This document shows, one piece after another, positions 1-64,000 of a stretch of 64,000 nucleotides of DNA; positions within the stretch are counted from its first letter, which is position 1; each line of letters opens with the position of its first letter. Both the position numbers and the translations under genes were made by a program. The stretch spans positions 1,426,001 to 1,490,000 of the forward strand of contig NZ_CP064873.1 of NCBI RefSeq assembly GCF_019056515.1. Direction: 5' to 3'. This stretch comes from Microbacterium paraoxydans (GTDB lineage Bacteria; Actinomycetota; Actinomycetes; Actinomycetales; Microbacteriaceae). A model generated the notes under the pieces. It searched no databases. It was not told where the DNA came from and was given only the letters and a program-made list of their open reading frames with translations.

Positions 1-2
1 GT

Positions 3-155
3 GCTGTCCTGCCGGGGCGTGGCGCGTGGGTGCATCCGACACCCGAGTGCATGGAAGCCGCTCTGCGGCGTCGAGCTTTCGGAAGAGCACTGCGTGTGAC
101 CACTCAGCTGGACACACGGATCTTCGAACAGCACCCACCAAGAAACAAAGGCTGA
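3..155 (+). CDS. ylxR: YlxR family RNA-binding protein (DUF448), 3' part only
   Basis: Partial gene cut by the left window edge. Frame 3 reads an uninterrupted 50-codon tail that ends at TGA 153-155. It contains PGRGAWVHPTPEC and ALRRRAFGRALRV, which match the GRGAWVH...C...A...KAF.RALR pattern of the YlxR/DUF448 family. YlxR proteins are small RNA-binding proteins encoded between nusA and infB in many bacteria and thought to act in translation or transcription coupling. Its place immediately before the infB leader supports the call. Nothing can be said about its start. Confidence 0.85.
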   Translation, partial: AVLPGRGAWVHPTPECMEAALRRRAFGRALRVTTQLDTRIFEQHPPRNKG

Positions 156-249
156 ACAGCTATGGAAACAAAGTGAACGGCTCGAAATGAGACCCGTCCG
201 CGACTAGTGGTCTGCCCTGTCTGGGCAGACCGACCCAGACAGGAGAATT
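156..249 (+). promoter_or_regulatory. infB leader with chained micro-ORFs and alternative hairpins
   Basis: Leader between ylxR and infB. Seen directly: three micro-ORFs in three frames, each overlapping the next by 4 nt: METK (162-176), MNGSK from GTG (173-190) and MRPVRD (187-207). Two nucleotides later comes a perfect 9-bp hairpin (209-217 with 223-231). An alternative perfect 10-bp hairpin pairs 216-225 with 234-243 and covers the start of the Shine-Dalgarno AGGAG (241-245). The two hairpins share bases and cannot coexist. I infer a translational switch on infB; no regulator is known to me. Confidence 0.6.
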
Positions 250-2982
250 GTGGCTGGTAAACCACGCGTACATGAGATCGCCGCCGAACTCGGCGTCGAC
301 AGCAAGGTCGCACTTGCGAAGCTCAAGGAACTCGGCGAGTTCGTGAAGAGCCCGTCCTCGACGGTCGAGCCCCCGGTGGCGCGCAAGCTGCGCGCCGCGA
401 TCGAGGCCGACCCGTCCCTGAATGCGGCCTCCGAGCCCGCTGCGGCGAAGCCCGCCGCGAAGCCGGCACCGAAGTCCTCGGCGCCCACCCCCGGTCCGAA
501 GCCCGGCCCCAAGCCGGGTCCTGCAGCTCCGGCCGCACCCGCCCCGAGCCCGGCGCCCGCCCCCGCGGCGGAGAAGGCTCCGGCGCCGTCGGCGCCCGCG
601 AAGCCGTCGGCTCCGGCCCCGGCCGCACCGTCCTCCGGTGACGGCAACGCCCCGAAGCCCGGCGCGCCCCGCCCCGGCAACAACCCGTTCTCGTCCGCAC
701 AGGGCATGGGCCAGCGTCCCGCGGGTCCCCGTCCCGGCAACAACCCCTTCGCCTCGGCGCAGGGGATGGGCCAGCGCCCGACCCCCGGCAACATCCCGCG
801 TCCGCAGGCGCCCCGTCCCGGTGCTCCGCGCCCGGGTGCCCCGCGTCCCGGCTCGCCGCGACCCGGCGCACCTCGTGGTGGTCAGGGCGGTCGTCCCGGT
901 GCTCCGTTCCAGCAGCGTACGGGCGGCCCCGGTCGTCCCGGCGGCGGTGGCGGTCCCGGTGCGGGTCCCCGTCCCGGCGGCGGTTTCGCCGGTCGTCCCG
1001 GTGGTGGCGGTCGTGGCCGTGGTCCCGGCGGCGGTACGGCCGGTGCCTTCGGCAAGGGCGGCGGCAAGAGCAAGCAGCGCAAGTCGCGGCGGGCGAAGCG
1101 GCAAGAGTTCGAGATGCGGAGCGCCCCGGTCGTCGGTGGCGTCAACGTCACCCGTGGCAACGGCGAGACGATCCGCATGCGTCGCGGTGCCTCCATCGCG
1201 GACTTCGCCGACAAGATCGAGGCCCTGACCGGCTACACCGTGCAGCCGGGCACCCTCGTCACGATCCTCTTCAACCTCGGCGAGATGGCCACGGCCACCG
1301 AGTCGCTGGATGAGGCCACGTTCGAGGTCCTCGGTGAGGAGCTGGGATACAAGGTCCAGATGGTCTCGCCCGAGGACGAGGACAAGGAGCTCCTCGAGGG
1401 CTTCGGTCTCGACCTCGAGAAGGAGCTGGAGGAGGAGAGCGAGGACGACCTCGAGATCCGTCCCCCGGTCGTCACCGTCATGGGTCACGTCGACCACGGT
1501 AAGACGCGCCTCCTCGACGCGATCCGCCAGACCAACGTCATCGAGGGTGAGGCCGGCGGCATCACCCAGCACATCGGTGCCTACCAGGTCTGGACCGAGC
1601 ACGAGGGCATCGAGCGGGCGATCACGTTCATCGACACCCCCGGTCACGAGGCGTTCACCGCCATGCGTGCCCGTGGTGCGCAGGTCACCGACCTCGCGAT
1701 CCTCGTGGTCGCGGCCGACGACGGCATCATGCCGCAGACGGTCGAGGCGCTGAACCACGCCCAGGCAGCCAACGTGCCGATCGTGGTCGCGGTGAACAAG
1801 GTCGACAAGCCCGAGGCCAACCCGGCCAAGGTGCGTCAGCAGCTCACCGAGTACGGTCTGGTGGCCGAGGAGTACGGCGGCGACGTCATGTTCGTCGACG
1901 TCTCGGCCCGTGCCAACACCGGCATCCAGGAGCTCCTGGACGCGGTGCTGCTCACGGCGGACGCCGGTCTCGACCTGACCGCCAACCCGAACAAGGCCGC
2001 TCGCGGTGTCGCCATCGAGGCGAAGCTCGACAAGGGCCGCGGTTCGGTCGCGACGGTGCTGATCCAGTCCGGAACCCTCCGGGTCGGCGACGCGATCGTG
2101 GCGGGCACCGCTTACGGCCGTGTCCGCGCGATGATCGACGAGAACGGCGAGATCGTCGAGGCGGCCGCGCCGTCCCGTCCGGTCCAGGTGCAGGGTCTGA
2201 ACTCCGTGCCCCGCGCCGGCGACGTCTTCATCGTCACCGAGGAAGACCGCATGGCGCGTCAGATCGCGGAGAAGCGCGAAGCCGTCGAGCGCAACGCGCA
2301 GCTGGCCAAGGCTCGCAAGCGCATCTCGCTCGAGGACTTCACCCGTGCTCTCGAAGAGGGCAAGGTCGAGTCGCTCAACCTCATCATCAAGGGTGACGTC
2401 TCCGGTGCCGTCGAGGCGCTGGAGGAGTCGCTCCTCAAGATCGAGGTCGACGACTCGGTGCAGCTGCGCATCATCCACCGCGGTGTCGGTGCGATCACCG
2501 AGTCCGACGTGAACCTGGCGACGATCGACAACGCGATCATCGTGGGCTTCAACGTCCGCCCCGACACGAAGGCGCGCGAGCGTGCTCAGCGTGAGGGCGT
2601 GGACATCCGTTTCTACTCCGTCATCTACAACGCGATCGACGAGATCGAGAGCTCGCTCAAGGGCATGCTCAAGCCGGAGTACGAAGAGGTCCAGTCGGGT
2701 GTCGCCGAGATCCGCGAGGTGTTCCGCTCCTCGAAGTTCGGCAACATCGCCGGTGTCATCGTGCGGTCCGGGACGATCACGCGCAACGCGAAGGCCCGCG
2801 TCATCCGCGACGGCGTCGTCATCGCCGATGGCCTCGCCATCGAGTCGCTGCGCCGGTTCAAGGACGACGTCACCGAGGTGCGGACGGACTACGAGGCCGG
2901 TATCGGCCTCGGCAAGTACAACGACATCCAGGTCGGCGACGAGATCGAGACGACCGAGATGGTGGAGAAGCCGCGCGGCTGA
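250..2982 (+). CDS. infB: translation initiation factor IF-2
   Basis: GTPase that delivers initiator fMet-tRNA to the 30S subunit and promotes subunit joining. The 910-residue protein has the long actinobacterial layout: an N-terminal IF2_N domain (about residues 2-50, [13 protein letters not shown]), a Pro/Ala/Gly/Arg-rich linker (about 55-275) with a near-duplicate [15 protein letters not shown] block, a second IF2_N-like stretch, then the G domain with G1 GHVDHGKT (412-419), DTPGHEAF and NKVD, followed by domains II to IV. The start is GTG 250 behind AGGAG at 241-245, which fits the conserved [11 protein letters not shown] beginning. It is followed by a strong hairpin and then rbfA. Confidence 0.98.
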
Positions 2983-2995
2983 TCCGCACGACTGC

Positions 2996-3039
2996 GGCGG
3001 CTGCCTCCTCCTCCCGTGACGGGGGAGGAGGCAGCCGCC
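2996..3039 (+). terminator. GC-rich hairpin after infB
   Basis: Long near-perfect inverted repeat (arms about 2996-3015 and 3021-3039, loop GTGAC) with no T-run, typical of actinobacterial hairpins. It sits between the infB stop and the rbfA Shine-Dalgarno, so it may attenuate or process the transcript rather than end it. Confidence 0.6.
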
Positions 3040-3087
3040 TCCGCGGTTCGCTGGGAACCGCGACGCACAGAGGTGGGAGAAGGAACA

Positions 3088-3516
3088 ATGGCTGGTGAAC
3101 GACAGGCCCGACTCGCGGATCGCATCCGCGTGATCCTCGCCGAGCGCTTGGAGAAGGGGCTGCGCGACCCGCGTCTCGGCTTCGTGACCATCACCGACGT
3201 CCGCGTGAGCGGCGATCTGCAGCACGCGTCCGTGTTCTACACGGTGCTCGGCACGGAAGAGGAGCGCCTCGCCAGCGGTGCCGCGCTCACGTCCGCGACC
3301 GGAATGCTGCGCAGCGAGGTCGGTCGACAGCTCAGCACTCGACTCGTCCCCACGCTCGAATTCATCCCGGACGCGCTCCCGGAGAACGCCGACCACATCA
3401 CCGCTCTGCTGCGCGAGGCGCAGGAGCGCGACGCGGAGGTGGCCAAGCTGGCCTCGTCCGCGACCCACGCCGGCGAGGCCGACCCCTACCGGTCGGACGA
3501 CGACGACGAGGACTGA
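3088..3516 (+). CDS. rbfA: 30S ribosome-binding factor RbfA
   Basis: Cold-shock and ribosome-assembly factor that binds the 16S rRNA 5' region during 30S maturation. The 142-residue product begins MAGERQARLADRIRVILAE and contains the KH-like core DPRLGFVTITDVRVSGDLQHASVF. It ends with an acidic tail (DDDDED). I chose ATG 3088 because GAGAAGGA lies at a suitable distance upstream; an in-frame GTG at 3016 would start inside the infB terminator hairpin and add residues unlike the family. It follows infB, the usual order nusA-ylxR-infB-rbfA. Confidence 0.95.
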   Translation: MAGERQARLADRIRVILAERLEKGLRDPRLGFVTITDVRVSGDLQHASVFYTVLGTEEERLASGAALTSATGMLRSEVGRQLSTRLVPTLEFIPDALPENADHITALLREAQERDAEVAKLASSATHAGEADPYRSDDDDED

Positions 3517-3622
3517 TCCCGTCTGATACCCTCAGGTCCGCGGCGGGACAACCGGTGGATCTGGGGGGATCGACATTCAGGCGACGAGCACGCCCGCGGG
3601 CCTCTTCGTCGCGCCTGTCGTC

Positions 3623-5728
3623 GTGGAGCCGCTGCTGGATGAGCTTCGACGGCGGGATCTGTGCTGCGCGCCGCACGTGGCGGCGCAGCTGGGCGCCGCG
3701 CTGCCTGACGATGCCGAGGCCGTGCTCGCCGTCGCGGCTCGCCTCACACCGGAGCAGCGCCGCGGATTGAGTCGGATGCCGTGGCCGCTGCCGTCCGCGG
3801 CGGTCCATGCCGGCATCCGCGGGCTGGCGAGCGCCGACCGACTGCTCCTGCTCACGGTGGTGCTGGCACTCGAGGAGGAGCTGGATCCGATCCTCGCGGC
3901 CGACGGACGCCGCGTGGAGGAGATACGGGCCAGCGCCGCCGCGCCGCATCTGACGATCCACGCGGGCTCGATCCGGCTCACCGACCCGCGCGTGGCCGCG
4001 GAGGTGTACGCGGCCGCGTCGGCGGCGGAGGTCGCGCGCGTGCACACCCGGCTGGCTGACGCCGCGGTCGCACGCGGGGACCGGAGTGGGGAGGCGTGGC
4101 ATCGCGCGCGATCGTGCGCCGCGCGGGATCGTCGGGCCGCAGCGGTCCTGACAGCGCGGGCCCGTGTCGCGGCCGACGCGGGGCTCACCGAGCGCGCGCT
4201 GCTCCTGGCCGGTGAGGCCGCCGCGCACGCGACCGGCGCCGTCGGCGAGGAGGCCAGGGTGCTCGCCGGCTGCGCGGCGCTCGCCTGCGGCTACGCCGCG
4301 GATGCCGAGGCGTGGCTGAGCGGTCTCTTCCCGGGCGCGGCGGAGCATCGACGGGCACGGGCGCTCGGCCCCTACCTCGCCGCCCGCACCCTTCGGCACG
4401 GCCTCGTTCCCGCCGTCGATCCGCGGCGGCTCGCCTCCGGCTCCGCGGCCGACGCCACGGCATGGGCGCGATCCGCGGGGCTCGTCGCGATCCTGTGCGC
4501 GGAACGTCGCGACCGCGGGGCCGAGTGGCGCTGGCTCGCCCAGGTCCGCGGAGCCTCCCACGCGGGGACGGACCGTGCGCTGCGCGATGCCGTGGTGGGG
4601 GTGTGCGCTCTCCTCGCCGGCGACGTCATGCCGGCGAGCGGGACCGCGGGCCTCGGCGGGCTCGGCGGCGTAGCGGCGGCGCTGCAGATGGCATGCGCGG
4701 GCGACATCGACGAGGGCCTGCGGCTGCTGCGCACGGGAGGACTTCCCGGAGCGGAGCGCGATCCGGTGTTCCCCGGCTTCGAGAGCAGCCCGGTCGTGCG
4801 GGCCTACCGCGCTGTCACCGAGGTGCTGCTCCTCGTCTGGCGGGGAGACATCGGTCCGGCCAGGGAACTGCTCCGGCACGCGGCGGTCGAGCTCCCCGTC
4901 GCCATCCCGTTCGCCGGTCTCGGTGTCGTCCTGGCGCGGCGGCTCGACCTGGCGGTGCTCGGCGCCCTGGGCCCGATCGCGCGTGCACTCACCGACGTCC
5001 TTGCTCCCGCCGCCGGGTCGGACGTGCTGGTCGATCGCGCCGTCGAGGCCTTTCTGGACGGTTCCTTCGAGGTGGCCGTCGGCGCCATGGGGCTGTGGCG
5101 GGACCGCGGAGCCCCGCAGCCGGTGTTCGCGGTGCCGGGAGTCGACGAGGTCGTGCTCTGGTCGCCGTGGGGATACCGGCCGGGGACCGTGCGGCCGCCG
5201 GAGAGCGAGATCGCCGCGGCGCTGCGGCGGGCGGTCGTCGGTTCCGCCGGCCCCACTTGGCGCACGGACCAGGAGGAGCTGCGGGTGGCGGCGAGCCGGC
5301 TTCGGTCTCCGTTCGCCCGCGGGCGGGTCGAGTCCCTCCTCGGGGTCCGATCCGGTCTGCACGGAGACGTGGTCTCGGCACGCGGGCACCTCGCGCAGGC
5401 CGAGCGGCTGTTCGAGGTCGCCGGAGCGCGAGCCTGGGAGCGCGCGGTGCGACGACGGCGGGAACGGCTCGAGGCGTCCGGGACCACGGCGGACGGGACG
5501 GCGGCCCTGCCCGCCTGCCGGAGCGCCTGGGCTCAGCGACTGACGCCTCGGGAAATCGAGGTGGCGATGCTCGCGGTCGGCGGGACGGCGAACCGCGCGA
5601 TCGCGGAGCGGCTGTCGGTCTCGGTCCGCACGGTCGAGGTGCACCTCGGACGCGCGTTCGCGAAGCTGCATGTCCGCAGCCGCGTCGAACTGACCGTGCT
5701 GGCCCACCGCACCGAACAGCTCCTCTGA
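3623..5728 (+). CDS. LuxR-family transcriptional regulator (LAL-like, without visible ATPase)
   Basis: A large regulator of about 700 residues. The C-terminus holds a clear LuxR/GerE helix-turn-helix (LTPREIEVAMLAVGG...NRAIAERLSVSVRTVEVHL). The central part is an Ala/Leu/Arg-rich helical array like the repeat region of MalT/LAL regulators, but no Walker A motif is visible, so it resembles the C-terminal half of a LAL protein. The start is uncertain: GTG 3623 is the first canonical start after the in-frame stop at 3524, yet it has no Shine-Dalgarno. ATC 3569 or ATT 3575, next to the G-run 3563-3568, would keep the open upstream codons. Target genes and ligand are unknown. Confidence 0.8.
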   Translation: MEPLLDELRRRDLCCAPHVAAQLGAALPDDAEAVLAVAARLTPEQRRGLSRMPWPLPSAAVHAGIRGLASADRLLLLTVVLALEEELDPILAADGRRVEEIRASAAAPHLTIHAGSIRLTDPRVAAEVYAAASAAEVARVHTRLADAAVARGDRSGEAWHRARSCAARDRRAAAVLTARARVAADAGLTERALLLAGEAAAHATGAVGEEARVLAGCAALACGYAADAEAWLSGLFPGAAEHRRARALGPYLAARTLRHGLVPAVDPRRLASGSAADATAWARSAGLVAILCAERRDRGAEWRWLAQVRGASHAGTDRALRDAVVGVCALLAGDVMPASGTAGLGGLGGVAAALQMACAGDIDEGLRLLRTGGLPGAERDPVFPGFESSPVVRAYRAVTEVLLLVWRGDIGPARELLRHAAVELPVAIPFAGLGVVLARRLDLAVLGALGPIARALTDVLAPAAGSDVLVDRAVEAFLDGSFEVAVGAMGLWRDRGAPQPVFAVPGVDEVVLWSPWGYRPGTVRPPESEIAAALRRAVVGSAGPTWRTDQEELRVAASRLRSPFARGRVESLLGVRSGLHGDVVSARGHLAQAERLFEVAGARAWERAVRRRRERLEASGTTADGTAALPACRSAWAQRLTPREIEVAMLAVGGTANRAIAERLSVSVRTVEVHLGRAFAKLHVRSRVELTVLAHRTEQLL

Positions 5729-5732
5729 GCGC

Positions 5733-6629
5733 TCACCGTGGCAGGGAGAGGCCCTCCCCGTCGGCTTCCGCGAGCCCGTCGGCGATGAGGGAGTCGATCG
5801 CACGGTCCCGCTGACGCACGTCGGGCCAGTCCGGGAGGACGGCGGTGAGCGGGACCGCGGCGGGGGCGGCGGCGCGCAGGAGCCGGAGCACGGCGCCGCG
5901 GGCCTGGCGGTCCGAACCCTCGTACGCAGCCTGTCGTCGTCGCTCATCCCCGGTGTCGGGTCGGCCGGCCGCGAGCCACGCACACCCGTCCGCCAGCGGG
6001 CAGCGTTCGCATCGGGGCGCACGGGACGTGCAGATCGTCGCGCCGAGCTCCATCGCCGCGGCGTTGAGGACGGCGGCCTCGGCGGGGTCCGCGGGCAGCA
6101 GCGCCGCCATGAGCGCGAGGTCGCGGCGGGACGGGGATCCCGGTTGCGCTCGTCCCTCGACCGCCCTGGCGAGCACGCGACGGGTGTTGGTGTCGACGAC
6201 GGGATGACGGTCGCCGTAGGCGAAGACGGCCACGGCACGAGCGGTGTAGTCGCCGATCCCGGAGAGGGCGAGGAGGGCGTCGACGTCACGCGGCACGACG
6301 CCGCCGTGGCGCTCGACCACCTCGACGGCCGCACGGTGCAGCCACAGGGCGCGCCGCGGATAGCCGAGGTTCGCCCATTGCTGCACGACGTCCGCCGGAG
6401 ACGCGGCCGCCATCGCGCGGGGTGTGGGCCACCGCGTCAGCCACGCGTCGAGGTGCGGGATCACGCGGGTCACGGGCGTCTGCTGCAGCATGAACTCGCT
6501 CACCAGCACGCCCCAGGCGCCGAAGGCGGCGTGGAACTCCGGGCGGCGCCACGGCAGATCGCGCGCCTCCTCGGCGTACCAGCCGTGCAGGGGCGTCATC
6601 GTCGCAGGAGACGGTGCGGGCGCGGCCAT
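5733..6629 (-). CDS. mutY: A/G-specific adenine DNA glycosylase MutY
   Basis: Base-excision repair enzyme that removes adenine mispaired with 8-oxoguanine. The 298-residue protein has the catalytic glutamate in EFMLQQTPV (E45), the helix-hairpin-helix LLALSGIGDYTA followed by the catalytic aspartate in VVDTN (D146), and a [4Fe-4S] ligand set C200-x6-C207-x2-C210-x5-C216. It lacks the C-terminal NUDIX-like 8-oxoG recognition domain of E. coli MutY, as in many actinobacterial homologues. The start ATG 6629 is preceded by TAGGCT-N6, which predicts a leaderless mRNA. It is divergent from truB and converges on the LuxR regulator with a 4-nt gap. Confidence 0.93.
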   Translation of the reverse strand: MAAPAPSPATMTPLHGWYAEEARDLPWRRPEFHAAFGAWGVLVSEFMLQQTPVTRVIPHLDAWLTRWPTPRAMAAASPADVVQQWANLGYPRRALWLHRAAVEVVERHGGVVPRDVDALLALSGIGDYTARAVAVFAYGDRHPVVDTNTRRVLARAVEGRAQPGSPSRRDLALMAALLPADPAEAAVLNAAAMELGATICTSRAPRCERCPLADGCAWLAAGRPDTGDERRRQAAYEGSDRQARGAVLRLLRAAAPAAVPLTAVLPDWPDVRQRDRAIDSLIADGLAEADGEGLSLPR

Positions 6630-6685
6630 CCCTCCAGCCTAGGCGAGCGGTCGCCGCTCCCGGCCTCGGTAGGCTGGAGGGATGG
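6626..6685. promoter_or_regulatory. divergent mutY-truB leaderless promoters in mirrored arms
   Basis: The 52-nt gap between the two start codons carries the same sequence, TAGGCTGGAGGGATGG, at both ends in opposite orientation. In each arm TAGGCT (6636-6641 on the minus strand, 6670-6675 on the plus strand) lies exactly 6 nt before the ATG, the placement expected for a -10 box of a leaderless transcript. GGAGGG directly abuts the ATG and is too close to act as a Shine-Dalgarno. Confidence 0.6.
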
Positions 6686-7575
6686 CGACCCCCGGCATCC
6701 TCCTCGTCGACAAGCCCGGCGGGCTGACCAGTCACGATGTGGTCGGCCGCACCCGACGGGCCTTCGGGACCCGCAAGGTAGGCCACGCCGGGACTCTCGA
6801 CCCGATGGCCACCGGACTGCTCGTCATCGGCATCGAGGGGGCGACCCGCCTCCTCACCTACATCGTGGGCGCGGAGAAGACCTACGAGGCGACCATCCGG
6901 CTCGGTGCCGTCACCTCCACGGATGACGCGGAGGGCGAGATCCTCCACCGCGCGGATGAGAGCGCCCTCGCGGCGATCGAGGAGGCGGCGATCGATGCCG
7001 GAGTGGCCGCGCTGACGGGCGCGATCTCCCAGGTCCCGAGTGCGGTGTCGGCGATCAAAGTCGACGGCCGCCGCGCCTACGACCGCGTCCGTGCGGGGGA
7101 GGAAGTCGTCCTCCCGCCGCGAGACGTCGTCGTGTCCCGATTCGACGTCGTCGCGCGTCGCCGCGACGACCACGCGATCGACCTCGATGTCGTCGTGGAC
7201 TGCTCGTCCGGAACCTACATCCGCTCGCTGGCCCGCGATTTGGGTGCCGCCCTCGGTGTCGGCGGCCACCTGACCGCCCTCCGCCGCACCCGTGTCGGCC
7301 CGTTCGACGTGCGTGACGCCGTGACGATCGACGCCCTCGAGGGCGCTCCCGTGCTCACCCCCGCCGCCGCCGCCGGCCGCGTGCTCTCCGTCCTCCCCGT
7401 CACGGCGGACGAGGCGCGGGACCTGCGACACGGCAAGCGCCTCGCCGGGCAGGCGGTGCGGCTGGACGGCCCGCTCGCGGCCGCCATCGAAGACGACGGC
7501 ACGCTCGTGGGGATCGTCGAGAAGCGCGGTGCCGATGTGAAGAGCGCCATGAACATGCCGGAGGTCTCCCGATGA
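6682..7575 (+). CDS. truB: tRNA pseudouridine(55) synthase TruB
   Basis: Converts U55 of the T-loop of tRNAs to pseudouridine. The 297-residue protein opens with GILLVDKPGGLTSHDVV and contains the family signature GHAGTLDPMATG with the nucleophilic aspartate D40, followed by TYEATIRLGAVTSTDDAEG and the CSSGTYIRSLARDLG motif. The start ATG 6682 is predicted leaderless. The gene overlaps the next small membrane-protein gene by 4 nt (ATGA), so the two are translationally coupled; ribF follows two genes later, the usual truB-ribF neighbourhood. Confidence 0.96.
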   Translation: MATPGILLVDKPGGLTSHDVVGRTRRAFGTRKVGHAGTLDPMATGLLVIGIEGATRLLTYIVGAEKTYEATIRLGAVTSTDDAEGEILHRADESALAAIEEAAIDAGVAALTGAISQVPSAVSAIKVDGRRAYDRVRAGEEVVLPPRDVVVSRFDVVARRRDDHAIDLDVVVDCSSGTYIRSLARDLGAALGVGGHLTALRRTRVGPFDVRDAVTIDALEGAPVLTPAAAAGRVLSVLPVTADEARDLRHGKRLAGQAVRLDGPLAAAIEDDGTLVGIVEKRGADVKSAMNMPEVSR

Positions 7576-7940
7576 TCCTGTGGTTCACGATCGTGCAGAT
7601 CGTCGTCGCCGTCGCCGCCGGCCTCTTCTGCCTCGGCGCGGGGTTCGCCGGCCGTCGCCCCAGCGATTTCTCCGTCGGGGCGCTCGCTCTCGTCGAGGTG
7701 CTGCTGATCGTGCAGATCGTCGTCGCCATCGTCGCGCCGCTCGCGGGGAACCCGCCGACCGGGGACCTGCTGGAGCTCTGGGTGTATCTCGTCTCGGCGG
7801 CTCTGCTGCCCGTGGGCGCGGTGCTCTGGGCCCTCATGGAACGCAGCCGGTGGAGCACCGTCGTGCTCGGCGTGGCCGCGCTCGCGATCGCGATCATGCT
7901 CTGGCGCATGCAGGTCATCTGGACCGTGCAGGTCGCCTGA
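7572..7940 (+). CDS. small membrane protein, unknown function
   Basis: A 122-residue protein with four predicted transmembrane segments (about residues 2-25, 33-57, 66-89, 95-116) and almost no soluble part apart from short Arg-containing loops (AGRRPSD, MERSRW). It overlaps truB by 4 nt, so co-translation is expected. I do not recognise a family with a defined role; genes of this type are commonly wedged between truB and ribF in Microbacteriaceae-like neighbourhoods, but that is recollection, not something the sequence proves. Confidence 0.75.
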   Translation: MILWFTIVQIVVAVAAGLFCLGAGFAGRRPSDFSVGALALVEVLLIVQIVVAIVAPLAGNPPTGDLLELWVYLVSAALLPVGAVLWALMERSRWSTVVLGVAALAIAIMLWRMQVIWTVQVA

Positions 7941-7979
7941 GGAGCACCCCGAGCGGACGCCGGGCAGCTCGCCCGGCTC

Positions 7980-7985
7980 TAGGAT
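7980..7985 (+). promoter_or_regulatory. -10 element TAGGAT of the 7996 gene
   Basis: TAGGAT overlaps an upstream in-frame ATG (7984). With a usual 6-10 nt distance to the transcription start, RNA would begin close to ATG 7996, which argues for the downstream start. Confidence 0.45.
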
Positions 7986-7995
7986 GGAATGCGCT

Positions 7996-8433
7996 ATGAG
8001 CTCCACCGCCCCCTCCACTCGGATGACCGGTATCGGTCGTGTCCTGGTGATCGTCTACGCCGTGATGGCGCTGGCGGCCACCGGGCGCAGCTTCGTGCAG
8101 ATCGTCCGGCGATTCGACGAGGCCCCGTTGGCCTACAGCCTCTCGGCGCTGGCCGCGGTCGTGTACGTCCTGGCGACGCTCGCGCTCGTCTTCGCGCGTC
8201 GTCGCGGCTGGTACACCGTCGCGTGGGTGGCGATCGTCTTCGAACTCACCGGTGTCCTGGTCGTCGGCGTGCTCAGCCTCGTCCTCCCCGAGCTCTTCCA
8301 GCACGAGACCGTATGGTCGCTGTTCGGGCGCGGCTACCTCTTCATCCCCCTCGTCCTCCCGATCTTCGGGATCTGGTGGCTGCGCACGCACCGGCCCGTC
8401 GAGACCGCGCGTCCGGTCGAGGTCGCCGCGTGA
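7996..8433 (+). CDS. four-helix membrane protein, unknown function
   Basis: A 145-residue product with four hydrophobic segments (starting near GRVLVIVYAVMALAAT, AYSLSALAAVVYVLAT, TVAWVAIVFELTGVLVV and YLFIPLVLPIFGIWWL) and a short C-terminal tail. No known catalytic motif is seen. I chose ATG 7996 over ATG 7984 because a -10 hexamer overlaps the latter. Its TGA is shared with the ribF GTG start (GTGA), so ribF translation is probably coupled to it. Confidence 0.75.
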   Translation: MSSTAPSTRMTGIGRVLVIVYAVMALAATGRSFVQIVRRFDEAPLAYSLSALAAVVYVLATLALVFARRRGWYTVAWVAIVFELTGVLVVGVLSLVLPELFQHETVWSLFGRGYLFIPLVLPIFGIWWLRTHRPVETARPVEVAA

Positions 8434-9380
8434 TCGTGTTCCGGAATCCGGAGGAGGTGCCGGAGGACTTCGGGCCCAGCGCCGTTGCCATCGGCAAGTT
8501 CGACGGCGTGCACGAGGGGCATCGCGCCGTCATCCGTCGCCTGGAGGAGGCTGCCGCGGCCTCGGGGAGCCGTGCCGTCGCGGTCACGTTCGACCGCAAC
8601 CCCCTCGCCGTGATCCGTCCCGACCGGTGTCCCGAGAACGTCGTGACCGTCGACCGCAAGCTGGAGCTCCTCGGCGAGCTCGGACTCGACGCGACGCTGG
8701 TGCTGACGTTCGACGAGACGCTCGCCGCCCGGAGCGCGGAGGACTTCGTCGTCGACATCCTCGTCGGCGCGCTGCACGTGTCCACGGTGCTCGTCGGCGC
8801 CGACTTCCGCTTCGGACACCGGGGCGCCGGCACCCCCGAGCTGCTGCGGGAGCTCGGCCCCCGGTACGGGTTCACGGTCGAGGTCGTCGACGACGTCTAC
8901 CTTCCGGGGTCGAGCCGCCGGGTCTCGTCGAGCTGGATCCGCGAGCTGCTGATGGCGGGGGACGTCACCGAGGCGGCCCGCGCCCTCGGGCGGTATCCCG
9001 ACGTGCGCGGCGTCGTCGTCCACGGGCTGAAGCGCGGACGCGAGCTCGGCTTCCCGACCGCCAACCTCTCCACGATCATCGACGCGTTCGTCCCCGCCGA
9101 CGGCGTCTACGCCGGCTGGCTCGTCGACCACGACACAGGCATCCGGCACCCGTCGGCGATCTCGGTGGGCACGAACCCCACCTTCGACGACGTGCTCGTC
9201 CGTCAGGTCGAGGCGCACGTGCTGGGGGAGACCGGGCTCGATCTCTACGGTCACGACGTGACGGTGGAGTTCGTGCAGCGGCTGCGCGGCATGGTCGCGT
9301 TCGAGGGCATCGAGAAGCTGACGACCCAGATGGCCGCCGATGTGACGCAGGCCGCGACCATCCTGAACGTGTCCGCGTAA
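8430..9380 (+). CDS. ribF: bifunctional riboflavin kinase/FAD synthetase
   Basis: Phosphorylates riboflavin to FMN and adenylates FMN to FAD. The 316-residue protein has the N-terminal nucleotidyltransferase module (GKFDGVHEGHRAVI near residues 22-35, SSSWIRELL) and the C-terminal riboflavin kinase module (GRELGFPTANL, PADGVYAGWL, VEFVQRLR). The start is GTG 8430, overlapping the stop of the upstream membrane-protein gene by 4 nt. No FMN riboswitch is present, as expected from this coupling. Confidence 0.95.
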   Translation: MIVFRNPEEVPEDFGPSAVAIGKFDGVHEGHRAVIRRLEEAAAASGSRAVAVTFDRNPLAVIRPDRCPENVVTVDRKLELLGELGLDATLVLTFDETLAARSAEDFVVDILVGALHVSTVLVGADFRFGHRGAGTPELLRELGPRYGFTVEVVDDVYLPGSSRRVSSSWIRELLMAGDVTEAARALGRYPDVRGVVVHGLKRGRELGFPTANLSTIIDAFVPADGVYAGWLVDHDTGIRHPSAISVGTNPTFDDVLVRQVEAHVLGETGLDLYGHDVTVEFVQRLRGMVAFEGIEKLTTQMAADVTQAATILNVSA

Positions 9381-9581
9381 CACGACGGCGCCGTGCTCCC
9401 GCGGCCAGTGCCAGGGATGACATAGAATAGAGTCAGGCTCCCACCGGTCCCGCACGTATCGCGTGCTCCGGCGGGAACACCGATCCACAGTCCGCACGGT
9501 CCTGGCTCACGCCACACGCGGACGACGAGAACGGCTCACGGCTCCCTGAGGGCGCCGGAGCCCTTCAGGCTCAGGAGGAGC
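9381..9581 (+). promoter_or_regulatory. promoter and 150-nt structured leader of the SNF2 gene
   Basis: A gap of 201 nt without a gene. Two overlapping -10-like hexamers occur, TAGAAT (9423-9428) and TAGAGT (9428-9433). The transcript would carry a leader of about 145 nt with a hairpin just before the Shine-Dalgarno (CCTGAGGGC with GCCCTTCAGG). CCTGAG could alternatively pair with CTCAGG next to AGGAG. No known riboswitch class is recognised. Confidence 0.4.
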
Positions 9582-11726
9582 ATGCCGACCACGGCAACCG
9601 CCGCCCCGCGGCGTAAGAAGACGTCCCGTCGCGATGACGAGGCACCCCTCATCCCGATCCTCGCGCGCAAGGTGCGCGAGATCGAGGCGAAGTCCCAGCG
9701 GGGGAAGCTGGGTCCCACGAACCGCACGAAGTTCCAGGTGATCGCCTTCCTGGTGCGCGAGGAGCGCGCCAGGGTGAAGGCCGACACGGAGATCACCGAC
9801 GCGGCCCGCGCCGAGCTGCTCAAGCGGCTCGACGGTGTCGCGACGATCCTCGCGAAGACGGCCGCGCGGGACACCTCGCTCATCCAGCTGCTCGAGGCCG
9901 ACCAGGCCACCTCGCCGGTCGCCAAGCGGATGCGCCGCGACTGGCTGCTCGAGTCGGGGGCCGAGCTCCCGCCGGAGGAGCTCATCATCGCCGACCCCGC
10001 GCCCGTGCAGGTGTCGGTGGTCCCCGCGGCCATCGCCGAGCGTCAGGTCACCCCGCCCTCGGTGGAGGCCCGTCAGCTGGCCAACCCGTTCCTCGCGCCC
10101 GACCTGACCCCGCGTCCGGCCAGCACGCCCCGCCGCCGCCTCGACGGCTGGGAGCTCATGGGGCCGCTGTACAAGGCCTTCGAGACCGGCGCGGGCGGTG
10201 CGGCGGCGTCGATGGAGCTTCCGCCGGCTCCGGAGTTCGATCACATCTCGCCCAAGGGCCGCGAGATCATGGTGCACCAGTCCCGTTTCCTCGAGGCTGT
10301 GCGCGCCGGACACCGCAGCTTCCTGCTCGCCGACGAGCCAGGCCTCGGCAAGACGGCGCAGTCGGTGCTCGCGGCCTCCGTCGCCGGCGCCTATCCGCTG
10401 CTCGTCGTGGTGCCCAACGTCGTGAAGATGAACTGGGCGCGCGAGGTCGAGCGGTGGACGCCGCAGCGTCGTGCCACGGTCATCCAGGGCGACGGCGACG
10501 ACATCGACGCCTTCGCCGACGTGTTCATCGTCAACTACGAGATCCTCGACCGTCACATGTCCTGGCTCGCGTCGATCGGCCTGCGCGGCATGGTCGTCGA
10601 CGAGGCGCACTTCATCAAGAACCTCTCGTCGCAGCGTTCGCAGAACGTGCTCTCGCTCGCGGCGCAGGTGCGCGAGCGCACGCCGGGGCACGATCCGCTC
10701 ATGCTCGCCCTCACCGGCACCCCGCTCATCAACGATGTCGAGGACTTCGACGCCATCTGGCGTTTCCTCGGCTGGACGAACGGCGAGAAGCCCGGGCCCG
10801 AGCTCATGGAGAAGCTCGATGCGACGGGGCTCACGCCCGCGGACAAGGCCTTCTACCCGGAGGCCCGCGACGCGGTGATCTCGATGGGCATCGTGCGGCG
10901 CAAGAAGAAGGACGTCGCCGCCGACCTGCCCGACAAGCTGGTCGCCGATCTGCCGGTGCAGCTCGACGACGAGTTCGGTCGTAGCATCCGCCAGGCCGAG
11001 CGCGAGCTGGGGGAGCGCCTGGCCGCCCGCTACCGCCGCATCATCGAGGCACGCGGCGACCGCGGTCTCGCGCCCGGAGAGATCGACGACGACATCGTCC
11101 GGCTCGTGGCGCAGAACGAGCTCGAGGAGTCGAAGGCAGCCGGCACCGGGGGAGACAACGTCTTCACCATGGTGCGCCGCATCGGTCAGGCGAAGGCCCT
11201 CCTCGCCGCCGACTACGCCGCACAGCTGCAGCGGTCGGTCGGCAAGGTCGTGTTCTTCGCGAAGCACATCGACGTCATGGATCAGGCGGAGGCGCACTTC
11301 GCCTCCGCGGGCATCCGCGCGGTGTCTATCCGCGGCGACCAGACGAACACGGCACGGCAGCAGGCCATCGACGACTTCAACGGCGACCCCGAGGTCGGCA
11401 TCGCGGTGTGCTCGCTCACGGCGGCCGGCGTCGGACTCAACCTGCAGGCGGCCTCGAACGTCGTCCTCGCGGAGCTGTCGTGGACCGCTGCCGAGCAGAC
11501 GCAGGCCATCGACCGCGTCCACCGCATCGGCCAGGACGAGCCGGTCACCGCCTGGCGGATCATCGCCGCGCACACGATCGACACGAAGATCGCCGAGCTC
11601 ATCGACCAGAAGCAGGGCCTCGCGGCCCGCGCTCTGGACGGCGAGGCGACGGAGGAGACGGCGAGCGAGTCGGTGCAGCTGGCGGCGCTCACGCACCTTC
11701 TGCGCGAGGCTCTGGGCGGGCGCTGA
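9582..11726 (+). CDS. SNF2-family DEAD/DEAH-box helicase
   Basis: A superfamily 2 Swi2/Snf2-type ATPase of 714 residues, likely a DNA translocase. It has a basic N-terminal region of about 220 residues (MPTTATAAPRRKKTSRRDD), then motif I DEPGLGKT (251-258), motif II DEAH (340-343), LTGTPLIND, and a C-terminal helicase domain with VGLNLQAASNV and DRVHRIGQ. The Walker A has Pro where DEMGLGKT has Met. It starts at ATG 9582 behind AGGAGGA. Cellular role is not evident; it stands alone between ribF and pfkA. Substrate and partners are unknown. Confidence 0.88.
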   Translation: MPTTATAAPRRKKTSRRDDEAPLIPILARKVREIEAKSQRGKLGPTNRTKFQVIAFLVREERARVKADTEITDAARAELLKRLDGVATILAKTAARDTSLIQLLEADQATSPVAKRMRRDWLLESGAELPPEELIIADPAPVQVSVVPAAIAERQVTPPSVEARQLANPFLAPDLTPRPASTPRRRLDGWELMGPLYKAFETGAGGAAASMELPPAPEFDHISPKGREIMVHQSRFLEAVRAGHRSFLLADEPGLGKTAQSVLAASVAGAYPLLVVVPNVVKMNWAREVERWTPQRRATVIQGDGDDIDAFADVFIVNYEILDRHMSWLASIGLRGMVVDEAHFIKNLSSQRSQNVLSLAAQVRERTPGHDPLMLALTGTPLINDVEDFDAIWRFLGWTNGEKPGPELMEKLDATGLTPADKAFYPEARDAVISMGIVRRKKKDVAADLPDKLVADLPVQLDDEFGRSIRQAERELGERLAARYRRIIEARGDRGLAPGEIDDDIVRLVAQNELEESKAAGTGGDNVFTMVRRIGQAKALLAADYAAQLQRSVGKVVFFAKHIDVMDQAEAHFASAGIRAVSIRGDQTNTARQQAIDDFNGDPEVGIAVCSLTAAGVGLNLQAASNVVLAELSWTAAEQTQAIDRVHRIGQDEPVTAWRIIAAHTIDTKIAELIDQKQGLAARALDGEATEETASESVQLAALTHLLREALGGR

Positions 11727-11930
11727 GACGTCGTCAAGAACACAGGTTCTTAACGGCGATTCCGAGGCCTCATCCTGCCGGAACGCGAAGTTCGGCGTTA
11801 TCACTCCTCGCGGCCGTCAAGATCCCCGGTTTTCGACGCGCTCGAATGGCCACGCGAGGGGGCGGCGCGCTAGTGTCGATCGCAGGCACTGTCGCCGTAC
11901 CCCCATCCCTCGACCTCCGAAGGCAGCAGC
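11727..11930 (+). promoter_or_regulatory. pfkA upstream region
   Basis: 204 nt without a gene. It contains a palindrome AAGAACACAGGTTCTT near 11739-11754 just after the SNF2 gene, a small hairpin CCGGAACGCGAAGTTCGG, and a -10-like TAGTGT near 11871, which would give pfkA a leader of about 50 nt. The palindrome could be a weak terminator or an operator; the sequence does not decide. Confidence 0.35.
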
Positions 11931-12959
11931 ATGAAGATCGGCATCCTGACGAGCGGCGGCGACTGCCCCGGACTCAACGCGGTCATCCGCGGCATCGTGC
12001 TCAAGGGCGCCACGACCTACGACCTGGAGTTCGTCGGCATCCGCGACGGATGGCGCGGCGTCGTCGAGGGCGACTTCATGCCCCTGACGCGGCATGAGGT
12101 GAAGGGCCTGTCCAAGGTGGGCGGCACGATCCTCGGCACCAGCCGCACCAACCCCTACGAGGGGGAGCGCGGAGGCGCCGACAACATCGCGAAGACCCTC
12201 TACGGGCACAAGATCGACGGCATCGTCGCGATCGGCGGCGAAGGCACCCTCGCGGCGGCGGACCGTCTCGCCAAGGACGGCATCAAGGTGCTCGGCGTCC
12301 CGAAGACGATCGACAACGACCTCCGGGCCACGGACTACTCGTTCGGCTTCGACACCGCCGTGAACATCGCCACGGACGCCATGGACCGGCTCCGGACCAC
12401 GGGCGACTCTCACCAGCGCTGCATGGTCGCCGAGGTCATGGGTCGTCACGTCGGCTGGATCGCCCTGCACGCCGGAATGGCCGCGGGTGCGCACGTCATC
12501 TGCATCCCCGAGGTGCCGATGTCGCTGGACGAGATCACCGCTCTCGTCACGAGCGCCCACGATCGCGGTCGCGCGCCGCTCGTCGTCGTCTCCGAGGGCT
12601 TCAAGCTCGCCGGCATGGACGAGGCCTACAGCGACAAGGGCCTGGACGCGTTCAACCGTCCGCGGCTCGGTGGCATCGGCGATCTGCTCGCCCCCGAGAT
12701 CGAGCGGATCACGGGCATCGAGACGCGGGCCACGATCCTCGGCCACATCCAGCGTGGCGGCTCGCCGTCGGCCTTCGACCGCGTCCTCGCGACCCGGCTC
12801 GGCCTGCACGCCGCGGATGCCATCGTGGACGGCGCCTGGGGGCAGATGGTCGCGATGCAGGGGACGGACATCGTCCGTGTCCCGTTCGCGGATGCTCTGG
12901 GCGAGCTCAACACGGTGCCCCGCTATCGCTACGACGAGGCCGCCGCCCTCTTCGGCTGA
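11931..12959 (+). CDS. pfkA: 6-phosphofructokinase, ATP-dependent group III type
   Basis: Phosphorylates fructose 6-phosphate in glycolysis. The 342-residue protein begins MKIGILTSGGDCPGLNAVIRG. The residues that separate ATP from PPi enzymes are readable: GGEGT (residues 102-106) keeps the glycine equivalent to E. coli Gly104, which fits ATP, while PKTIDND has Lys125 where E. coli has Gly124, a feature shared with PPi enzymes. This Gly/Lys combination is the one described for ATP-dependent actinobacterial PFKs. MGRHVGWIALHAG and HIQRGGSPSAFDR are also present. It appears monocistronic. Confidence 0.94.
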   Translation: MKIGILTSGGDCPGLNAVIRGIVLKGATTYDLEFVGIRDGWRGVVEGDFMPLTRHEVKGLSKVGGTILGTSRTNPYEGERGGADNIAKTLYGHKIDGIVAIGGEGTLAAADRLAKDGIKVLGVPKTIDNDLRATDYSFGFDTAVNIATDAMDRLRTTGDSHQRCMVAEVMGRHVGWIALHAGMAAGAHVICIPEVPMSLDEITALVTSAHDRGRAPLVVVSEGFKLAGMDEAYSDKGLDAFNRPRLGGIGDLLAPEIERITGIETRATILGHIQRGGSPSAFDRVLATRLGLHAADAIVDGAWGQMVAMQGTDIVRVPFADALGELNTVPRYRYDEAAALFG

Positions 12960-12975
12960 CCGCCGGCTTCAGCCC

Positions 12976-13210
12976 CTCGCGCGGCTTCAGGAGTCCTGCT
13001 GTCTTCCCTGCCTGAATTTGCGTGAGTGCCTGTATGCGCGCGTTCGCCTGTTCTCACGGCCTCGCGCGGTGTCAGGCTCTCGCGCGGCTTCAGGCGTCCT
13101 GCTGTCTTCCCTGCCTCAACTTGCGTGAGGGCCTGTGTCCGCGCGTTCGTCTGTTCTCACGGCCTCGCGCGGTGTCAGGCTCTCGCGGGGCTTCAGGCGT
13201 CCTGCTGTCT
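12976..13210 (+). repeat. 103-bp tandem repeat, two full copies plus a partial third
   Basis: Copy 1 is 12976-13078, copy 2 is 13079-13181, and a third copy starting at 13182 matches for about 30 nt before diverging. Copies 1 and 2 differ at a handful of positions. Each copy contains GCTTCAGG-GTCCTGCTGTCTT and two versions of the 14-mer described below. The partial third copy coincides with the 3' end and stop codon of the DUF559 gene on the minus strand, so the array looks like repeated copies of that gene's tail. No spacers are present, so it is not CRISPR. Confidence 0.85.
12979..13198 (+). repeat. 14-mer family GCGCGGnnTCAGGC, left cluster (5 copies)
   Basis: Copies at 12979-12992, 13064-13077, 13082-13095, 13167-13180 and 13185-13198, all in plus orientation, with consensus GCGCG(G/A)nnTCAGGC and at most one mismatch in the fixed positions. 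The last copy contains the stop codon of the DUF559 gene on the complementary strand. A matching cluster lies upstream of the same gene. Confidence 0.75.
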
Positions 13211-14119
13211 TTCTCGCCTGTTCTCGCGCGAGTGCCTGAGCTTGTGGTCGGTCTGCTCCGCGCGAGCCGTCGCGCGACGGCGTGCGCGATGCAGCCCCTG
13301 CGCGAGCGCGGACAGGACGGTGTCCTCCACGTGAGTGTCATCGACCATGACCTGGTGGTAATCGAAGCGCAGGACGGTATACCCGCGGAGTGCGAGCCTC
13401 GCGTCCGCCGCGAGGTCTCGCCGCCGGTCGCCGGCGGCGCTGTGGTGGCGGAAGCCGTCGATCTGAATGGCGAGCCGTTCGCCTATGACACCGTCGAGCG
13501 GATGGCCGTCCACCCACACCTGCTGTCGCACGTCGATGCCGATCGCGCGCATCCGTTCGACGAAGACCGTCTCGGGACCGGAGTCCGACCGGCCGCGGAC
13601 GATTCGAGCGAGGCGGTCAGCGGCGTGGCACCGCCACCGCACCCGCGCGAGCGTATCCAGCTCCACCGCCCCGTGGCGGATGGCGGACTCCCAGATCGCG
13701 CGGGCCTCGACGGGCGGCCGACATCGCGCGACCTGGAAGAGGACATTCAGGACGGGATCGACCGCCGCGCGCTGATGCGCCGGCACAGGCCCCTGGGCGC
13801 AGTGCACCTGGACGCCGCCGCGGTCGAACCGAGAAGCGGTACGGGGGAGGGCGACGTGCACGTCCGTGGCCCCGATGTCCCACCATCCGGCGAGAGCCGC
13901 AGCGCTCACACAGGTGACTCTCCCGCCGACCGAAGCAGCCGCCCGGCGCCGTGGATCGACATCGGGGAGGAGGAGCCACGACCGGCGCACACGCTCGAGC
14001 GTGCCTTCCTGTACCGCACGACGCATCTGGTACTCGGTGAAACCCGCCTCACGTACGCGCGACGAATGCGCGGAGCCTCCCTGCTCTCGAACCCAGCTCT
14101 CGACCCTCGTGTGTCTCAC
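13193..14119 (-). CDS. DUF559 (Vsr-like) endonuclease-fold protein with N-terminal AbiEi-like domain
   Basis: A 308-residue protein. The N-terminal part (HSSRVREAGFTEYQMRRAVQEGTLERVRRSWLL) looks like the AbiEi/type IV antitoxin winged-helix lead-in. The C-terminal part has the PD-(D/E)XK-like DUF559 pattern: ETVFVERM, HPLDGVIGERLAIQIDGFRHH, RRRDLAADARLALRGYTVLRFDYHQVM. Such proteins are frequent in Microbacteriaceae and usually annotated only by domain. No partner toxin or methyltransferase gene lies nearby. The last codons and the stop fall in the partial copy of a 103-bp repeat, and the gene is flanked on both sides by the same 14-mer family. Catalytic activity is inferred, not shown. Confidence 0.75.
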   Translation of the reverse strand: MRHTRVESWVREQGGSAHSSRVREAGFTEYQMRRAVQEGTLERVRRSWLLLPDVDPRRRAAASVGGRVTCVSAAALAGWWDIGATDVHVALPRTASRFDRGGVQVHCAQGPVPAHQRAAVDPVLNVLFQVARCRPPVEARAIWESAIRHGAVELDTLARVRWRCHAADRLARIVRGRSDSGPETVFVERMRAIGIDVRQQVWVDGHPLDGVIGERLAIQIDGFRHHSAAGDRRRDLAADARLALRGYTVLRFDYHQVMVDDTHVEDTVLSALAQGLHRARRRATARAEQTDHKLRHSRENRRERQQDA

Positions 14120-14432
14120 CCCTCCACCCTGAGCGCTCGCGCGGCACTCTCCATCGCTGCACTCGGGATGGGGAGATCGTTCGCGGAATCCTGGCCCTGT
14201 GCAGGATCAGTCGTCGCGTGTGGTCACCACAGGCGTCCGCGCGAGATCAGGCAGCAAGAGCCTCTTGCGCCTGATGCCGCGCGAGCGCCTGATGCCACGC
14301 GGAAGCCTGAGCCCACGTCGGACACGGGAGTGCAGGCCTCCGCGCGAGATCAGGCCAGGAGAGCCACTCGCGCCTGATGTCGCGCTTGCGCCTGATGCCG
14401 CGCGCGCGTGATGCCGGGCGTGACCGTTGCCG
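14120..14432. repeat. 14-mer family, right cluster, with hairpins
   Basis: 313 nt without a gene, upstream of the DUF559 gene. Direct copies of the 14-mer lie at 14239-14252 and 14342-14355; inverted copies at 14269-14282, 14287-14300, 14372-14385 and 14390-14403; degenerate ones near 14305-14318 and 14406-14419. Direct and inverted copies pair into hairpins: ATCAGGC-A-GCAAGA with TCTTGC-GCCTGAT (14246-14275) is a 13-bp stem with one bulge, and a similar weaker stem recurs at 14349-14378. The two halves form an imperfect duplication with a period of about 103 nt (14239 to 14342), the same period as the left array. Confidence 0.75.
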
Positions 14433-16526
14433 TCAGGCGAGGTGGAGGGTGTCCAGGAGCCAGGCGAGCTCGAACGCCCGCTCGCGCCAGGAGTTGTACC
14501 GCCCGCTCACGCCCCCGTGCCCCGCGACCATCTCGCACTTGAGCAGCACGTCCTTCGCGCCGGCCTCCCGCAGCCGGGCGACCCACTTGGCGGGCTCCAC
14601 GTAGAGCACGCGGGTATCGTTCAGCGAGGTCACCGCGAGGATCCGTGGGTACTCCACGCCGTCGCGCACGTTCTCGTACGGCGTGTACGACTTCATGTAC
14701 GCGTACACCTCCGGGTCGTGCAGAGGGTCGCCCCACTCGTCCCACTCGATCACCGTGAGGGGGAGCGAGGGGTCGAGGATCGTGGTCAAGGCGTCGACGA
14801 ACGGCACCCCCGCGAGGATCCCGGCGAACAGCTCCGGAGCGAGGTTGGCGACCGCGCCCATCAGCAGACCGCCCGCGCTGCCGCCCTCCGCGACGAGCTG
14901 GGCCGGCGTCGTGGTGCCCTCGTCGACGAGGTGCCGGGCGCAGGCGACGAAGTCCGTGAAGGTGTTCCGCTTGTGCAGGAGCTTGCCGTCTTCGTACCAC
15001 TGCCGGCCCATCTCGCCGCCGCCACGCACATGCGCCACGGCGAAGACGACTCCGCGGTCCAGCTCCGAGAGTCGGGCGACGGAGAAGCCTGGGTCGATGG
15101 AGTGCTCGTACGAGCCGTAGCCGTAGAGGTGGACGGGCCGGGGCGTCGCTCCGGGCTCTCCGAAGGAGCGCTTCCAGACGAGGGACATCGGCACGCGCGT
15201 GCCGTCCTCCGCGGTGGCCCATTCCCGCCGCTGTCCGTAGCCAGCGGGGTCGTAGTCGCCGAGCACCGTCACCTGCTTGCGGAGGACGAGTTCGCGCGTC
15301 GCGAGGTCGAGTTCGTAGACCGTGCCTGGGGTGACGAACGACGTGTAGCCGAGGCGCAGGAAGGGGGAGTGCCACTCCGGGTTGCCGCTGACGCCCGCCG
15401 AGTAGAGGGGCTCGTCGAACTGCAGCTCCTCCACGGCGTCCGTCGCGTAGTCCAGGAGCCCGACGCGCTCGAGGCCCTCGCTGCGGTACTCCACCGTGGC
15501 GAAGTCGCGGAACGCATCCACCCCGAGCAGCCGTCGTCCCGGCTGATGCGCGACGACGACGCGGCGCTCGCCCTGCGGGTCGTCCGCCGCCACGGAGACG
15601 AGCTCGAAGTCCAGGGCGTCGTCATTGTGCAGGATGAGCAGGCGGTCCTCGCCGTCCACGACCGCGTGCTCGAGCGAGTACTCCACGCCCTCCCGCCGCG
15701 GCCATACCGGACGCGGCTCCGCGGTGATGTCACCGGTCAGGTCGACGAGGTACTCCTCGCTCGTGATGCTGGAGCCCACGCCGATCACGAGGTAGCGACG
15801 ACTGCGCGTGATCCCGGCGCCGAGCCAGAACTTCTCGTCGGGCTCGTGGAAGAGCTGGATGTCGTCCGACACCGGGGTCCCGAGCCGGTGCAGCCACAGG
15901 GTGTCGGGGCGCCAGGCGTCGTCGCGCGTCGTGTAGAGGATGCCGGTGCCGTCGGGGGTGAAGAACGCGCTGCCGGTGTCCGGGATCTCGTCGGCGAGCG
16001 TGACGCCCGTCTCCAGGTCGCGGACGCGCACGGTGTAGAGCTCGTCGCCCTCGAAGTCCGTCGACCACAGCAGCTTCGTCGCGTCGTCGGAGGTGTCGAA
16101 CGCGCCGAGGGAGAAGAACTCGTGCCCCTCCGCCTCGGCGTTGCCGTCCAGCAGCACCACCTCTCCGGGGACGGGCACCCCCGGCTCGAGACGCGGCGGC
16201 GTCCAGTCGCCCTCGACGGCGGCGGCCCGGCAGTGTATGCCGTACTGCGCGCCTTCCTCGGTGCGGCTGTAGTACCACCAGTCTCCGCGTCGCGTCGGCA
16301 CGGAGAGATCCGTCTCCTGCACGCGGCCCTTGATCTCCTGGAACAGCGTCTCGCGGAGCGTCGCCAGATGCGCCGTCTCCGCCTCGGTGTGCGCGTTCTC
16401 GGCCTCCAGGTGCGCGATGACCTCGGGGGAGTCCTTGGCACGCAGCCACTCGTACGGGTCGTCGACCGTGTCGCCGTGGTGCGTGCGGAAGGTGGAACGG
16501 CGGGCGGCGATCGGGGCGTCAGTCAC
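14433..16526 (-). CDS. ptrB: S9-family oligopeptidase B (prolyl oligopeptidase fold)
   Basis: Serine peptidase of the prolyl oligopeptidase family, oligopeptidase B-like, which cleaves short peptides after basic residues. The 697-residue protein has an N-terminal beta-propeller region and a C-terminal alpha/beta-hydrolase domain with the nucleophile in EGGSAGGLLMGA (S550), HVRGGGEMGRQWYEDGK, and the histidine near the end in VAGHGGVSGRYNSWRE. No signal peptide is seen, so it is cytoplasmic. The start is GTG 16526 with TAGCGT-N6 upstream, predicting a leaderless mRNA. The substrate class is inferred from the family only. Confidence 0.9.
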   Translation of the reverse strand: MTDAPIAARRSTFRTHHGDTVDDPYEWLRAKDSPEVIAHLEAENAHTEAETAHLATLRETLFQEIKGRVQETDLSVPTRRGDWWYYSRTEEGAQYGIHCRAAAVEGDWTPPRLEPGVPVPGEVVLLDGNAEAEGHEFFSLGAFDTSDDATKLLWSTDFEGDELYTVRVRDLETGVTLADEIPDTGSAFFTPDGTGILYTTRDDAWRPDTLWLHRLGTPVSDDIQLFHEPDEKFWLGAGITRSRRYLVIGVGSSITSEEYLVDLTGDITAEPRPVWPRREGVEYSLEHAVVDGEDRLLILHNDDALDFELVSVAADDPQGERRVVVAHQPGRRLLGVDAFRDFATVEYRSEGLERVGLLDYATDAVEELQFDEPLYSAGVSGNPEWHSPFLRLGYTSFVTPGTVYELDLATRELVLRKQVTVLGDYDPAGYGQRREWATAEDGTRVPMSLVWKRSFGEPGATPRPVHLYGYGSYEHSIDPGFSVARLSELDRGVVFAVAHVRGGGEMGRQWYEDGKLLHKRNTFTDFVACARHLVDEGTTTPAQLVAEGGSAGGLLMGAVANLAPELFAGILAGVPFVDALTTILDPSLPLTVIEWDEWGDPLHDPEVYAYMKSYTPYENVRDGVEYPRILAVTSLNDTRVLYVEPAKWVARLREAGAKDVLLKCEMVAGHGGVSGRYNSWRERAFELAWLLDTLHLA

Positions 16527-16532
16527 CGTCCC

Positions 16533-16538
16533 ACGCTA
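16533..16538 (-). promoter_or_regulatory. -10 element TAGCGT of the oligopeptidase gene
   Basis: TAGCGT lies exactly 6 nt before GTG 16526 on the minus strand, the leaderless arrangement. Confidence 0.5.
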
Positions 16539-16549
16539 TCCCAGGTCGA

Positions 16550-16596
16550 GTTGACCGGCACGGGGGACGGTGGCAGGATTTACCGGGGCCGGTAAA
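16550..16596 (+). promoter_or_regulatory. pit promoter with overlapping palindromic operator
   Basis: A -35-like TTGACC near 16550 is followed about 17 nt later by AGGATT. Overlapping and extending past it is a perfect 18-nt palindrome, TTTACCGGGGCCGGTAAA (16579-16596; 8-bp arms, GG centre). This placement suits a repressor site. The cognate regulator is not in the window. Confidence 0.5.
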
Positions 16597-16680
16597 CGGA
16601 AGTCAAACCCACGGTGAACTCTTCGTTCGTCACGTCGATCCCGTCGACATCTCCCTCTTCCTCAAGACCGAAAGCGAACG

Positions 16681-18045
16681 GTGGAAACCGCAGCCCTCAT
16701 CGTCGTGCTCGTCATCGCGCTGGCACTCTTCTTCGATTTCACGAACGGGTTTCACGACACCGCGAACGCGATGGCCACGCCCATCGCGACCGGGGCGCTC
16801 AAGCCCAAGACCGCGGTGCTCCTGGCCGCTCTCCTCAACCTCGTCGGCGCCTTCCTGTCGACCGAGGTGTCCAAGACCATCTCCGGCGGCATCATCCAGG
16901 AGGATGCGATCCTCGCCGCGGGGGCGGAGCTGTTCCTCTCGCTGATCTTCGCCGGACTCATCGGCGCGATCACCTGGAACATGCTGACCTGGCTGCTCGG
17001 CCTGCCGTCCAGCTCGTCCCACGCCCTCTTCGGCGGTCTGATCGGCGCGACGCTCGTGGGAGCCGGCCTCGGCGGCATCGACTTCGGCGCCGTGCTGTCG
17101 AAGATCGTCCTCCCCGCTCTCATCGCCCCGATCACCGCCGGCATCATCGCCTTCGTGGCGACGAAGATCGCCTACTCGATCACTCGGCGCTATGACGGCA
17201 AGCCCGACGGGCGCGACGGCTTCCGCTGGGGTCAGATCTTCACGTCGTCTCTGGTCGCGCTCGCCCACGGCACCAACGACGCACAGAAGACGATGGGCGT
17301 CATCACCCTCGCGATGATCACGATCGGCTGGCAGTCCGGTGCGCACCACGAGCCCGAGCTCTGGGTCATCGTCGCCTGTGCGTTCACGATCGCCCTCGGC
17401 ACGTATCTCGGCGGCTGGCGCATCATCCGCACGCTGGGCAAGGGCCTGACCGACGTCAAGCCGGCTCAGGGCTTCGCGGCCGAGAGCTCGACGGCGGCGA
17501 CGATCCTCGCCTCCAGCGCCCTCGGCTTCGCCCTCTCCACCACGCAGGTGGCCTCCGGATCGGTCATCGGATCGGGTCTCGGTCGCCGCGGCTCGACGGT
17601 GCGCTGGCGGACGGCCGGTCGCATCGGCGTCGGCTGGCTGCTGACCCTGCCCGCGGCCGGAGGGGTCGGCGCCCTGGCGGCGCTGCTCGTCGTCTGGCTC
17701 GGTCCCTGGGGTGTGGCCATCGATGCCGTGCTCGCCGTGGTGATCATCCTCGGGCTGTACATGCGTTCCCGGCGCAACGCCGTCACGCCCGCCAACGCCA
17801 TGAGCGACGTCGCCGAGTCCCACCTCGCGGTCGAGGTCCCCGACACACCGCCGCCCACGCGTCGCCAGCAGCGCATCGCTCAGGCCAAGGCGGAGGCGAA
17901 GGCCCGCGCCGAGGCCAAGGAGAAGGCGAAGGCCGAGGCCAAGGACAAGGCGAAGAAGAAGGCCAAGGCCAAGGCCGACGCGAAGGCCGCGAAGACCGGC
18001 AGCGTCTCCTCGTCCGACGCCTCGCAGAACGGGGACTCGGCATGA
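16681..18045 (+). CDS. pit: PiT-family inorganic phosphate transporter
   Basis: Low-affinity phosphate symporter of the inner membrane. The 454-residue protein has the duplicated PiT signatures FTNGFHDTANAMATPIATGAL (about residues 20-40) and AHGTNDAQKTMGVI, about ten transmembrane segments, and SSSSHALFGGLIGA. The C-terminus (about 400-440) is a lysine/alanine-rich charged tail made of AKAEAK-like repeats, probably cytosolic. The start is GTG 16681. It overlaps the next small gene by 4 nt. A palindrome in the promoter suggests regulated expression. Confidence 0.93.
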   Translation: METAALIVVLVIALALFFDFTNGFHDTANAMATPIATGALKPKTAVLLAALLNLVGAFLSTEVSKTISGGIIQEDAILAAGAELFLSLIFAGLIGAITWNMLTWLLGLPSSSSHALFGGLIGATLVGAGLGGIDFGAVLSKIVLPALIAPITAGIIAFVATKIAYSITRRYDGKPDGRDGFRWGQIFTSSLVALAHGTNDAQKTMGVITLAMITIGWQSGAHHEPELWVIVACAFTIALGTYLGGWRIIRTLGKGLTDVKPAQGFAAESSTAATILASSALGFALSTTQVASGSVIGSGLGRRGSTVRWRTAGRIGVGWLLTLPAAGGVGALAALLVVWLGPWGVAIDAVLAVVIILGLYMRSRRNAVTPANAMSDVAESHLAVEVPDTPPPTRRQQRIAQAKAEAKARAEAKEKAKAEAKDKAKKKAKAKADAKAAKTGSVSSSDASQNGDSA

Positions 18046-18377
18046 ACGTCACGATCGACTGGATCGCCTTCCTGCAGGTGTTCGCCGCCGCGCTCATCGG
18101 CGCCGCCGCCATCGTCACCTTCTACGCCCTGGGCCTGCGTCTGCTCGTACGCAGTGGCCGGGCCCCCGTGGTGAGCCCGGCGGAGTTCACCGACGCCATC
18201 ACGGTGATCTCCGAGAAGGAGCTCAAGCGGGCCGCCAAGCAGGCGGCGAAGGCGGCGAGGAAGAGCCCGCTCACCGAGGGGCAGAAGACCCTCGCCCTCG
18301 TGGGCGCCTACGGCTGCTTCGTGCTCTGCGGGGCCGCGGTCATCGCCGGCATCCTGCTCATCGTCGTCGGCCACTGA
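18042..18377 (+). CDS. small membrane protein coupled to pit
   Basis: A 111-residue protein with two transmembrane segments (about residues 9-35 and 86-109) around a basic cytoplasmic stretch (EKELKRAAKQAAKAARKSPL). It overlaps the pit stop codon by 4 nt (ATGA), so it is translated with the transporter and may be an accessory subunit. The family has no function known to me. A weak hairpin follows before the next gene. Confidence 0.8.
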   Translation: MNVTIDWIAFLQVFAAALIGAAAIVTFYALGLRLLVRSGRAPVVSPAEFTDAITVISEKELKRAAKQAAKAARKSPLTEGQKTLALVGAYGCFVLCGAAVIAGILLIVVGH

Positions 18378-18416
18378 GCCTCCGGCGCGCCAGGGACGGG
18401 CGTCGGCACCCGCCCC

Positions 18417-18422
18417 TAGGCT
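18417..18422 (+). promoter_or_regulatory. -10 element TAGGCT of the phosphodiesterase gene
   Basis: TAGGCT, then GAGGGC, then ATG 18429: a 6-nt gap, the leaderless arrangement. Confidence 0.55.
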
Positions 18423-18428
18423 GAGGGC

Positions 18429-19565
18429 ATGTCCGCAACCAACGGAACGCCCCCGGTCTTCGGCCGATACGCCCCCGCGTCCCATGTCCTGATCCATGTC
18501 AGCGACCCGCACTTCCTGGCCGGCGGGGCCGCGCTGGGGGGACGGTACGACGTCGAGCACACGTTCGCGCGGACGCTCGAGGCGATCCGCGCCGTGCATC
18601 CCGCTCCCGCCGCCATCGTGATCACCGGGGACCTCGCCGACCTCGGCGAGCCGGACGCGTACCGCCGGCTGCGTGCGGCGATCGAGCCGGTCGCCGCCGA
18701 ACTGGGCGCTCCCGTGGTCTGGGTCGCGGGTAACCATGACGAGCGCCCGGCGCTCCGCGAGGCGCTCCTGGACGGCGAGCCCACCGAGGAGCCGGTCACC
18801 GGGGTGTGGGATCTCGACGGGCTGCGCCTCGTGGCCCTCGACACGAGCGTCCCGGGATGGCACCACGGCGACCTCGACCCGGCGCAGCTCGCGTGGTTGG
18901 CCGACGTCCTCGCCGAACCCGCGCCGCATGGGACGATCCTGGCGATGCACCACCCGCCGCTGCCCAGCCATCTGCCATTGTTCGACATCCTCGAGCTCCG
19001 TCATCAGGACGAGCTCGCCGCCGTCATCCGCGGCACCGACGTCCGCGGCATCCTCGCCGGCCACCTGCATTACTCCTCACACGGTCTGTTCGCCGGCGTC
19101 CCGGTGAGCGTCGCGTCCGCGACCTGCTACAGCATGAACGTCGCCCGTCCGGCGGCAGAGGTGAACGGCATGGACGCCGCCCAGGCGTTCCAGCTCGTGC
19201 ACGTGCGGCCGGAGACCCTCACGCACACGGTCGTCCCCGTGGTCGACGCGCCGACCGACGACTACTTCTCGGAGGAGTGGATCGCGCGAATGGCGGCGCT
19301 GACCCCGGAGGAGCGCCTGGAGGCGTTCTCCCGGAAACCCCGCAGGGACCGGCGTAGACTGGTCGTATCCCCCACTTTTCCGTTCGCCACGACCCACGAG
19401 GATGTGACATGGCTTCTGCCGCGCCCGCCCATACCCGCACCGAGACCGATTCGCTGGGGAGCATGGAGATCCCCGCCGACGCGTACTGGGGGATCCACAC
19501 CGCCCGCGCCGATGCGAACTTCCCGATCACGAAGCGCCCCATCTCGGTCTACCCCGAACTGGTGA
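18429..19565 (+). CDS. metallophosphoesterase (CpdA-like 3',5'-cyclic nucleotide phosphodiesterase)
   Basis: Calcineurin-like dinuclear metal phosphoesterase. All metal-binding blocks are visible: HVSDPHF (about residues 23-29), TGDLAD, AGNHDE and GHLHYS, with AMHHPPLP between, matching CpdA/class III cyclic nucleotide phosphodiesterases. The recognisable protein ends around residue 310 (FSRKPRRDRR). The open frame then runs another 60-odd codons of Pro/Arg-rich sequence that overlaps the first 157 nt of aspA in another frame. A TAG in the +1 frame at about 19354 suggests a small indel has removed the original stop. The start ATG 18429 is predicted leaderless. Confidence 0.85.
   Translation: MSATNGTPPVFGRYAPASHVLIHVSDPHFLAGGAALGGRYDVEHTFARTLEAIRAVHPAPAAIVITGDLADLGEPDAYRRLRAAIEPVAAELGAPVVWVAGNHDERPALREALLDGEPTEEPVTGVWDLDGLRLVALDTSVPGWHHGDLDPAQLAWLADVLAEPAPHGTILAMHHPPLPSHLPLFDILELRHQDELAAVIRGTDVRGILAGHLHYSSHGLFAGVPVSVASATCYSMNVARPAAEVNGMDAAQAFQLVHVRPETLTHTVVPVVDAPTDDYFSEEWIARMAALTPEERLEAFSRKPRRDRRRLVVSPTFPFATTHEDVTWLLPRPPIPAPRPIRWGAWRSPPTRTGGSTPPAPMRTSRSRSAPSRSTPNW
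19354..19359 (+). promoter_or_regulatory. -10 element TAGACT upstream of aspA
   Basis: TAGACT inside the 3' part of the preceding phosphodiesterase frame, giving aspA a leader of about 45 nt that carries a GAGG Shine-Dalgarno just before ATG 19409. Confidence 0.4.
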
Positions 19566-20869
19566 TCGCCCTCGCGATGGTGAAGCAGGCCAGCGCCCGG
19601 GCCAACAAGGAGATCGGCGTCCTCGACGCCGAGCGGGCCGACCTCATCGACCGCGCGGCACAGCGCGTCATCGACGGCGAGTTCCACGACCAGTTCACGG
19701 TCGGCGTCATCCAGGGCGGCGCCGGCACGTCGACGAACATGAACGCGAACGAGGTCATCACCAACATCGCGCTCGAGATGGCCGGACGCGAGAAGGGCGA
19801 CTACGCCTTCCTCTCTCCGATCGACCACACGAACCGCAGCCAGTCGACCAACGACGTGTACCCGACCGCGGTCAAGATCGGCCTCTCGCTGACGCTGCGC
19901 TCGCTGCTCGACGAGCTGGACGCCCTGCGCGTGGCCTTCCTCGGCAAGGCGGGGGAGTTCCACGACATCCTCAAGGTCGGCCGCACCCAGCTCCAGGACG
20001 CCGTGCCCATGACGCTCGGCCAGGAGTTCCACGGCTTCGCCACGACCCTGGGCGAGGACCACAGCCGCCTCACCGAGAACGCCTCCCTCATGTTCGAGAT
20101 CAACATGGGCGCGACCGCGATCGGCACCGGCATCACGACCCACCCCGACTACGCGCCCGCCGTGCTGAAGCACCTGCGCGAGATCACCGGACTCGACCTG
20201 GAGACGGCCACCGACCTCGTCGAGTCCACGAGCGACACGGGCGCCTTCATGTCGTTCTCCTCGTCGCTCAAGCGGAACGCCATCAAGCTCTCGAAGATCT
20301 GCAACGACCTGCGCCTGCTGTCGTCGGGTCCGCAGGCGGGCCTCGGCGAGATCAATCTGCCCGCACGCCAGGCCGGCTCGAGCATCATGCCGGGCAAGGT
20401 CAACCCGGTGATCCCGGAGGTCGTGAACCAGGTGGCGTTCGCGGTCGTCGGCGCCGACATGACCGTGACCATGGCCGTCGAGGGCGGTCAGCTCCAGCTC
20501 AACGCCTTCGAGCCCGTCATCGCGCACTCGATCTTCCAGTCGATCACCTGGATGCGTCAGGCCATGTGGACGCTGCGCGTGAACTGCGTCGAGGGCATCA
20601 CCGCGAACCGCGACCGTCTGGGCGCGATGGTCGGCGCGTCGGTCGGCGTCATCACGGCGCTCACGCCCTTCATCGGCTACGCGGCGGCCGCCGCCCTGGC
20701 CAAGACGGCCCTGCTGACCAACCGCAACGTCGCCGACCTGGTGGTCGAGGCCGGACTCATGTCCCGCGACGAGGTCACCAAGCAGCTGTCTCCCGCCCGT
20801 CTGTCGGGCCTGGAGGCGGTCACGGCGGCCATCCCGATCGTCACCCCCGACGACCTCATCCAGATCTGA
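19409..20869 (+). CDS. aspA: aspartate ammonia-lyase
   Basis: Reversible deamination of L-aspartate to fumarate. The 486-residue protein belongs to the aspartase/fumarase superfamily with the signature GSSIMPGKVNP (about residues 323-333), the substrate-binding GxSTNMNANEV-type block (GAGTSTNMNANEVITN) and HTNRSQSTNDVYPTA. The first residues (MASAAPAHTRTETDSLGSMEIP) are a short extension. Class II fumarases are close relatives, but the N-terminal SMEIPADAYWGIHTARA and the overall length favour aspartase. Its start region overlaps the out-of-frame tail of the upstream gene. A strong bidirectional terminator follows. Confidence 0.9.
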   Translation: MASAAPAHTRTETDSLGSMEIPADAYWGIHTARADANFPITKRPISVYPELVIALAMVKQASARANKEIGVLDAERADLIDRAAQRVIDGEFHDQFTVGVIQGGAGTSTNMNANEVITNIALEMAGREKGDYAFLSPIDHTNRSQSTNDVYPTAVKIGLSLTLRSLLDELDALRVAFLGKAGEFHDILKVGRTQLQDAVPMTLGQEFHGFATTLGEDHSRLTENASLMFEINMGATAIGTGITTHPDYAPAVLKHLREITGLDLETATDLVESTSDTGAFMSFSSSLKRNAIKLSKICNDLRLLSSGPQAGLGEINLPARQAGSSIMPGKVNPVIPEVVNQVAFAVVGADMTVTMAVEGGQLQLNAFEPVIAHSIFQSITWMRQAMWTLRVNCVEGITANRDRLGAMVGASVGVITALTPFIGYAAAAALAKTALLTNRNVADLVVEAGLMSRDEVTKQLSPARLSGLEAVTAAIPIVTPDDLIQI

Positions 20870-20886
20870 GCGTCGACCGGATACGC

Positions 20887-20921
20887 GAAGGGGACGGGAG
20901 CTCGCAGCTCCCGTCCCCTTC
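20887..20921. terminator. bidirectional terminator between aspA and the FAH gene
   Basis: Perfect 16-bp stem GAAGGGGACGGGAGCT / AGCTCCCGTCCCCTTC with loop CGC, extended outward by further pairing. It serves the convergent aspA (+) and FAH-family (-) genes. Confidence 0.85.
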
Positions 20922-20933
20922 GTCGCGTCCGGG

Positions 20934-21803
20934 TCAGTCGAGGATGCGGCAGTGCGTCGTGAGCTCGCCGATGCCGTCGATGCCGACCGTGACGGTCGAG
21001 CGGTCGCGGAGGAAGATCTGCGGGTCGCGCGAGTAGCCGGCGCCGCCGGGGCTGCCCGTGGAGATCAGGGTGCCGGGGAGCAGGGTGAGCGACTGGGAGA
21101 GGTGGGCGATGAGCTTCGCCACCGAGCGCACCATCTGATCGGTGCTGGCGTCCTGCACGGTGTGTCCGTCCACCACGGTCCAGATGTGGAGGTCCTGCGG
21201 GTCGGCGATCTCGTCGGCGGTCACCGCGAACGGGCCGGTGGGGGTGAAGCCGTCGAACGACTTGCAGCGGGACCACTGCGCCTCGGAGAACTGGATGTTC
21301 CGTGCGGTGATGTCGTTGACCACCGTGTATCCCCACACGTGCGTCAGGGCGTCCGCCTCCGGCACGTCCTTCGCGGGCGTGCCGATGAGCACGCCCAGCT
21401 CGGCCTCGTAGTCGACGGCCTCGCTGAGGCTCCGGGGCCAGGACGTGGTCTGGTCGTGACCGGTCAGCGAGTTCGGCCACAGCGTGAACACGGTCGGCGC
21501 GGCGTCGGTCTTGAGTCCGAGCTCGCTGGAGTGCGCGGCGTAGTTGAGACCGACGGCGAGCACGGCCGGCGGCGCGATCACGGCGGAGGCGAACCCCCAG
21601 CCGGTCAGCGGGTGGCGCGGGGCCGTGCTGTCGCGCAGGGCGGCGCGGAGCTCGTCGAGTCCGGCGTCTCCTCGCTCGATCAGCTGCTGCAGGGTGGCAG
21701 GCGCGTCGGACAAGAGATCGGAGACGAGGATGGCGTCCGAGCCCTCCACCACGGCGAGAACCGCCTGGGAGGAGTCTGGACGGCGCAGGTGAGCGAACCG
21801 CAT
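20934..21803 (-). CDS. fumarylacetoacetate hydrolase (FAH) family protein
   Basis: A 289-residue member of the FAH superfamily, metal-dependent C-C hydrolases, hydratases or decarboxylases acting on oxo-acids. Visible family blocks are VGLNYAAHSSE, DYEAELGVLIG (metal-binding acidic residues), VWGYTVVNDITARNIQ, KSFDGFTPTGPF and LLPGTLISTGSPGG. The exact substrate cannot be told; the genome context offers no catabolic cluster. The start ATG 21803 has TAGCGT 6 nt upstream, so it is likely leaderless. Confidence 0.88.
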   Translation of the reverse strand: MRFAHLRRPDSSQAVLAVVEGSDAILVSDLLSDAPATLQQLIERGDAGLDELRAALRDSTAPRHPLTGWGFASAVIAPPAVLAVGLNYAAHSSELGLKTDAAPTVFTLWPNSLTGHDQTTSWPRSLSEAVDYEAELGVLIGTPAKDVPEADALTHVWGYTVVNDITARNIQFSEAQWSRCKSFDGFTPTGPFAVTADEIADPQDLHIWTVVDGHTVQDASTDQMVRSVAKLIAHLSQSLTLLPGTLISTGSPGGAGYSRDPQIFLRDRSTVTVGIDGIGELTTHCRILD

Positions 21804-21809
21804 GGTTCT

Positions 21810-21815
21810 ACGCTA
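21810..21815 (-). promoter_or_regulatory. -10 element TAGCGT of the FAH-family gene
   Basis: TAGCGT lies 6 nt upstream of ATG 21803 on the minus strand. Confidence 0.5.
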
Positions 21816-21880
21816 CCGGGTGCGTGCGGCCGGTCGGGTGGAGGAAGCCCCCAGAGCCCGGCGCGGATGCTTGTGCCCCA

Positions 21881-21886
21881 TAAGCT
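21881..21886 (+). promoter_or_regulatory. -10 element TAAGCT of the PrsW-like gene
   Basis: TAAGCT, TTGAGC, ATG 21893: the same 6-nt leaderless spacing. It also argues against TTG 21887 as start. Confidence 0.5.
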
Positions 21887-21892
21887 TTGAGC

Positions 21893-23194
21893 ATGACCTT
21901 CGGAGGACCGTCCGACCCCCAGCAGCCCGCCCGGTACACGCCGCCGTCCGCGCCGCCCGCGCAGCCGAGTGCGTACTCCGCCGCGCAGTACGCACAGTCG
22001 CCGTATCTGCCGCCGACGTTCGGACAGCAGCCGGGCTATGCGTCGGCCCTCGCGCAGCCGACGCCCTACACGCCACCGGCTCCCGTCGCGCCGTCGCCCG
22101 CCGAGTCGCTGCCGGCTCTCCCGGTGCCGAACAAGAAGGGCCGGACGATCTCGCTGTGGCTGTTCGGCTTCCTCGGGTTCCTCCTCCTGGCGCTCATCGG
22201 CTACTTCGGCTGGGCGCTCGGACCGACCGCCTCGGTGATCGGGCTCGTCCTGGCGTTGATCCCGCTCACGATCGTCTTCCTCGGGGTGCGCATGATCGAC
22301 CGGTGGGAGCCGGAGCCCAAGCGTCTCGTGGCGTTCGCCATCGCCTGGGGTGCCGTGGCCGCGGTCGGCCTCACGCTCCTCGTCGACATCGGCCTCACTA
22401 TGCTGTTCGACATCCGCTCCGAGGAGTTCTCCGCGGTGATCCAGGCGCCCATCGTCGAGGAGTTCTGGAAGGGCCTCGGGGTCTTCCTCATCTTCCTGCT
22501 TGCGCGGCGCTCCTTCGACGGTCCGGTGGACGGCGTCGTCTACGGGGCGCTCGTCGGCGCGGGCTTCGCGTTCACCGAGAACATCCAGTACTTCGCGATC
22601 AGCCTGATCGAAGGCGGCGGCGAGCAGCTCGGCGTCACCTTCATCGTGCGGGCGGTGCTGTCGCCGTTCGCCCACGCGATGTTCACCTCGCTGACCGGGT
22701 TCGCGATCGGCCTCGTGGCTCGCCGGCACGCCTCCGCGGGAGCGGCCGCCGGCGCGGGCCTGCTCGGCATGGTCGGGGCGATCCTCCTGCACGGCCTGTG
22801 GAACGGCTCGGCCACCTTCGCCGACTTCTTCGGGCTCTACTTCACCCTGCAGGTGCCGCTGTTCATCGGCTTCATCCTCGGGATCGTCGCGCTGCGGCGA
22901 GAGGAGGCGCGGCTCACGCGGGCGCGCCTGGCCGAGTACGCGGCCGCCGGCTGGTTCACGCCGGAGGAGGTCACGATGCTCGCCACGCCCGCCGGGCGCA
23001 AGGTCGGGCTGGCGTGGGCGGCGCAGCTGCGCGGCGACCGCCGGCCGCTGATGCGTGAGTTCATCAAGGACGCGACGGCTCTGGCGGCGGTTCGCCAGCG
23101 GGCGATCACCGGTCGCGACCCGCTCGCGGTCGAGGACGAGCGTGCCCTGCTGATCCGCACGAGGGCGGCACGCGCCGCGCTGCTGGCCTACTGA
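21893..23194 (+). CDS. PrsW-family intramembrane metalloprotease
   Basis: A 433-residue membrane protein. The N-terminal 75 residues are a Pro/Gln/Tyr/Ala-rich cytosolic tail. About eight transmembrane helices follow and carry the conserved PrsW motifs APIVEEFWKGLG (the EExxK block), GAGFAFTENIQYF, FAHAMFTSLTGF and LLHGLWNGSA. PrsW enzymes cleave anti-sigma factors in the membrane, as in B. subtilis sigma-W control; the substrate here is unknown and no anti-sigma gene is adjacent. After the membrane part a soluble C-terminal tail follows. The start ATG 21893 is favoured by the leaderless promoter. Confidence 0.88.
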   Translation: MTFGGPSDPQQPARYTPPSAPPAQPSAYSAAQYAQSPYLPPTFGQQPGYASALAQPTPYTPPAPVAPSPAESLPALPVPNKKGRTISLWLFGFLGFLLLALIGYFGWALGPTASVIGLVLALIPLTIVFLGVRMIDRWEPEPKRLVAFAIAWGAVAAVGLTLLVDIGLTMLFDIRSEEFSAVIQAPIVEEFWKGLGVFLIFLLARRSFDGPVDGVVYGALVGAGFAFTENIQYFAISLIEGGGEQLGVTFIVRAVLSPFAHAMFTSLTGFAIGLVARRHASAGAAAGAGLLGMVGAILLHGLWNGSATFADFFGLYFTLQVPLFIGFILGIVALRREEARLTRARLAEYAAAGWFTPEEVTMLATPAGRKVGLAWAAQLRGDRRPLMREFIKDATALAAVRQRAITGRDPLAVEDERALLIRTRAARAALLAY

Positions 23195-23211
23195 GGGACC
23201 GCTCCGGACAG

Positions 23212-23262
23212 ACTCAGCGCCCGGTGCTGCGGCGATGCCTGCATGTCTCCCGGGCGCTGAGT
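23212..23262 (+). terminator. inverted repeat after the PrsW-like gene
   Basis: Perfect 13-bp arms ACTCAGCGCCCGG (23212-23224) and CCGGGCGCTGAGT (23250-23262) with a 25-nt loop. Long-loop hairpin, no T-run; likely terminator or RNA processing signal. Confidence 0.6.
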
Positions 23263-23369
23263 TGATCTGCCACCAGGGTGCACCCGGCCCCGGGGATGTG
23301 TCAAGGGTCTCCGCGACGGGCGGCCACGGCGGCTCGACGAGGTGTTCGCTGTGAGCAGGTGCGGTCGCG

Positions 23370-23399
23370 TTGACCGCGCGCGCGACGGTCGGGTTGGAT
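23370..23399 (+). promoter_or_regulatory. complete leaderless promoter of the FKBP gene
   Basis: TTGACC (23370-23375), 18 nt, TTGGAT (23394-23399), 6 nt, ATG 23406. One of the few leaderless starts here with a clear -35 box. The remaining upstream gap back to 23263 shows nothing else. Confidence 0.6.
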
Positions 23400-23405
23400 G
23401 GAGCC

Positions 23406-23774
23406 ATGACTGATCGCACAAAGCCCGAGTTCGACGCCCCGACCGGCCCTGCCCCCGCAGAACTGGTCATCCGCGACATCATCGAGGGTGACGGTGCCGA
23501 GGCCAAGCCCGGCGACACCGTGACCGTCCACTACGCCGGCGTGGAGTTCGAGTCCGGCGAGGAGTTCGACTCGTCGTGGGGTCGCGGGGAGACCATCCAG
23601 TTCCCGCTCCGCGGCCTGATCCAGGGCTGGCAGGACGGCATCCCCGGCATGAAGGTCGGCGGCCGCCGCGAGCTGATCATCCCGCCGCACCTCGCGTACG
23701 GCCCGGCCGGGGGAGGGCACTTCCTCTCCGGCAAGACGCTGATCTTCATCATCGATCTCGTCGCCGTCGGCTGA
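23406..23774 (+). CDS. FKBP-type peptidyl-prolyl cis-trans isomerase
   Basis: Single-domain FKBP of 122 residues, a cytosolic proline isomerase or folding helper. Core motifs: GDTVTVHYAGVEFESGEEFDSSW, FPLRGLIQGWQDGIPGMKVGGRRELIIPPHLAYG and LIFIIDLVAV, covering the usual active-site aromatic and acidic residues. No signal sequence. ATG 23406 fits the family's short N-terminus and the promoter placement. A strong terminator follows directly. Confidence 0.95.
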   Translation: MTDRTKPEFDAPTGPAPAELVIRDIIEGDGAEAKPGDTVTVHYAGVEFESGEEFDSSWGRGETIQFPLRGLIQGWQDGIPGMKVGGRRELIIPPHLAYGPAGGGHFLSGKTLIFIIDLVAVG

Positions 23775-23787
23775 CATCCTCGTTCGG

Positions 23788-23819
23788 AAGCGCCCCGCAC
23801 CCTGTGGTGCGGGGCGCTT
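23788..23819 (+). terminator. intrinsic terminator after FKBP
   Basis: Perfect 14-bp stem AAGCGCCCCGCACC / GGTGCGGGGCGCTT, loop CTGT, followed by a short T-run. Confidence 0.85.
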
Positions 23820-23852
23820 TCGATGTCTCCGGACTTTCTGCTCGACACGGGA

Positions 23853-23872
23853 ATACATGCGAGTGAATGTAT
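23853..23872 (+). promoter_or_regulatory. ATACAT-N8-ATGTAT operator-like repeat upstream of yceI
   Basis: 6-bp inverted repeat ATACAT / ATGTAT with an 8-nt spacer, about 80 nt before the yceI start. Read on the other strand it contains TACATTCA, also found in the promoter of the LLM monooxygenase gene (33111-33118), so a shared MarR-type regulator is conceivable. Confidence 0.4.
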
Positions 23873-23951
23873 GTTGTCGGAAGGGTGCCGCGGACGATCG
23901 CGGTGCCATCCCTTCGCCGCCGCCGCGGCCGACGTCTCCTGAGGAGCAATC

Positions 23952-24506
23952 ATGAGCAGCATCGACATCCCCGGTTACCGCCCCGGCACCTGGGTCCTGG
24001 ACCCGTCCCACAGCGAGGTGACCTTCAGCGTCCGCCACATGATGATCTCGAAGGTGCGCGGCACCTTCGGTGTGAAGAGCGCGACGCTCGTGGCTCCGGA
24101 GAACCCGCTCGACGCCAAGGTCGAGGCCTCGGTCGACGTGACCTCCGTCGACACGAAGGACGAGGGCCGTGACCAGCACCTCCGCTCCGCCGACTTCTTC
24201 GACACCGAGAACTTCCCGACCATGGACTTCGTCTCGACCGGCGCGCGCGTCGAGGGCGGCGACTTCCTCGTGGACGGCGACCTCACCATCCGCGGCATCA
24301 CCAAGCCCGTCACGTTCGAGCTCGACTTCGGCGGCTTCGGCAGCGACCCGTGGGGCAACTACAAGGCCGGTGCCTCCGCCAAGACGGTCATCAACCGCGA
24401 GGACTTCGGCCTCACCTGGAACGCCGCGCTGGAGACCGGCGGCGTGCTCGTCGGCAAGGACGTCACGATCACGCTCGACCTCCAGGGTGCGCTGCAGCAG
24501 GACTGA
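23952..24506 (+). CDS. YceI family lipocalin-like protein
   Basis: YceI proteins have a lipocalin-like barrel that binds isoprenoid or other long-chain lipids. The 184-residue product shows the family pattern: GTWVLDPSHSEVTFSVRHMMISKVRGTF, a DxTSVDTKDEGRDQHLRSADFFDTENFP block, LTIRGITKPVTFELDFGG and NREDFGLTWNAALETGGVLVGKDVTI. No signal peptide, so cytosolic, unlike E. coli YceI. It starts at ATG 23952 behind GAGGAGC. The gene stands alone with its own upstream palindrome. Confidence 0.93.
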   Translation: MSSIDIPGYRPGTWVLDPSHSEVTFSVRHMMISKVRGTFGVKSATLVAPENPLDAKVEASVDVTSVDTKDEGRDQHLRSADFFDTENFPTMDFVSTGARVEGGDFLVDGDLTIRGITKPVTFELDFGGFGSDPWGNYKAGASAKTVINREDFGLTWNAALETGGVLVGKDVTITLDLQGALQQD

Positions 24507-24537
24507 CGCGCGCAGACCTCTCCGAACCCCGGGCCTG

Positions 24538-25833
24538 TCAGGGCTCGGGGTTCTCTGCGTCGTAGGCGCGGAACCGCGGGTGCCGACGGGCGAGGAGGGC
24601 GACGAGCACGATCACGAGGATGCCGCCGAGCAGCGGGGGGAACCACAGCGACGTCAGCGTCGCGAGGGTCCCGGCGTAGAGGGCGCCGACGCGGGGGCCG
24701 CCGGTCACCACGACGACGAAGAGCCCCTGCAGGCGTCCGCGCATGGCGTCGGGCACTGCCGCCTGCATCATGGTGTTGCGATAGATCGAGCTGATGTTGT
24801 CCGAGGCGCCGGAGAGCGCGAGCGCCACGCAGGCGGCGACGATGAGGAGGACGTGCGGCCGGTCCTCGCCGGCGGGCGTCGCGGAGAAGGCGCCGATCAG
24901 GAGGACGACGCCGAACAGGGCGATCGCGGCGCCGTAGGCCTCGATGGCACGGGCGATCCCACGACCGTGCCACCGGTACTGCACCACGCGGCCGGAGAAC
25001 AGGCTCGAGGAGAAGGTGCCGACGGCGACCGCCGCCGTGAGGATGCCGGTCGTGAACGCCCCGCCGCCGAGGATCACGGTGCCCAGCGCCGGGAAGAGCA
25101 CGAGCGGCTGCCCGAAGGTCATCGCGATGATGTCCATGACGTACTGCATCCGGATGTTGCCCGCCCGGCGGAGGAAGCGCCAGCCGTCGACGAGTGAGGC
25201 GAGACCGGGGCGCACGGTGTCGCCTTCGGGGCGCAGGGCGGGGAGGGTCCACAGTCCGAGGAACATCGACAGCATGAGCACGACGTCGATCGTGTACGTC
25301 CAGCCGTACCCGGTGAGGGCCACGAGGAGTCCGGCCAGCGCGGGGCCGGCCATGACCGTGAGTCCGAAGGCGACGCCGTTGAGCGCGGACGCGGCGGCGA
25401 GCATGCGGCGGGGGATGAGCCGGGGGACGATCGCCGTCCGGGTGGCCATGCCGACCGAGTTCGCCGCCGAATTCACGATGCTCAGCGCGTACAGCCACCA
25501 GATCGTCTCCGTCCCCGTCCACGTGAGCGCGGCGAGGAGCGCGGTGGAGGCGAACGTCACGGTGGCCGCGATCAGCGCGACCCGCCGGCGGTCGAACGCG
25601 TCGGCGAGCATGCCGCCGTACAGACCGGCGAGGATCATCGGGAGGAGACCGGCGACGGCGATCATCGAGACGGCGAACGTGCTCTCGGTCAGTTCGAACA
25701 CGTGCAGCATCACGGTCACGATGGTGAGCTGACCGCCGATGCCGGCGAGCGTCGAGCCGATCCACATCCGGGCGAAGGCCGGGCTCGCCTTCAGCGGGGT
25801 GAGGTCGATCAGATGGCCGCGTCGGGAGCTCAC
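24538..25833 (-). CDS. MFS transporter (EntS-like exporter family)
   Basis: A 431-residue major facilitator with twelve hydrophobic segments and the loop 2-3 motif [15 protein letters not shown]. It resembles the drug/siderophore exporter subgroup (EntS-like: [28 protein letters not shown] at the end). Substrate unknown. The start is GTG 25833 behind an [12 protein letters not shown] Shine-Dalgarno; TAGGCT at about 25861-25866 on the minus strand would give a short leader. Another start within the first residues is possible. Confidence 0.85.
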
Positions 25834-25921
25834 AGGGCGATCTTCTTCTGCACATCCCGAGCCTAGTTGACCGGTGCGCCCCGCTCCGGACCCCGTGTCC
25901 CGTCGTGGTCGTTCGGGCTGG

Positions 25922-26018
25922 TAGACTCGTCAGGTTGCCGTTCGATCGGCCGCGGATAAAGAGAGCTCACGCATCAGGCGTCGGGCGCCGCGCAACAAGC
26001 AGAGAGGGGATCGAATCT
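25922..26018 (+). promoter_or_regulatory. rpsO promoter and leader, possible S15 autoregulation
   Basis: TAGACT (25922-25927) would be the -10 box; the leader is about 85 nt. GTTCGATC (25940-25947) can pair with GATCGAAT (26009-26016), closing the whole leader 2 nt before the ATG and next to the Shine-Dalgarno GAGGGG. S15 represses its own mRNA in several bacteria by binding leader structure; that this leader does so is inference. Confidence 0.45.
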
Positions 26019-26288
26019 ATGGCACTGGAAGCAGACGTCAAGAAGGCGATCATCGAAGAGTACGCGACGCACCCCGGTGACACCGGATCCCCCGAGGTGC
26101 AGGCCGCGATGCTGACGCAGCGCATCAAGGACCTCACCGAGCACCTGAAGGAGCACAAGCACGACCACCACTCGCGTCGTGGTCTGTTCCTGCTCGTGGG
26201 TCAGCGCCGTCGTCTGCTCGGCTACCTCCAGAGCGTCGACATCGAGCGGTACCGCTCGCTGATCGCACGCCTTGGTCTTCGCCGATAA
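26019..26288 (+). CDS. rpsO: 30S ribosomal protein S15
   Basis: Primary rRNA-binding protein of the 30S platform. The 89-residue product [20 protein letters not shown]... has the family blocks [33 protein letters not shown] and [12 protein letters not shown]. Length is the family norm. ATG 26019 was chosen over upstream in-frame starts because of AGAGAGGGGA at 26001-26010 and the conserved N-terminus. A perfect hairpin terminator follows. Confidence 0.98.
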
Positions 26289-26331
26289 GGCACCACGGAC
26301 CCAGCGTTCAATTGCGCAGAACATTCTTGAG

Positions 26332-26362
26332 AAGGCCGCCCCACGGTGTGGGGCGGCCTTCG
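26332..26362. terminator. bidirectional terminator rpsO / oxygenase
   Basis: Perfect 13-bp stem GAAGGCCGCCCCA / TGGGGCGGCCTTC with a 5-nt loop, between convergent genes. Confidence 0.85.
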
Positions 26363-26387
26363 TCATGTCCGGACGGTGTGGATCCGC

Positions 26388-27392
26388 TCAGGCGGGCGCC
26401 TGCACCAGGTCGGGGTGGTGGATGGCCGCCACGTCGGGGTGCGCCCGCAGGCGGGACTTCATGGCGTTCTCGCCGTAGGTCGCGTGGATCGGATTGCTCG
26501 GGTCCTCGGTGACTCCGGTGGCCTCGGCGGCGAGGTCGGCGGGGAGCTCGAGCAACGGCAGTTGCTGGTCGAGGGCGGGGTTGAAGAAGAACGGGATCGA
26601 GATGCGCTCCTCGGGCGCCCGCGGCGAGATCACCCGGTGGTTCGTCGCCTTGAGGTAGCCGCCGGTGGCGTACTCGAGCAGCTCGCCGATGTTGACGACG
26701 AAGGCGCCGGGAACCGGGGGAGCCGACACCCACTCGCCGTCACGCTCGACCTGGAGCCCGCCCTTGCCGGGCTCGACCCAGAGCAGCGTCAGCACCCCGG
26801 AGTCCTTGTGCGCGCCGACGCCCTGCTGCGGTTCCGGCTCGTTCGTGCCCGGGTACCGCACGATCTTGATCAGGGTGGACGGATCGCGGAACGTCTCGTC
26901 GAAGTAGGTCTCCTCGGCCCCGAGAGTGAGGGCCCAGGCGCGCAGGAGCTTGCGGGCGATCTCCGTCAGGGCGTCGTGCCACTCGGTGACGACCTGCTTC
27001 AGCTCGGGCTGGGCGGCCGGCCAGAGGTTGGGGCCGATGAGGCGGTTGAAGGCGGGGCCGCCGTCCACCGGCTCGCGCTCGGGGCCGATGTCGATCTGCT
27101 CGCGCCAGTCGACCTTGCCCTGCGTCCGTTCCCCGCCGATCCGGGTGTAGCCGCGGAAGTGCGGGCTGTTGACGTTCTCGATCGCGAGCTTGTCCTCCTC
27201 CGGCAGGGCGAAGAAGTCGAGGGCCGCCTGGTGCAGCCGCGCCTCGAGTTCCGGTGAGATCCCGGTGCCGGTCAGGTAGAAGAAGCCGACGTCGTGAGTG
27301 GCCGCGCGGAGGTCGTCGCGGAAGCGCGCCGCGGCCTCGGGGCCGTCGTCGAGCTGGGACAGGTCGAGGATGGGGAGCGAGAGTTCAGCCAT
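26388..27392 (-). CDS. isopenicillin N synthase-like 2-oxoglutarate/Fe(II) oxygenase
   Basis: A 334-residue member of the plant/fungal-type 2OG-Fe(II) dioxygenase family. The N-terminal DIOX_N region is LPILDLSQL...FYLTGTGI; the catalytic domain carries the iron-binding HKD in VGAHKDSGVLTLLW and the second histidine in TNHRVISP followed by the oxoglutarate-binding R-x-S in EERISIPFFFNP. Substrate is unknown; there is no beta-lactam cluster, so it is unlikely to make penicillin. The start ATG 27392 has TAGCCT 6 nt upstream. It is divergent from efeU. Confidence 0.88.
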   Translation of the reverse strand: MAELSLPILDLSQLDDGPEAAARFRDDLRAATHDVGFFYLTGTGISPELEARLHQAALDFFALPEEDKLAIENVNSPHFRGYTRIGGERTQGKVDWREQIDIGPEREPVDGGPAFNRLIGPNLWPAAQPELKQVVTEWHDALTEIARKLLRAWALTLGAEETYFDETFRDPSTLIKIVRYPGTNEPEPQQGVGAHKDSGVLTLLWVEPGKGGLQVERDGEWVSAPPVPGAFVVNIGELLEYATGGYLKATNHRVISPRAPEERISIPFFFNPALDQQLPLLELPADLAAEATGVTEDPSNPIHATYGENAMKSRLRAHPDVAAIHHPDLVQAPA

Positions 27393-27398
27393 GGACCG

Positions 27399-27404
27399 AG
27401 GCTA
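27399..27404 (-). promoter_or_regulatory. -10 element TAGCCT of the oxygenase gene
   Basis: TAGCCT, CGGTCC, ATG 27392 on the minus strand: leaderless spacing of 6 nt. Confidence 0.5.
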
Positions 27405-27484
27405 TGTCGGGGATGTGGCCGGAGGACGCTCTGTTGCACTCCATTACCTCCGGCGGTGGTGTCGGGGCGGCGCCGGTTGCGGTG

Positions 27485-27515
27485 CTAGAGTCTCGGTGGT
27501 AAGGGATGCCTTACC
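27485..27515 (+). promoter_or_regulatory. efeUOB promoter with DtxR/IdeR-like iron box
   Basis: TAGAGT (27485-27490) is a plausible -10 box. Directly downstream is the perfect inverted repeat GGTAAGGgatgCCTTACC (27498-27515), close to the DtxR/IdeR consensus TTAGGTTAGSCTAACCTAA. A repressor bound there would cover the transcription start, giving iron-dependent repression of the operon. Confidence 0.65.
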
Positions 27516-27542
27516 TCAGTCGTCAGTCAGAGAGTGTCTCCC

Positions 27543-28481
27543 GTGCTCGCCACCTTCCTCATCGGACTCCGCGAGGGTCTCGAAGCCGCGCTCGTCGTCG
27601 GCATCCTCGTCGCCTACCTCCGCCGTCTCGGTCGCCGGGACGCGCTGCCGAAGATGTGGGCCGGGGTCGGTCTCGCGATCGCCCTCGCTCTGGGCATCGG
27701 CGCGATCCTGACCTTCGGGGCCTACGAACTGACCTTCCAGGCGCAGGAGCTGATCGGCGGCGGGTTGTCCCTCGTCGCGGTGGCGATGGTGACGTGGATG
27801 ATCTTCTGGATGCAGCGCGCCGGCCGCACCATGAAGGCGACTCTGGAGGGCGGCATCGATCGCGCGCTGACGGTGGGTGGTCTCTGGGCGCTCATCGCGA
27901 TCGGCTTCGTCTCCGTCGCCCGCGAGGGGATCGAGACCACGCTGCTGCTGTGGTCGATGGTGCAGTCCTTCGGCGACGCCCCCTCGGCCCTCGTCGGCGC
28001 GCTCCTGGGACTCTCCGTGGCCGTCGTGCTCGGCTGGCTCATCTCCCGCGGGGCGCTGCGCCTGGACCTGCGCCGCTTCTTCGCCTGGACGGGCGGCTTC
28101 CTCGTGATCGTCGCGGCCGGCGTCCTCGCCTACGCGCTGATGGATCTGCAGGAGGCGGGCGCCCTTCCTGGCCCGTTCACCGCCGCCGCTCCGCTCGACC
28201 CGGTCACCGGCGCCGTCGCCGTGGGCGCGGCCGGCTTCCCGTTCGGCTGGGCGTTCGACGTGTCGGCGGCGATCGCTCCCGGCGGCGCGCTGGCCTCCGT
28301 CCTGCAGGCCACGGTCGGCTTCATGCCCGCCATGACCTGGCTGCAGGTGCTCGCCTGGGGTCTCTACATCCTCGTCGTGGGCGGGCTCTACCTCCGCGGC
28401 CTGCGCTCGGCACGCCCTTCGACGCGCGGCGCCTCCGCCGCCACCCCGACGTCTTCCCTCACACAGCAAGGAGCAGCATGA
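27543..28481 (+). CDS. efeU: EfeU/Ftr1-type ferrous/ferric iron permease
   Basis: Membrane permease of the EfeUOB iron importer. The product (312 residues from GTG 27543) has about seven transmembrane segments and the two REGLE-type motifs, LREGLEAAL near the N-terminus and AREGIETTL in the fourth helix, that carry iron in this family. GTG 27543 places REGLE at residue 10 as in E. coli EfeU; GTG 27534 is an alternative three codons upstream. Overlaps efeO by 4 nt. An iron box lies in the promoter. Confidence 0.93.
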   Translation: MLATFLIGLREGLEAALVVGILVAYLRRLGRRDALPKMWAGVGLAIALALGIGAILTFGAYELTFQAQELIGGGLSLVAVAMVTWMIFWMQRAGRTMKATLEGGIDRALTVGGLWALIAIGFVSVAREGIETTLLLWSMVQSFGDAPSALVGALLGLSVAVVLGWLISRGALRLDLRRFFAWTGGFLVIVAAGVLAYALMDLQEAGALPGPFTAAAPLDPVTGAVAVGAAGFPFGWAFDVSAAIAPGGALASVLQATVGFMPAMTWLQVLAWGLYILVVGGLYLRGLRSARPSTRGASAATPTSSLTQQGAA

Positions 28482-29710
28482 TCACCTCGCACCGGGTCCT
28501 CGCCGCGGCAGCCGCCGCGGGTACCGCCGTCCTCCTCCTCAGCGGCTGCGTCGCGAAGAGCGATGCCCAGGCGACGGCGGCGTTCGACGTCTCATCCACC
28601 GCCACGGACTGCGCCGTCTCCGCGTCCACCGCGAAGAGCGGGACGCTGACGTTCGATGTGACGAACGACACCGATCAGGTCTCCGAGTTCTACCTGCTGG
28701 CCGAGGACGGACTGCGGATCGTCGGCGAGGTCGAGAACATCGCCCCGGCCGCGTCCCGCACCCTCACGGTGGTCGCCCAGCCGGGCGAGTACTTCACGCT
28801 CTGCAAGCCGGGCATGGTCGGCGACGGTGTCGGCCGGGCGTCGTTCACGGTGACCGGAGACCGCGTGGCGGTGGACGGCCCCGACGCCGAGCAGAAGCAG
28901 AAGGCCGTCGATCTCTACGGGGCGTTCGTGAAGGATCAGGTCGGGCAGCTCGTGCCGGCCGTGGAAGACCTCGTGACCGCCTACGAGTCCGGCGACGACG
29001 AGACCGCCCGTACGCTCTTCCCGCAGACGAGGGCGTTCTACGAGCGCATCGAGCCCGTCGCCGAGGCGCTCGGAGACCTCGACCCGCGGATCGACTACCG
29101 AGAGGTCGATGCGGTGGCGGAGGGCCTGGACTGGACCGGCTTCCACCGCATCGAGAAGGACCTCTGGGCGCCGGCGAAGGACGCACTGAACGCCGACGGA
29201 GAGACCCCGGCATGGCAGGACTGGGCGCCGTCCACGCCCGCGGAGCGCGCCGATTACGGCGACCTGCTCCTGGCCGACGTGCAGGAGCTGTACGACTACG
29301 TGCACTCGGACGACTTCACCACCGCGCTGGATGACCAGGGGATCGGCGGCATCTCGAACGGCGCGATCGCACTGCTCGACGAGGTGGCCACCGGCAAGAT
29401 CTCCGGCGAGGAGGACTGGTGGTCCGGCACGGATCTCTTCGACTTCGCCGCGAACGTCGAGGGCTCCAAGATGGCCTTCTCGCTGGTGCAGGACTTCGCC
29501 GCGGCGCAGGGCGACGACGGCGAGGCCCTCGTCTCCGAGATCGAGACCGGATACACCGCCCTCGAGGAGTCCCTCGCCGCGCACGGCTCGCTCGCCGAGG
29601 GCTTCGTGGGGTACGGCGAGCTGACCGATGCCGACAAGCGCGAATTCACCGACCTCATCAACGCGCTCGCCGAGCCGCTCTCGCAGCTCACCGGCACGGT
29701 GCTCGACTGA
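28478..29710 (+). CDS. efeO: EfeO periplasmic/extracellular iron-binding lipoprotein
   Basis: Substrate-binding component of EfeUOB. The 410-residue protein has a lipoprotein signal peptide ending in LLLSGC, a cupredoxin-like N-terminal domain (about residues 45-130), and a C-terminal M75/imelysin-like helical domain with the HxxE metal motif in FHRIEKDLW. ATG 28478 lies behind AAGGAGCAGC and overlaps efeU. It is exported and lipid-anchored. Confidence 0.94.
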   Translation: MITSHRVLAAAAAAGTAVLLLSGCVAKSDAQATAAFDVSSTATDCAVSASTAKSGTLTFDVTNDTDQVSEFYLLAEDGLRIVGEVENIAPAASRTLTVVAQPGEYFTLCKPGMVGDGVGRASFTVTGDRVAVDGPDAEQKQKAVDLYGAFVKDQVGQLVPAVEDLVTAYESGDDETARTLFPQTRAFYERIEPVAEALGDLDPRIDYREVDAVAEGLDWTGFHRIEKDLWAPAKDALNADGETPAWQDWAPSTPAERADYGDLLLADVQELYDYVHSDDFTTALDDQGIGGISNGAIALLDEVATGKISGEEDWWSGTDLFDFAANVEGSKMAFSLVQDFAAAQGDDGEALVSEIETGYTALEESLAAHGSLAEGFVGYGELTDADKREFTDLINALAEPLSQLTGTVLD

Positions 29711-29735
29711 CGACGGCACACGGAGGAGCACGGAC

Positions 29736-31040
29736 GTGAACGAGTCGGAATCCGTCGCCCGGGAGGCGCCGGCGGCCCTGCCGTCGGAGCCCTCCGGCGG
29801 CGGTCTCAGCCGCCGCGGGCTGCTCGGGCTGGCCGTCGGCGGTGGTGTCGCCGGCCTGGCCGTCGGGCTGGGGGCCGGGACGGCCGGAGGCATGGCGCTC
29901 GGGCGGGCGCGTGCCGCCGAGGACGCCGAGTCGCGGTACGAGTTCTTCGGCGCGCACCAGGCCGGCATCACGACGCCCGTGCAGGACCACCTGCACTTCG
30001 CGAGCTTCGACATGATGCCCCGCACCGATCGGGACGACCTCATCTCCCTGTTGCAGGACTGGTCGTACGCCGCGGCGCGGATGACGCAGGGGCTGGAGGT
30101 GAGTGCGAGCGGCGCGGTGAACGGTCCCGCCGAAGCGCCCCCGGATGACACGGGGGAGGCGCTGGGGCTCCCCGCCGCGGGCCTGACCCTCACGTTCGGG
30201 TTCGGTCCGGGGCTGTTCGAGAACGAGGACGGCGATCGCTACGGTCTCGCCGCTCGGCGTCCGTCCGGCCTCGCACGGCTCCCCGCCTTCCTCGGGGACG
30301 ACCTCGATCCGGCGGCGTCGCACGGCGACCTGTGCATCCAGGCCTGTGCCGACGACCCCCAGGTCGCCGTGCACGCGATCCGCAACCTCAGCCGCATCGC
30401 GTTCGGGCGGGCCCGCCTGCGCTGGTCGCAGCTCGGATTCGGCAAGACCTCGCGCACGACGGCAAGTCAGGCCACGCCCCGGAACCTCTTCGGCTTCAAG
30501 GACGGCACGGCCAACATCCTCGCCGACGACACCGCGGCGCTCGCCGAGCACGTCTGGGTCGCCGGGGGTGACGAGCCGTCCTGGATGGCCGGCGGTTCGT
30601 ATCTGGTCGCCCGGAAGATCGCCATGCTCATCGAGACCTGGGACCGGGTGCGCCTGGCCGAGCAGGACACGATCATCGGACGGGACAAGGGGGTCGGGGC
30701 ACCGCTCTCCGGAGGCGACGAGTTCACGGCCCCCGACTTCCGCGGCACGGAGATCGATGCGAACAGTCACGTCCGGCTCGCGCATCCGGAGCAGAACGAC
30801 GGCATCCGCATCCTGCGCCGCGGGTACAACTACGTCGACGGCAACAACGCCCTGGGACGACTCGACGCCGGGCTGTTCTTCCTGTCCTACCAGCGTGATC
30901 CCGCCCAGTTCATCAGCCTGCAGCGCCGCCTGTCGACCGACCGTCTCAACGAGTACATCCGTCACGTGGGCTCGGGCATCTGGGCCATCCCGCCGGGAGC
31001 GCGACCGGGTTCGTACGTGGGGGCGGAGCTGTTCGCCTGA
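29736..31040 (+). CDS. efeB: EfeB, Tat-exported DyP-type heme peroxidase (deferrochelatase)
   Basis: Third component of EfeUOB, a dye-decolorising-type heme peroxidase that is exported by Tat and acts on ferrous iron or heme. The 434-residue protein has a twin-arginine signal (LSRRGLLGLAVGGGVAG), the DyP motif GFKDGTANI with the catalytic aspartate, and conserved blocks such as YLVARKIAMLIETWDR and FFLSYQRDP. GTG 29736 has GGAGGAG at 29722-29728. It ends 6 nt before the stop of the convergent hydrolase gene, with no terminator between. Confidence 0.95.
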   Translation: MNESESVAREAPAALPSEPSGGGLSRRGLLGLAVGGGVAGLAVGLGAGTAGGMALGRARAAEDAESRYEFFGAHQAGITTPVQDHLHFASFDMMPRTDRDDLISLLQDWSYAAARMTQGLEVSASGAVNGPAEAPPDDTGEALGLPAAGLTLTFGFGPGLFENEDGDRYGLAARRPSGLARLPAFLGDDLDPAASHGDLCIQACADDPQVAVHAIRNLSRIAFGRARLRWSQLGFGKTSRTTASQATPRNLFGFKDGTANILADDTAALAEHVWVAGGDEPSWMAGGSYLVARKIAMLIETWDRVRLAEQDTIIGRDKGVGAPLSGGDEFTAPDFRGTEIDANSHVRLAHPEQNDGIRILRRGYNYVDGNNALGRLDAGLFFLSYQRDPAQFISLQRRLSTDRLNEYIRHVGSGIWAIPPGARPGSYVGAELFA

Positions 31041-31046
31041 GCAGAC

Positions 31047-31931
31047 TCAGCCGGCAGCGACGTCTTCGAGGACGGCGACGGCGTCCGCGGCGAACGCATC
31101 CGCTCCGGCGTGATCGTGGGCGGTCACCGTCACCACCGCGTCGCCGAGGAAGAGCAGCAGCTGGCCGTGGGCCCCGTGCAGCCGCCACGCCCGCCCCGGG
31201 CCCTGCCAGCCCGCGAGCGCATAGCGGTCGTAGCCCGGATTGACGCCCGCGACGACGCCGTCCTCGTGCATGGCGTCGATCCACTCCGGGGCGACGAGTC
31301 GACGTCCCTGCCAGGAGCCGCGATCGCGGATGAGCAGCCCCAGGCGCGCGACCTCCTCGGTGCGGAGCGGCAGGCCGCCACCCGCCTCGATGCGTCCGTT
31401 CGGGCATCTCGACCAGAGCACGGCCTCGATGCCGAGCGGGGCGAAGAGGCGCGTCGAGAGGTAGTCGCCGACGTCGCCCACGCGGGTCGCGAGGGCGGTC
31501 ATCGCGGTGTAGGTGCTCGCGTTGGAGTACTGGAACACACGCCCGCGCGACGGCCGTCGCAGGAACTCGCGGGCCAGATCCGGCCAGTCCGTCATCAGCG
31601 TCTCGGACCACGGCAGGTCGATGCCGCTCGACATCGACAGCAGATGACGCAGGGTGACGCGAGCGACGCCCTCGCCGAGTTCGTGCTCCGGCAGGAGGGT
31701 GGCGACGGGGTCGTCCAGGCGGATCAGTCCGTCGTCGGCGGCGAGGGCGGCGGCCAGCACGCAGACGCCCTTCGCGATCGAGTGCACGTCCTCACGGACG
31801 TCGGGCGTCCAGCGGTGATCCGCGGTGTCATCGCCGATGCGCACGTGGAGCCCGTGCGCGGCGAACCCCTGGGAGTCGGCGATGGCGACGAGCCGGTCCC
31901 GGACCTCGGACGCGGGGCGGGCGGCTGTCAT
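31047..31931 (-). CDS. serine hydrolase, class C beta-lactamase fold
   Basis: A 294-residue protein of the beta-lactamase/penicillin-binding-like esterase family. The nucleophile motif SxxK is SIAK (in DVHSIAKGV), and the second motif YxN is YSNAS. No signal peptide is visible, so it may be a cytosolic or unusually exported esterase. Its ATG 31931 overlaps the stop of the upstream acyltransferase gene by 4 nt, so the two enzymes are made together, perhaps acting on the same cell-surface substrate; that is inference. Confidence 0.85.
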   Translation of the reverse strand: MTAARPASEVRDRLVAIADSQGFAAHGLHVRIGDDTADHRWTPDVREDVHSIAKGVCVLAAALAADDGLIRLDDPVATLLPEHELGEGVARVTLRHLLSMSSGIDLPWSETLMTDWPDLAREFLRRPSRGRVFQYSNASTYTAMTALATRVGDVGDYLSTRLFAPLGIEAVLWSRCPNGRIEAGGGLPLRTEEVARLGLLIRDRGSWQGRRLVAPEWIDAMHEDGVVAGVNPGYDRYALAGWQGPGRAWRLHGAHGQLLLFLGDAVVTVTAHDHAGADAFAADAVAVLEDVAAG

Positions 31932-33058
31932 CGCGGACGCCGGGAGCCGGTCGGGTCGTTGCGGCGACCTTCCCGCGACGCGAGCTCGGGATCGGCGAAC
32001 AGCCACCGCGGCCGCGGCTCCACGAGCGGACGGAACACCCGCCGCACGGGCTTGGTCGCGAGCAGCAGTGCGAGGACCACCGAGAGCGCCGTGACCGCAG
32101 GGAGCCAGAACCAGGTCGGCTCGAGGTCGCGCAGCACGCCGCTCTCGCGGAACGGGTAGAGCACGAAGGAGTGCAGGAGGTATACGTACATCGTGTACTG
32201 ACCGAACGTGGTCCACCAGTACGCGCCGCGGGGGATGAGGGCGAAGAAGGCGGCGCACAGCACGACCGCGAGCAGCATGAGCAGGATGCGGATGCCGCCG
32301 GCCCACCACTGGTCGCCGACGAGGTCGACGTAGGAGTCCTCGTAGAACAGCCAGTGCCGCAGGTCGACCGCCTGCCACAGCGGCAGCCAGTTCCACGCCG
32401 CCCATCCGGCCGTGCCGAGGACGACGAGCGCGAGGACGCGGCTCCACCACGGGCGGACGTCGAGGAGGCGGAGGCGGTCGACGACGTTCTTCTCCCGGAG
32501 CCACCAGCCCAGGGTGAAGAACGGCAGCAGGCCCAGGGTCCGGGAGAGTGAGAACGTGCTGTCGACGTTCGGCAGGTAGCCGGCGCCGATGGAGATCACG
32601 ATCGTCCACAGCAGCGGCCAGCGCAGGAGCGCGAGGTACGGGAGGACGAGACGGAAGATCCCGAGCGCGAGCAGGAACCAGAGCGTCCAGCTGGGCTGCG
32701 TCGGGTTCGGGGTGGTCTCTCCCTCCACGAGCCACTTCGTGAGCGTCCAGAGCGCCTCGAAGATGACGTAGGGGAGGATGATGTCGGTGATGACGCGGGC
32801 CATCTGCGTCCGGGTGGGGGAGCCCGACTTGGAGAAGTAGCCCGAGATGATGGCGAACGCCGGCATGTGGAACGCGTAGAGCGCCAGATAGAAGGCGAAG
32901 GCGATGTCCGAGTCGTAGCTGAGGCGCTGGATGGCATGGCCCAGCACGACGAGGACGATGCAGGCGTAGCGGGCGTTGTCCCAGAAGGGCACGCGGCGGC
33001 GTCTGCGGGGAACCGGTCCGGTGCTGGGTCCTGTGGTGCCGACCCCGGTGGTGCTCAT
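31928..33058 (-). CDS. acyltransferase family 3 membrane protein
   Basis: A 376-residue integral membrane O-acyltransferase with about ten helices and the family start ARYACIVLVVLGHAIQ containing the conserved histidine, followed by YAFHMPAFAIISGYF. These enzymes acylate sugars or surface polymers. The N-terminal 25 residues are a Thr/Gly/Arg-rich cytosolic tail. The start ATG 33058 has TAGCCT 6 nt upstream. Coupled to the downstream serine hydrolase gene. Confidence 0.88.
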   Translation of the reverse strand: MSTTGVGTTGPSTGPVPRRRRRVPFWDNARYACIVLVVLGHAIQRLSYDSDIAFAFYLALYAFHMPAFAIISGYFSKSGSPTRTQMARVITDIILPYVIFEALWTLTKWLVEGETTPNPTQPSWTLWFLLALGIFRLVLPYLALLRWPLLWTIVISIGAGYLPNVDSTFSLSRTLGLLPFFTLGWWLREKNVVDRLRLLDVRPWWSRVLALVVLGTAGWAAWNWLPLWQAVDLRHWLFYEDSYVDLVGDQWWAGGIRILLMLLAVVLCAAFFALIPRGAYWWTTFGQYTMYVYLLHSFVLYPFRESGVLRDLEPTWFWLPAVTALSVVLALLLATKPVRRVFRPLVEPRPRWLFADPELASREGRRNDPTGSRRPR

Positions 33059-33064
33059 TCTCCG

Positions 33065-33070
33065 AGGCTA
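33065..33070 (-). promoter_or_regulatory. -10 element TAGCCT of the acyltransferase operon
   Basis: TAGCCT lies exactly 6 nt before ATG 33058 on the minus strand. Confidence 0.5.
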
Positions 33071-33100
33071 CCGGTCGGGAATAAAGTTGCCGTGCACGCG

Positions 33101-33130
33101 TTGACCCAATTACATTCAAATGAATAGAAC
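33101..33130 (+). promoter_or_regulatory. LLM monooxygenase promoter with operator-like palindrome
   Basis: TTGACC (33101-33106) and TAGAAC (33125-33130) are 18 nt apart. Between them is ATTC-AAAT-GAAT (33114-33125) preceded by TAC, giving TACATTCA, the element also seen upstream of yceI. Confidence 0.5.
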
Positions 33131-33169
33131 CGGATGTCCGGCATCCGATTCGGAGAACACGGAGCAATC

Positions 33170-34396
33170 ATGAGCGAGCAGTCAGGCGCGCAGGCGATGC
33201 AGTTCGGCATCATGTCGGTCAGCGACATCACCCGCGACCCCACCACGGGAGTCACCCCCAGCGAGCAGGAGCGGATCAAGGCGACGCTGGCCATCGCCAC
33301 GCATGCCGAGGAGGTGGGCCTCGACGTCTTCGCCATCGGCGAGCACCACAACCCGCCGTTCTGGTCGTCGAGCCCCACGACGTTCCTCGCCGCGCTCGCC
33401 GCCCAGACGGAACGCCTCATCGTCTCCACCTCGACGACGCTGATCACGACGAACGACCCGGTGCGCATCGCCGAGGAGTACGCGATGCTGCAGCACGTCT
33501 CGGACGGCCGCATGGACCTCATGCTGGGCCGCGGCAACACCGGCCCGGTGTACCCGTGGTTCGGGCAGGACATCCGTCAGGGCCTTCCGCTCGCGATCGA
33601 GAACTACGCGCTGCTGCACAAGCTGTGGCGCGAGGACGTCGTCGACTGGGAGGGCAAGTTCCGCACGCCGCTGCAGGGCTTCACCTCCACGCCCCGTCCG
33701 CTCGACGGCATCGCCCCGTTCGTGTGGCACGGTTCGATCCGCACCCCGGAGATCGCGGAGCAGGCCGCGTACTACGGCGACGGCTTCTTCGCGAACAACA
33801 TCTTCTGGCCGAAGGAGCACTACCAGCGGCTCATCGAGCTGTACCGTCAGCGCTTCGAGCACTACGGCCACGGCACGCGCGAGCAGGCGATCGTCGGTCT
33901 CGGCGGCCAGGTGTTCATGGCCGCGAAGTCGCAGGACGCGGTGAACCAGTTCCGCCCGTACTTCGACAACGCGCCCGTCTACGGTCACGGCCCCAGCATG
34001 GAGGACTTCACCGAGATGACCCCGCTGACCGTGGGATCGCCGCAGCAGGTGATCGACCGGTACGCGGCGATGCGCGAGCACTACGGCGACTACCAGCGCC
34101 AGCTGTTCCTCATCGACCACGCGGGTCTGCCGCTGAAGACGGTCCTCGAGCAGCTCGACATCCTCGGCTCCGAGGTCGTGCCGGTGCTCCGCAAGGAGCT
34201 CGCGAAGGACCGCCCGTCCACGGTGCCCGACGCGCCGACCCACGCCGCGCGTGTGCAGGCGACGTACGGCGACGGGCCCACGCGGCAGGCGCGCCCCGGT
34301 GCGAACCGCGGAGACAACCTCACCGGGGACTCGCCCTACCAGGACACGCCGGCGCCCGCGGGTGCCGCCTTCGGACTCGGCCGGAAGGAGGCCTGA
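33170..34396 (+). CDS. LLM class flavin-dependent oxidoreductase
   Basis: Luciferase-like monooxygenase of 408 residues that would use reduced FMN. Typical TIM-barrel blocks: FGIMSVSDITRDP, AEEVGLDVFAIGEHHNPPFW, VSTSTTLITTNDPVRIAEEYAMLQHVSDGR, MLGRGNTGPVYPWFG and GSPQQVIDRY. ATG 33170 has GGAGCA upstream; ATG 33134 lies too near the promoter. The paired FMN reductase gene follows after 1 nt, giving a two-component monooxygenase. Substrate unknown. Confidence 0.92.
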   Translation: MSEQSGAQAMQFGIMSVSDITRDPTTGVTPSEQERIKATLAIATHAEEVGLDVFAIGEHHNPPFWSSSPTTFLAALAAQTERLIVSTSTTLITTNDPVRIAEEYAMLQHVSDGRMDLMLGRGNTGPVYPWFGQDIRQGLPLAIENYALLHKLWREDVVDWEGKFRTPLQGFTSTPRPLDGIAPFVWHGSIRTPEIAEQAAYYGDGFFANNIFWPKEHYQRLIELYRQRFEHYGHGTREQAIVGLGGQVFMAAKSQDAVNQFRPYFDNAPVYGHGPSMEDFTEMTPLTVGSPQQVIDRYAAMREHYGDYQRQLFLIDHAGLPLKTVLEQLDILGSEVVPVLRKELAKDRPSTVPDAPTHAARVQATYGDGPTRQARPGANRGDNLTGDSPYQDTPAPAGAAFGLGRKEA

Positions 34397-34397
34397 C

Positions 34398-35042
34398 ATG
34401 ACCACGCGTCGCATCGCCGTCGTCTCGGCGGGGCTGTCCAACCCCTCGTCCACCCGGATGCTCGCCGACCGGCTGGCCGCGGAGACCGTGAAGGCGCTCG
34501 CGGAGCGCGACATCGAGGCCACCGTCGACGTGATCGAGCTGCGCGACCACGCGCACGACATCACGAACAACATGCTGACAGGCTTCGCGCCTCCCGCACT
34601 CGAGACGGCGATCAACACCGTCGTCTCGGCCGACGCCCTCATCGCGGTCACCCCGATCTTCTCGACGAGCTACTCAGGGTTGTTCAAGTCGTTCATCGAC
34701 GTGCTCGACCCGGACGCGCTCACCGGCAAGCCGGTGCTGATCGGAGCGAACGCGGGAACGCCGCGGCACTCGCTCGCGATCGACTACGCGATCCGTCCGC
34801 TGTTCGCCTACCTGCATGCCGAGGCCGTCTCGACGGGCGTCTTCGCGGCGTCGAGCGACTGGGGCGGCGCGGGGGACGACGTCGCGCCGCTGGCGAAGCG
34901 GGTCGAGAAGGGAGCGAGGGAACTCGCCGAGGCGGTCGCGCGCCGGGATGCCGCCGCCGTCGTCGACCCGTACGACCCCGCCACCTACCTGGGCGAGGGA
35001 CGCTCCTTCGGTCACATGCTCGGCGGTCTCGCCGGGGAGTGA
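34398..35042 (+). CDS. NADPH-dependent FMN reductase (partner of the LLM monooxygenase)
   Basis: Flavodoxin-like reductase of 214 residues (MTTRRIAVVSAGLSNPSSTRMLADRLA..., PIFSTSYSGLFKSFIDVL, GKPVLIGANAGTPRHSLAIDYAIRPLF), of the CE1759-type NAD(P)H:FMN reductases. It follows the LLM gene after one nucleotide with GGAAGGAGG as Shine-Dalgarno, so it very likely supplies FMNH2 to it. A strong hairpin ends the operon. Confidence 0.9.
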   Translation: MTTRRIAVVSAGLSNPSSTRMLADRLAAETVKALAERDIEATVDVIELRDHAHDITNNMLTGFAPPALETAINTVVSADALIAVTPIFSTSYSGLFKSFIDVLDPDALTGKPVLIGANAGTPRHSLAIDYAIRPLFAYLHAEAVSTGVFAASSDWGGAGDDVAPLAKRVEKGARELAEAVARRDAAAVVDPYDPATYLGEGRSFGHMLGGLAGE

Positions 35043-35057
35043 CCGGAACGGCCGCCC

Positions 35058-35103
35058 GACACGGACGTGCCCCGTGCCTTCCGGCGCGGGGCACGTCCGT
35101 GTC
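35058..35103 (+). terminator. terminator after the FMN reductase gene
   Basis: Perfect 17-bp stem GACACGGACGTGCCCCG / CGGGGCACGTCCGTGTC with a 12-nt loop. Confidence 0.8.
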
Positions 35104-35113
35104 TGCGGAGGGG

Positions 35114-35144
35114 GATGCGGGAGCAGGAGAGCGGCTCCCGCATC
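35114..35144 (-). terminator. terminator after the DUF5302 gene
   Basis: Perfect 10-bp stem GATGCGGGAG / CTCCCGCATC, 8 nt from the DUF5302 stop codon; together with the preceding hairpin it separates two convergent units. Confidence 0.7.
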
Positions 35145-35151
35145 CTCGCGG

Positions 35152-35331
35152 TCAACCGCTCTTGCGTCGGAACTCGCGCCGCGTCTGCGGGGCGTGGGCG
35201 GCGTGCACGGCGGAATCGCCGTCGAGGTGAGCCTCGCCCTGCCGGTGGTGCGCGTTCTTCTTCTCGAGCGCTTCCTTGAACTTGCGCTTCATGTCCTCGG
35301 AGGAGGAGCCGGCGCCTTCTTCGGTGCTCAT
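35152..35331 (-). CDS. DUF5302 family small protein
   Basis: A 59-residue protein that is easy to overlook: MSTEEGAGSSSEDMKRKFKE, then ALEKKNAHHRQGEAHLDGDS, ending in a basic REFRRKSG. It matches the actinobacterial DUF5302 pattern (SEDMKRKF.EAL.KK...H..GEAHLDGDSAVH). Charged, no membrane segment. TAGGCT lies 7 nt before the ATG, predicting a leaderless mRNA, and a hairpin terminator follows its stop, so it is an independent gene. Function unknown. Confidence 0.88.
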   Translation of the reverse strand: MSTEEGAGSSSEDMKRKFKEALEKKNAHHRQGEAHLDGDSAVHAAHAPQTRREFRRKSG

Positions 35332-35338
35332 GCTCCCG

Positions 35339-35344
35339 AGCCTA
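35339..35344 (-). promoter_or_regulatory. -10 element TAGGCT of the DUF5302 gene
   Basis: TAGGCT, 7 nt, ATG 35331 on the minus strand. Confidence 0.5.
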
Positions 35345-35519
35345 GAGCACGGCCGGACGAGCGGCGAGGGTCACCGCGTCGGTCGCGACCGACCCCGGGG
35401 CGGTGAACGGGAACCGGAGCGCGGATAGCCGGTGACCCGTGATCCAGCATCCGGTGAACATCCGGTGCCCGACGCCGATTCCCCTCGGCGGGGACGGGGA
35501 GCGCCGCCATCCTGAGGGT

Positions 35520-37460
35520 GTGAGAGTCGCGATCGTCACCGAGTCCTTCCTTCCGCACATGAACGGTGTGACCGGATCCGTGATGCAGATCCTCCGTCAC
35601 CTGGAGCGCCGAGGGCATGACTCCTGTGTGCTCGCTCCGGCCGCGATCGGAATGCCGGTGGAGCTGCACGGCGCGCCTGTCACCGCGATTCCCAGCGTCC
35701 CGCTCCCGGGGTACCGGGACGTCCGGGTGGGCGCGGCGACCACTCGGAGGATCGGCGCGGAGCTCGACCGCTTCCGTCCCGACGTCGTCCACCTGGCGTC
35801 GCCGTTCGCGCTCGGGTGGCGGGGCCTGCTCGCCGCAGAACGCGGGGGTGTCGGAACGGTCGCGGCGTACCAGACCGACGTGGCCGCCTATACGGAGAGA
35901 TATCGCGTCGCGGCGACGACCGGGATCGCCCATGCCCACATCGCCCGACTGCACAGGAGGGCCACACTCACGCTCGCGCCGTCCACCGAGTCGGCACAGC
36001 AGCTGAGCCGGCTCGGCATCGACCGCATCCGGCCCTGGGGGCGGGGTGTGGACGCCGAGCTCTTCCACCCCTCGCGGCGCAGCGACGCGCTTCGGGCCGA
36101 GTGGGGAGCCGAGACCGTCATCGGCTACGTCGGACGCCTCGCCCCCGAGAAGCAGGTGGAGGATCTCGCCGCGCTGCACGGCATCCCCGGCACGCGTCTC
36201 GTCATCGTCGGAGACGGCCCCCGGAGGGAGCGGCTGCAGGAGCAGCTTCCCGACGCCCTCTTCCTCGGGCGGCTCGACGGGGAGGCGCTCGCGGCGGCGC
36301 TGGCCTCCTTCGACGTCTTCGTGCATCCGGGGGAGAGCGAGACCTTCGGGCAGACACTCCAGGAGGCCCATGCGAGCGGTGTCCCCGTGGTCGCCACAGG
36401 CAGAGGAGGCCCGCTCGACCTCGTCCGGCCCGGCGTCGACGGGTGGCTCTACCGACCAGGAGACCTCGCAGAGCTCCGCCGTCGCGTGACCGATCTCGCC
36501 GGAGACGAGCGCCGGCGTCGGGCGTTCGGGGAGGCGGGCTGGAGCGCGGTGCAGGGCCGGAGCTGGGCGCACCTCGGAGATCAGCTCCTGGATCACTTCG
36601 AGGAGGCGCGGACGCTGCATGCCGTGGACCGTCGTCTGCGCGCTCGCCGCCTCGTCCGGCCGGAGCCGGCCCCGCCCGCCCCCGCGCGCCGCTGGCGGCG
36701 GATCGTCGCCCTCGGCGACTCGGTGACCGAGGGGCTCTGCGACCCCGGACCCGATGGGGCGCTCCGCGGGTGGGCGGACCGGCTCGCGCTGCTCCTCGCC
36801 GCGCGGGGAGGCCTCCACTACGCGAACCTCGCGATCCGGTCGAAGCGGGTGTCCGACGTGTGCGGACCGCAGCTGGAGCGGGCGCGCGAACTCCGCCCCG
36901 ACCTGGTCACCGTCCTGGTGGGTGCCAACGATCTCGTGAGGCACCGCGTCGACGTGCCCGCGCTCGCCGCGAGCCTGGAGACCGCGGTGCGGCGGCTTCG
37001 CGCGACCGGTGCCGACGTGATCCTGGTCACGCCGTTCCTGCCCGCCCGCCGAGCGGCGGCGCTGTACGCGCGGCGCTTCTCCGCCTTCGCCACGGCGCTC
37101 GCCGGGGTCGCTGCGCGGACCGGTGCGATCCTCATCGACACGGATCTGCTCCCGGCGCTGGGGGAGCGACAGCACTGGGGCGAGGACCTCGTGCATCTCG
37201 GCAGTCGGGGGCACCGCGTGCTCGCCTATCGCGTCGCGGAGGTGCTCGGGGTACCGCACGCCGATGCGCTGGGAGCGCTGGATGCGGCGTTGCACGAGAA
37301 CGAGCCGATCGGACGAGCGGCCTGGTGGCGGCAGTACGCGCTCCCGTGGGTGTGGCGACGACTGCACGGCCGCGCCGCGGGAGACGGGCGTCGGGCGAAG
37401 CACGACGACTACGTTTACCTCGGGCGCTCCACCGTGCCGCAGGACGCCAGCGTGGTCTGA
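35520..37460 (+). CDS. glycosyltransferase (GT4) fused to SGNH/GDSL hydrolase
   Basis: A two-domain protein of 646 residues. Residues 1-375 are a GT-B glycosyltransferase of the GT4 mannosyltransferase type: MRVAIVTESFLPHMNGVTGSV, IGYVGRLAPEKQVEDLA, VIVGDGPRRERL and the nucleotide-sugar binding HPGESETFGQTLQEAHASG. After a Pro/Arg linker, residues 395-600 are an SGNH hydrolase: block I GDSVTEG (Ser401), block III GAND (468-471) and block V DLVH (Asp556, His559). The frame is continuous. GTG 35520 is the start matching the family N-terminus, with CATCCT 6 nt upstream. It may build and deacylate or acylate a glycolipid; substrate unknown. Confidence 0.88.
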   Translation: MRVAIVTESFLPHMNGVTGSVMQILRHLERRGHDSCVLAPAAIGMPVELHGAPVTAIPSVPLPGYRDVRVGAATTRRIGAELDRFRPDVVHLASPFALGWRGLLAAERGGVGTVAAYQTDVAAYTERYRVAATTGIAHAHIARLHRRATLTLAPSTESAQQLSRLGIDRIRPWGRGVDAELFHPSRRSDALRAEWGAETVIGYVGRLAPEKQVEDLAALHGIPGTRLVIVGDGPRRERLQEQLPDALFLGRLDGEALAAALASFDVFVHPGESETFGQTLQEAHASGVPVVATGRGGPLDLVRPGVDGWLYRPGDLAELRRRVTDLAGDERRRRAFGEAGWSAVQGRSWAHLGDQLLDHFEEARTLHAVDRRLRARRLVRPEPAPPAPARRWRRIVALGDSVTEGLCDPGPDGALRGWADRLALLLAARGGLHYANLAIRSKRVSDVCGPQLERARELRPDLVTVLVGANDLVRHRVDVPALAASLETAVRRLRATGADVILVTPFLPARRAAALYARRFSAFATALAGVAARTGAILIDTDLLPALGERQHWGEDLVHLGSRGHRVLAYRVAEVLGVPHADALGALDAALHENEPIGRAAWWRQYALPWVWRRLHGRAAGDGRRAKHDDYVYLGRSTVPQDASVV

Positions 37461-37473
37461 CGGGCGCGAGGCC

Positions 37474-38784
37474 TCAGCGTCGCCCCATCCCGTGGTAGGT
37501 CCAGCCGGCAGCCCGCCAGGCGTCGGCGTCCAGACAGTTCCGCCCGTCGATCACGATGCGGCCCCGCACGAGGCCGCCGGCGTGCTGGGGATGGAGCTCC
37601 CGGCGGTACTCGTCCCACTCCGTGACGACGACGACCGCATCCGCGTCCCGCAGGGCCTCGTCCCTGGACGAGGCGTACCCGAGCTGCGGATGCCGTGCGC
37701 GGGCGTTCTCGATCGCCGCGGGGTCGGTCACCACGACATCGGCGCCCAGTCCGCGCAGCCGCACGGCCACCTCCAGGGCGGGGGAGTCGCGGACGTCGTC
37801 GCTGAAGGGCTTGAAGGCCGCGCCGAGGACGGCGATCCTCCTCCCGAAGACGAGGCCGCCGAGCGCATCCACCACAAGGCGCACCGCCCGATCCCGTCGG
37901 CGGAGGTTGATGGCGTCCACCTCGTGGAGGAACCCGACGGCCTCCCCGCGTCCGAGCTCCTCGGCGCGCGCCGCGAACGCGCGGATGTCCTTGGGCAGGC
38001 AGCCGCCCCCGAACCCGATCCCCGAGCCGAGGTAGCGGCGGCCGATGCGCGAGTCGTGTCCGAGTGCTTCGGCGAGGAGGGTGACGTCCGCTCCGGCCGC
38101 CTCGGCGATCTCGGCCATGGCGTTGATGAACGAGATCTTCGTCGCGAGGAACGCGTTGGCGGCGCCCTTCACGAGCTCAGCGGTGGCGAGGTCGGTGACG
38201 AGGAAGGGCGCGCCCGCGTCGATCGCCGCGGCGTACACGCGGCGGAGCAGGTCGACGGCGGCGGCGCCCTGCCGGGTGTCCTCGGCGCCGACCACCAGAC
38301 GGTCGGGGCGGAGGGTGTCGTGGACGGCCCAGCCCTCCCGGAGGAACTCGGGGTTCCAGGCGAGCGTCGCGCCGGTCTCCGCGATCCGACGGGCGAGACG
38401 GGCCGCGGTGCCCACGGGGACCGTCGACTTCCCGGCGACCACCGCCCCTGGTCCCAGGTGGGGGAGCAGCCCGTCGATCGCCGCGTCGACGAAGCGGAGG
38501 TCGGCTGCGGGCCCGGAGGCGGACTGCGGGGTGCCGACCGCGAGGAAGTGCACCTCCGCCCCGGCAGCAGCCGCCGGATCCGCGGCGAAGCGCAACCGCC
38601 CTGACCGCACTCCCTCCGCGAGGAGCTCGGCGAGGCCGGGCTCGAAGAAGGGCGCGGCACCCGCGGTGAGGTCGGCGACCTTGCCCTCGTCCACGTCGAT
38701 CCCCACGACATCGTGCCCGAGCGAGGCCATCGCCGCGGCGTGCACCGCTCCCAGATACCCGCATCCGATCACCGACATCCGCAT
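37474..38784 (-). CDS. ugd: UDP-glucose 6-dehydrogenase
   Basis: NAD-dependent oxidation of UDP-glucose to UDP-glucuronate for cell-surface glycans. The 436-residue protein has an N-terminal Rossmann motif VIGCGYLGAVHAAAMASLGHDVVGID, the catalytic lysine region ELVKGAANAFLATKISFIN, the catalytic cysteine in GFGGGCLPKD, and the C-terminal UDP-binding Rossmann domain (LGAAFKPFSDDVRDSPALEVA). ATG 38784 or ATG 38778 may start it; TGTGCT 6 nt before 38784 favours the first. It is convergent with the glycosyltransferase-SGNH gene, a related surface-glycan context. Confidence 0.93.
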   Translation of the reverse strand: MRMSVIGCGYLGAVHAAAMASLGHDVVGIDVDEGKVADLTAGAAPFFEPGLAELLAEGVRSGRLRFAADPAAAAGAEVHFLAVGTPQSASGPAADLRFVDAAIDGLLPHLGPGAVVAGKSTVPVGTAARLARRIAETGATLAWNPEFLREGWAVHDTLRPDRLVVGAEDTRQGAAAVDLLRRVYAAAIDAGAPFLVTDLATAELVKGAANAFLATKISFINAMAEIAEAAGADVTLLAEALGHDSRIGRRYLGSGIGFGGGCLPKDIRAFAARAEELGRGEAVGFLHEVDAINLRRRDRAVRLVVDALGGLVFGRRIAVLGAAFKPFSDDVRDSPALEVAVRLRGLGADVVVTDPAAIENARARHPQLGYASSRDEALRDADAVVVVTEWDEYRRELHPQHAGGLVRGRIVIDGRNCLDADAWRAAGWTYHGMGRR

Positions 38785-38902
38785 GCGCTCAGCACAGCCG
38801 AGCCTTCTCTCGCTCCGGCGCACGCGCGGTGAACACCGGGTGACGGTCGGGTGTCGGGACCGGGTCGCGCGCGGAGCCCTCGGGTCTTCGGGCACACGCT
38901 GG

Positions 38903-39143
38903 TAGTGTGGTCGAGGGTGACCTCGGTCATCCGATAACTTCACATCGACTCATGGAGCGATCGGCGGAGAAGCTGGTCCCCTGTGGTGGGTTCCTCGGCG
39001 CAGGTCGGGTGGCTTTCTACTGGTGGCCAGCGCAGGCGAGATTCGCGGGAATGCCCGCGCGCCCGAACCCTTCCGTTCCGCTCCTTTGAACACGCTCGCG
39101 CGTCACACGGATTCGCGAGTCTAAACAAAGAAGGAGAGACCTC
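38903..39143 (+). ncRNA. pnp 5' leader, Actino-pnp type RNA
   Basis: TAGTGT (38903-38908) is a likely -10 box, giving a leader of about 230 nt. The region 38955-39075 is rich in paired segments (for example GGTCCCCTGTGGTGGG and GGTGGCCAGCGCAGG) and sits where the Actino-pnp RNA motif is known in actinobacterial pnp mRNAs. I recognise position and general sequence, but I cannot fit the covariance model. The leader probably mediates RNase-dependent autocontrol of PNPase. Confidence 0.6.
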
Positions 39144-41417
39144 TTGGAAGGTCCTGAAATCACCGCCACCGAGGCCGTTCTCGACAACGGCCGCTTCGGC
39201 ACCCGCACCATCCGCTTCGAGACCGGCCGCCTCGCGCAGCAGGCTCAGGGCGCCGTCGCCGCCTACCTGGACGGCGAGACCATGCTCCTGTCGGCCACGA
39301 GCGCGGGCAAGCACCCGCGTGAGGGCTTCGACTTCTTCCCGCTGACGGTCGACGTCGAGGAGCGCTCCTACGCCGCCGGCAAGATCCCCGGCTCGTTCTT
39401 CCGTCGTGAGGGTCGTCCCTCGACCGAGGCGATCCTGGTCTGCCGTCTGATCGACCGTCCGCTGCGCCCGTCGTTCGTCGACGGCCTGCGCAACGAGGTC
39501 CAGATCGTCATCACGGTCCTCTCGATCGCGCCGGGCGAGTTCTACGACGCCCTCGCGATCAACGCCGCGTCCGCGTCCACCCAGATCTCGGGTCTGCCGT
39601 TCTCGGGCCCCGTCGCCGGTGTGCGCCTCGCGTTCATCCCCGGTCACGGTCAGCACGAGGACCAGTGGGTCGCGTTCCCGACCGCCGAGCAGGTCTCCGA
39701 GGCCGTGTTCGACCTCATCGTCGCCGGCCGCGTGGTCACCAAGGCCGACGGCTCCGAGGACGTCGCGATCATGATGGTCGAGGCCGAGGCGACCGAGGGC
39801 AGCTGGAACCTGATCAAGGCCGGCGCCAGCAAGCCCGACGAGACCATCGTGGCCCAGGGCCTCGAGGCCTCGAAGCCGTTCATCGCCCAGCTCGTCAAGG
39901 CCCAGGCCGAGCTCGCCGCCACCGCGTCGAAGGAGCCGGGCGTGTACCCGGTCTTCCCCGCGTACAGCGACGAGGTCTACGACTTCGTGTCCGAGCGCGC
40001 GTTCGCCGAGCTGAGCGACGTCTACCAGATCGCCGACAAGACCGAGCGCCAGAACGCCGACGACGCGATCAAGGACCGCGTCAAGGCCGAGCTCATCGAG
40101 GCCACCGAGGCGGGCTCGCTCCCGGCTGCGGCCCCGCTGGAGTTCTCCGCGGCGTACAAGTCCGTCACGAAGAAGATCGTGCGTGGTCGCATCCTCACCG
40201 AGGGCACCCGCATCGACGGCCGCGGGCTGGCGGACATCCGTCCGCTCGACGCCGAGGTGCAGGTCATCCCGCGCGTGCACGGCTCCGCGATCTTCCAGCG
40301 CGGCGAGACCCAGATCATGGGTGTCACCACGCTGAACATGCTCAAGATGGAGCAGCAGATCGACTCGCTGTCGCCCACGACCAGCAAGCGCTACATGCAC
40401 CACTACAACTTCCCGCCCTACTCGACCGGTGAGACCGGCCGCGTGGGTTCGCCGAAGCGTCGCGAGATCGGGCACGGCTTCCTCGCCGAGCGCGCTCTGG
40501 TGCCGGTTCTGCCGAGCCGCGAGGAGTTCCCGTACGCGATCCGTCAGGTGTCCGAGGCGCTGAGCTCCAACGGCTCCACCTCGATGGGCTCCGTCTGCGC
40601 GTCGACCCTCTCGCTCCTCAACGCGGGTGTGCCGCTGCGCGCCCCCGTCGCCGGCATCGCGATGGGCCTCGTCTCCGACGAGGTCAACGGGGAGACCCGG
40701 TACGCGGCGCTGACCGACATCCTGGGTGCGGAGGACGCGCTCGGTGACATGGACTTCAAGGTCGCCGGCACGAGCGAGTTCGTCACCGCCATCCAGCTCG
40801 ACACGAAGCTCGACGGCATCCCGTCGTCGGTGCTCGCGGGCGCGCTGACCCAGGCCAAGGACGCTCGTCTGACGATCCTCAACGTCCTGAACGCCGCGAT
40901 CGACGCTCCCGACGAGATGGCACCCACCGCGCCACGCGTCATCAGCGTCCAGATCCCGGTCGACAAGATCGGCGAGCTGATCGGCCCGAAGGGCAAGACG
41001 ATCAACGCGATCCAGGACGAGACCGGTGCGCAGATCTCCATCGAGGAGGACGGCACCGTCTACATCGGCGCGACCGACGGCCCCTCGGCCGAGGCCGCCC
41101 GTGCCCAGGTCAACGCGATCGCCAACCCGACCAACCCGGAGGTCGGCGAGCAGTTCCTCGGCACCGTCGTGAAGATCGCCACCTTCGGCGCCTTCATCTC
41201 GCTGCTGCCGGGCAAGGACGGTCTGCTGCACGTCACCGAGGTGCGCAAGCTCGCCGGTGGCAAGCGTGTGGAGAACGTCGAGGACGTGCTCTCCGTCGGC
41301 CAGAAGATCCTCGTGAAGATCACGAAGATCGACGACCGCGGCAAGCTGTCGCTCGAGCCCGTGCTCGACGATGCGCCCGCTGCGGACGAGGCTCCGGCCG
41401 AGGACGCCGCCGAGTAA
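39144..41417 (+). CDS. pnp: polyribonucleotide nucleotidyltransferase (PNPase)
   Basis: 3'-5' phosphorolytic exoribonuclease of the RNA degradation machinery. The 757-residue protein has two RNase PH domains ([19 protein letters not shown]..., [19 protein letters not shown]...[14 protein letters not shown]), a KH domain ([19 protein letters not shown], about residues 605-625) and a C-terminal S1 domain ([27 protein letters not shown]), ending in an acidic Ala/Glu tail. The start is the rare TTG 39144 behind AAGGAGAG. A structured leader precedes it and a hairpin terminator follows. Confidence 0.97.
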
Positions 41418-41430
41418 GACAACGGATGAC

Positions 41431-41471
41431 ACGGAACCCGGGTCTCTCCGTCGGAGGGGCCCGGGTTCCGT
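41431..41471 (+). terminator. terminator after pnp
   Basis: 12-bp perfect stem ACGGAACCCGGG / CCCGGGTTCCGT with a 17-nt loop that can itself pair. Confidence 0.8.
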
Positions 41472-41550
41472 CGTCTGTGCCGTGATCGAAACGTTATGGG
41501 AAGTTTGCGCGCCGTTCCCCGGATTGGTCGGGACGTTCGCGCACGTCGCA

Positions 41551-41631
41551 TACCCTCGAAGTACGCACCGGGGGGTGCCAGCGAAGCAGTGATGTCGATC
41601 GGCTCCGGCCGATCACGGCGGGGGTGAGAGT
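41551..41631 (+). promoter_or_regulatory. promoter and leader of the aldo/keto reductase homologue
   Basis: TACCCT (41551-41556) may be the -10 box with TTGGTC (41524-41529) too far upstream to be a good -35. The 70-nt leader has the hairpin GATCGGC-TCCG-GCCGATC (41597-41614). Confidence 0.4.
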
Positions 41632-42660
41632 ATGCGGTTGTTCAGCGTAGGCGCAGGAACACCTGCTGAACGCGCCCCGCAGGAGCACGAGGACCACCCG
41701 TCCGCCCCCATCCCGATCGTCGGGCCCGGCGTGGGGGAGTCCATCCGCGCCGCCCTCGGCGAGACCGGGTACGAGACGTTCCCGCTGATGCTCGGCGCCG
41801 CGGAGTTCGGATGGAACGTCGATCTCGAGACGAGCCACGGCATCCTCGACCGCTACGTGGAGTTCGGCGGCAACGCCATCCATACCGCGGACGGGTTCTC
41901 CGGCGGGCGGAGCGAGCATATCCTCGGGCAGTGGCTGCGGTCGCGGGACCAGCGCGAGCGGGTGGTCCTGAGCGTGCGCATCGGAGCGCACGCCGACAAC
42001 CCCGGCCTGGGATCGGTCAACCTCGTCCGTGCCGTCGAGGGGTCGCTGACCCGGCTCGGCGTCGAGCGCATCGACGTGCTGTACCTGGACGCCACGCTGG
42101 ATGCGACGACCAACCTCGAAGACACCCTGGCCACGGTCGAGTGGCTCGTCGAGGCGGGGAAGATCGGGGCGCTCGGCGCGTACGGCTTCACGCCGGAGAG
42201 GCTCGTCGAGGCGCGGATCCTCGCGTCGGCGGGATATCCGCGCATCACGGTCATCGACACGCCGTACAACCTCGTCCGTCGGCAGCCGTTCGAGGGCGAC
42301 CTGCGGCTCGTCGCCGGCGCGCAGAACCTCGCCGTGACGCCGTCCCACGCGCTGGAGCACGGATTCCTGTCCGGCCGTCACCGGACGAAGGCGGTCGCGT
42401 CGCGCGGCGTCCGCGGCGAGCAGCTCCGGGGTCACCTCAACCGCCGAGGGACCAAGGTGCTGCGTGCGCTGGATCAGGTCGCGGCGGAGCTCGCCGTGCC
42501 TGTCGCGGCCGTGTCCATCGCGTGGCTGCTCGCGCAGCGCACGGTCGCCGCGCCGATCGTGAACACGTTCGCGACCGACCACGTCGACGAGCTCATGCAG
42601 GGCGCGGGCGTGACGCTGTCCCGGGTACAGGTCGCCGACCTCACCCGCGCGGGCGCCTGA
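41632..42660 (+). CDS. aldo/keto reductase homologue lacking the catalytic tetrad
   Basis: A 342-residue protein with the AKR barrel pattern. Each active-site position of the family differs: the usual DTA..Y is HTADGF (His84 for Asp, Phe89 for Tyr), the usual VVLATK is VVLSVR (Arg116 for Lys), and the usual LH of LYQLHRPD is LDATLD (Asp153 for His). The NADP-binding tail is only partly preserved (VNTFATDHVDELM). It is therefore probably not an oxidoreductase, but a pseudoenzyme or an enzyme with another chemistry. The first 45 residues are a poorly conserved, Pro/Glu-rich extension. No partner is apparent. Confidence 0.8.
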   Translation: MRLFSVGAGTPAERAPQEHEDHPSAPIPIVGPGVGESIRAALGETGYETFPLMLGAAEFGWNVDLETSHGILDRYVEFGGNAIHTADGFSGGRSEHILGQWLRSRDQRERVVLSVRIGAHADNPGLGSVNLVRAVEGSLTRLGVERIDVLYLDATLDATTNLEDTLATVEWLVEAGKIGALGAYGFTPERLVEARILASAGYPRITVIDTPYNLVRRQPFEGDLRLVAGAQNLAVTPSHALEHGFLSGRHRTKAVASRGVRGEQLRGHLNRRGTKVLRALDQVAAELAVPVAAVSIAWLLAQRTVAAPIVNTFATDHVDELMQGAGVTLSRVQVADLTRAGA

Positions 42661-42733
42661 GCTCGCGGCGCCCGTGACATAGGGTGGAAGAGGAAGACCG
42701 GCGGATGCTGGCGACGAGGCGAGCGAGCGAGTT

Positions 42734-43336
42734 GTGACGCACTACATATATCTGGTCAGACACGGTGAACATCAGGATGCCGAGCACGGCCTCGCCGACG
42801 GACCCCTCTCCCCGCGCGGTCAGCGGCAGGCGGAGCTCATCGCGGATCGCCTGTCCGGCCTCCCGCTCGACGCCGTCTGGCATTCGCCGCTCCTCCGCGC
42901 CGCGGAGACGGCGCGAGCGATCGCCGGCCGACTCCCCTCCGTGGATCCGGAGCCCTCCGCTCTGCTCTTCGACTGCGTGCCGACGGGGATGACGGAGGAG
43001 ACGCCGGCCGTGTTCGAGCCCTTCTTCGGCTCCGTGACCGAGGCGGAGATCGAGGCGGGCCGCGCGCAGATGTCCGATGCCGTCAACGAGTTCCTCGTGC
43101 GGAAGACCGGCGACGTGCACGAGGTGCTCATCACCCACAACTTCGTGATCTCGTGGTTCGTGCGCGAGGTGCTCGCCGCACCGGACTGGCGCTGGATGAC
43201 CCTGAACCAGTCGCACTGCGGGTTGACGGTGATCGCGCAGAAGCAGGGACGGCCATGGACCCTGCTCACGCACAACGACACCGGCCATCTTCCGATGGAG
43301 CTGCGGACGGGCATCCCGGACGCGCTGCTGGTCTGA
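42734..43336 (+). CDS. histidine phosphatase family protein
   Basis: A 200-residue phosphoglycerate-mutase-like phosphatase. The catalytic histidine lies in YLVRHGEHQ, with LSPRGQRQAELIADRL and the second histidine in LITHNFVISWFVREV. Substrate not determinable. Start GTG 42734 with no strong Shine-Dalgarno; TAGGGT lies about 55 nt upstream. It stands alone. Confidence 0.88.
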   Translation: MTHYIYLVRHGEHQDAEHGLADGPLSPRGQRQAELIADRLSGLPLDAVWHSPLLRAAETARAIAGRLPSVDPEPSALLFDCVPTGMTEETPAVFEPFFGSVTEAEIEAGRAQMSDAVNEFLVRKTGDVHEVLITHNFVISWFVREVLAAPDWRWMTLNQSHCGLTVIAQKQGRPWTLLTHNDTGHLPMELRTGIPDALLV

Positions 43337-43379
43337 TCGACGCCTCCGCGCGCCGCGACCCCCGGCCGACGCCCGGAAA

Positions 43380-43385
43380 TAGACT
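43380..43385 (+). promoter_or_regulatory. -10 element TAGACT of dapB
   Basis: TAGACT, GGACGC, ATG 43392. The 13 nt CTGGACGCATGAC around the start are identical to those of dapA. Confidence 0.55.
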
Positions 43386-43391
43386 GGACGC

Positions 43392-44132
43392 ATGACCACG
43401 AAGGTAGCCCTCGTCGGCGGGACCGGAAAGCTCGGGACGATCATCGCTGCGGTGATCGAGGAGCTCGAGGGCTTCGAGGTGAGCCGGGTGCTGACGTCGG
43501 CGAGCGACCTGTCGGAGCTCGCGGGCGCCGACCTCGTGATCGATGCCTCAACCCCGCAGGTCAGCATCGACGTGGTGCGCACGGCCGTAGAGCACGGGCT
43601 CAACATCCTCGTGGCCACCTCCGGCTGGTCGGCGGAGCGGATCGCCCTCGTCCGGCCGCTCGTCGAAGCCGCCGACACGGGAGCGGTGTTCATCCCGAAC
43701 TTCTCCCTCGGCTCCGTTCTCGGCTCGGCCCTCGCGGCGGCCGCCGCGCCCTACTTCGGCTCGGTCGAGATCGTCGAGGCACACCGGGAGACGAAGGTGG
43801 ACTCGCCCAGCGGGACAGCCGTCCGCACGGCGGAGCTCATCGCCGCCGCGCGCGCGACGCAGGGTCCGGTGAGTGCGCCGCATGCCGATCAGCGCGCCCG
43901 AGGTCAGCAGGTCGGCAGCGTGCCCATCCACTCGCTCCGCCGCCCCGGGGTGATCGCCAAGCAGGAGGTGATCCTGTCCGGTCCGGGGGAGTCGCTGACC
44001 TTCACGCATGACACCACCGACCCGGGCCTGGCGTATGCGCCGGGGATCCGCCTGGCCGTGCCCTATGCGGCCACCGCCACCGGCGTCGTGGTGGGCCTGG
44101 AGAACATGCTCGACATCGGCATCCGCTCGTGA
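43392..44132 (+). CDS. dapB: 4-hydroxy-tetrahydrodipicolinate reductase
   Basis: Second dedicated step of the diaminopimelate/lysine pathway, supplying peptidoglycan and lysine. The 246-residue protein has an N-terminal NAD(P)-binding GGTGKLGTIIA, the catalytic block VEAHRETKVDSPSGTA with K/S/G/T phosphate and substrate contacts, and SLRRPGVIAKQEVILSGPGE. It starts leaderlessly and overlaps the next gene. dapA and dapF lie elsewhere in this window with the same type of start. Confidence 0.95.
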   Translation: MTTKVALVGGTGKLGTIIAAVIEELEGFEVSRVLTSASDLSELAGADLVIDASTPQVSIDVVRTAVEHGLNILVATSGWSAERIALVRPLVEAADTGAVFIPNFSLGSVLGSALAAAAAPYFGSVEIVEAHRETKVDSPSGTAVRTAELIAAARATQGPVSAPHADQRARGQQVGSVPIHSLRRPGVIAKQEVILSGPGESLTFTHDTTDPGLAYAPGIRLAVPYAATATGVVVGLENMLDIGIRS

Positions 44133-44566
44133 TGTCGCGGATCGGGGTCGGGCTGATGGCCGCGGCCCTCCTGCTCTACCTCGTGGTGGCGGGCTGGCTC
44201 GCCGTCATGTTCCTCGCCGTGGGCACGCCTGTCTCCATCGGGATGGGCATCACGCTCCTCGTGCTCGCACCCGTGGGCGGGTGGGCGCTGGTGCGCGAGA
44301 TGCTCTTCGGGTTCGGTGCCGACCGTCTGGGACGCCTGCTCGACGCCGAGGGCGGTATGCCGCCCGTAGAGACCGAGCTCACGCCCAGCGGACGCATCGC
44401 CCGCAAGGATGCCGACGCGCTCGTCGCGCGCTACACGGCGGAGGCGGACGCGGCGCCCACCGACTGGCGGGCGCGCTACCGTCTCGGCGTTGTGCAGGAC
44501 GCGGCGGGACGCCGTAAGGACGCCAGGGCGAGCATCCGACAGGCGATCAGCCTCTCCCGCGCCTGA
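44132..44566 (+). CDS. membrane-anchored TPR-like small protein, unknown function
   Basis: A 144-residue protein with two N-terminal membrane helices (VGLMAAALLLYLVVAGWLAVMF and VSIGMGITLLVLAPVGGWAL), then a soluble part with a single tetratricopeptide-like helix pair (DWRARYRLGVVQDAAGRRKDARASIRQAISL). It overlaps dapB (TGATG); GTG 44129 is an alternative start. The same dapB partnership occurs in other Microbacteriaceae as far as I recall. No function known. Confidence 0.75.
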   Translation: MSRIGVGLMAAALLLYLVVAGWLAVMFLAVGTPVSIGMGITLLVLAPVGGWALVREMLFGFGADRLGRLLDAEGGMPPVETELTPSGRIARKDADALVARYTAEADAAPTDWRARYRLGVVQDAAGRRKDARASIRQAISLSRA

Positions 44567-44578
44567 CGTCCACGCGGC

Positions 44579-45004
44579 TCAGGCGAGAGTCGCCTCGAGC
44601 GTGATCTCGATGCCCGCGAGAGCCTGGGACACCGGGCAACCGGTCTTCGCCCCCTCGGCGATCTCCTGGAACTTCTCCGCGGTCAGACCTGGCACCGTCG
44701 CGTTGACGTTGAGGTGGCTGCCGGTGATGCCGACGCCCGGCTTGAAGGTGACCGAGGCGCTGGTGTCGACGCGCTCCGGGGGCGTGCCGTTCTCGGCGAG
44801 TGCGTGCGAGAGCGCCATGCTGAAGCAGGAGGCATGGGCCGCGGCGATGAGCTCCTCCGGCGTCGTGGTCGTGTCGCTGCCCTCGCTGCGCGACTTCCAG
44901 TCGATCGGGAACGTCCCCAGATGCGAGGAGGAGAAGGCGACCGTGCCGGAACCCTCCGTGAGCGATCCGGTCCAGGTGGCGGCGGCTTCACTGGTGACGG
45001 GCAT
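44579..45004 (-). CDS. OsmC family peroxiredoxin
   Basis: OsmC/Ohr-type thiol peroxidase acting on organic hydroperoxides. The 141-residue product has the two reactive cysteines, Cys60 in AAHASCFSMALSH and Cys123 in AKTGCPVSQAL, and the N-terminal TWTGSLTEGSGTV. Start ATG 45004 with GGAGGAACC as Shine-Dalgarno. TAGGCT at 45054-45059 on the minus strand gives a 40-nt leader containing AGCGACGTCGCT. No regulator is adjacent. Confidence 0.93.
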   Translation of the reverse strand: MPVTSEAAATWTGSLTEGSGTVAFSSSHLGTFPIDWKSRSEGSDTTTTPEELIAAAHASCFSMALSHALAENGTPPERVDTSASVTFKPGVGITGSHLNVNATVPGLTAEKFQEIAEGAKTGCPVSQALAGIEITLEATLA

Positions 45005-45088
45005 GGTTCCTCCGGTTCTGACGCCACCGGGGGAGCGACGTCGCTTGCTCGTCAGCCTACCGAGCGACCGGGCCTTCGGGAACCGGCG

Positions 45089-45661
45089 TCAGGCGGCGCG
45101 GCGCGGTCGGCCGGTGAGCCCGACGCGCTGCAGCAGGAGGTAGAGCTGGCACCCGAGGCACAGTCCGAACACGGCGTTGAGGAAGGCGGCGAGGAACGCG
45201 GCGGCGGTGGCGATCGGAAGGGCCCACGGCACCCCGGCGAGGTGGAGCAGGAGGCCGAGTCCCACGACGACGAGACCCACGCCCTGGGCGAACCGCGGGG
45301 GACGGGGATCCTCCAGCTCGGCGGGCGGCGCGAGGCGCGGACGGACGAGGCGGCGGTAGAGGACGCCCCACGGTGCGGTGGCGGGAGAGACGACGCCCCA
45401 GAGGAACAGGAGCGCGATCAGTGTGGCGAGGAGGAAGCCCGGGTCGAGGACACGCGCGACCGGCCCCGCGGCGGAGACCGCCCACCCGCCTCCTCCGATG
45501 AACGCGAACTCCGACGACGCCGTGAGCGCGAACCAGCCATCGGTGGTCCGCGCGGTGGAGATCCCGATGAGGGCCAGGAACGTCGCGACGGCGAGCAGGA
45601 GTGCGGTGATCCCGGCGGCGAAGCGGGGCCCGCGCGGATCGATTCCGGGGGGAGGCGTCAT
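45089..45661 (-). CDS. DUF4395 membrane protein
   Basis: A 190-residue membrane protein with about four helices and the family hallmark GLCLGCQLYLLLQ near the end, where a pair of cysteines probably sits at the membrane face. It is encoded directly after a membrane-anchored thioredoxin, a widespread pairing in actinobacteria (sulfur-transfer or thiol chemistry suspected). ATG 45661 is favoured over ATG 45664 by the GGAG spacing. Function not established. Confidence 0.82.
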   Translation of the reverse strand: MTPPPGIDPRGPRFAAGITALLLAVATFLALIGISTARTTDGWFALTASSEFAFIGGGGWAVSAAGPVARVLDPGFLLATLIALLFLWGVVSPATAPWGVLYRRLVRPRLAPPAELEDPRPPRFAQGVGLVVVGLGLLLHLAGVPWALPIATAAAFLAAFLNAVFGLCLGCQLYLLLQRVGLTGRPRRAA

Positions 45662-45681
45662 CATCTGCTCCAGACGGGGTC

Positions 45682-46095
45682 TCAGACGGCGGCGAGGGCG
45701 TGGGTCAGGCTCTCGCGAGCGGGTATGCCCGCGCACCGGGCCCTGACGCGCCCGGTGGCGTCGAGCACGAAGGTGGTCGGAGTCTGCAGCACACGGTAGC
45801 GCGCCGAGAGATCCGGGCGGTGCGTGAGATCGACCTCGATGTGCGCGAGGCCGGCGTCCTCGGACGCAAAGGAGCCGAGAAGACGACGCACCTGGGGGCA
45901 GCGGGCGCAGGTCTCCGTGCTGAACTGCACGAGCGTCGCCGCGGCCCCCAGCGCCGCGCCCTCCGCATCAGCGGGATCGAACCGCAGGTCGCCGCCGTCG
46001 CGGCGGCGACCCTCTCTCCCGCGGAGCACGAGCCCGACCACGGTGGCGAGCACCAGAAGCGCGGCCAGGGCGGCGAGAGCGAGCGCGGGGGACAT
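45682..46095 (-). CDS. membrane-anchored thioredoxin-like protein
   Basis: A 137-residue thioredoxin-fold protein with one N-terminal membrane helix (residues 3-24), the redox motif C63-ARC66 in VQFSTETCARC, and the cis-proline TPTT. The thioredoxin domain faces out of the membrane. It precedes the DUF4395 gene. The start ATG 46095 has TAGCCT 6 nt upstream (leaderless). Divergent from thyA. Confidence 0.88.
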   Translation of the reverse strand: MSPALALAALAALLVLATVVGLVLRGREGRRRDGGDLRFDPADAEGAALGAAATLVQFSTETCARCPQVRRLLGSFASEDAGLAHIEVDLTHRPDLSARYRVLQTPTTFVLDATGRVRARCAGIPARESLTHALAAV

Positions 46096-46101
46096 CCTTC
46101 G

Positions 46102-46107
46102 AGGCTA
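46102..46107 (-). promoter_or_regulatory. -10 element TAGCCT of the thioredoxin/DUF4395 operon
   Basis: TAGCCT, CGAAGG, ATG 46095 on the minus strand. Confidence 0.5.
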
Positions 46108-46142
46108 GAGCCGTGACCGCAGAAGCGTCGCGATGTTTCGGT

Positions 46143-46167
46143 CCGTGACGTGCGGATCGCGTCACGG
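46143..46167 (+). promoter_or_regulatory. inverted repeat between thioredoxin and thyA genes
   Basis: Perfect 8-bp arms CCGTGACG (46143-46150) and CGTCACGG (46160-46167), 9-nt spacer, between the two divergent promoters. Could be an operator or a short hairpin; undecided. Confidence 0.35.
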
Positions 46168-46195
46168 CCACCGCCTCCGCCGGGAGCGGGGCGGG

Positions 46196-46201
46196 TATCC
46201 T
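46196..46201 (+). promoter_or_regulatory. -10 element TATCCT of thyA
   Basis: TATCCT, GACAACC, ATG 46209: 7-nt leaderless spacing. Confidence 0.5.
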
Positions 46202-46208
46202 GACAACC

Positions 46209-47018
46209 ATGAGCGCCGCTGTCCCGACTCCGTACGAAGACCTGCTCCGCGACGTGCTCGAGACGGGCACGCACAAGAGCGATCGCACCGGGACCGGGAC
46301 CACGAGCGTGTTCGGGCGGCAGATCCGCTTCGATCTCGCGGAGGGCTTCCCCCTCATCACCACGAAGCGCGTGCACTTCAAGTCCATCGCGTACGAGCTG
46401 CTGTGGTTCCTGCGCGGCGACTCCAACGTCCGCTGGCTGCAGGAGAACGGGGTCTCTATCTGGGACGAGTGGGCGGATGCAGACGGCGATCTCGGCCCGG
46501 TGTACGGCGTCCAGTGGCGGTCCTGGCCGACTCCCGACGGCGGCAGCATCGATCAGCTGACCGAGGTCATCGAGCAGATCCGGCGCACACCCGACTCGCG
46601 GCGCCTGCTCGTCTCCGCCTGGAATCCCGCTGACATCCCGGACATGGCCCTCGCACCGTGCCACGCACTGTTCCAGTTCTACGTCGCCGACGGAAAGCTC
46701 TCCTGCCAGCTCTACCAGCGCAGCGCCGACATGTTCCTCGGCGTCCCCTTCAACATCGCCTCCTACGCGCTGCTGACGATGATGATCGCGCAGCAGGTGG
46801 GGCTGGAGCCCGGCGACTTCGTGTGGACCGGCGGGGACTGCCACGTCTACGACAACCACGTCGAGCAGGTGCGCGAGCAGCTCACGCGAGAGGCCTTCCC
46901 GTACCCGACGCTGCGCTTCGCGCGGAAGCCGGAGTCGATCCTCGACTACCGGTTCGAGGACTTCGTCCTCGAGGACTACCAGCACCACGCACCGATCAGG
47001 GCGGCGGTGGCGGTATGA
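46209..47018 (+). CDS. thyA: thymidylate synthase ThyA
   Basis: Converts dUMP to dTMP with methylene-tetrahydrofolate. The 269-residue protein has the dUMP-binding and catalytic-cysteine block [16 protein letters not shown], the [20 protein letters not shown] motif, and [12 protein letters not shown]. It overlaps folA by 4 nt, which regenerates the folate it consumes. Leaderless start at ATG 46209. Confidence 0.97.
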
Positions 47019-47491
47019 CCTGGGTGGGGCTCATCTGGGCCGAGGCCGCCGGAGGCGTGATCGGCGCCGAGGGCGGCATGCCCTGGTACGTGGCGGAGGA
47101 TCTGGCGCACTTCAAGGAGACCACGCAGGGCGCTCCGGTCGTCATGGGACGCAAGACCTGGGACTCGCTGCCCGAGCGATTCCGCCCCCTGCCCGGTCGC
47201 GACAACATCGTCGTGACTCGCCAGCAGGACTGGACGGCGGAGGGCGCCCGCCGTGCGTCCACGGTGTCCGAGGCCGTACGCGGCCAGGAGAAGGTGTGGA
47301 TCATCGGCGGTGCGGAGATCTTCCGTCAGGTGATCGCCGACGCCGACCGGCTCGAGGTCACCGAGCTCGACCTCACGGTCGACGGCGACACGTTCGCTCC
47401 GCCCAAGACCGGGTGGCGAGTGGTGGACGAGGGGGACTGGCAGACGTCCCGCACCGGCGTCCGGTATCGCTTCCTGAGGTACGAGCGCTGA
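47015..47491 (+). CDS. folA: dihydrofolate reductase
   Basis: Reduces dihydrofolate to tetrahydrofolate, recycling the ThyA by-product. The 158-residue protein has [17 protein letters not shown], the substrate aspartate helix [38 protein letters not shown] and [10 protein letters not shown]. It overlaps thyA (ATGA) and its stop overlaps the start of an SDR gene, forming a three-gene unit. Confidence 0.96.
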
Positions 47492-48252
47492 TGCCCACCG
47501 CACTGATCACCGGAGCCAGCGCGGGGCTGGGCGCGGAGTTCGCCCGTCAGCTGGCACGTCGACGCGCCGACCTCGTGCTCGTGGCCCGTTCGGAGGAGTC
47601 GCTCTCGGCTCTCGCGGGGGAGTTGCGCGGCGAGTGGGGAGTGGCTGTCGAGGTGCTCCCGGCCGATCTGTCCGAGGAGGTCGGCGTCGAGCTCGTCGCG
47701 GCTCGGCTCCGTGATCGGGACGATCCGATCGACCTGCTCGTGAACAACGCCGGTTTCGGATTGCCGCTGCAGTTCGCCGACAACGACATCGAGGACGAGG
47801 TGCGGCATCTGCGTGTGCACGTCGAGGCCTCCATGCGCCTGATGCACGCGGCCCTGCAGACCATGCGGGGGCGGGGCGGTCGGATCATCAACGTCGCCTC
47901 GGTGGCCGGTTTCATCTCACGGTCGACGTACTCCGCCTGCAAGGCCTGGCTCATCGACTTCAGCCGGTGGGCGAACACCGCCTACGGCCCGGACGGCGTG
48001 AGCGTCACGGCACTCTGTCCCGGTTTCACGCACACGTCCTTCCACGAGCGGATGGGTCTCGCGGTCGGCGAGGAGGGCGTGCCGACCTTCCTGTGGCTCG
48101 ATGCCCGAGACGTCGTGCGCGAGGGGCTCCGCGACGCGGCGCGGGGCAAGGCCGTGTCGATCCCCTCCGTGCGTTACAAGGCCGTCGTGGCCGCGACGAA
48201 GGTGCTGCCTCGGTCCCTCATCGCGGCGGTCGCCCGTCGGGGTCGGGTCTGA
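47491..48252 (+). CDS. short-chain dehydrogenase/reductase
   Basis: A 253-residue SDR. Cofactor motif TGASAGLGAEFARQLA, NNAG (LVNNAGFG), catalytic Ser/Tyr/Lys in VASVAGFISRSTYSACKAW. It joins thyA-folA by a TGATG overlap. The substrate is not known; the coupling to folA suggests only co-expression. Ends 7 nt before the convergent NUDIX gene. Confidence 0.88.
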   Translation: MPTALITGASAGLGAEFARQLARRRADLVLVARSEESLSALAGELRGEWGVAVEVLPADLSEEVGVELVAARLRDRDDPIDLLVNNAGFGLPLQFADNDIEDEVRHLRVHVEASMRLMHAALQTMRGRGGRIINVASVAGFISRSTYSACKAWLIDFSRWANTAYGPDGVSVTALCPGFTHTSFHERMGLAVGEEGVPTFLWLDARDVVREGLRDAARGKAVSIPSVRYKAVVAATKVLPRSLIAAVARRGRV

Positions 48253-48259
48253 CCCGCCG

Positions 48260-48799
48260 TCAGCGGAACCTCCCGAGACGGATCCCGGCGAGGGCGATGG
48301 CGGCGATCGTCTCGCCGTCCGTGATGCGGCCGTCGGCGATCATCCGCAGGACCTCGCTGAACGCCACCCACTCCACGGTGTCGATGCCCTCTTCCGCGCG
48401 GCTGTCGACCGCATCGTCGACGCGCTCGATCTCCCGGGCCAGGAAGACGTGCTCCGTGGCCTCCGCGACGCCGTCGAGCGCGTGCGTCGTACCCAGATGC
48501 TCCCACCGGAGCGCCCGGTACCCGGACTCCTCGAGGAGCTCGCGTTCCGCGGCGGCACGCGGGTCCTCGCCGTCAGTGCCGCCGGCGGGCACCTCGACGG
48601 ACGGGCCGATCGTGTAGCGATCGACGGTGACCAGGCAGACCCGGTCGTCGGCGTCCATCGCGACGATGAACACCGCCGGGTTCCGCACCGTCATGACGCC
48701 GTAGACGCCCCGGCCACCCGGTCCGGTGACGTCGTCCTCGCGGACGCGGATCCAGGCGTTCTCGTAGGTCGTGCGTGAGGCGTGCGTGATCCAACCCAT
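48260..48799 (-). CDS. NUDIX hydrolase
   Basis: A 179-residue NUDIX protein, probably an ADP-ribose or nucleoside diphosphate sugar pyrophosphatase. The Nudix box reads GGTDGEDPRAAAERELLEES with the REL-EE metal ligands; IERVDDAVDSRAEEGIDTVEWV follows. The start ATG 48799 has TAGGCT 6 nt upstream. Specificity not assignable. Confidence 0.88.
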   Translation of the reverse strand: MGWITHASRTTYENAWIRVREDDVTGPGGRGVYGVMTVRNPAVFIVAMDADDRVCLVTVDRYTIGPSVEVPAGGTDGEDPRAAAERELLEESGYRALRWEHLGTTHALDGVAEATEHVFLAREIERVDDAVDSRAEEGIDTVEWVAFSEVLRMIADGRITDGETIAAIALAGIRLGRFR

Positions 48800-48805
48800 G
48801 GTGCG

Positions 48806-48811
48806 AGCCTA
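48806..48811 (-). promoter_or_regulatory. -10 element TAGGCT of the NUDIX gene
   Basis: TAGGCT, CGCACC, ATG 48799 on the minus strand. Confidence 0.5.
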
Positions 48812-48865
48812 CGGCCGACAGGGGAGGAGGACCGGACACGTCCGCGACAGCGGCATCCGACCCGA

Positions 48866-48871
48866 TACGCT
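48866..48871 (+). promoter_or_regulatory. -10 element TACGCT of dapA
   Basis: TACGCT, GGACGC, ATG 48878; shares CTGGACGCATGAC with the dapB start. Confidence 0.55.
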
Positions 48872-48877
48872 GGACGC

Positions 48878-49855
48878 ATGACGCACTCGGGCAACCCCTT
48901 CGGACAGGTTCTCGTCGCGCTCGTCACTCCGATGACGGCCGACGGCGAAGTCGACTGGCCCGCCGTCGAGAAGCACATCGATGACGTGATCACCGCAGGC
49001 GCGGACGGCATCGTCGTGACGGGAACGACCGGCGAGACCTCGACCCTGACGGACCCGGAGAAGCTCAAGCTCGTCGAGGTCGGCAAGTCCGTCTCGGCGG
49101 GACGCGCGAAGATCATCACGGGTGGCGGATCGAACGAGACCGCGCACGCCATCGAGCTGTACAAGGCCAGCGAGAAGGCCGGTGCCGACGGCATCATGAT
49201 CGTTACGCCGTACTACAACAAGCCGACGCAGGCGGGCATCCTCACGCACTTCCGGCTCGTCGCCGATGCGACCGACCTGCCGGTCATCCTGTACGACATC
49301 CCCGGGCGGACCGGTGTCCCGATCAAGTACGAGACGATCCTCCGGCTCGCCAAGCACCCGAACATCCTCGCGGTGAAGGACGCCAAGGGCGACTTCTCCG
49401 AGGTGAGCCGTGTGCTCAACCAGACCGACCTCATGTACTTCTCCGGTGACGACGCGAACGTGCTGCCGCACCTGTCGATCGGGGCGACCGGCCTCATCGG
49501 CGTGACGGCGAACGTCGCCGCCGCTCCGTACCGGACCATCATCGATGCGGTGAACCGGGGCGACCTCGCCACCGCGACCGCCGAGCACAAGCGGCTGGAA
49601 CCGCTGGTCCGGGCCGTCATGACGCACGTCCCCGGCACGGTCGCCGCGAAGTACATCCTGCACGGGCTGGGCCGCATCTCCAGTCCGCGTGTCCGCCTTC
49701 CCCTCGTCGGCCCGGAGGAGTGGGAGGCCGCCCTCATCGAGGACGAGCTCGATCTCGTCAGCGGCGTGCCGGGGGCGGACTTCTCGAACTTCCGGCCCGA
49801 CCGCAACGCGGCCGCGGGCGGCGCCCTGCCGAAGGTGCACGGCACGACGCGCTGA
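48878..49855 (+). CDS. dapA: 4-hydroxy-tetrahydrodipicolinate synthase
   Basis: First dedicated enzyme of DAP/lysine synthesis: condensation of pyruvate with aspartate semialdehyde. The 325-residue barrel has GTTGETSTLTDPEK, the catalytic tyrosine in VILYDIPGRTG and the Schiff-base lysine in ILAVKDAKGD. Start ATG 48878, leaderless. RNase J follows after a 53-nt gap with its own Shine-Dalgarno, the common dapA-rnj pairing. Confidence 0.96.
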   Translation: MTHSGNPFGQVLVALVTPMTADGEVDWPAVEKHIDDVITAGADGIVVTGTTGETSTLTDPEKLKLVEVGKSVSAGRAKIITGGGSNETAHAIELYKASEKAGADGIMIVTPYYNKPTQAGILTHFRLVADATDLPVILYDIPGRTGVPIKYETILRLAKHPNILAVKDAKGDFSEVSRVLNQTDLMYFSGDDANVLPHLSIGATGLIGVTANVAAAPYRTIIDAVNRGDLATATAEHKRLEPLVRAVMTHVPGTVAAKYILHGLGRISSPRVRLPLVGPEEWEAALIEDELDLVSGVPGADFSNFRPDRNAAAGGALPKVHGTTR

Positions 49856-49908
49856 GCCGCGTCACCCTGAACGAACGGACGCGTGGAGTGTCCGACTGAG
49901 GAGACAGC

Positions 49909-51585
49909 ATGTCCATTCCCCTGGCCGAACCGTCCGCTCTCGACGAAGGGACGCTCCGGGTCATCCCGATCGGCGGCCTGGGGGAGATCGGTCGCAACAT
50001 GACCGTGTTCGAGTACGCGGGCAAGATCCTCATCGTGGACTGCGGGGTGCTCTTCCCGGAGGAGCACCAGCCCGGCGTCGACCTCATCCTCCCCGACTTC
50101 GAGCCGATCCGTGACCGTCTCGACGACATCGTGGGCGTGGTGCTGACGCACGGGCACGAGGACCACATCGGGGCGGTTCCGTACCTGCTGCGGCTGAAGA
50201 GCGACATCCCGCTGATCGGCTCCGGACTCACGCTCGCCCTCGTCGAGGCGAAGCTGAAGGAGCACCGCATCAAGGCCTTCACCCTGACCGTGAAGGAAGG
50301 CCAGCACGAGAAGGTCGGGCCGTTCGACCTCGAGTTCGTCGCGGTGAACCACTCCATTCCGGACGCGCTGGCCGTCGCGATCCGCACCCCCGCGGGCATG
50401 GCCCTCGCCACCGGCGACTTCAAGATGGACCAGCTGCCCCTGGACGGCCGCATCACCGATCTGCGCGCGTTCTCGCGCCTGGGGGAGGAGGGCGTCGACC
50501 TCTTCCTCGTCGACTCCACCAACGCCGACGTCCCCGGCTTCACGCCCACGGAGCGCTCCATCGGCCCGGTCCTCGACCAGGTCATCGGCAAGGCTCCGCG
50601 CCGCGTGATCGTCGCGAGCTTCTCCAGCCACGTGCACCGCGTGCAGCAGGTGATCGACGCCGCGCACGCGCACGGGCGTCGGGTCGCGTTCCTCGGCCGC
50701 AGCATGGTCCGCAACATGACGATCGCGGAGCAGCTCGGCTACCTCAAGGTGCCGGCGGGCGTCCTGATCGACTTCAAGAAGGCACGCGACCTCCCGGACG
50801 AGCAGATCGTCTACATGTCGACCGGTTCGCAGGGCGAGCCGATGGCCGTGCTGAGCCGCATGGCCAACATGGACCACGCCATCGAGGTGAGCGAGGGCGA
50901 CACCGTGATCCTGGCGTCGAGCCTCATCCCGGGCAACGAGAACGCCGTCTACCGCGTCATCGACGGGCTCACGAAGCTGGGCGCGAACGTCGTGCACAAG
51001 GCCAACGCGCGGGTGCACGTGTCGGGGCACGCCGCGGCCGGCGAGCTGCTCTACTGCTACAACATCCTCAAGCCGAAGAACGTCCTCCCTGTCCACGGGG
51101 AGTACCGGCACCTGATCGCCAACGCCAAGCTCGCCCAGGACACCGGGATCCCCGAGCAGAACACGATCATCGCCTCCAACGGCACCGTCATCGACCTGAA
51201 AGACGGCGTCGCCCGGGTGGCCGGGCAGCTCGACCTCGGGTTCGTCTACGTCGACGGCTCGACCGTCGGCGAGATCACCGATGCCGATCTCAAGGACCGC
51301 CGCATCCTCGGCGAGGAGGGGTTCATCTCGGTCATCGTCGTCGTGGATGCCGCGACCGGGCGCATCATCTCGGGGCCGGAGATCCACGCGCGCGGCGTCG
51401 CCGAGGACGACGCCGTGTTCGACGACGTCGCTCCGAAGATCGTCGCCGCGCTGAAGGAGGCGTCCGGCAACGGTGTGCGCGACACGCACGCGCTGTCGCA
51501 GGTCGTCCGTCGGACGATCGGCCGCTGGGTGAACCAGAAGCTGCGTCGGCGCCCGATGATCGTCCCTCTCGTCATCGAGGCCTGA
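49909..51585 (+). CDS. rnj: ribonuclease J
   Basis: Metallo-beta-lactamase/beta-CASP ribonuclease with endo- and 5'-3' exonuclease activity, central to mRNA decay and rRNA maturation. The 558-residue protein has HGHEDHIGAV (metal site), ATGDFKMDQLPLDGR, VDSTNADVPGFTPTE, STGSQGEPMAVLSRMA and VHVSGHAAAGEL (the beta-CASP part). It starts at ATG 49909 with GAGGAG. It shares the transcription unit with dapA. Confidence 0.96.
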   Translation: MSIPLAEPSALDEGTLRVIPIGGLGEIGRNMTVFEYAGKILIVDCGVLFPEEHQPGVDLILPDFEPIRDRLDDIVGVVLTHGHEDHIGAVPYLLRLKSDIPLIGSGLTLALVEAKLKEHRIKAFTLTVKEGQHEKVGPFDLEFVAVNHSIPDALAVAIRTPAGMALATGDFKMDQLPLDGRITDLRAFSRLGEEGVDLFLVDSTNADVPGFTPTERSIGPVLDQVIGKAPRRVIVASFSSHVHRVQQVIDAAHAHGRRVAFLGRSMVRNMTIAEQLGYLKVPAGVLIDFKKARDLPDEQIVYMSTGSQGEPMAVLSRMANMDHAIEVSEGDTVILASSLIPGNENAVYRVIDGLTKLGANVVHKANARVHVSGHAAAGELLYCYNILKPKNVLPVHGEYRHLIANAKLAQDTGIPEQNTIIASNGTVIDLKDGVARVAGQLDLGFVYVDGSTVGEITDADLKDRRILGEEGFISVIVVVDAATGRIISGPEIHARGVAEDDAVFDDVAPKIVAALKEASGNGVRDTHALSQVVRRTIGRWVNQKLRRRPMIVPLVIEA

Positions 51586-51664
51586 CCCTCCGATCACGGC
51601 GTGCCGTCGCGCGCCGTGATCGTCGAGTTCCGCGTGGTGACGCGGAGATGTCGGTCGCGGGTCG

Positions 51665-51670
51665 TACCGT
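51665..51670 (+). promoter_or_regulatory. -10 element TACCGT of ftsK
   Basis: TACCGT, GGAGGC, ATG 51677: leaderless spacing of 6 nt. Confidence 0.5.
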
Positions 51671-51676
51671 GGAGGC

Positions 51677-54391
51677 ATGGCCAGGAGCAGCACCAAGACC
51701 GAGCGCGCCTCGACGAGCGCCCCGTCGCGCCCCAAGCGGCAGGCGGCTCCGAAGGCGCAGCCCGCACCCAAGAAGTACATCGACGAGGCGGACAAGCCGC
51801 CCGTCGCCGCGCGCGCATGGAACGGGCTCGCGCACGGCGTCGGCGGACTCTTCCGGGCCTTCGGGCCGGAGACGCTGCAGAAGGACGACCGCAGGGACGG
51901 ATTCCCGTTCCTGCTGGTGATCCTGGCGGCGCTCGGTGCCGTCAACGAGTGGTTCTTCATCGGCAACGAGGTCGCGGCGAACATCAGCGCCTACTCGGTG
52001 GGGCTCTTCGTCGGTCGGGTGGCCTTCATCATGCCGGTGCTGCTGCTTCTCCTGGCGGGATGGCTGTTCCGGCACCCGTCGTCCGTGCACGACAACGGGC
52101 GCATCGGGATCGGCTTCGGGATGTTCGTGCTCGCTCTGGCGGGCATCTTCCACGTCGCCGGCCCTCGTCCCCACCCGAACCAGGGCATGCCCGCGCTGAG
52201 CGAGTCGGGTGGTCTGCTCGGATGGCTCGTGGGGCAGCCCCTGACGTACCTGACCGACATTCCGGCGTACCTCATCCTCGGGCTGCTCGCCGCCCTGAGC
52301 ATCCTCATCCTCACGAAGACGCCGCCGAACCGCATCGGTGCCCGCCTGGGAGACCTCTACGCGTGGATGTTCGACGCGGAGCGCCCGGAGAAGCCGGCGA
52401 AGGACACCGCGGCCGCGGTCGACGAGGCCGACAAGGTCGACGACCCGGACGTGCTGCCCTGGTGGCGACGCAACAAGACCGGTCGCGAGGAAGACCCCGA
52501 CGAGGGCACGCTCGCGTCCGACGACATCACCGCGCTCCTGTCCACCACGGAGGCCACGCCGGCATACGACCAGGCCGTGACGGTGGCGAACCCGTACGAC
52601 GCGGCGACCGAGGTGCTCAGCGACGTGCGCTCCGTGACGGACGCGCTCGCGGAGCAGCAGACGACCGCGCTGCTGGACGACGAGTCGGACACCGGCGAGA
52701 TGCCGGAGCTGCCCGGACTGGACGGCTTCGGCACGGAGGGCCCCGGCGACCGCGGTCCGCAGGCCCCCGTGGCCCCCTACATCCTCCCGTCGCCGGGCGT
52801 GCTGTCCGAGGGACCGCCTTCGGTGGCCCGCTCGGAGGCGAACGACCGCATCGTCGAGCAGATCACCAGCGTCCTCGACCAGTTCAAGGTCGACGCCAAG
52901 GTCACCGGCTTCTCCCGCGGTCCGACGGTCACGCAGTACGAGGTCGAGGTCGGCCACGGCGTCAAGGTCGAGAAGATCCTGCAGCTCAGCAACAACTTCG
53001 CCTACGCGGTCGCCTCCAACGACGTACGCATCCTCTCGCCGATCCCCGGCAAGAGCGCGATCGGCATCGAGATCCCGAACACCGACCGCGAGACGGTCGC
53101 CCTCGGCGACGTGCTGCGCTCGGCGGCCGCGCAGAAGAGCACGCACCCGCTCACGATCGGCGTCGGCAAGGACGTGGGCGGCAACTTCGTCGTCGCCAAC
53201 CTCGCGAAGATGCCGCACCTCCTGGTGGCGGGCTCGACGGGGTCCGGTAAGTCCAGCTTCGTGAACTCGATGATCACGAGCCTGCTCATGCGGGCGCGCC
53301 CGTCCGACGTGCGCATGGTCCTCATCGACCCGAAGCGTGTGGAGCTGACGAGCTACGCCGGTGTCCCGCACCTGATCACCCCCATCATCACGAACCCGAA
53401 GAAGGCCGCCGAGGCGCTGCAGTGGGTCGTGAAGGAGATGGACATGCGGTACGACGACCTCGCGTCGTTCGGCTTCCGCCACATCGACGACTTCAACCGC
53501 GCCGTGCGTGCGGGCGAGGTGGAGGTGCCCCCGGGCAGCGAACGGGTGCTCAAGCCGTACCCGTACCTCCTCGTCGTGGTCGACGAGCTCGCGGACCTCA
53601 TGATGGTCGCCCCGCGCGACGTCGAGGACTCGATCGTCCGCATCACGCAGCTCGCCCGCGCCTCCGGCATCCACCTGGTGCTCGCCACGCAGCGCCCGAG
53701 CGTCGACGTCGTCACCGGCCTCATCAAGGCGAACGTGCCGTCCCGTCTCGCGTTCGCGGTCACGAGCGTCACCGACAGCCGCGTGATCCTCGACAGCCCC
53801 GGCGCCGACAAGCTCATCGGACAGGGTGATGCGCTCTTCTCGCCCATGGGCTCGTCGAAGCCGTTCCGACTGCAGGGTGCGTGGGTCGACGAGAAGGAGA
53901 TCGACGCGGTCGTCAAGCACGTCACGCGTCAGGCGCGTCCCGAGTACCGTGCCGACGTCCAGGAGGCGATGGAGCCGACGAAGAAGAAGGAGGTCGACGA
54001 GGACATCGGCGACAACCTCGAGCTCCTGCTCGCGGCGGCCGAGCTCATCGTCTCCTCGCAGTTCGGATCGACGTCGATGCTGCAGCGCAAGCTGCGGGTC
54101 GGCTTCGCCAAGGCCGGACGCCTCATGGATCTCCTCGAGTCGCGCGAGGTCGTCGGCCCCTCGGAGGGCTCGAAGGCGCGCGATGTGCTCGCGACCCCCG
54201 AGCAGTTGCCGCAGGTCATGGCGAAGCTCCGCGGCGAAGACGTTCCGTCGGCTCCTGCGGCTCCGGCTGCGCCCGCCGCCGCAGCGGTGCCGCCGGCCGA
54301 ACGGGATCCGTTGGAGGCGCAGTACGACGGTCTGCCGGTCGTCGAAGCGGAGGGCGACGAAGACGCCTGGGGCCTGACGGGACGCGACTGA
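51677..54391 (+). CDS. ftsK: DNA translocase FtsK/SpoIIIE
   Basis: Septal DNA pump for chromosome segregation. The 904-residue protein has a basic cytosolic N-terminus, four membrane helices (about residues 75-215), a linker of about 200 residues, then the RecA-like motor with Walker A GSTGSGKS and the motor core [22 protein letters not shown], plus a C-terminal gamma winged-helix ([30 protein letters not shown]). The tail is Pro/Ala-rich. Its stop overlaps pgsA (TGATG). Confidence 0.96.
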
Positions 54392-54966
54392 TGGCGATCC
54401 CTCGGCAGCTCCCCAACGCCATCACGGTGGCGCGCATCCCGCTCGCCGTGGTGTTCTTCGTCCTCCTGCTCGTCGGCGGGACGTACGGCCTCGCCGATCT
54501 CACCGTGCGCTGGATCGCCGCCGTCCTCTTCATCGTCGCCATCTCGACCGACTGGGTCGACGGCTACCTCGCACGTCGCTACGACATCGTCAGCGACTTC
54601 GGCAAGCTCTGGGATCCGATCGCGGACAAGCTCCTCACCGGCGCCGGATTCGTCGGGTTGGCGATCCTGGGCGAGGTCTCCTGGTGGATCGTCGTGATCA
54701 TCCTCGTCCGCGAGTGGGGGATCACCATCCACCGGCTGGTCGTCGCGAGCGAGCACGTTGTCGCGGCCGCCTGGATGGGCAAGATCAAGACGGCCTTCCA
54801 GGGCGTCGCCCTCGGCTGGGCTCTCCTGCCGCTGCACGTGTTCATCGGGCTCGGCCCGTGGACCGTCGTGACGACCGTCCTCATGGTCATCGTGCTCGTG
54901 CTCACCGTCGTCAGCGGGATCGACTACATCGTCGCGCAGGTGCGCGGCGCGCGTCAGAGCCGATGA
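54391..54966 (+). CDS. pgsA: CDP-diacylglycerol-glycerol-3-phosphate phosphatidyltransferase
   Basis: Makes phosphatidylglycerophosphate, first step to phosphatidylglycerol. The 191-residue membrane protein has the CDP-alcohol phosphatidyltransferase motif DWVDGYLARRYDIVSDFGKL followed by WDPIADK, which supplies the conserved D-x2-DG-x2-AR-x8-G-x3-D-x3-D. Overlaps ftsK by one nucleotide and cinA by 4 nt, forming an ftsK-pgsA-cinA unit, typical of actinobacteria. Confidence 0.94.
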   Translation: MAIPRQLPNAITVARIPLAVVFFVLLLVGGTYGLADLTVRWIAAVLFIVAISTDWVDGYLARRYDIVSDFGKLWDPIADKLLTGAGFVGLAILGEVSWWIVVIILVREWGITIHRLVVASEHVVAAAWMGKIKTAFQGVALGWALLPLHVFIGLGPWTVVTTVLMVIVLVLTVVSGIDYIVAQVRGARQSR

Positions 54967-55451
54967 ACGGCACGACGCCGGCCGAGGCTCTGGAAGCTCT
55001 GCGTGAGCGCGGCTGGACCCTCGGTGTCGCGGAGTCGCTCACCGGCGGTGCGGTGTGCGCGGCGCTCGTCGCGGTTCCCGGCGCCTCCGCGGTGCTCCTC
55101 GGCGGCGTCGTCGCCTACGCCACCCCCGTCAAGCACACGCTGCTCGGCGTCGACACCGAGCTATTGGAGCGATACGGACCGGTGCACCCGGAGGTCGCGC
55201 GGCAGATGGCTGCCGGAGTGCGCGAGGCCGTCGGGGTGGACGGTCTCCCCGCCGATGTCGGGGTGTCCACCACGGGGATCGCGGGCCCGGAGTCCCCGGA
55301 TGGGCAGCCCGTGGGCACCGTCCACATCGGCGTGGTCACCCCGACGGTGAGCCGGACCCGACCGTTCCGCTTCGAAGGGGACCGCGACGCGGTGCGAGCA
55401 CAGACGGTCGCGGCGGTCCTCGACGTGCTGGCTGCTGCGCTGCGGGAATAG
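54963..55451 (+). CDS. cinA: nicotinamide-nucleotide amidohydrolase CinA C-terminal type (PncC)
   Basis: A 162-residue stand-alone CinA C-terminal domain, deaminating NMN to nicotinate mononucleotide in pyridine nucleotide recycling. Motifs: GVAESLTGGAVCAALVAVPGAS, GGVVAYATPVKHTLLGV, VGVSTTGIAGPESPDGQPVGTVHIG. It overlaps pgsA by 4 nt and precedes clgR. Confidence 0.92.
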   Translation: MNGTTPAEALEALRERGWTLGVAESLTGGAVCAALVAVPGASAVLLGGVVAYATPVKHTLLGVDTELLERYGPVHPEVARQMAAGVREAVGVDGLPADVGVSTTGIAGPESPDGQPVGTVHIGVVTPTVSRTRPFRFEGDRDAVRAQTVAAVLDVLAAALRE

Positions 55452-55592
55452 CGACCCGCCGCGTCATGTTGATACGGATGTGCTCACATTTAAACCACAG
55501 AGTGCAAGGGTAGATTCTGTGCAAGCCAGGAGGACTAGACTGGCCGTCTCTTCGAGGGAGACCTCGATTCACGAACTGCGGAGGAGGTTCCG
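55452..55592 (+). promoter_or_regulatory. clgR promoter region
   Basis: Gap of 141 nt with two -10-like hexamers, TAGATT (55511-55516) and TAGACT (55536-55541), and a small hairpin TCGAGG-GAGA-CCTCGA in the leader before GGAGGAGG. No clear ClgR box (CGCnnnnnGCG) is visible. Confidence 0.4.
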
Positions 55593-55901
55593 ATGATTCT
55601 TGTACGACAGGAGATCGGCGACGTGCTGAGGGACTTCCGTCTGCAGAAGGGTCGGACGCTCCGGCAGGTCGCGAGCAAGGCATCCGTCGCTCTCGGTTAT
55701 CTCAGTGAGGTCGAGCGCGGACAGAAGGAGGCCTCGAGCGAGATCCTCGCCTCGGTGGCAGAGGCGCTCGACGTCCCCATCTCCACGATCATGCGCGAGG
55801 TCGGGGACCGCATCTCGGTGCTCGAAGGCATCCAGGTCTTCCCGGACGTCGTTCCGGACGACCTGGTCGCGTCCGTGGAGCCCGAGCTCTCGCTCCGCTG
55901 A
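55593..55901 (+). CDS. clgR: XRE-family regulator, ClgR-like
   Basis: A 102-residue helix-turn-helix protein (IGDVLRDFRLQKGRTLRQVASKASVALGYLSEVERGQKEASSEILASVAEALDVPISTIMREV). It matches the actinobacterial ClgR type (Rv2745c family) that activates clp protease genes, supported by its place between cinA/pgsA and recA. Starts at ATG 55593 with GGAGGAGG upstream. Followed by DUF3046. Confidence 0.82.
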   Translation: MILVRQEIGDVLRDFRLQKGRTLRQVASKASVALGYLSEVERGQKEASSEILASVAEALDVPISTIMREVGDRISVLEGIQVFPDVVPDDLVASVEPELSLR

Positions 55902-55919
55902 CACGCGGAGATCACCCTT

Positions 55920-56144
55920 ATGCGACGCAGTGAGTTCCTGCGCGCCGTCGACGCCGAGTTCCATACCCGAGCCTCTTCTCTGGTGAATGACCTCGTGCTC
56001 TCCGGCATGGGGGGACGAACGGCGCTCGAGGCTCTCGAAGCCGGGGTACCTCCGCGCGACATCTGGCTCGCGCTCTGCGCCGACATGGATGTCCCCGAAT
56101 CCCGTCGCCACGGCGTGGGGCGTCTGGAGCCGCGCGGCCGGTGA
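55920..56144 (+). CDS. DUF3046 protein
   Basis: A 74-residue small protein with the DUF3046 pattern: RRSEFLRAVDAEFHTR, DLVLSGMGGRTALEALEAGVPPRDIWLALCADMDVPESRRHG. Conserved in actinobacteria directly upstream of recA. Role unknown. It lies 18 nt after clgR and probably shares its transcript. Confidence 0.88.
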   Translation: MRRSEFLRAVDAEFHTRASSLVNDLVLSGMGGRTALEALEAGVPPRDIWLALCADMDVPESRRHGVGRLEPRGR

Positions 56145-56174
56145 CGGCGGCTTCCCGGGTGTGCGGAAGTCCGA

Positions 56175-56193
56175 CACGCCGGACCGGCGTGTT
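56175..56193 (+). terminator. hairpin upstream of recA
   Basis: Perfect 8-bp stem ACACGCCG / CGGCGTGT with loop GAC between DUF3046 and recA; may end the clgR transcript and precedes the SOS box. Confidence 0.55.
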
Positions 56194-56195
56194 GT

Positions 56196-56225
56196 CGAAA
56201 ATCTGTTCGAACCAGGCGTAGTCTT
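56196..56225 (+). promoter_or_regulatory. recA SOS box and -10 element
   Basis: TCGAAAATCTGTTCGA (56196-56211) matches the Gram-positive LexA consensus TCGAACNNNNGTTCGA with one arm mismatch. TAGTCT (56220-56225) just downstream is a plausible -10 box. LexA binding would block recA expression until DNA damage. The leader to ATG 56405 is about 170 nt and otherwise featureless. Confidence 0.75.
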
Positions 56226-56404
56226 CTGCACAAGTGGTCAGACGGTTCTGGTCCCCACGATCCGCGGCTCCTCGACGCAATGTCGGAGGCCCGCCGTACC
56301 GTGAGGTCCAGGCTGAAAAGCCATACGCCTTGTCGGAGAGTTCCTTCCGCCGGAAGAGCCGCGACAGCCTACAGGCGGCAGCACACGCGCAGAAGGAGCA
56401 CACC

Positions 56405-57451
56405 ATGCCATCACCCGCCGACCGCGAGAAGTCCCTCGAGACCGCCCTCGCCCAGATCGACCGCCAGTTCGGAAAGGGCTCGGTCATGCGGCTGGGCAGC
56501 GATGAGCGTGCCCCTGTGGCCGTCATCCCCACCGGCTCCATCGCCCTCGACGTCGCCCTCGGCGTGGGAGGTCTGCCGCGTGGCCGCATCGTCGAGATCT
56601 ACGGCCCGGAGTCCTCGGGTAAGACGACGCTGACGCTGCACGCCATCGCCAACGCCCAGCGGGCCGGCGGTATCGCGGCATTCATCGACGCGGAGCATGC
56701 GCTCGACCCCGACTACGCCGCGAAGCTCGGCGTCGACATCGACGCCCTTCTCGTCTCGCAGCCCGACACGGGTGAGCAGGCTCTCGAGATCGCCGACATG
56801 CTCGTGCGCTCCGGTGCCATCGACCTCATCGTCGTCGACTCGGTGGCGGCCCTGGTGCCGCGTGCGGAGATCGAGGGCGAGATGGGAGACTCCCACGTGG
56901 GTCTCCAGGCCCGCCTCATGTCGCAGGCGCTGCGGAAACTCACCGGTGGCCTGAACCAGACGAATACGACGATGATCTTCATCAACCAGCTGCGCGAGAA
57001 GATCGGCGTGTTCTTCGGCTCCCCGGAGACCACTGCCGGTGGTAAGGCGCTGAAGTTCTACGCCTCCGTGCGTATGGACATCCGCCGCATCGAGACGCTC
57101 AAGGACGGCACGGACGCCGTGGGTAACCGCACCCGCGTCAAGATCGTCAAGAACAAGATGGCCCCGCCCTTCAAGCAGGCGGAGTTCGACATCCTCTACG
57201 GCGTCGGCATCTCCCGCGAGGGCAGCCTGATCGACTTCGGCGTCGAGCACGGCATCGTCAAGAAGTCGGGATCGTGGTACACCTACGACGGCGATCAGCT
57301 GGGCCAGGGCAAGGAGAACGCGCGCACGTTCCTGCTCAACAACGCCGACATCGCCCTGGCGATCGAGAGTCAGATCAAGCAGAAGCTCGGTATCGGCGGC
57401 CCGGCCGCGGCTCCGGGTGCTGATGAGCTGGCCGAGCGTCGCCCGGCCTGA
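56405..57451 (+). CDS. recA: recombinase RecA
   Basis: Strand-exchange protein and LexA co-protease. The 348-residue protein has [10 protein letters not shown], Walker [13 protein letters not shown], Walker [42 protein letters not shown] and an intact C-terminal domain. ATG 56405 lies behind AAGGAG. Its stop overlaps recX by one nucleotide. An SOS box lies 194 nt upstream. Confidence 0.99.
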
Positions 57452-58314
57452 TGAGTGACCAGCGTGGGGGCGATTCCGAGCGGATCGCCCCCATCATCCC
57501 TCTCTTCGGCGGACCCACGCGTGCGGAGCATCCGGCCGCAGGCGGTGCAGACGAGTCGTCGTCCGCGCCGCCTGCGCGGTCGGGGCCGCCCGCGGACGGG
57601 GCGGGACTCTGGCGCTCGACGTGGCACGAGCCCGCGTCGGCAGGGTCCCCGTCGGTCGACGACGGTTCTCCCAGCGCGAGGCACCCCGCCCGGGGTGCCG
57701 CGGCGCGGGCCGCTTCCCGAGGCGGGAAGACCACCACATTGCGCGCCGTCGGCGATGCGTCCCGATCGCCCGGCGGGGGCGAGAGCGCGGAGAACGGCCC
57801 CTCGGCGGCGGAGATCCGAGCGACGGCGGAGGAATCGTTGGTGCGGAAGCTCCGCACGCGGTCGCTGTCCGTCTCCGAGGCCCGGCTGGTGTTGAAAGGG
57901 CACGGGCTTGCGACGGACGCCGTCGAAGACGTGGTCGACGACTTCGTACGGCGCGGATACCTCGACGACGCCGTGCTCGCCGAGCTCCTCGTCACGTCCG
58001 GCGTCGAACGCAAGGGCCAGGGGCGGGTCGCGCTGTCTCGAGCGCTCGCGCAGCGGGGCATTCCTCGTGACGTCATCGACGCCGCGCTCGACGAGCTGCC
58101 CGACGACGATGCGGAGCGGGCACTGGAGTTCGCCCGGACCAAAGCGCGTTCGATGGGACGCCTCGACCCCGACGCGGCGCTCCGCCGGTTGGTCGGGCAG
58201 CTGTCGCGCCGCGGGTACGGGGGATCGGTCGCCATGAACGCGGCGAAGACGGCGCTGCGGGAAGCCTCGTTCGGCGGGGGCGTCTCCGGCGTCCGGTTCG
58301 TGGATTCCGACTGA
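57451..58314 (+). CDS. recX: regulatory protein RecX with long N-terminal extension
   Basis: RecA inhibitor. The 287-residue protein consists of an extension of about 120 residues, low-complexity (Ala/Gly/Ser/Pro), with a short conserved-looking [10 protein letters not shown], then the RecX three-helix repeats (about residues 125-280: [19 protein letters not shown]..., [55 protein letters not shown]). Coupled to recA through TGATG. The start could lie further downstream, but no better start codon with Shine-Dalgarno is evident. Confidence 0.88.
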
Positions 58315-58348
58315 CGGTTCGCACGCGATCTGCTCTCGGCGACGCTCG

Positions 58349-58354
58349 TACAAT
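58349..58354 (+). promoter_or_regulatory. -10 element TACAAT of miaB
   Basis: TACAAT, 9 nt, ATG 58364, the strongest -10 match in this part; a very short or absent leader. Confidence 0.45.
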
Positions 58355-58363
58355 GGGAGCATC

Positions 58364-59908
58364 ATGACTATCCCCCGCAGTGAACCGACGATCATCAGCG
58401 CGTCGTCGGCGGCCGTCGACGATGACGGGCGCCAGCGATCCTACGAAGTGCGCACCTTCGGCTGCCAGATGAACGTCCACGACTCCGAGCGTCTGTCCGG
58501 ATCCCTGGAGAGCGCTGGCTACATCCGCGCCGAGGCCGGAGCCGAGGCCGACGTGGTGATCATCAACACCTGCGCCGTCCGGGACAACGCCGCCGGGAAG
58601 CTCTACGGGACGCTCGGGCACCTGGCCGCCGTCAAGCGCCGCAAGGCCGGGATGCAGATCGCCGTCGGCGGCTGCCTGGCGCAGATGGACAAGCAGGCCG
58701 TGCTCGACAAGGCCCCCTGGGTCGACGTGGTCTTCGGCACGCACAACATGGGATCCTTGCCCGGCCTCTTGGAGCGCGCGCGCCACAACGGTGACGCCGA
58801 ACTCGAGATCCTCGAGTCCCTCGAGGTCTTCCCGTCGACGCTTCCCACCAAGCGCGACTCCGCGCACAGCGGCTGGGTGTCGATCTCCGTCGGCTGCAAC
58901 AACACCTGCACCTTCTGCATCGTCCCGAGCCTCCGGGGCAAGGAGAAGGACCGTCGCCCGGGCGACATCCTCAACGAGATCCGTCTGCTGGTGGAGGACG
59001 GCGCCATCGAGGTGACGCTCCTCGGGCAGAACGTGAACTCCTACGGGGTGGAGTTCGGGGATCGTCAGGCGTTCGGAAAGCTCCTCCGCGCCGCCGGCGA
59101 GATCGAGGGGCTCGAGCGCATCCGCTTCACGAGCCCGCATCCCGCCGCCTTCACAGACGACGTGATCGACGCGATGGCGGAGACGCCCGCCGTCATGCCG
59201 CAGCTCCACATGCCGCTGCAGTCGGGGAGCGACCGGATCCTCAAGGCGATGCGTCGCTCCTACCGCAGCGAGCGCTTCCTGGGCATCCTGGACCGCGTCC
59301 GCGAGCGCATCCCGCACGCGGCCATCACGACCGACATCATCGTCGGCTTCCCCAGCGAGACCGAGGAGGACTTCGAGGACACGATGCGCGTCGTCGAGCA
59401 GTCGCGCTTCTCCGGAGCCTTCACCTTCCAGTACTCGATCCGCGAAGGCACCCCTGCGGCCACGATGCCGGACCAGGTGCCCAAGGACGTCGTGCAGGCT
59501 CGCTATGACCGGCTGATCGCGCTCCAGGAGCGCATCTCGCTCGAGGAGAACCAGAAGCAGGTCGGCCGGGAGGTCGAGGTTCTCGTGTCCACGGGCGAAG
59601 GCAAGAAGGACACGGAGACGCGTCGCCTGACCGGGCGGGCGCAGGACAACCGGCTCGTGCACTTCGAGGTCACTCCCGGGTCCGAGCTGCCGCGCCCAGG
59701 GGATGTCGTCACGGTGACGGTGACGCACGCCGCGCCGTTCCACCTCCTCGCCGACGACCCGACGGGTGCCCCGCTCCGCATCCGTCGGACGCGTGGTGGC
59801 GACGCCTGGGATCGGGGACAGGCCGAGTCGTGCGCCGTACCGGCACAGAGCGACGGCGCTCCGCGCGCCGTCTCCCTCGGCCTGCCGACCCTCCGCGTCG
59901 GAGTGTGA
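58364..59908 (+). CDS. miaB: tRNA-2-methylthio-N6-dimethylallyladenosine synthase MiaB
   Basis: Radical SAM methylthiotransferase modifying A37 of tRNA. The 514-residue protein has an N-terminal UPF0004 [4Fe-4S] domain ([39 protein letters not shown]), the radical-SAM CxxxCxxC in [16 protein letters not shown], and a C-terminal TRAM domain ([12 protein letters not shown]...). It overlaps miaA by 4 nt; the pair makes ms2i6A. The C-terminal 60 residues extend beyond TRAM, reaching into the miaA start. Confidence 0.95.
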
Positions 59909-60816
59909 CCGCGCCTCGGCTCTGGGCCGTCGTCGGCGCGACCGGCACGGGGAAGAGCGATCTGGCGCTCGATCTCGCCGAGGAGCTCCGGCGGCGCGGC
60001 AACCCGGCGGAGATCGTCAACGCCGACGCCATGCAGCTCTACCGCGGCATGGACATCGGCACCGCGAAGCTGTCGGTCGCCGAACGTCGCGGCATTCCGC
60101 ACCACCTCTTCGACGCGCGAGAGGTGACGCAGGACGCTGCCGTGGCCTGGTATCAGCCGCTCGCACGAGAGGCCGTGCAGCAGATCCACGCGGCGGGAGG
60201 GGACGCGATCCTCGTCGGTGGATCGGGACTCTACGTGTCGAGCGTCGTCTACGAGTTCCACTTCCCGCCCCGGGACCCCGCCATCCGCGAGCGTCTCGAG
60301 CAGGAACTCGATCGCGAGGGTGTCGGGTCCCTGCTCCAGCGGTTGCGTGAGCGTGATCCGGGGGTCGCGGCCCGAGTGGACCCGCGCAACGGGAGACGCG
60401 TGATCCGCGCGCTCGAGATCATCGAGCAGGGGAGCGCGACGCATGGTGCCGTCCTCCCCGAGACGCCGACGCTCTGGTATCCGCACACGCGTCTGATCGG
60501 GCTGCACGTGGATCGGGGCGAACTCGTCGCCCGCCTCGATGCGCGTGTGCGTCGGATGTGGGAGCACGGCCTGGTGGCCGAGGTCGCCGGGCTGCGGGAC
60601 CGCGGTCTGGAGCGCGGGACGACAGCCCCGCGGGCGATCGGATACGCACAGGCGCTCGCACAGCTGGACGGTCGCTCCACCGCCGAAGAGGCGATCGCCG
60701 AGACGCAGGCTCTCACGCGACGCTATGCACGTCGACAGGTGTCGTGGTTCAAGCGCTACCCGGAGCTGGAGTGGGTGACGCCACCCGTGGCCGTCGCCGA
60801 CCTGTTGCGGGACTGA
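59905..60816 (+). CDS. miaA: tRNA dimethylallyltransferase MiaA
   Basis: Isopentenylates A37 of tRNA, making the substrate for MiaB. The 303-residue product begins [25 protein letters not shown] (P-loop), has [52 protein letters not shown] and [12 protein letters not shown]. The start is GTG 59905, overlapping the miaB stop (GTGA); an in-frame upstream ATG at 59830 would give a longer Arg-rich N-terminus unlike the family. Confidence 0.95.
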
Positions 60817-60850
60817 CCGCGATGTCGGTGGCCCGTGCGAGCATGCGCGT

Positions 60851-61399
60851 ATGGCCACTCACTACTTCACCGCGTCCAGCCTGGACGGCTTCATCGCCAC
60901 TGCCGAGCACTCCCTGGACTGGCTGCTGAGCCAGGACATCGACATGGAGGGTCCGATGGCGTACCCCGCCTTCGAGAAGAGCATCGGTGCGCTGGTGATG
61001 GGGGCATCCACGTTCGAGTGGGTCATGCGCCATGAGGAGGGCCGCTGGACGTACACGCAGCCCACGTGGGTGCTGTCGCATCGTGACCTTGCGGTGCCGG
61101 CCGGGGCCGATGTCCGGGTGACGAGTGCCGACATCCGCGACGTGCACAGCGCGATGCTCGACGCCGCGGGTGGCAAGGATCTTTGGGTGGTCGGCGGGGG
61201 AGACCTCGCCGGGCAGTTCGCCGACGCGGGGCTGCTGGACGAGGTCTGGGTGCAGTACGCACCGGTGACCCTCGGGAGCGGCGCCCCGCTGTTGCCGCGG
61301 CGGCTCGATCTGGAACTGATCGAGGTGGCTCGCAACCGCAGCTTCCTCTGCGGGCGCTATCGCGTCGCACGGCCGGGCGCAGGGTCGTCGGCTCCCTAG
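60851..61399 (+). CDS. dihydrofolate-reductase-like (RibD C-terminal) protein
   Basis: A 182-residue RibD/DHFR-fold NADPH reductase family member: HYFTASSLDGFIATAEHSLDWL, IGALVMGASTFEWVM, WVLSHRDL, LWVVGGGDLAGQFADAGLLDEVWV, RNRSFLCGRYRV. It is distinct from the true folA above. Such proteins are common in actinobacteria, physiological reaction unknown. GAGCAT 6 nt before the ATG is a weak leaderless -10. Confidence 0.85.
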   Translation: MATHYFTASSLDGFIATAEHSLDWLLSQDIDMEGPMAYPAFEKSIGALVMGASTFEWVMRHEEGRWTYTQPTWVLSHRDLAVPAGADVRVTSADIRDVHSAMLDAAGGKDLWVVGGGDLAGQFADAGLLDEVWVQYAPVTLGSGAPLLPRRLDLELIEVARNRSFLCGRYRVARPGAGSSAP

Positions 61400-61402
61400 A
61401 CT
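61397..61402 (+). promoter_or_regulatory. -10 element TAGACT of dapF
   Basis: TAGACT overlaps the stop region of the upstream gene; GGTCCC and ATG 61409 follow: 6-nt leaderless spacing. Confidence 0.5.
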
Positions 61403-61408
61403 GGTCCC

Positions 61409-62281
61409 ATGGTCGCATTCACCAAGGGGCACGGTACCGGCAACGACTTCATCATCATCGCCGACCCCGACGGGCACCTGGAGTTGACGGCGGAGCAGGT
61501 CGCCGTGCTCTGCGATCGCCACTTCGGCATCGGCGCGGACGGCGTGCTGCGCGTCGTGCGCTCGTCCGCGATCCCGGAGGGTGCAGCCGCCCTGGCAGAA
61601 GAGCCGGATGCCGAATGGTTCATGGACTATCGCAACGCCGACGGCTCCGTCGCGGAGATGTGCGGGAACGGGATCCGGGTCTTCGCCCACTACCTCGTCC
61701 GCTCGGGTCTCGCGGCGATCGAGCCCGGCAGCACGCTCCCGATCGGCACCAGAGCCGGCGTCCGTGACGTCACCCGCAGCGTGAGCGGCTATCAGGTCGA
61801 CCTCGGCGCGTGGAAGCTGTCGGGACACGACCCGCTGGTGCGCGCGGACGGGCTGACCGTCACCCGTCCGGGACTGGGCATCGACGTCGGGAACCCGCAC
61901 GTCGTGGTGGCACTGGCCTCGGACGCGGAGCTCGGACTGCTGGAACTCACCCGCACGCCCGAGCTGGAGCCGGCTCCGCCCGCGGGAGCCAACGTCGAGT
62001 TCGTGGTGCCCGGTGAGCCCCTCGTGCGCGACGGCATCGGGCACGTGCGGATGCGTGTCTTCGAGCGCGGCGTCGGCGAGACACTGAGCTGCGGGACGGG
62101 TGTCGCCGCCACGGCTCTCGCTGTGCGCTACTGGGCCGGCGCACAGGCCCCCGACAACTGGCAGGTCGAGGTTCCGGGCGGCACGCTCGGAGTTCGCATG
62201 TTCCCCGCCGAAGACGGGGAGCACGTCGCCCTGTCCGGGCCCGCGCAGCTCGTCTATCAGGGTGAGGTCGACCTCGTCTGA
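61409..62281 (+). CDS. dapF: diaminopimelate epimerase
   Basis: Converts LL-DAP to meso-DAP for peptidoglycan and lysine. The 290-residue protein has the two catalytic cysteine blocks, [15 protein letters not shown] and [17 protein letters not shown], and the start [14 protein letters not shown]. It follows miaA-DHFR in the usual actinobacterial order miaB-miaA-dapF-hflX. Leaderless start. Converges with the methyltransferase gene over an 18-nt gap. Confidence 0.95.
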
Positions 62282-62299
62282 GGTCGCGGGGCGGACCTC

Positions 62300-62941
62300 T
62301 CAGACGAGGTCGATGGGCTCCGTCGGCGGTGTTCCGTGCTTGCGCACCTTGAGGATGCGGTACCCCTTGCCGGTCGCCGTCCGGAAGACGCTGTAGCCGG
62401 GCTGGAAGGTCGCCGCGATCCAGCGCTGCAGGGAGTCGGCGCCGAGGTTCCGCTGGACGACGAGCCACGCATCGCTGCGCTCGTCGAGCCTCGGGATCCA
62501 CTTCTCGAGCAGACCGTGCAGCTCGTTCTTCCCCACCCGGATCGGGGGATTGGATCGGATCGTGCGGAAGGTCACGTCGGCGGGAACATCTTGGGGCAGT
62601 GCGGCGTTGACATTGGTGAGGCCGAGGGCTGCGGCGTTGCGACGCACGAGGTCCAGAGCCCGCTCGTTCACATCGACCGCCCAGACGGTCGCGTGCGGAG
62701 CGGCCAGCGCCATCGACAGGGAGATCGGCCCCCACCCGCTGCCGAGGTCGAGAAGATGACCTCCCGGTGGAACCGGAGGCATGTTGGCGAGAAGCACTGC
62801 GGTGCCGGCGTCGAGTCGATCCGGGCTGAAGACGCCACCCGCGGTGGTCACTTCGAGCTCACGTCCTGCCAGGGATACGCGGATCTTGCGCAGGTTCTCG
62901 GGGCTAGCCGGGGCCGCAGTGAAGTAGTGGTCGGACCCCAT
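62300..62941 (-). CDS. class I SAM-dependent methyltransferase (RsmC/RlmG-like)
   Basis: A 213-residue methyltransferase. Motif I HLLDLGSGWGPISLSMA, then AVDVNERALDLVRRN, the NPPI motif (RSNPPIRVGK; NPP-F/Y in most N2-guanine rRNA methyltransferases), and DAWLVVQRNLGA. It resembles the C-terminal domain of RsmC (16S m2G1207), so rRNA is a likely substrate. The start ATG 62941 has TACGCT 6 nt upstream. Divergent from hflX. Confidence 0.88.
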   Translation of the reverse strand: MGSDHYFTAAPASPENLRKIRVSLAGRELEVTTAGGVFSPDRLDAGTAVLLANMPPVPPGGHLLDLGSGWGPISLSMALAAPHATVWAVDVNERALDLVRRNAAALGLTNVNAALPQDVPADVTFRTIRSNPPIRVGKNELHGLLEKWIPRLDERSDAWLVVQRNLGADSLQRWIAATFQPGYSVFRTATGKGYRILKVRKHGTPPTEPIDLV

Positions 62942-62947
62942 ACGGTG

Positions 62948-62953
62948 AGCGTA
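62948..62953 (-). promoter_or_regulatory. -10 element TACGCT of the methyltransferase gene
   Basis: TACGCT, CACCGT, ATG 62941 on the minus strand. Confidence 0.5.
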
Positions 62954-62968
62954 CCGGACGGCGCGGGC

Positions 62969-62974
62969 TAAGGT
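62969..62974 (+). promoter_or_regulatory. -10 element TAAGGT upstream of hflX
   Basis: TAAGGT with a leader of about 27 nt that carries GACAGGAAC before ATG 63008. Confidence 0.4.
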
Positions 62975-63007
62975 TAAGGCTCGCGAGGAAACCAGAGACA
63001 GGAACGG

Positions 63008-64000
63008 ATGACGGAGACGAAGACACCCTCCACCGACGACCAGACGGTCGACCGCGTGCTGGCGAACGCAGAGAAGCGCTCGGAGGTGCGGATGTTCGGC
63101 GCCGCGCAGGCGCTCCAGGACGAAGCGACGGCCGCGCACTCGACCGCAGACGGCGACCAGTGGGACCTCGAGGACCGGCATGCGCTGCGGCGTGTGGGCG
63201 GTCTGTCGACGGAGCTCGAAGACGTCACCGAGGTCGAGTATCGCCAGCTGCGGCTCGAGAACGTCGTGCTCGTCGGCGTGTATCCGCAGGGCGCCCAGGA
63301 GGACGCGGAGAACTCGTTGCGTGAGCTCGCCGCGCTCGCGGAGACGGCAGGCGCCGTCGTGCTCGACGGCGTGCTGCAGCGCCGTCCGCACCCGGACGCC
63401 GCCACCTACCTGGGACGCGGCAAAGCGCAGGAGTTGAAGGATATCGTCGCCGCCGTCGGCGCCGACACCGTGATCGCCGACACCGAGCTGGCCCCCAGCC
63501 AGCGACGTGCGCTCGAAGACGTCGTGAAGGTCAAGGTGATCGACCGGACCACCGTGATCCTCGACATCTTCAGCCAGCACGCCAAGAGCCGAGAAGGTAA
63601 GGCCCAGGTCGAGCTCGCGCAGCTCGAATACCTGCTGCCGCGCCTGCGCGGCTGGGGTGAGTCGATGAGCCGCCAAGCCGGTGGACAGGTCGGCGCCGGA
63701 GGCGCGGGCATGGGCTCGCGCGGACCCGGTGAGACGAAGATCGAGCTCGACCGCCGACGCATCCGGACGAAGATGGCGCTCCTGCGCAAGCAGATCCGCG
63801 ACTTCGCGCCCGCGCGCGAGGCGAAGCGGGCCGAACGCAAGCGCAACACCATCCCCTCCGTCGCCATCGCCGGGTACACGAACGCCGGGAAGTCGAGTCT
63901 GCTCAACGCTCTGACGAGCGCGGGCGTGCTTGTGGAGAACGCGCTGTTCGCGACCCTCGATGCGACCGTCCGTCGGTCCGAGACCGAAGACGGCCGCGTG
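63008..64000 (+). CDS. hflX: GTPase HflX, 5' part (cut by window end)
   Basis: Ribosome-associated GTPase that splits stalled ribosomes. 331 residues are in the window, the 3' end lies beyond. N-terminal HflX domain (VVLVGVYPQGAQEDAENSLRELA, PDAATYLGRGKAQELKDIVA, DIFSQHAKSREGKAQVELAQLEYLLPRL, GSRGPGETKIELDRRRI) is followed by G1 of the G domain, AGYTNAGKSSLLNALTS. ATG 63008 lies behind GACAGGAACGG. The truncation is only the window edge. Confidence 0.96.
   Translation, partial: MTETKTPSTDDQTVDRVLANAEKRSEVRMFGAAQALQDEATAAHSTADGDQWDLEDRHALRRVGGLSTELEDVTEVEYRQLRLENVVLVGVYPQGAQEDAENSLRELAALAETAGAVVLDGVLQRRPHPDAATYLGRGKAQELKDIVAAVGADTVIADTELAPSQRRALEDVVKVKVIDRTTVILDIFSQHAKSREGKAQVELAQLEYLLPRLRGWGESMSRQAGGQVGAGGAGMGSRGPGETKIELDRRRIRTKMALLRKQIRDFAPAREAKRAERKRNTIPSVAIAGYTNAGKSSLLNALTSAGVLVENALFATLDATVRRSETEDGRV

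Follow-up and report, generated by a model that had tools for sequence, protein, structure and literature searches.

A chain of overlapping micro-ORFs in the infB leaders of Actinomycetes and its possible role in gating translation of initiation factor IF2

What lies in the short gap between ylxR and infB, the gene for translation initiation factor IF2, and could it influence how much IF2 is made? To our knowledge, little is known about how IF2 levels are set outside Escherichia coli. An initial annotation of the window (the whole 64-kb stretch of DNA analysed) described three linked micro-ORFs here, encoding METK, MNGSK and MRPVRD in three frames with GTGA and ATGA overlaps. These were followed by hairpins of 9 and 10 bp that share bases, the second burying the AGG of the infB Shine-Dalgarno sequence (SD). 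Direct reading bore out every one of these elements (Table 1). The ylxR stop codon is 6 nt upstream of the first micro-ORF start and shares its frame, the foot of stem 1 is one base (208) past the last micro-ORF stop, and stems 1 and 2 have bases 216–217 and 223–225 in common. On both strands of the window, a chain of at least three linked micro-ORFs occurs in this leader alone. Within positions 1–400 we found no intrinsic terminator (hairpin plus U run) and no sigma-70 type promoter before infB, the only promoter type searched. In Mycobacterium abscessus, a WhiB7 binding peak reported upstream of infB may hint at a promoter there (PMC10727445).

Table 1. Features of the ylxR–infB junction, in window coordinates.
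Feature	Position	Strand	Details
ylxR 3' end (YlxR/DUF448)	1–155 (frame 3–155; stop TGA 153–155)	+	PF04296, E 2.5e-10 on 3–152
Micro-ORF 1, METK-stop	162–176	+	ATG GAA ACA AAG TGA; ylxR frame; read directly; conserved in relatives
Micro-ORF 2, (f)MNGSK-stop	173–190	+	GTG AAC GGC TCG AAA TGA; GTG start; GTGA overlap (173–176) with micro-ORF 1
Micro-ORF 3, MRPVRD-stop	187–207 (stop TAG 205–207)	+	ATG AGA CCC GTC CGC GAC TAG; ATGA overlap (187–190) with micro-ORF 2
Small hairpin	177–197	+	ACGG-CUC (GAAAU) GAG-(AC)-CCGU; micro-ORF 3 start codon at loop edge; pairing in relatives
Stem 1	209–231	+	209–217 pairs with 223–231, 9 perfect pairs; 5' arm +4 to +12 from first base of last stop
Stem 2 (anti-SD)	216–243	+	216–225 pairs with 234–243, 10 perfect pairs; includes AGG 241–243
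infB SD	241–245	+	AGGAG; read from sequence
infB, translation initiation factor IF2	250–2982	+	910 aa; GTG start; PF04760, PF00009, PF11987

To see how widely this arrangement is shared, we searched for infB starts in overlapping samples of 99 genus genomes (from which 30 loci were taken), 60 family, 79 order, 98 class and 119 phylum genomes, plus 80 further loci. Ten of the first 296 loci lacked a detectable IF2 N-terminus and were taken as contig ends, and merging identical 150-nt leaders reduced the remaining 286 to 275, the window's own among them. We compared a Microbacteriaceae set, in which five loci (L032, L065, L071, L096 and L108) have names that go no lower than class or phylum, with the rest of the order (Micrococcales) and the rest of the class (Actinomycetes). 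Dinucleotide shuffles served as controls for the chain counts, and the shuffle statistics ignore shared ancestry. Another genus genome holds, apart from infB, a 361-residue open frame with four IF2 N-terminal-like repeats (G052:C1:3716083-3716991).

A chain, defined as at least three ORFs of 2–9 codons with overlapping stops and starts in the 150-nt leader, was present in 257 of the 275 distinct class leaders vs. 24 of 5,500 shuffles. By group, it occurred in 147/150 leaders of the Microbacteriaceae set (shuffles 15/3,000), 52/67 from the rest of the order (3/1,340) and 58/58 from the rest of the class (6/1,160). The initial annotation had cautioned that such short ORFs might arise by chance; these counts refute that origin and confirm that the chain is real. 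Outside the class, none of 41 leaders had a chain of three or more, and one of the 41 had a two-ORF chain. Of 52 other family codes, three (f13, f34 and f40) yielded no leader, and 46 of the remaining 49 families had at least one chain-bearing leader. Counted by leader, 126 of 142 from these families carried the chain, rising to 138 when ORFs of up to 30 codons were allowed and 200 nt were read; L359, with a misplaced infB start, is kept among the 142, and L365 has no infB start. A sequence-only model built from A1, an alignment of 45 diverse members in which the infB SD columns are invariant or nearly so, detected, with an E cutoff of 1, the infB leader of 19 among 20 genomes. Its matches elsewhere were weak and partial (best 0.08), infB being the sole strong match among the candidates scored, which were 150 of at least 390 first-look candidates per genome.

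The exceptions took several forms. Family f6 has a longer last ORF and f7 a middle ORF of 10–12 codons, and f4 (L144, L165, L226, L234, L256) has a shorter chain in which an ORF of 10–11 codons terminates at the stem or near it, except for L256, from a 0.8 Mb genome, which has no chain at all. Judged by eye, the last stop still coincides with, or lies near, the foot of stem 1 in leaders with a longer last micro-ORF (L101, L106, L230, L238, L244, L365) and in those where the middle ORF is longer and the chain has one more rung (L229, L232, L235, L246, L249). Both leaders of family f29 (L348, L349) keep the chain with both hairpins absent by eye; their last stop is ~20 nt before infB with the SD in between, making them a natural hairpin-less variant. 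In L365 (G162), the leader joins a later part of infB directly and the IF2 N-terminal region is missing, possibly through assembly collapse.

Are these frames read as codons? We took the last ATGA lying 50–100 nt before infB, without regard to any stop, in 247 leaders (4 others had none). An in-frame stop followed at codon index 5–6 (Met = 0) in 225 of the 247, comprising 128/129 in the Microbacteriaceae set, 51/62 in the rest of the order and 46/56 in the rest of the class. The two other frames after the same ATGA were stop-free for 11 codons in 127, 58 and 48 leaders and in 106, 55 and 46 leaders of the same three groups (129, 62 and 56). The stop itself was TAA in 129 of the 225, TAG in 57 and TGA in 39, and the codons directly before it are among the most variable. 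The links likewise interchange between lineages (ATGA 407, GTGA 80, TAATG 57, TGATG 38 and TAGTG 6, summed over groups), and in every type the stop and start codons overlap or sit a few bases apart, as in coupled ORFs. The peptides also vary by lineage (MSTR/MSTQR/MSTPxx in some, MDN/MSGSK/MRPVxx in others). We therefore rejected class-wide conserved peptides, whose sequences differ between lineages, and found no conserved stalling or sensor codons in them; it is the starts and stops that do not vary. The chain is very probably translated, and the micro-ORFs seem to be retained because of where they start and stop rather than for their peptides.

Turning to the hairpins, we searched each leader for helices of at least 6 or at least 8 pairs, counting G-U pairs as half. 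A helix of at least 6 upstream of the SD was found in 113/129 leaders of the Microbacteriaceae set (36% of shuffles), 60/66 from the rest of the order (37%) and 44/56 from the rest of the class (31%). Helices covering the SD followed a different distribution, at 92/129 (15%), 37/66 (12%) and 1/56 (6%), and in the Microbacteriaceae set 59/129 reached at least 8 pairs (1.5% of shuffles). From these per-sequence counts, stem 1 is common across the class (217/251) and stem 2 is mainly an order-level feature. The case for stem 1 rests on this search because its variable register gave a poor column count in the 129-sequence alignment. Pairs of stems sharing bases, one of them burying the SD, occurred in the window, in 60/129 leaders of the Microbacteriaceae set and in 21/66 from elsewhere in the order. 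Arms that do not overlap were seen in a further 21/129 and 14/66; in these leaders an H-type pseudoknot may form, and in the window we rejected it, reckoning that a 4-nt linker across 9 pairs would not let the full stems coexist.

Stem 2 shows covariation. In A1, 8 of its 10 pairs changed on both sides (matched in 5/500 shuffles), in 32 cells (0/500), and its covariation score of 0.240 compared with 0.158 in shuffles, none of 500 reaching it, and with 0.159 or less when the helix was slid. However, two other measures were matched or exceeded by a slid version, and one pair was unpaired in 28 of 44 cells. In the wider alignment of 129, every stem 2 pair formed in at least 96 sequences. The small hairpin at 177–197 was paired in 92% of cells in the Microbacteriaceae set vs. 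31–50% when slid; its covariation is weak, with a score reached by 1/500 shuffles and two-sided changes in only 2 of 7 pairs, a figure matched by 142/500. Rfam 15 gave no match at the leader, with E cutoffs of 1 for the window and 0.1 for the loci of 20 relatives. A hammerhead-like core, CUGAUGAG...GAAA, is visible in many relatives and was rejected by eye and against Rfam, being absent in Microbacterium (GUGAACG) and in relatives with CUAAUGA or CUCAUGA.

Folding suggests that the two stems are close in energy. The minimum-energy structure of positions 150–265 contains stem 2 and the 177–197 hairpin (−41.9 kcal/mol, z −3.5, 0/200 shuffles), while a 60-nt fold of the window's last-stop region shows stem 1 in place of stem 2, which also leaves the closed ground state uncertain. 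Across relatives, minimum-energy folds of ~60 nt buried at least two SD bases in 127/128, 47/65 and 25/56 leaders of the three groups, not always through stem 2. The median cost of the SD-free state was correspondingly 3.7, 1.6 and 0.5 kcal/mol.

Where, then, would a ribosome on the last stop sit? Toeprints suggest a ribosome edge at about +12. A published footprint extends about 12 nt past the codon, i.e., to about +14 (PMC4833913). Relative to the opening base of the last stop, stem 1 has its 5' arm beginning at +3 to +7 in 213 of 246 leaders; the arm is complete by +15 in 229 of them, with +12 the commonest end point. These 246 are out of 251, five having no stop near the stem; choosing the stop near the stem introduces a mild bias, from which the stop-blind test above is free. 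Stem 1 is thus mostly found where such a ribosome is predicted to lie, in agreement with the initial suggestion that a ribosome ending on MRPVRD would melt it. We then computed SD accessibility with bases masked from the last stop to +9, +12 or +15. In the Microbacteriaceae set, the median predicted accessibility was 0.35 unmasked and 0.36, 0.79 and 0.89 with the three masks; the corresponding medians were 0.48 unmasked and 0.30, 0.39 and 0.66 masked for other members of the order, and 0.63 unmasked and 0.73, 0.70 and 0.74 masked for other members of the class. A 3-nt shift in the assumed edge therefore alters the prediction, including the predicted sign of the switch, and at the +9 edge no opening is predicted even in the Microbacteriaceae set, which counts against gating. 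Together with the near-equal stems, this dependence on the edge indicates a finely balanced switch whose sign is beyond computation.

The translation-coupled switch originally proposed fared well in part. Across relatives, the reading frames of the micro-ORFs are conserved, both stems exceed shuffles, stem 2 covaries, and close relatives were found to carry the micro-ORFs and both stems. Its two-state form may not be general, given the single SD-covering helix among 56 leaders outside the order and the hairpin-less leaders of family f29.

From these frames, overlaps, fixed last stop, stems and stem 2 covariation, all legible in the leaders themselves, we infer ribosome occupancy, gating, its direction and its dependence on IF2 as follows. 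The leader would form a ladder, usually of three ORFs of 3–6 codons in all three frames, joined by ATGA, GTGA, TAATG or TGATG overlaps. Ribosomes finishing ylxR, or loading before the first ATG, would step from stop to start down to one fixed last stop. A ribosome sitting there would cover stem 1's 5' arm, together with the start of the anti-SD arm in Microbacteriaceae. It would thereby decide which of the near-equal stems forms and whether the infB SD is exposed. For Microbacteriaceae, the likeliest outcome would be that a completed chain opens infB. Because each rung would be an initiation needing IF2 and fMet-tRNA, infB translation would follow the capacity for re-initiation. Sensing of IF2 by the leader is plausible since IF2 is reported to help re-initiation; its overexpression raised coupled expression with an initiator tRNA defective in IF2 binding, and IF3 overexpression reduced coupling (PMC12548453). 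As a whole statement, a termination-reinitiation ladder whose ribosome on the last stop gates infB is one we believe about as firmly as we doubt it. The distance from the last stop to infB, mostly 40–50 nt, is long for direct re-initiation.

A simpler account is that the chain only delivers. It would act as a frame-independent catcher that hands ylxR ribosomes on toward infB and, by maintaining translation across the gap, guards against Rho or decay, with no sensing. Because each successive ATGA ORF shifts frame, three of them would catch ribosomes arriving in any frame, and among the 201 of 275 leaders whose YlxR frame was located by a motif (74 unplaced, placements not individually checked), the ylxR stop overlaps a micro-ORF start in 100, in different frames. 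However, the remaining 101 leaders show no such junction between ylxR stop and chain; in 93 of them the stop falls upstream, separated from the first start by 5 to 107 nt. Delivery would require neither the spacing of stem 1 nor a covarying anti-SD stem. Still, the chain persists in the hairpin-less leaders of family f29 and stem 2 is nearly absent outside the order, so the chain may act by delivery alone. We consider delivery as the full explanation unlikely, though it has a real claim. That ylxR ends in several frames, often before the chain, also led us to reject the micro-ORFs as a YlxR C-terminus. Outside the Microbacteriaceae set, a purine-rich GGAAGCRGGTCGAGA-like element often precedes the first ATG (by inspection) and is a possible candidate SD for the first micro-ORF. 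In class leaders such as L281 and L168, it is apparently read by ylxR in different frames.

The switch could also run the other way, as negative feedback. A completed chain would then open stem 1, let stem 2 form and close infB, and a shortage of IF2 would make the chain fail, so that stem 1 persists and infB is made. This would suit the position of the stem 1 5' arm under the predicted footprint, the window's short fold, which favors stem 1 as the model requires, and the reported benefit of IF2 to re-initiation (PMC12548453). It would also suit many members of the order outside Microbacteriaceae, in which the anti-SD arm starts just beyond +12 (at +13 to +16 in 22 of the 36 with such an arm) and the +12 mask lowered accessibility by more than 0.2 in 19/64 leaders and raised it in 10/64. 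In the Microbacteriaceae set, however, the arm mostly starts at +10 to +12 (68 of the 90 that have one), and the same mask raised accessibility by more than 0.2 in 88/129 leaders and lowered it in 1/129. Moreover, an edge at +15 lifts the median in the rest of the order too, and feedback of this form would be impossible where stem 2 is absent. We judge it improbable, more so than delivery.

A further reading dispenses with translation altogether, treating a repeated GATGAG motif and the hairpins as an RNA element that serves as a binding site for a protein or for the 30S subunit. Nucleotide conservation is indeed high; in the Microbacteriaceae set, 70 of 82 distinct chains have MSGSK or MNGSK as micro-ORF 2, with nearly invariant nucleotides, some of which belong to the 177–197 hairpin. 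Third codon positions gave no consistent excess variation, in chains pre-selected by their stops, which also speaks against simple coding, and an element resembling GGAAGCRGGTC recurs in different ylxR frames (by inspection). Yet successive ATGA motifs are separated by 3n+2 nt in 273 of 289 cases (11, 14 or 17 nt in 272), and their stops interchange after variable codons, which makes this account very improbable. Chance has next to no credit with us; unlinked single micro-ORFs are common (127 and 129 on the window's two strands), but the class-wide counts, the 46 of 49 families, the stops at codon 5–6 and the window's sole chain of three or more all oppose it.

Returning to the re-initiation ladder, it can be pushed one step further. 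Three obligatory ultra-short rounds of initiation in series might act as a counter, their joint success depending steeply on free IF2 and fMet-tRNA and deciding infB opening. This would be an ancestral, class-wide autoregulatory circuit to which one order added the SD-hiding switch. We offer this extension tentatively and would sooner bet against it. Whatever its reach, the spread of the chain over most further families points to strong selection on how ribosomes move immediately ahead of infB. The chain predicts ribosome footprints, natural variants with and without each hairpin exist, and, if the ladder is true, re-initiation becomes testable in a natural setting.

How does this leader compare with known systems? 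In erm-type translational attenuation, a leader ORF precedes alternative hairpins that can bury the SD, and the leader ribosome chooses between them. The infB leader shares the alternative hairpins, one hiding the SD, but differs in lacking a conserved stalling peptide, its starts and stops being constant and its peptides variable. Other translation factors test their own step, infC (IF3) being controlled by an AUU start and prfB (RF2) by a frameshift. The likeness is that a factor's mRNA tests the step the factor serves; the difference is that the test proposed here would be repeated re-initiation, with a putative dependence on IF2. Searching titles and the beginnings of abstracts, we found no treatment of micro-ORFs before infB, in a literature whose subscription papers were mostly, and supplements wholly, out of reach. 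For E. coli infB, promoters, mRNA half-life and a cold-shock translational bias are described (PMC6511841), which resembles our proposal in placing control after transcription as well as at promoters; the abstract of that paper does not mention a micro-ORF chain. Another comparison is uORF-ppe2 of Mycobacterium tuberculosis, an AUGA-overlap uORF in an actinobacterium that reporters showed to be needed for translation of the next ORF (PMC11260477). As described there, however, it is one uORF that overlaps the gene itself under a riboswitch, whereas the infB chain ends well upstream, at a hairpin. A further parallel is termination-reinitiation in gene pairs, where ATGA or TGATG overlaps like those of the infB leader make the downstream frame dependent on the upstream one, by a 30S or 70S mechanism that is still debated (PMC6728339, PMC12548453). 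As these accounts present it, known coupling concerns gene pairs; by contrast, the infB leader has usually three ORFs of a few codons with unconserved peptides, before one gene, in most sampled families of a class. The chain has the look of a so far unrecognised route by which ribosome traffic could influence IF2 production.
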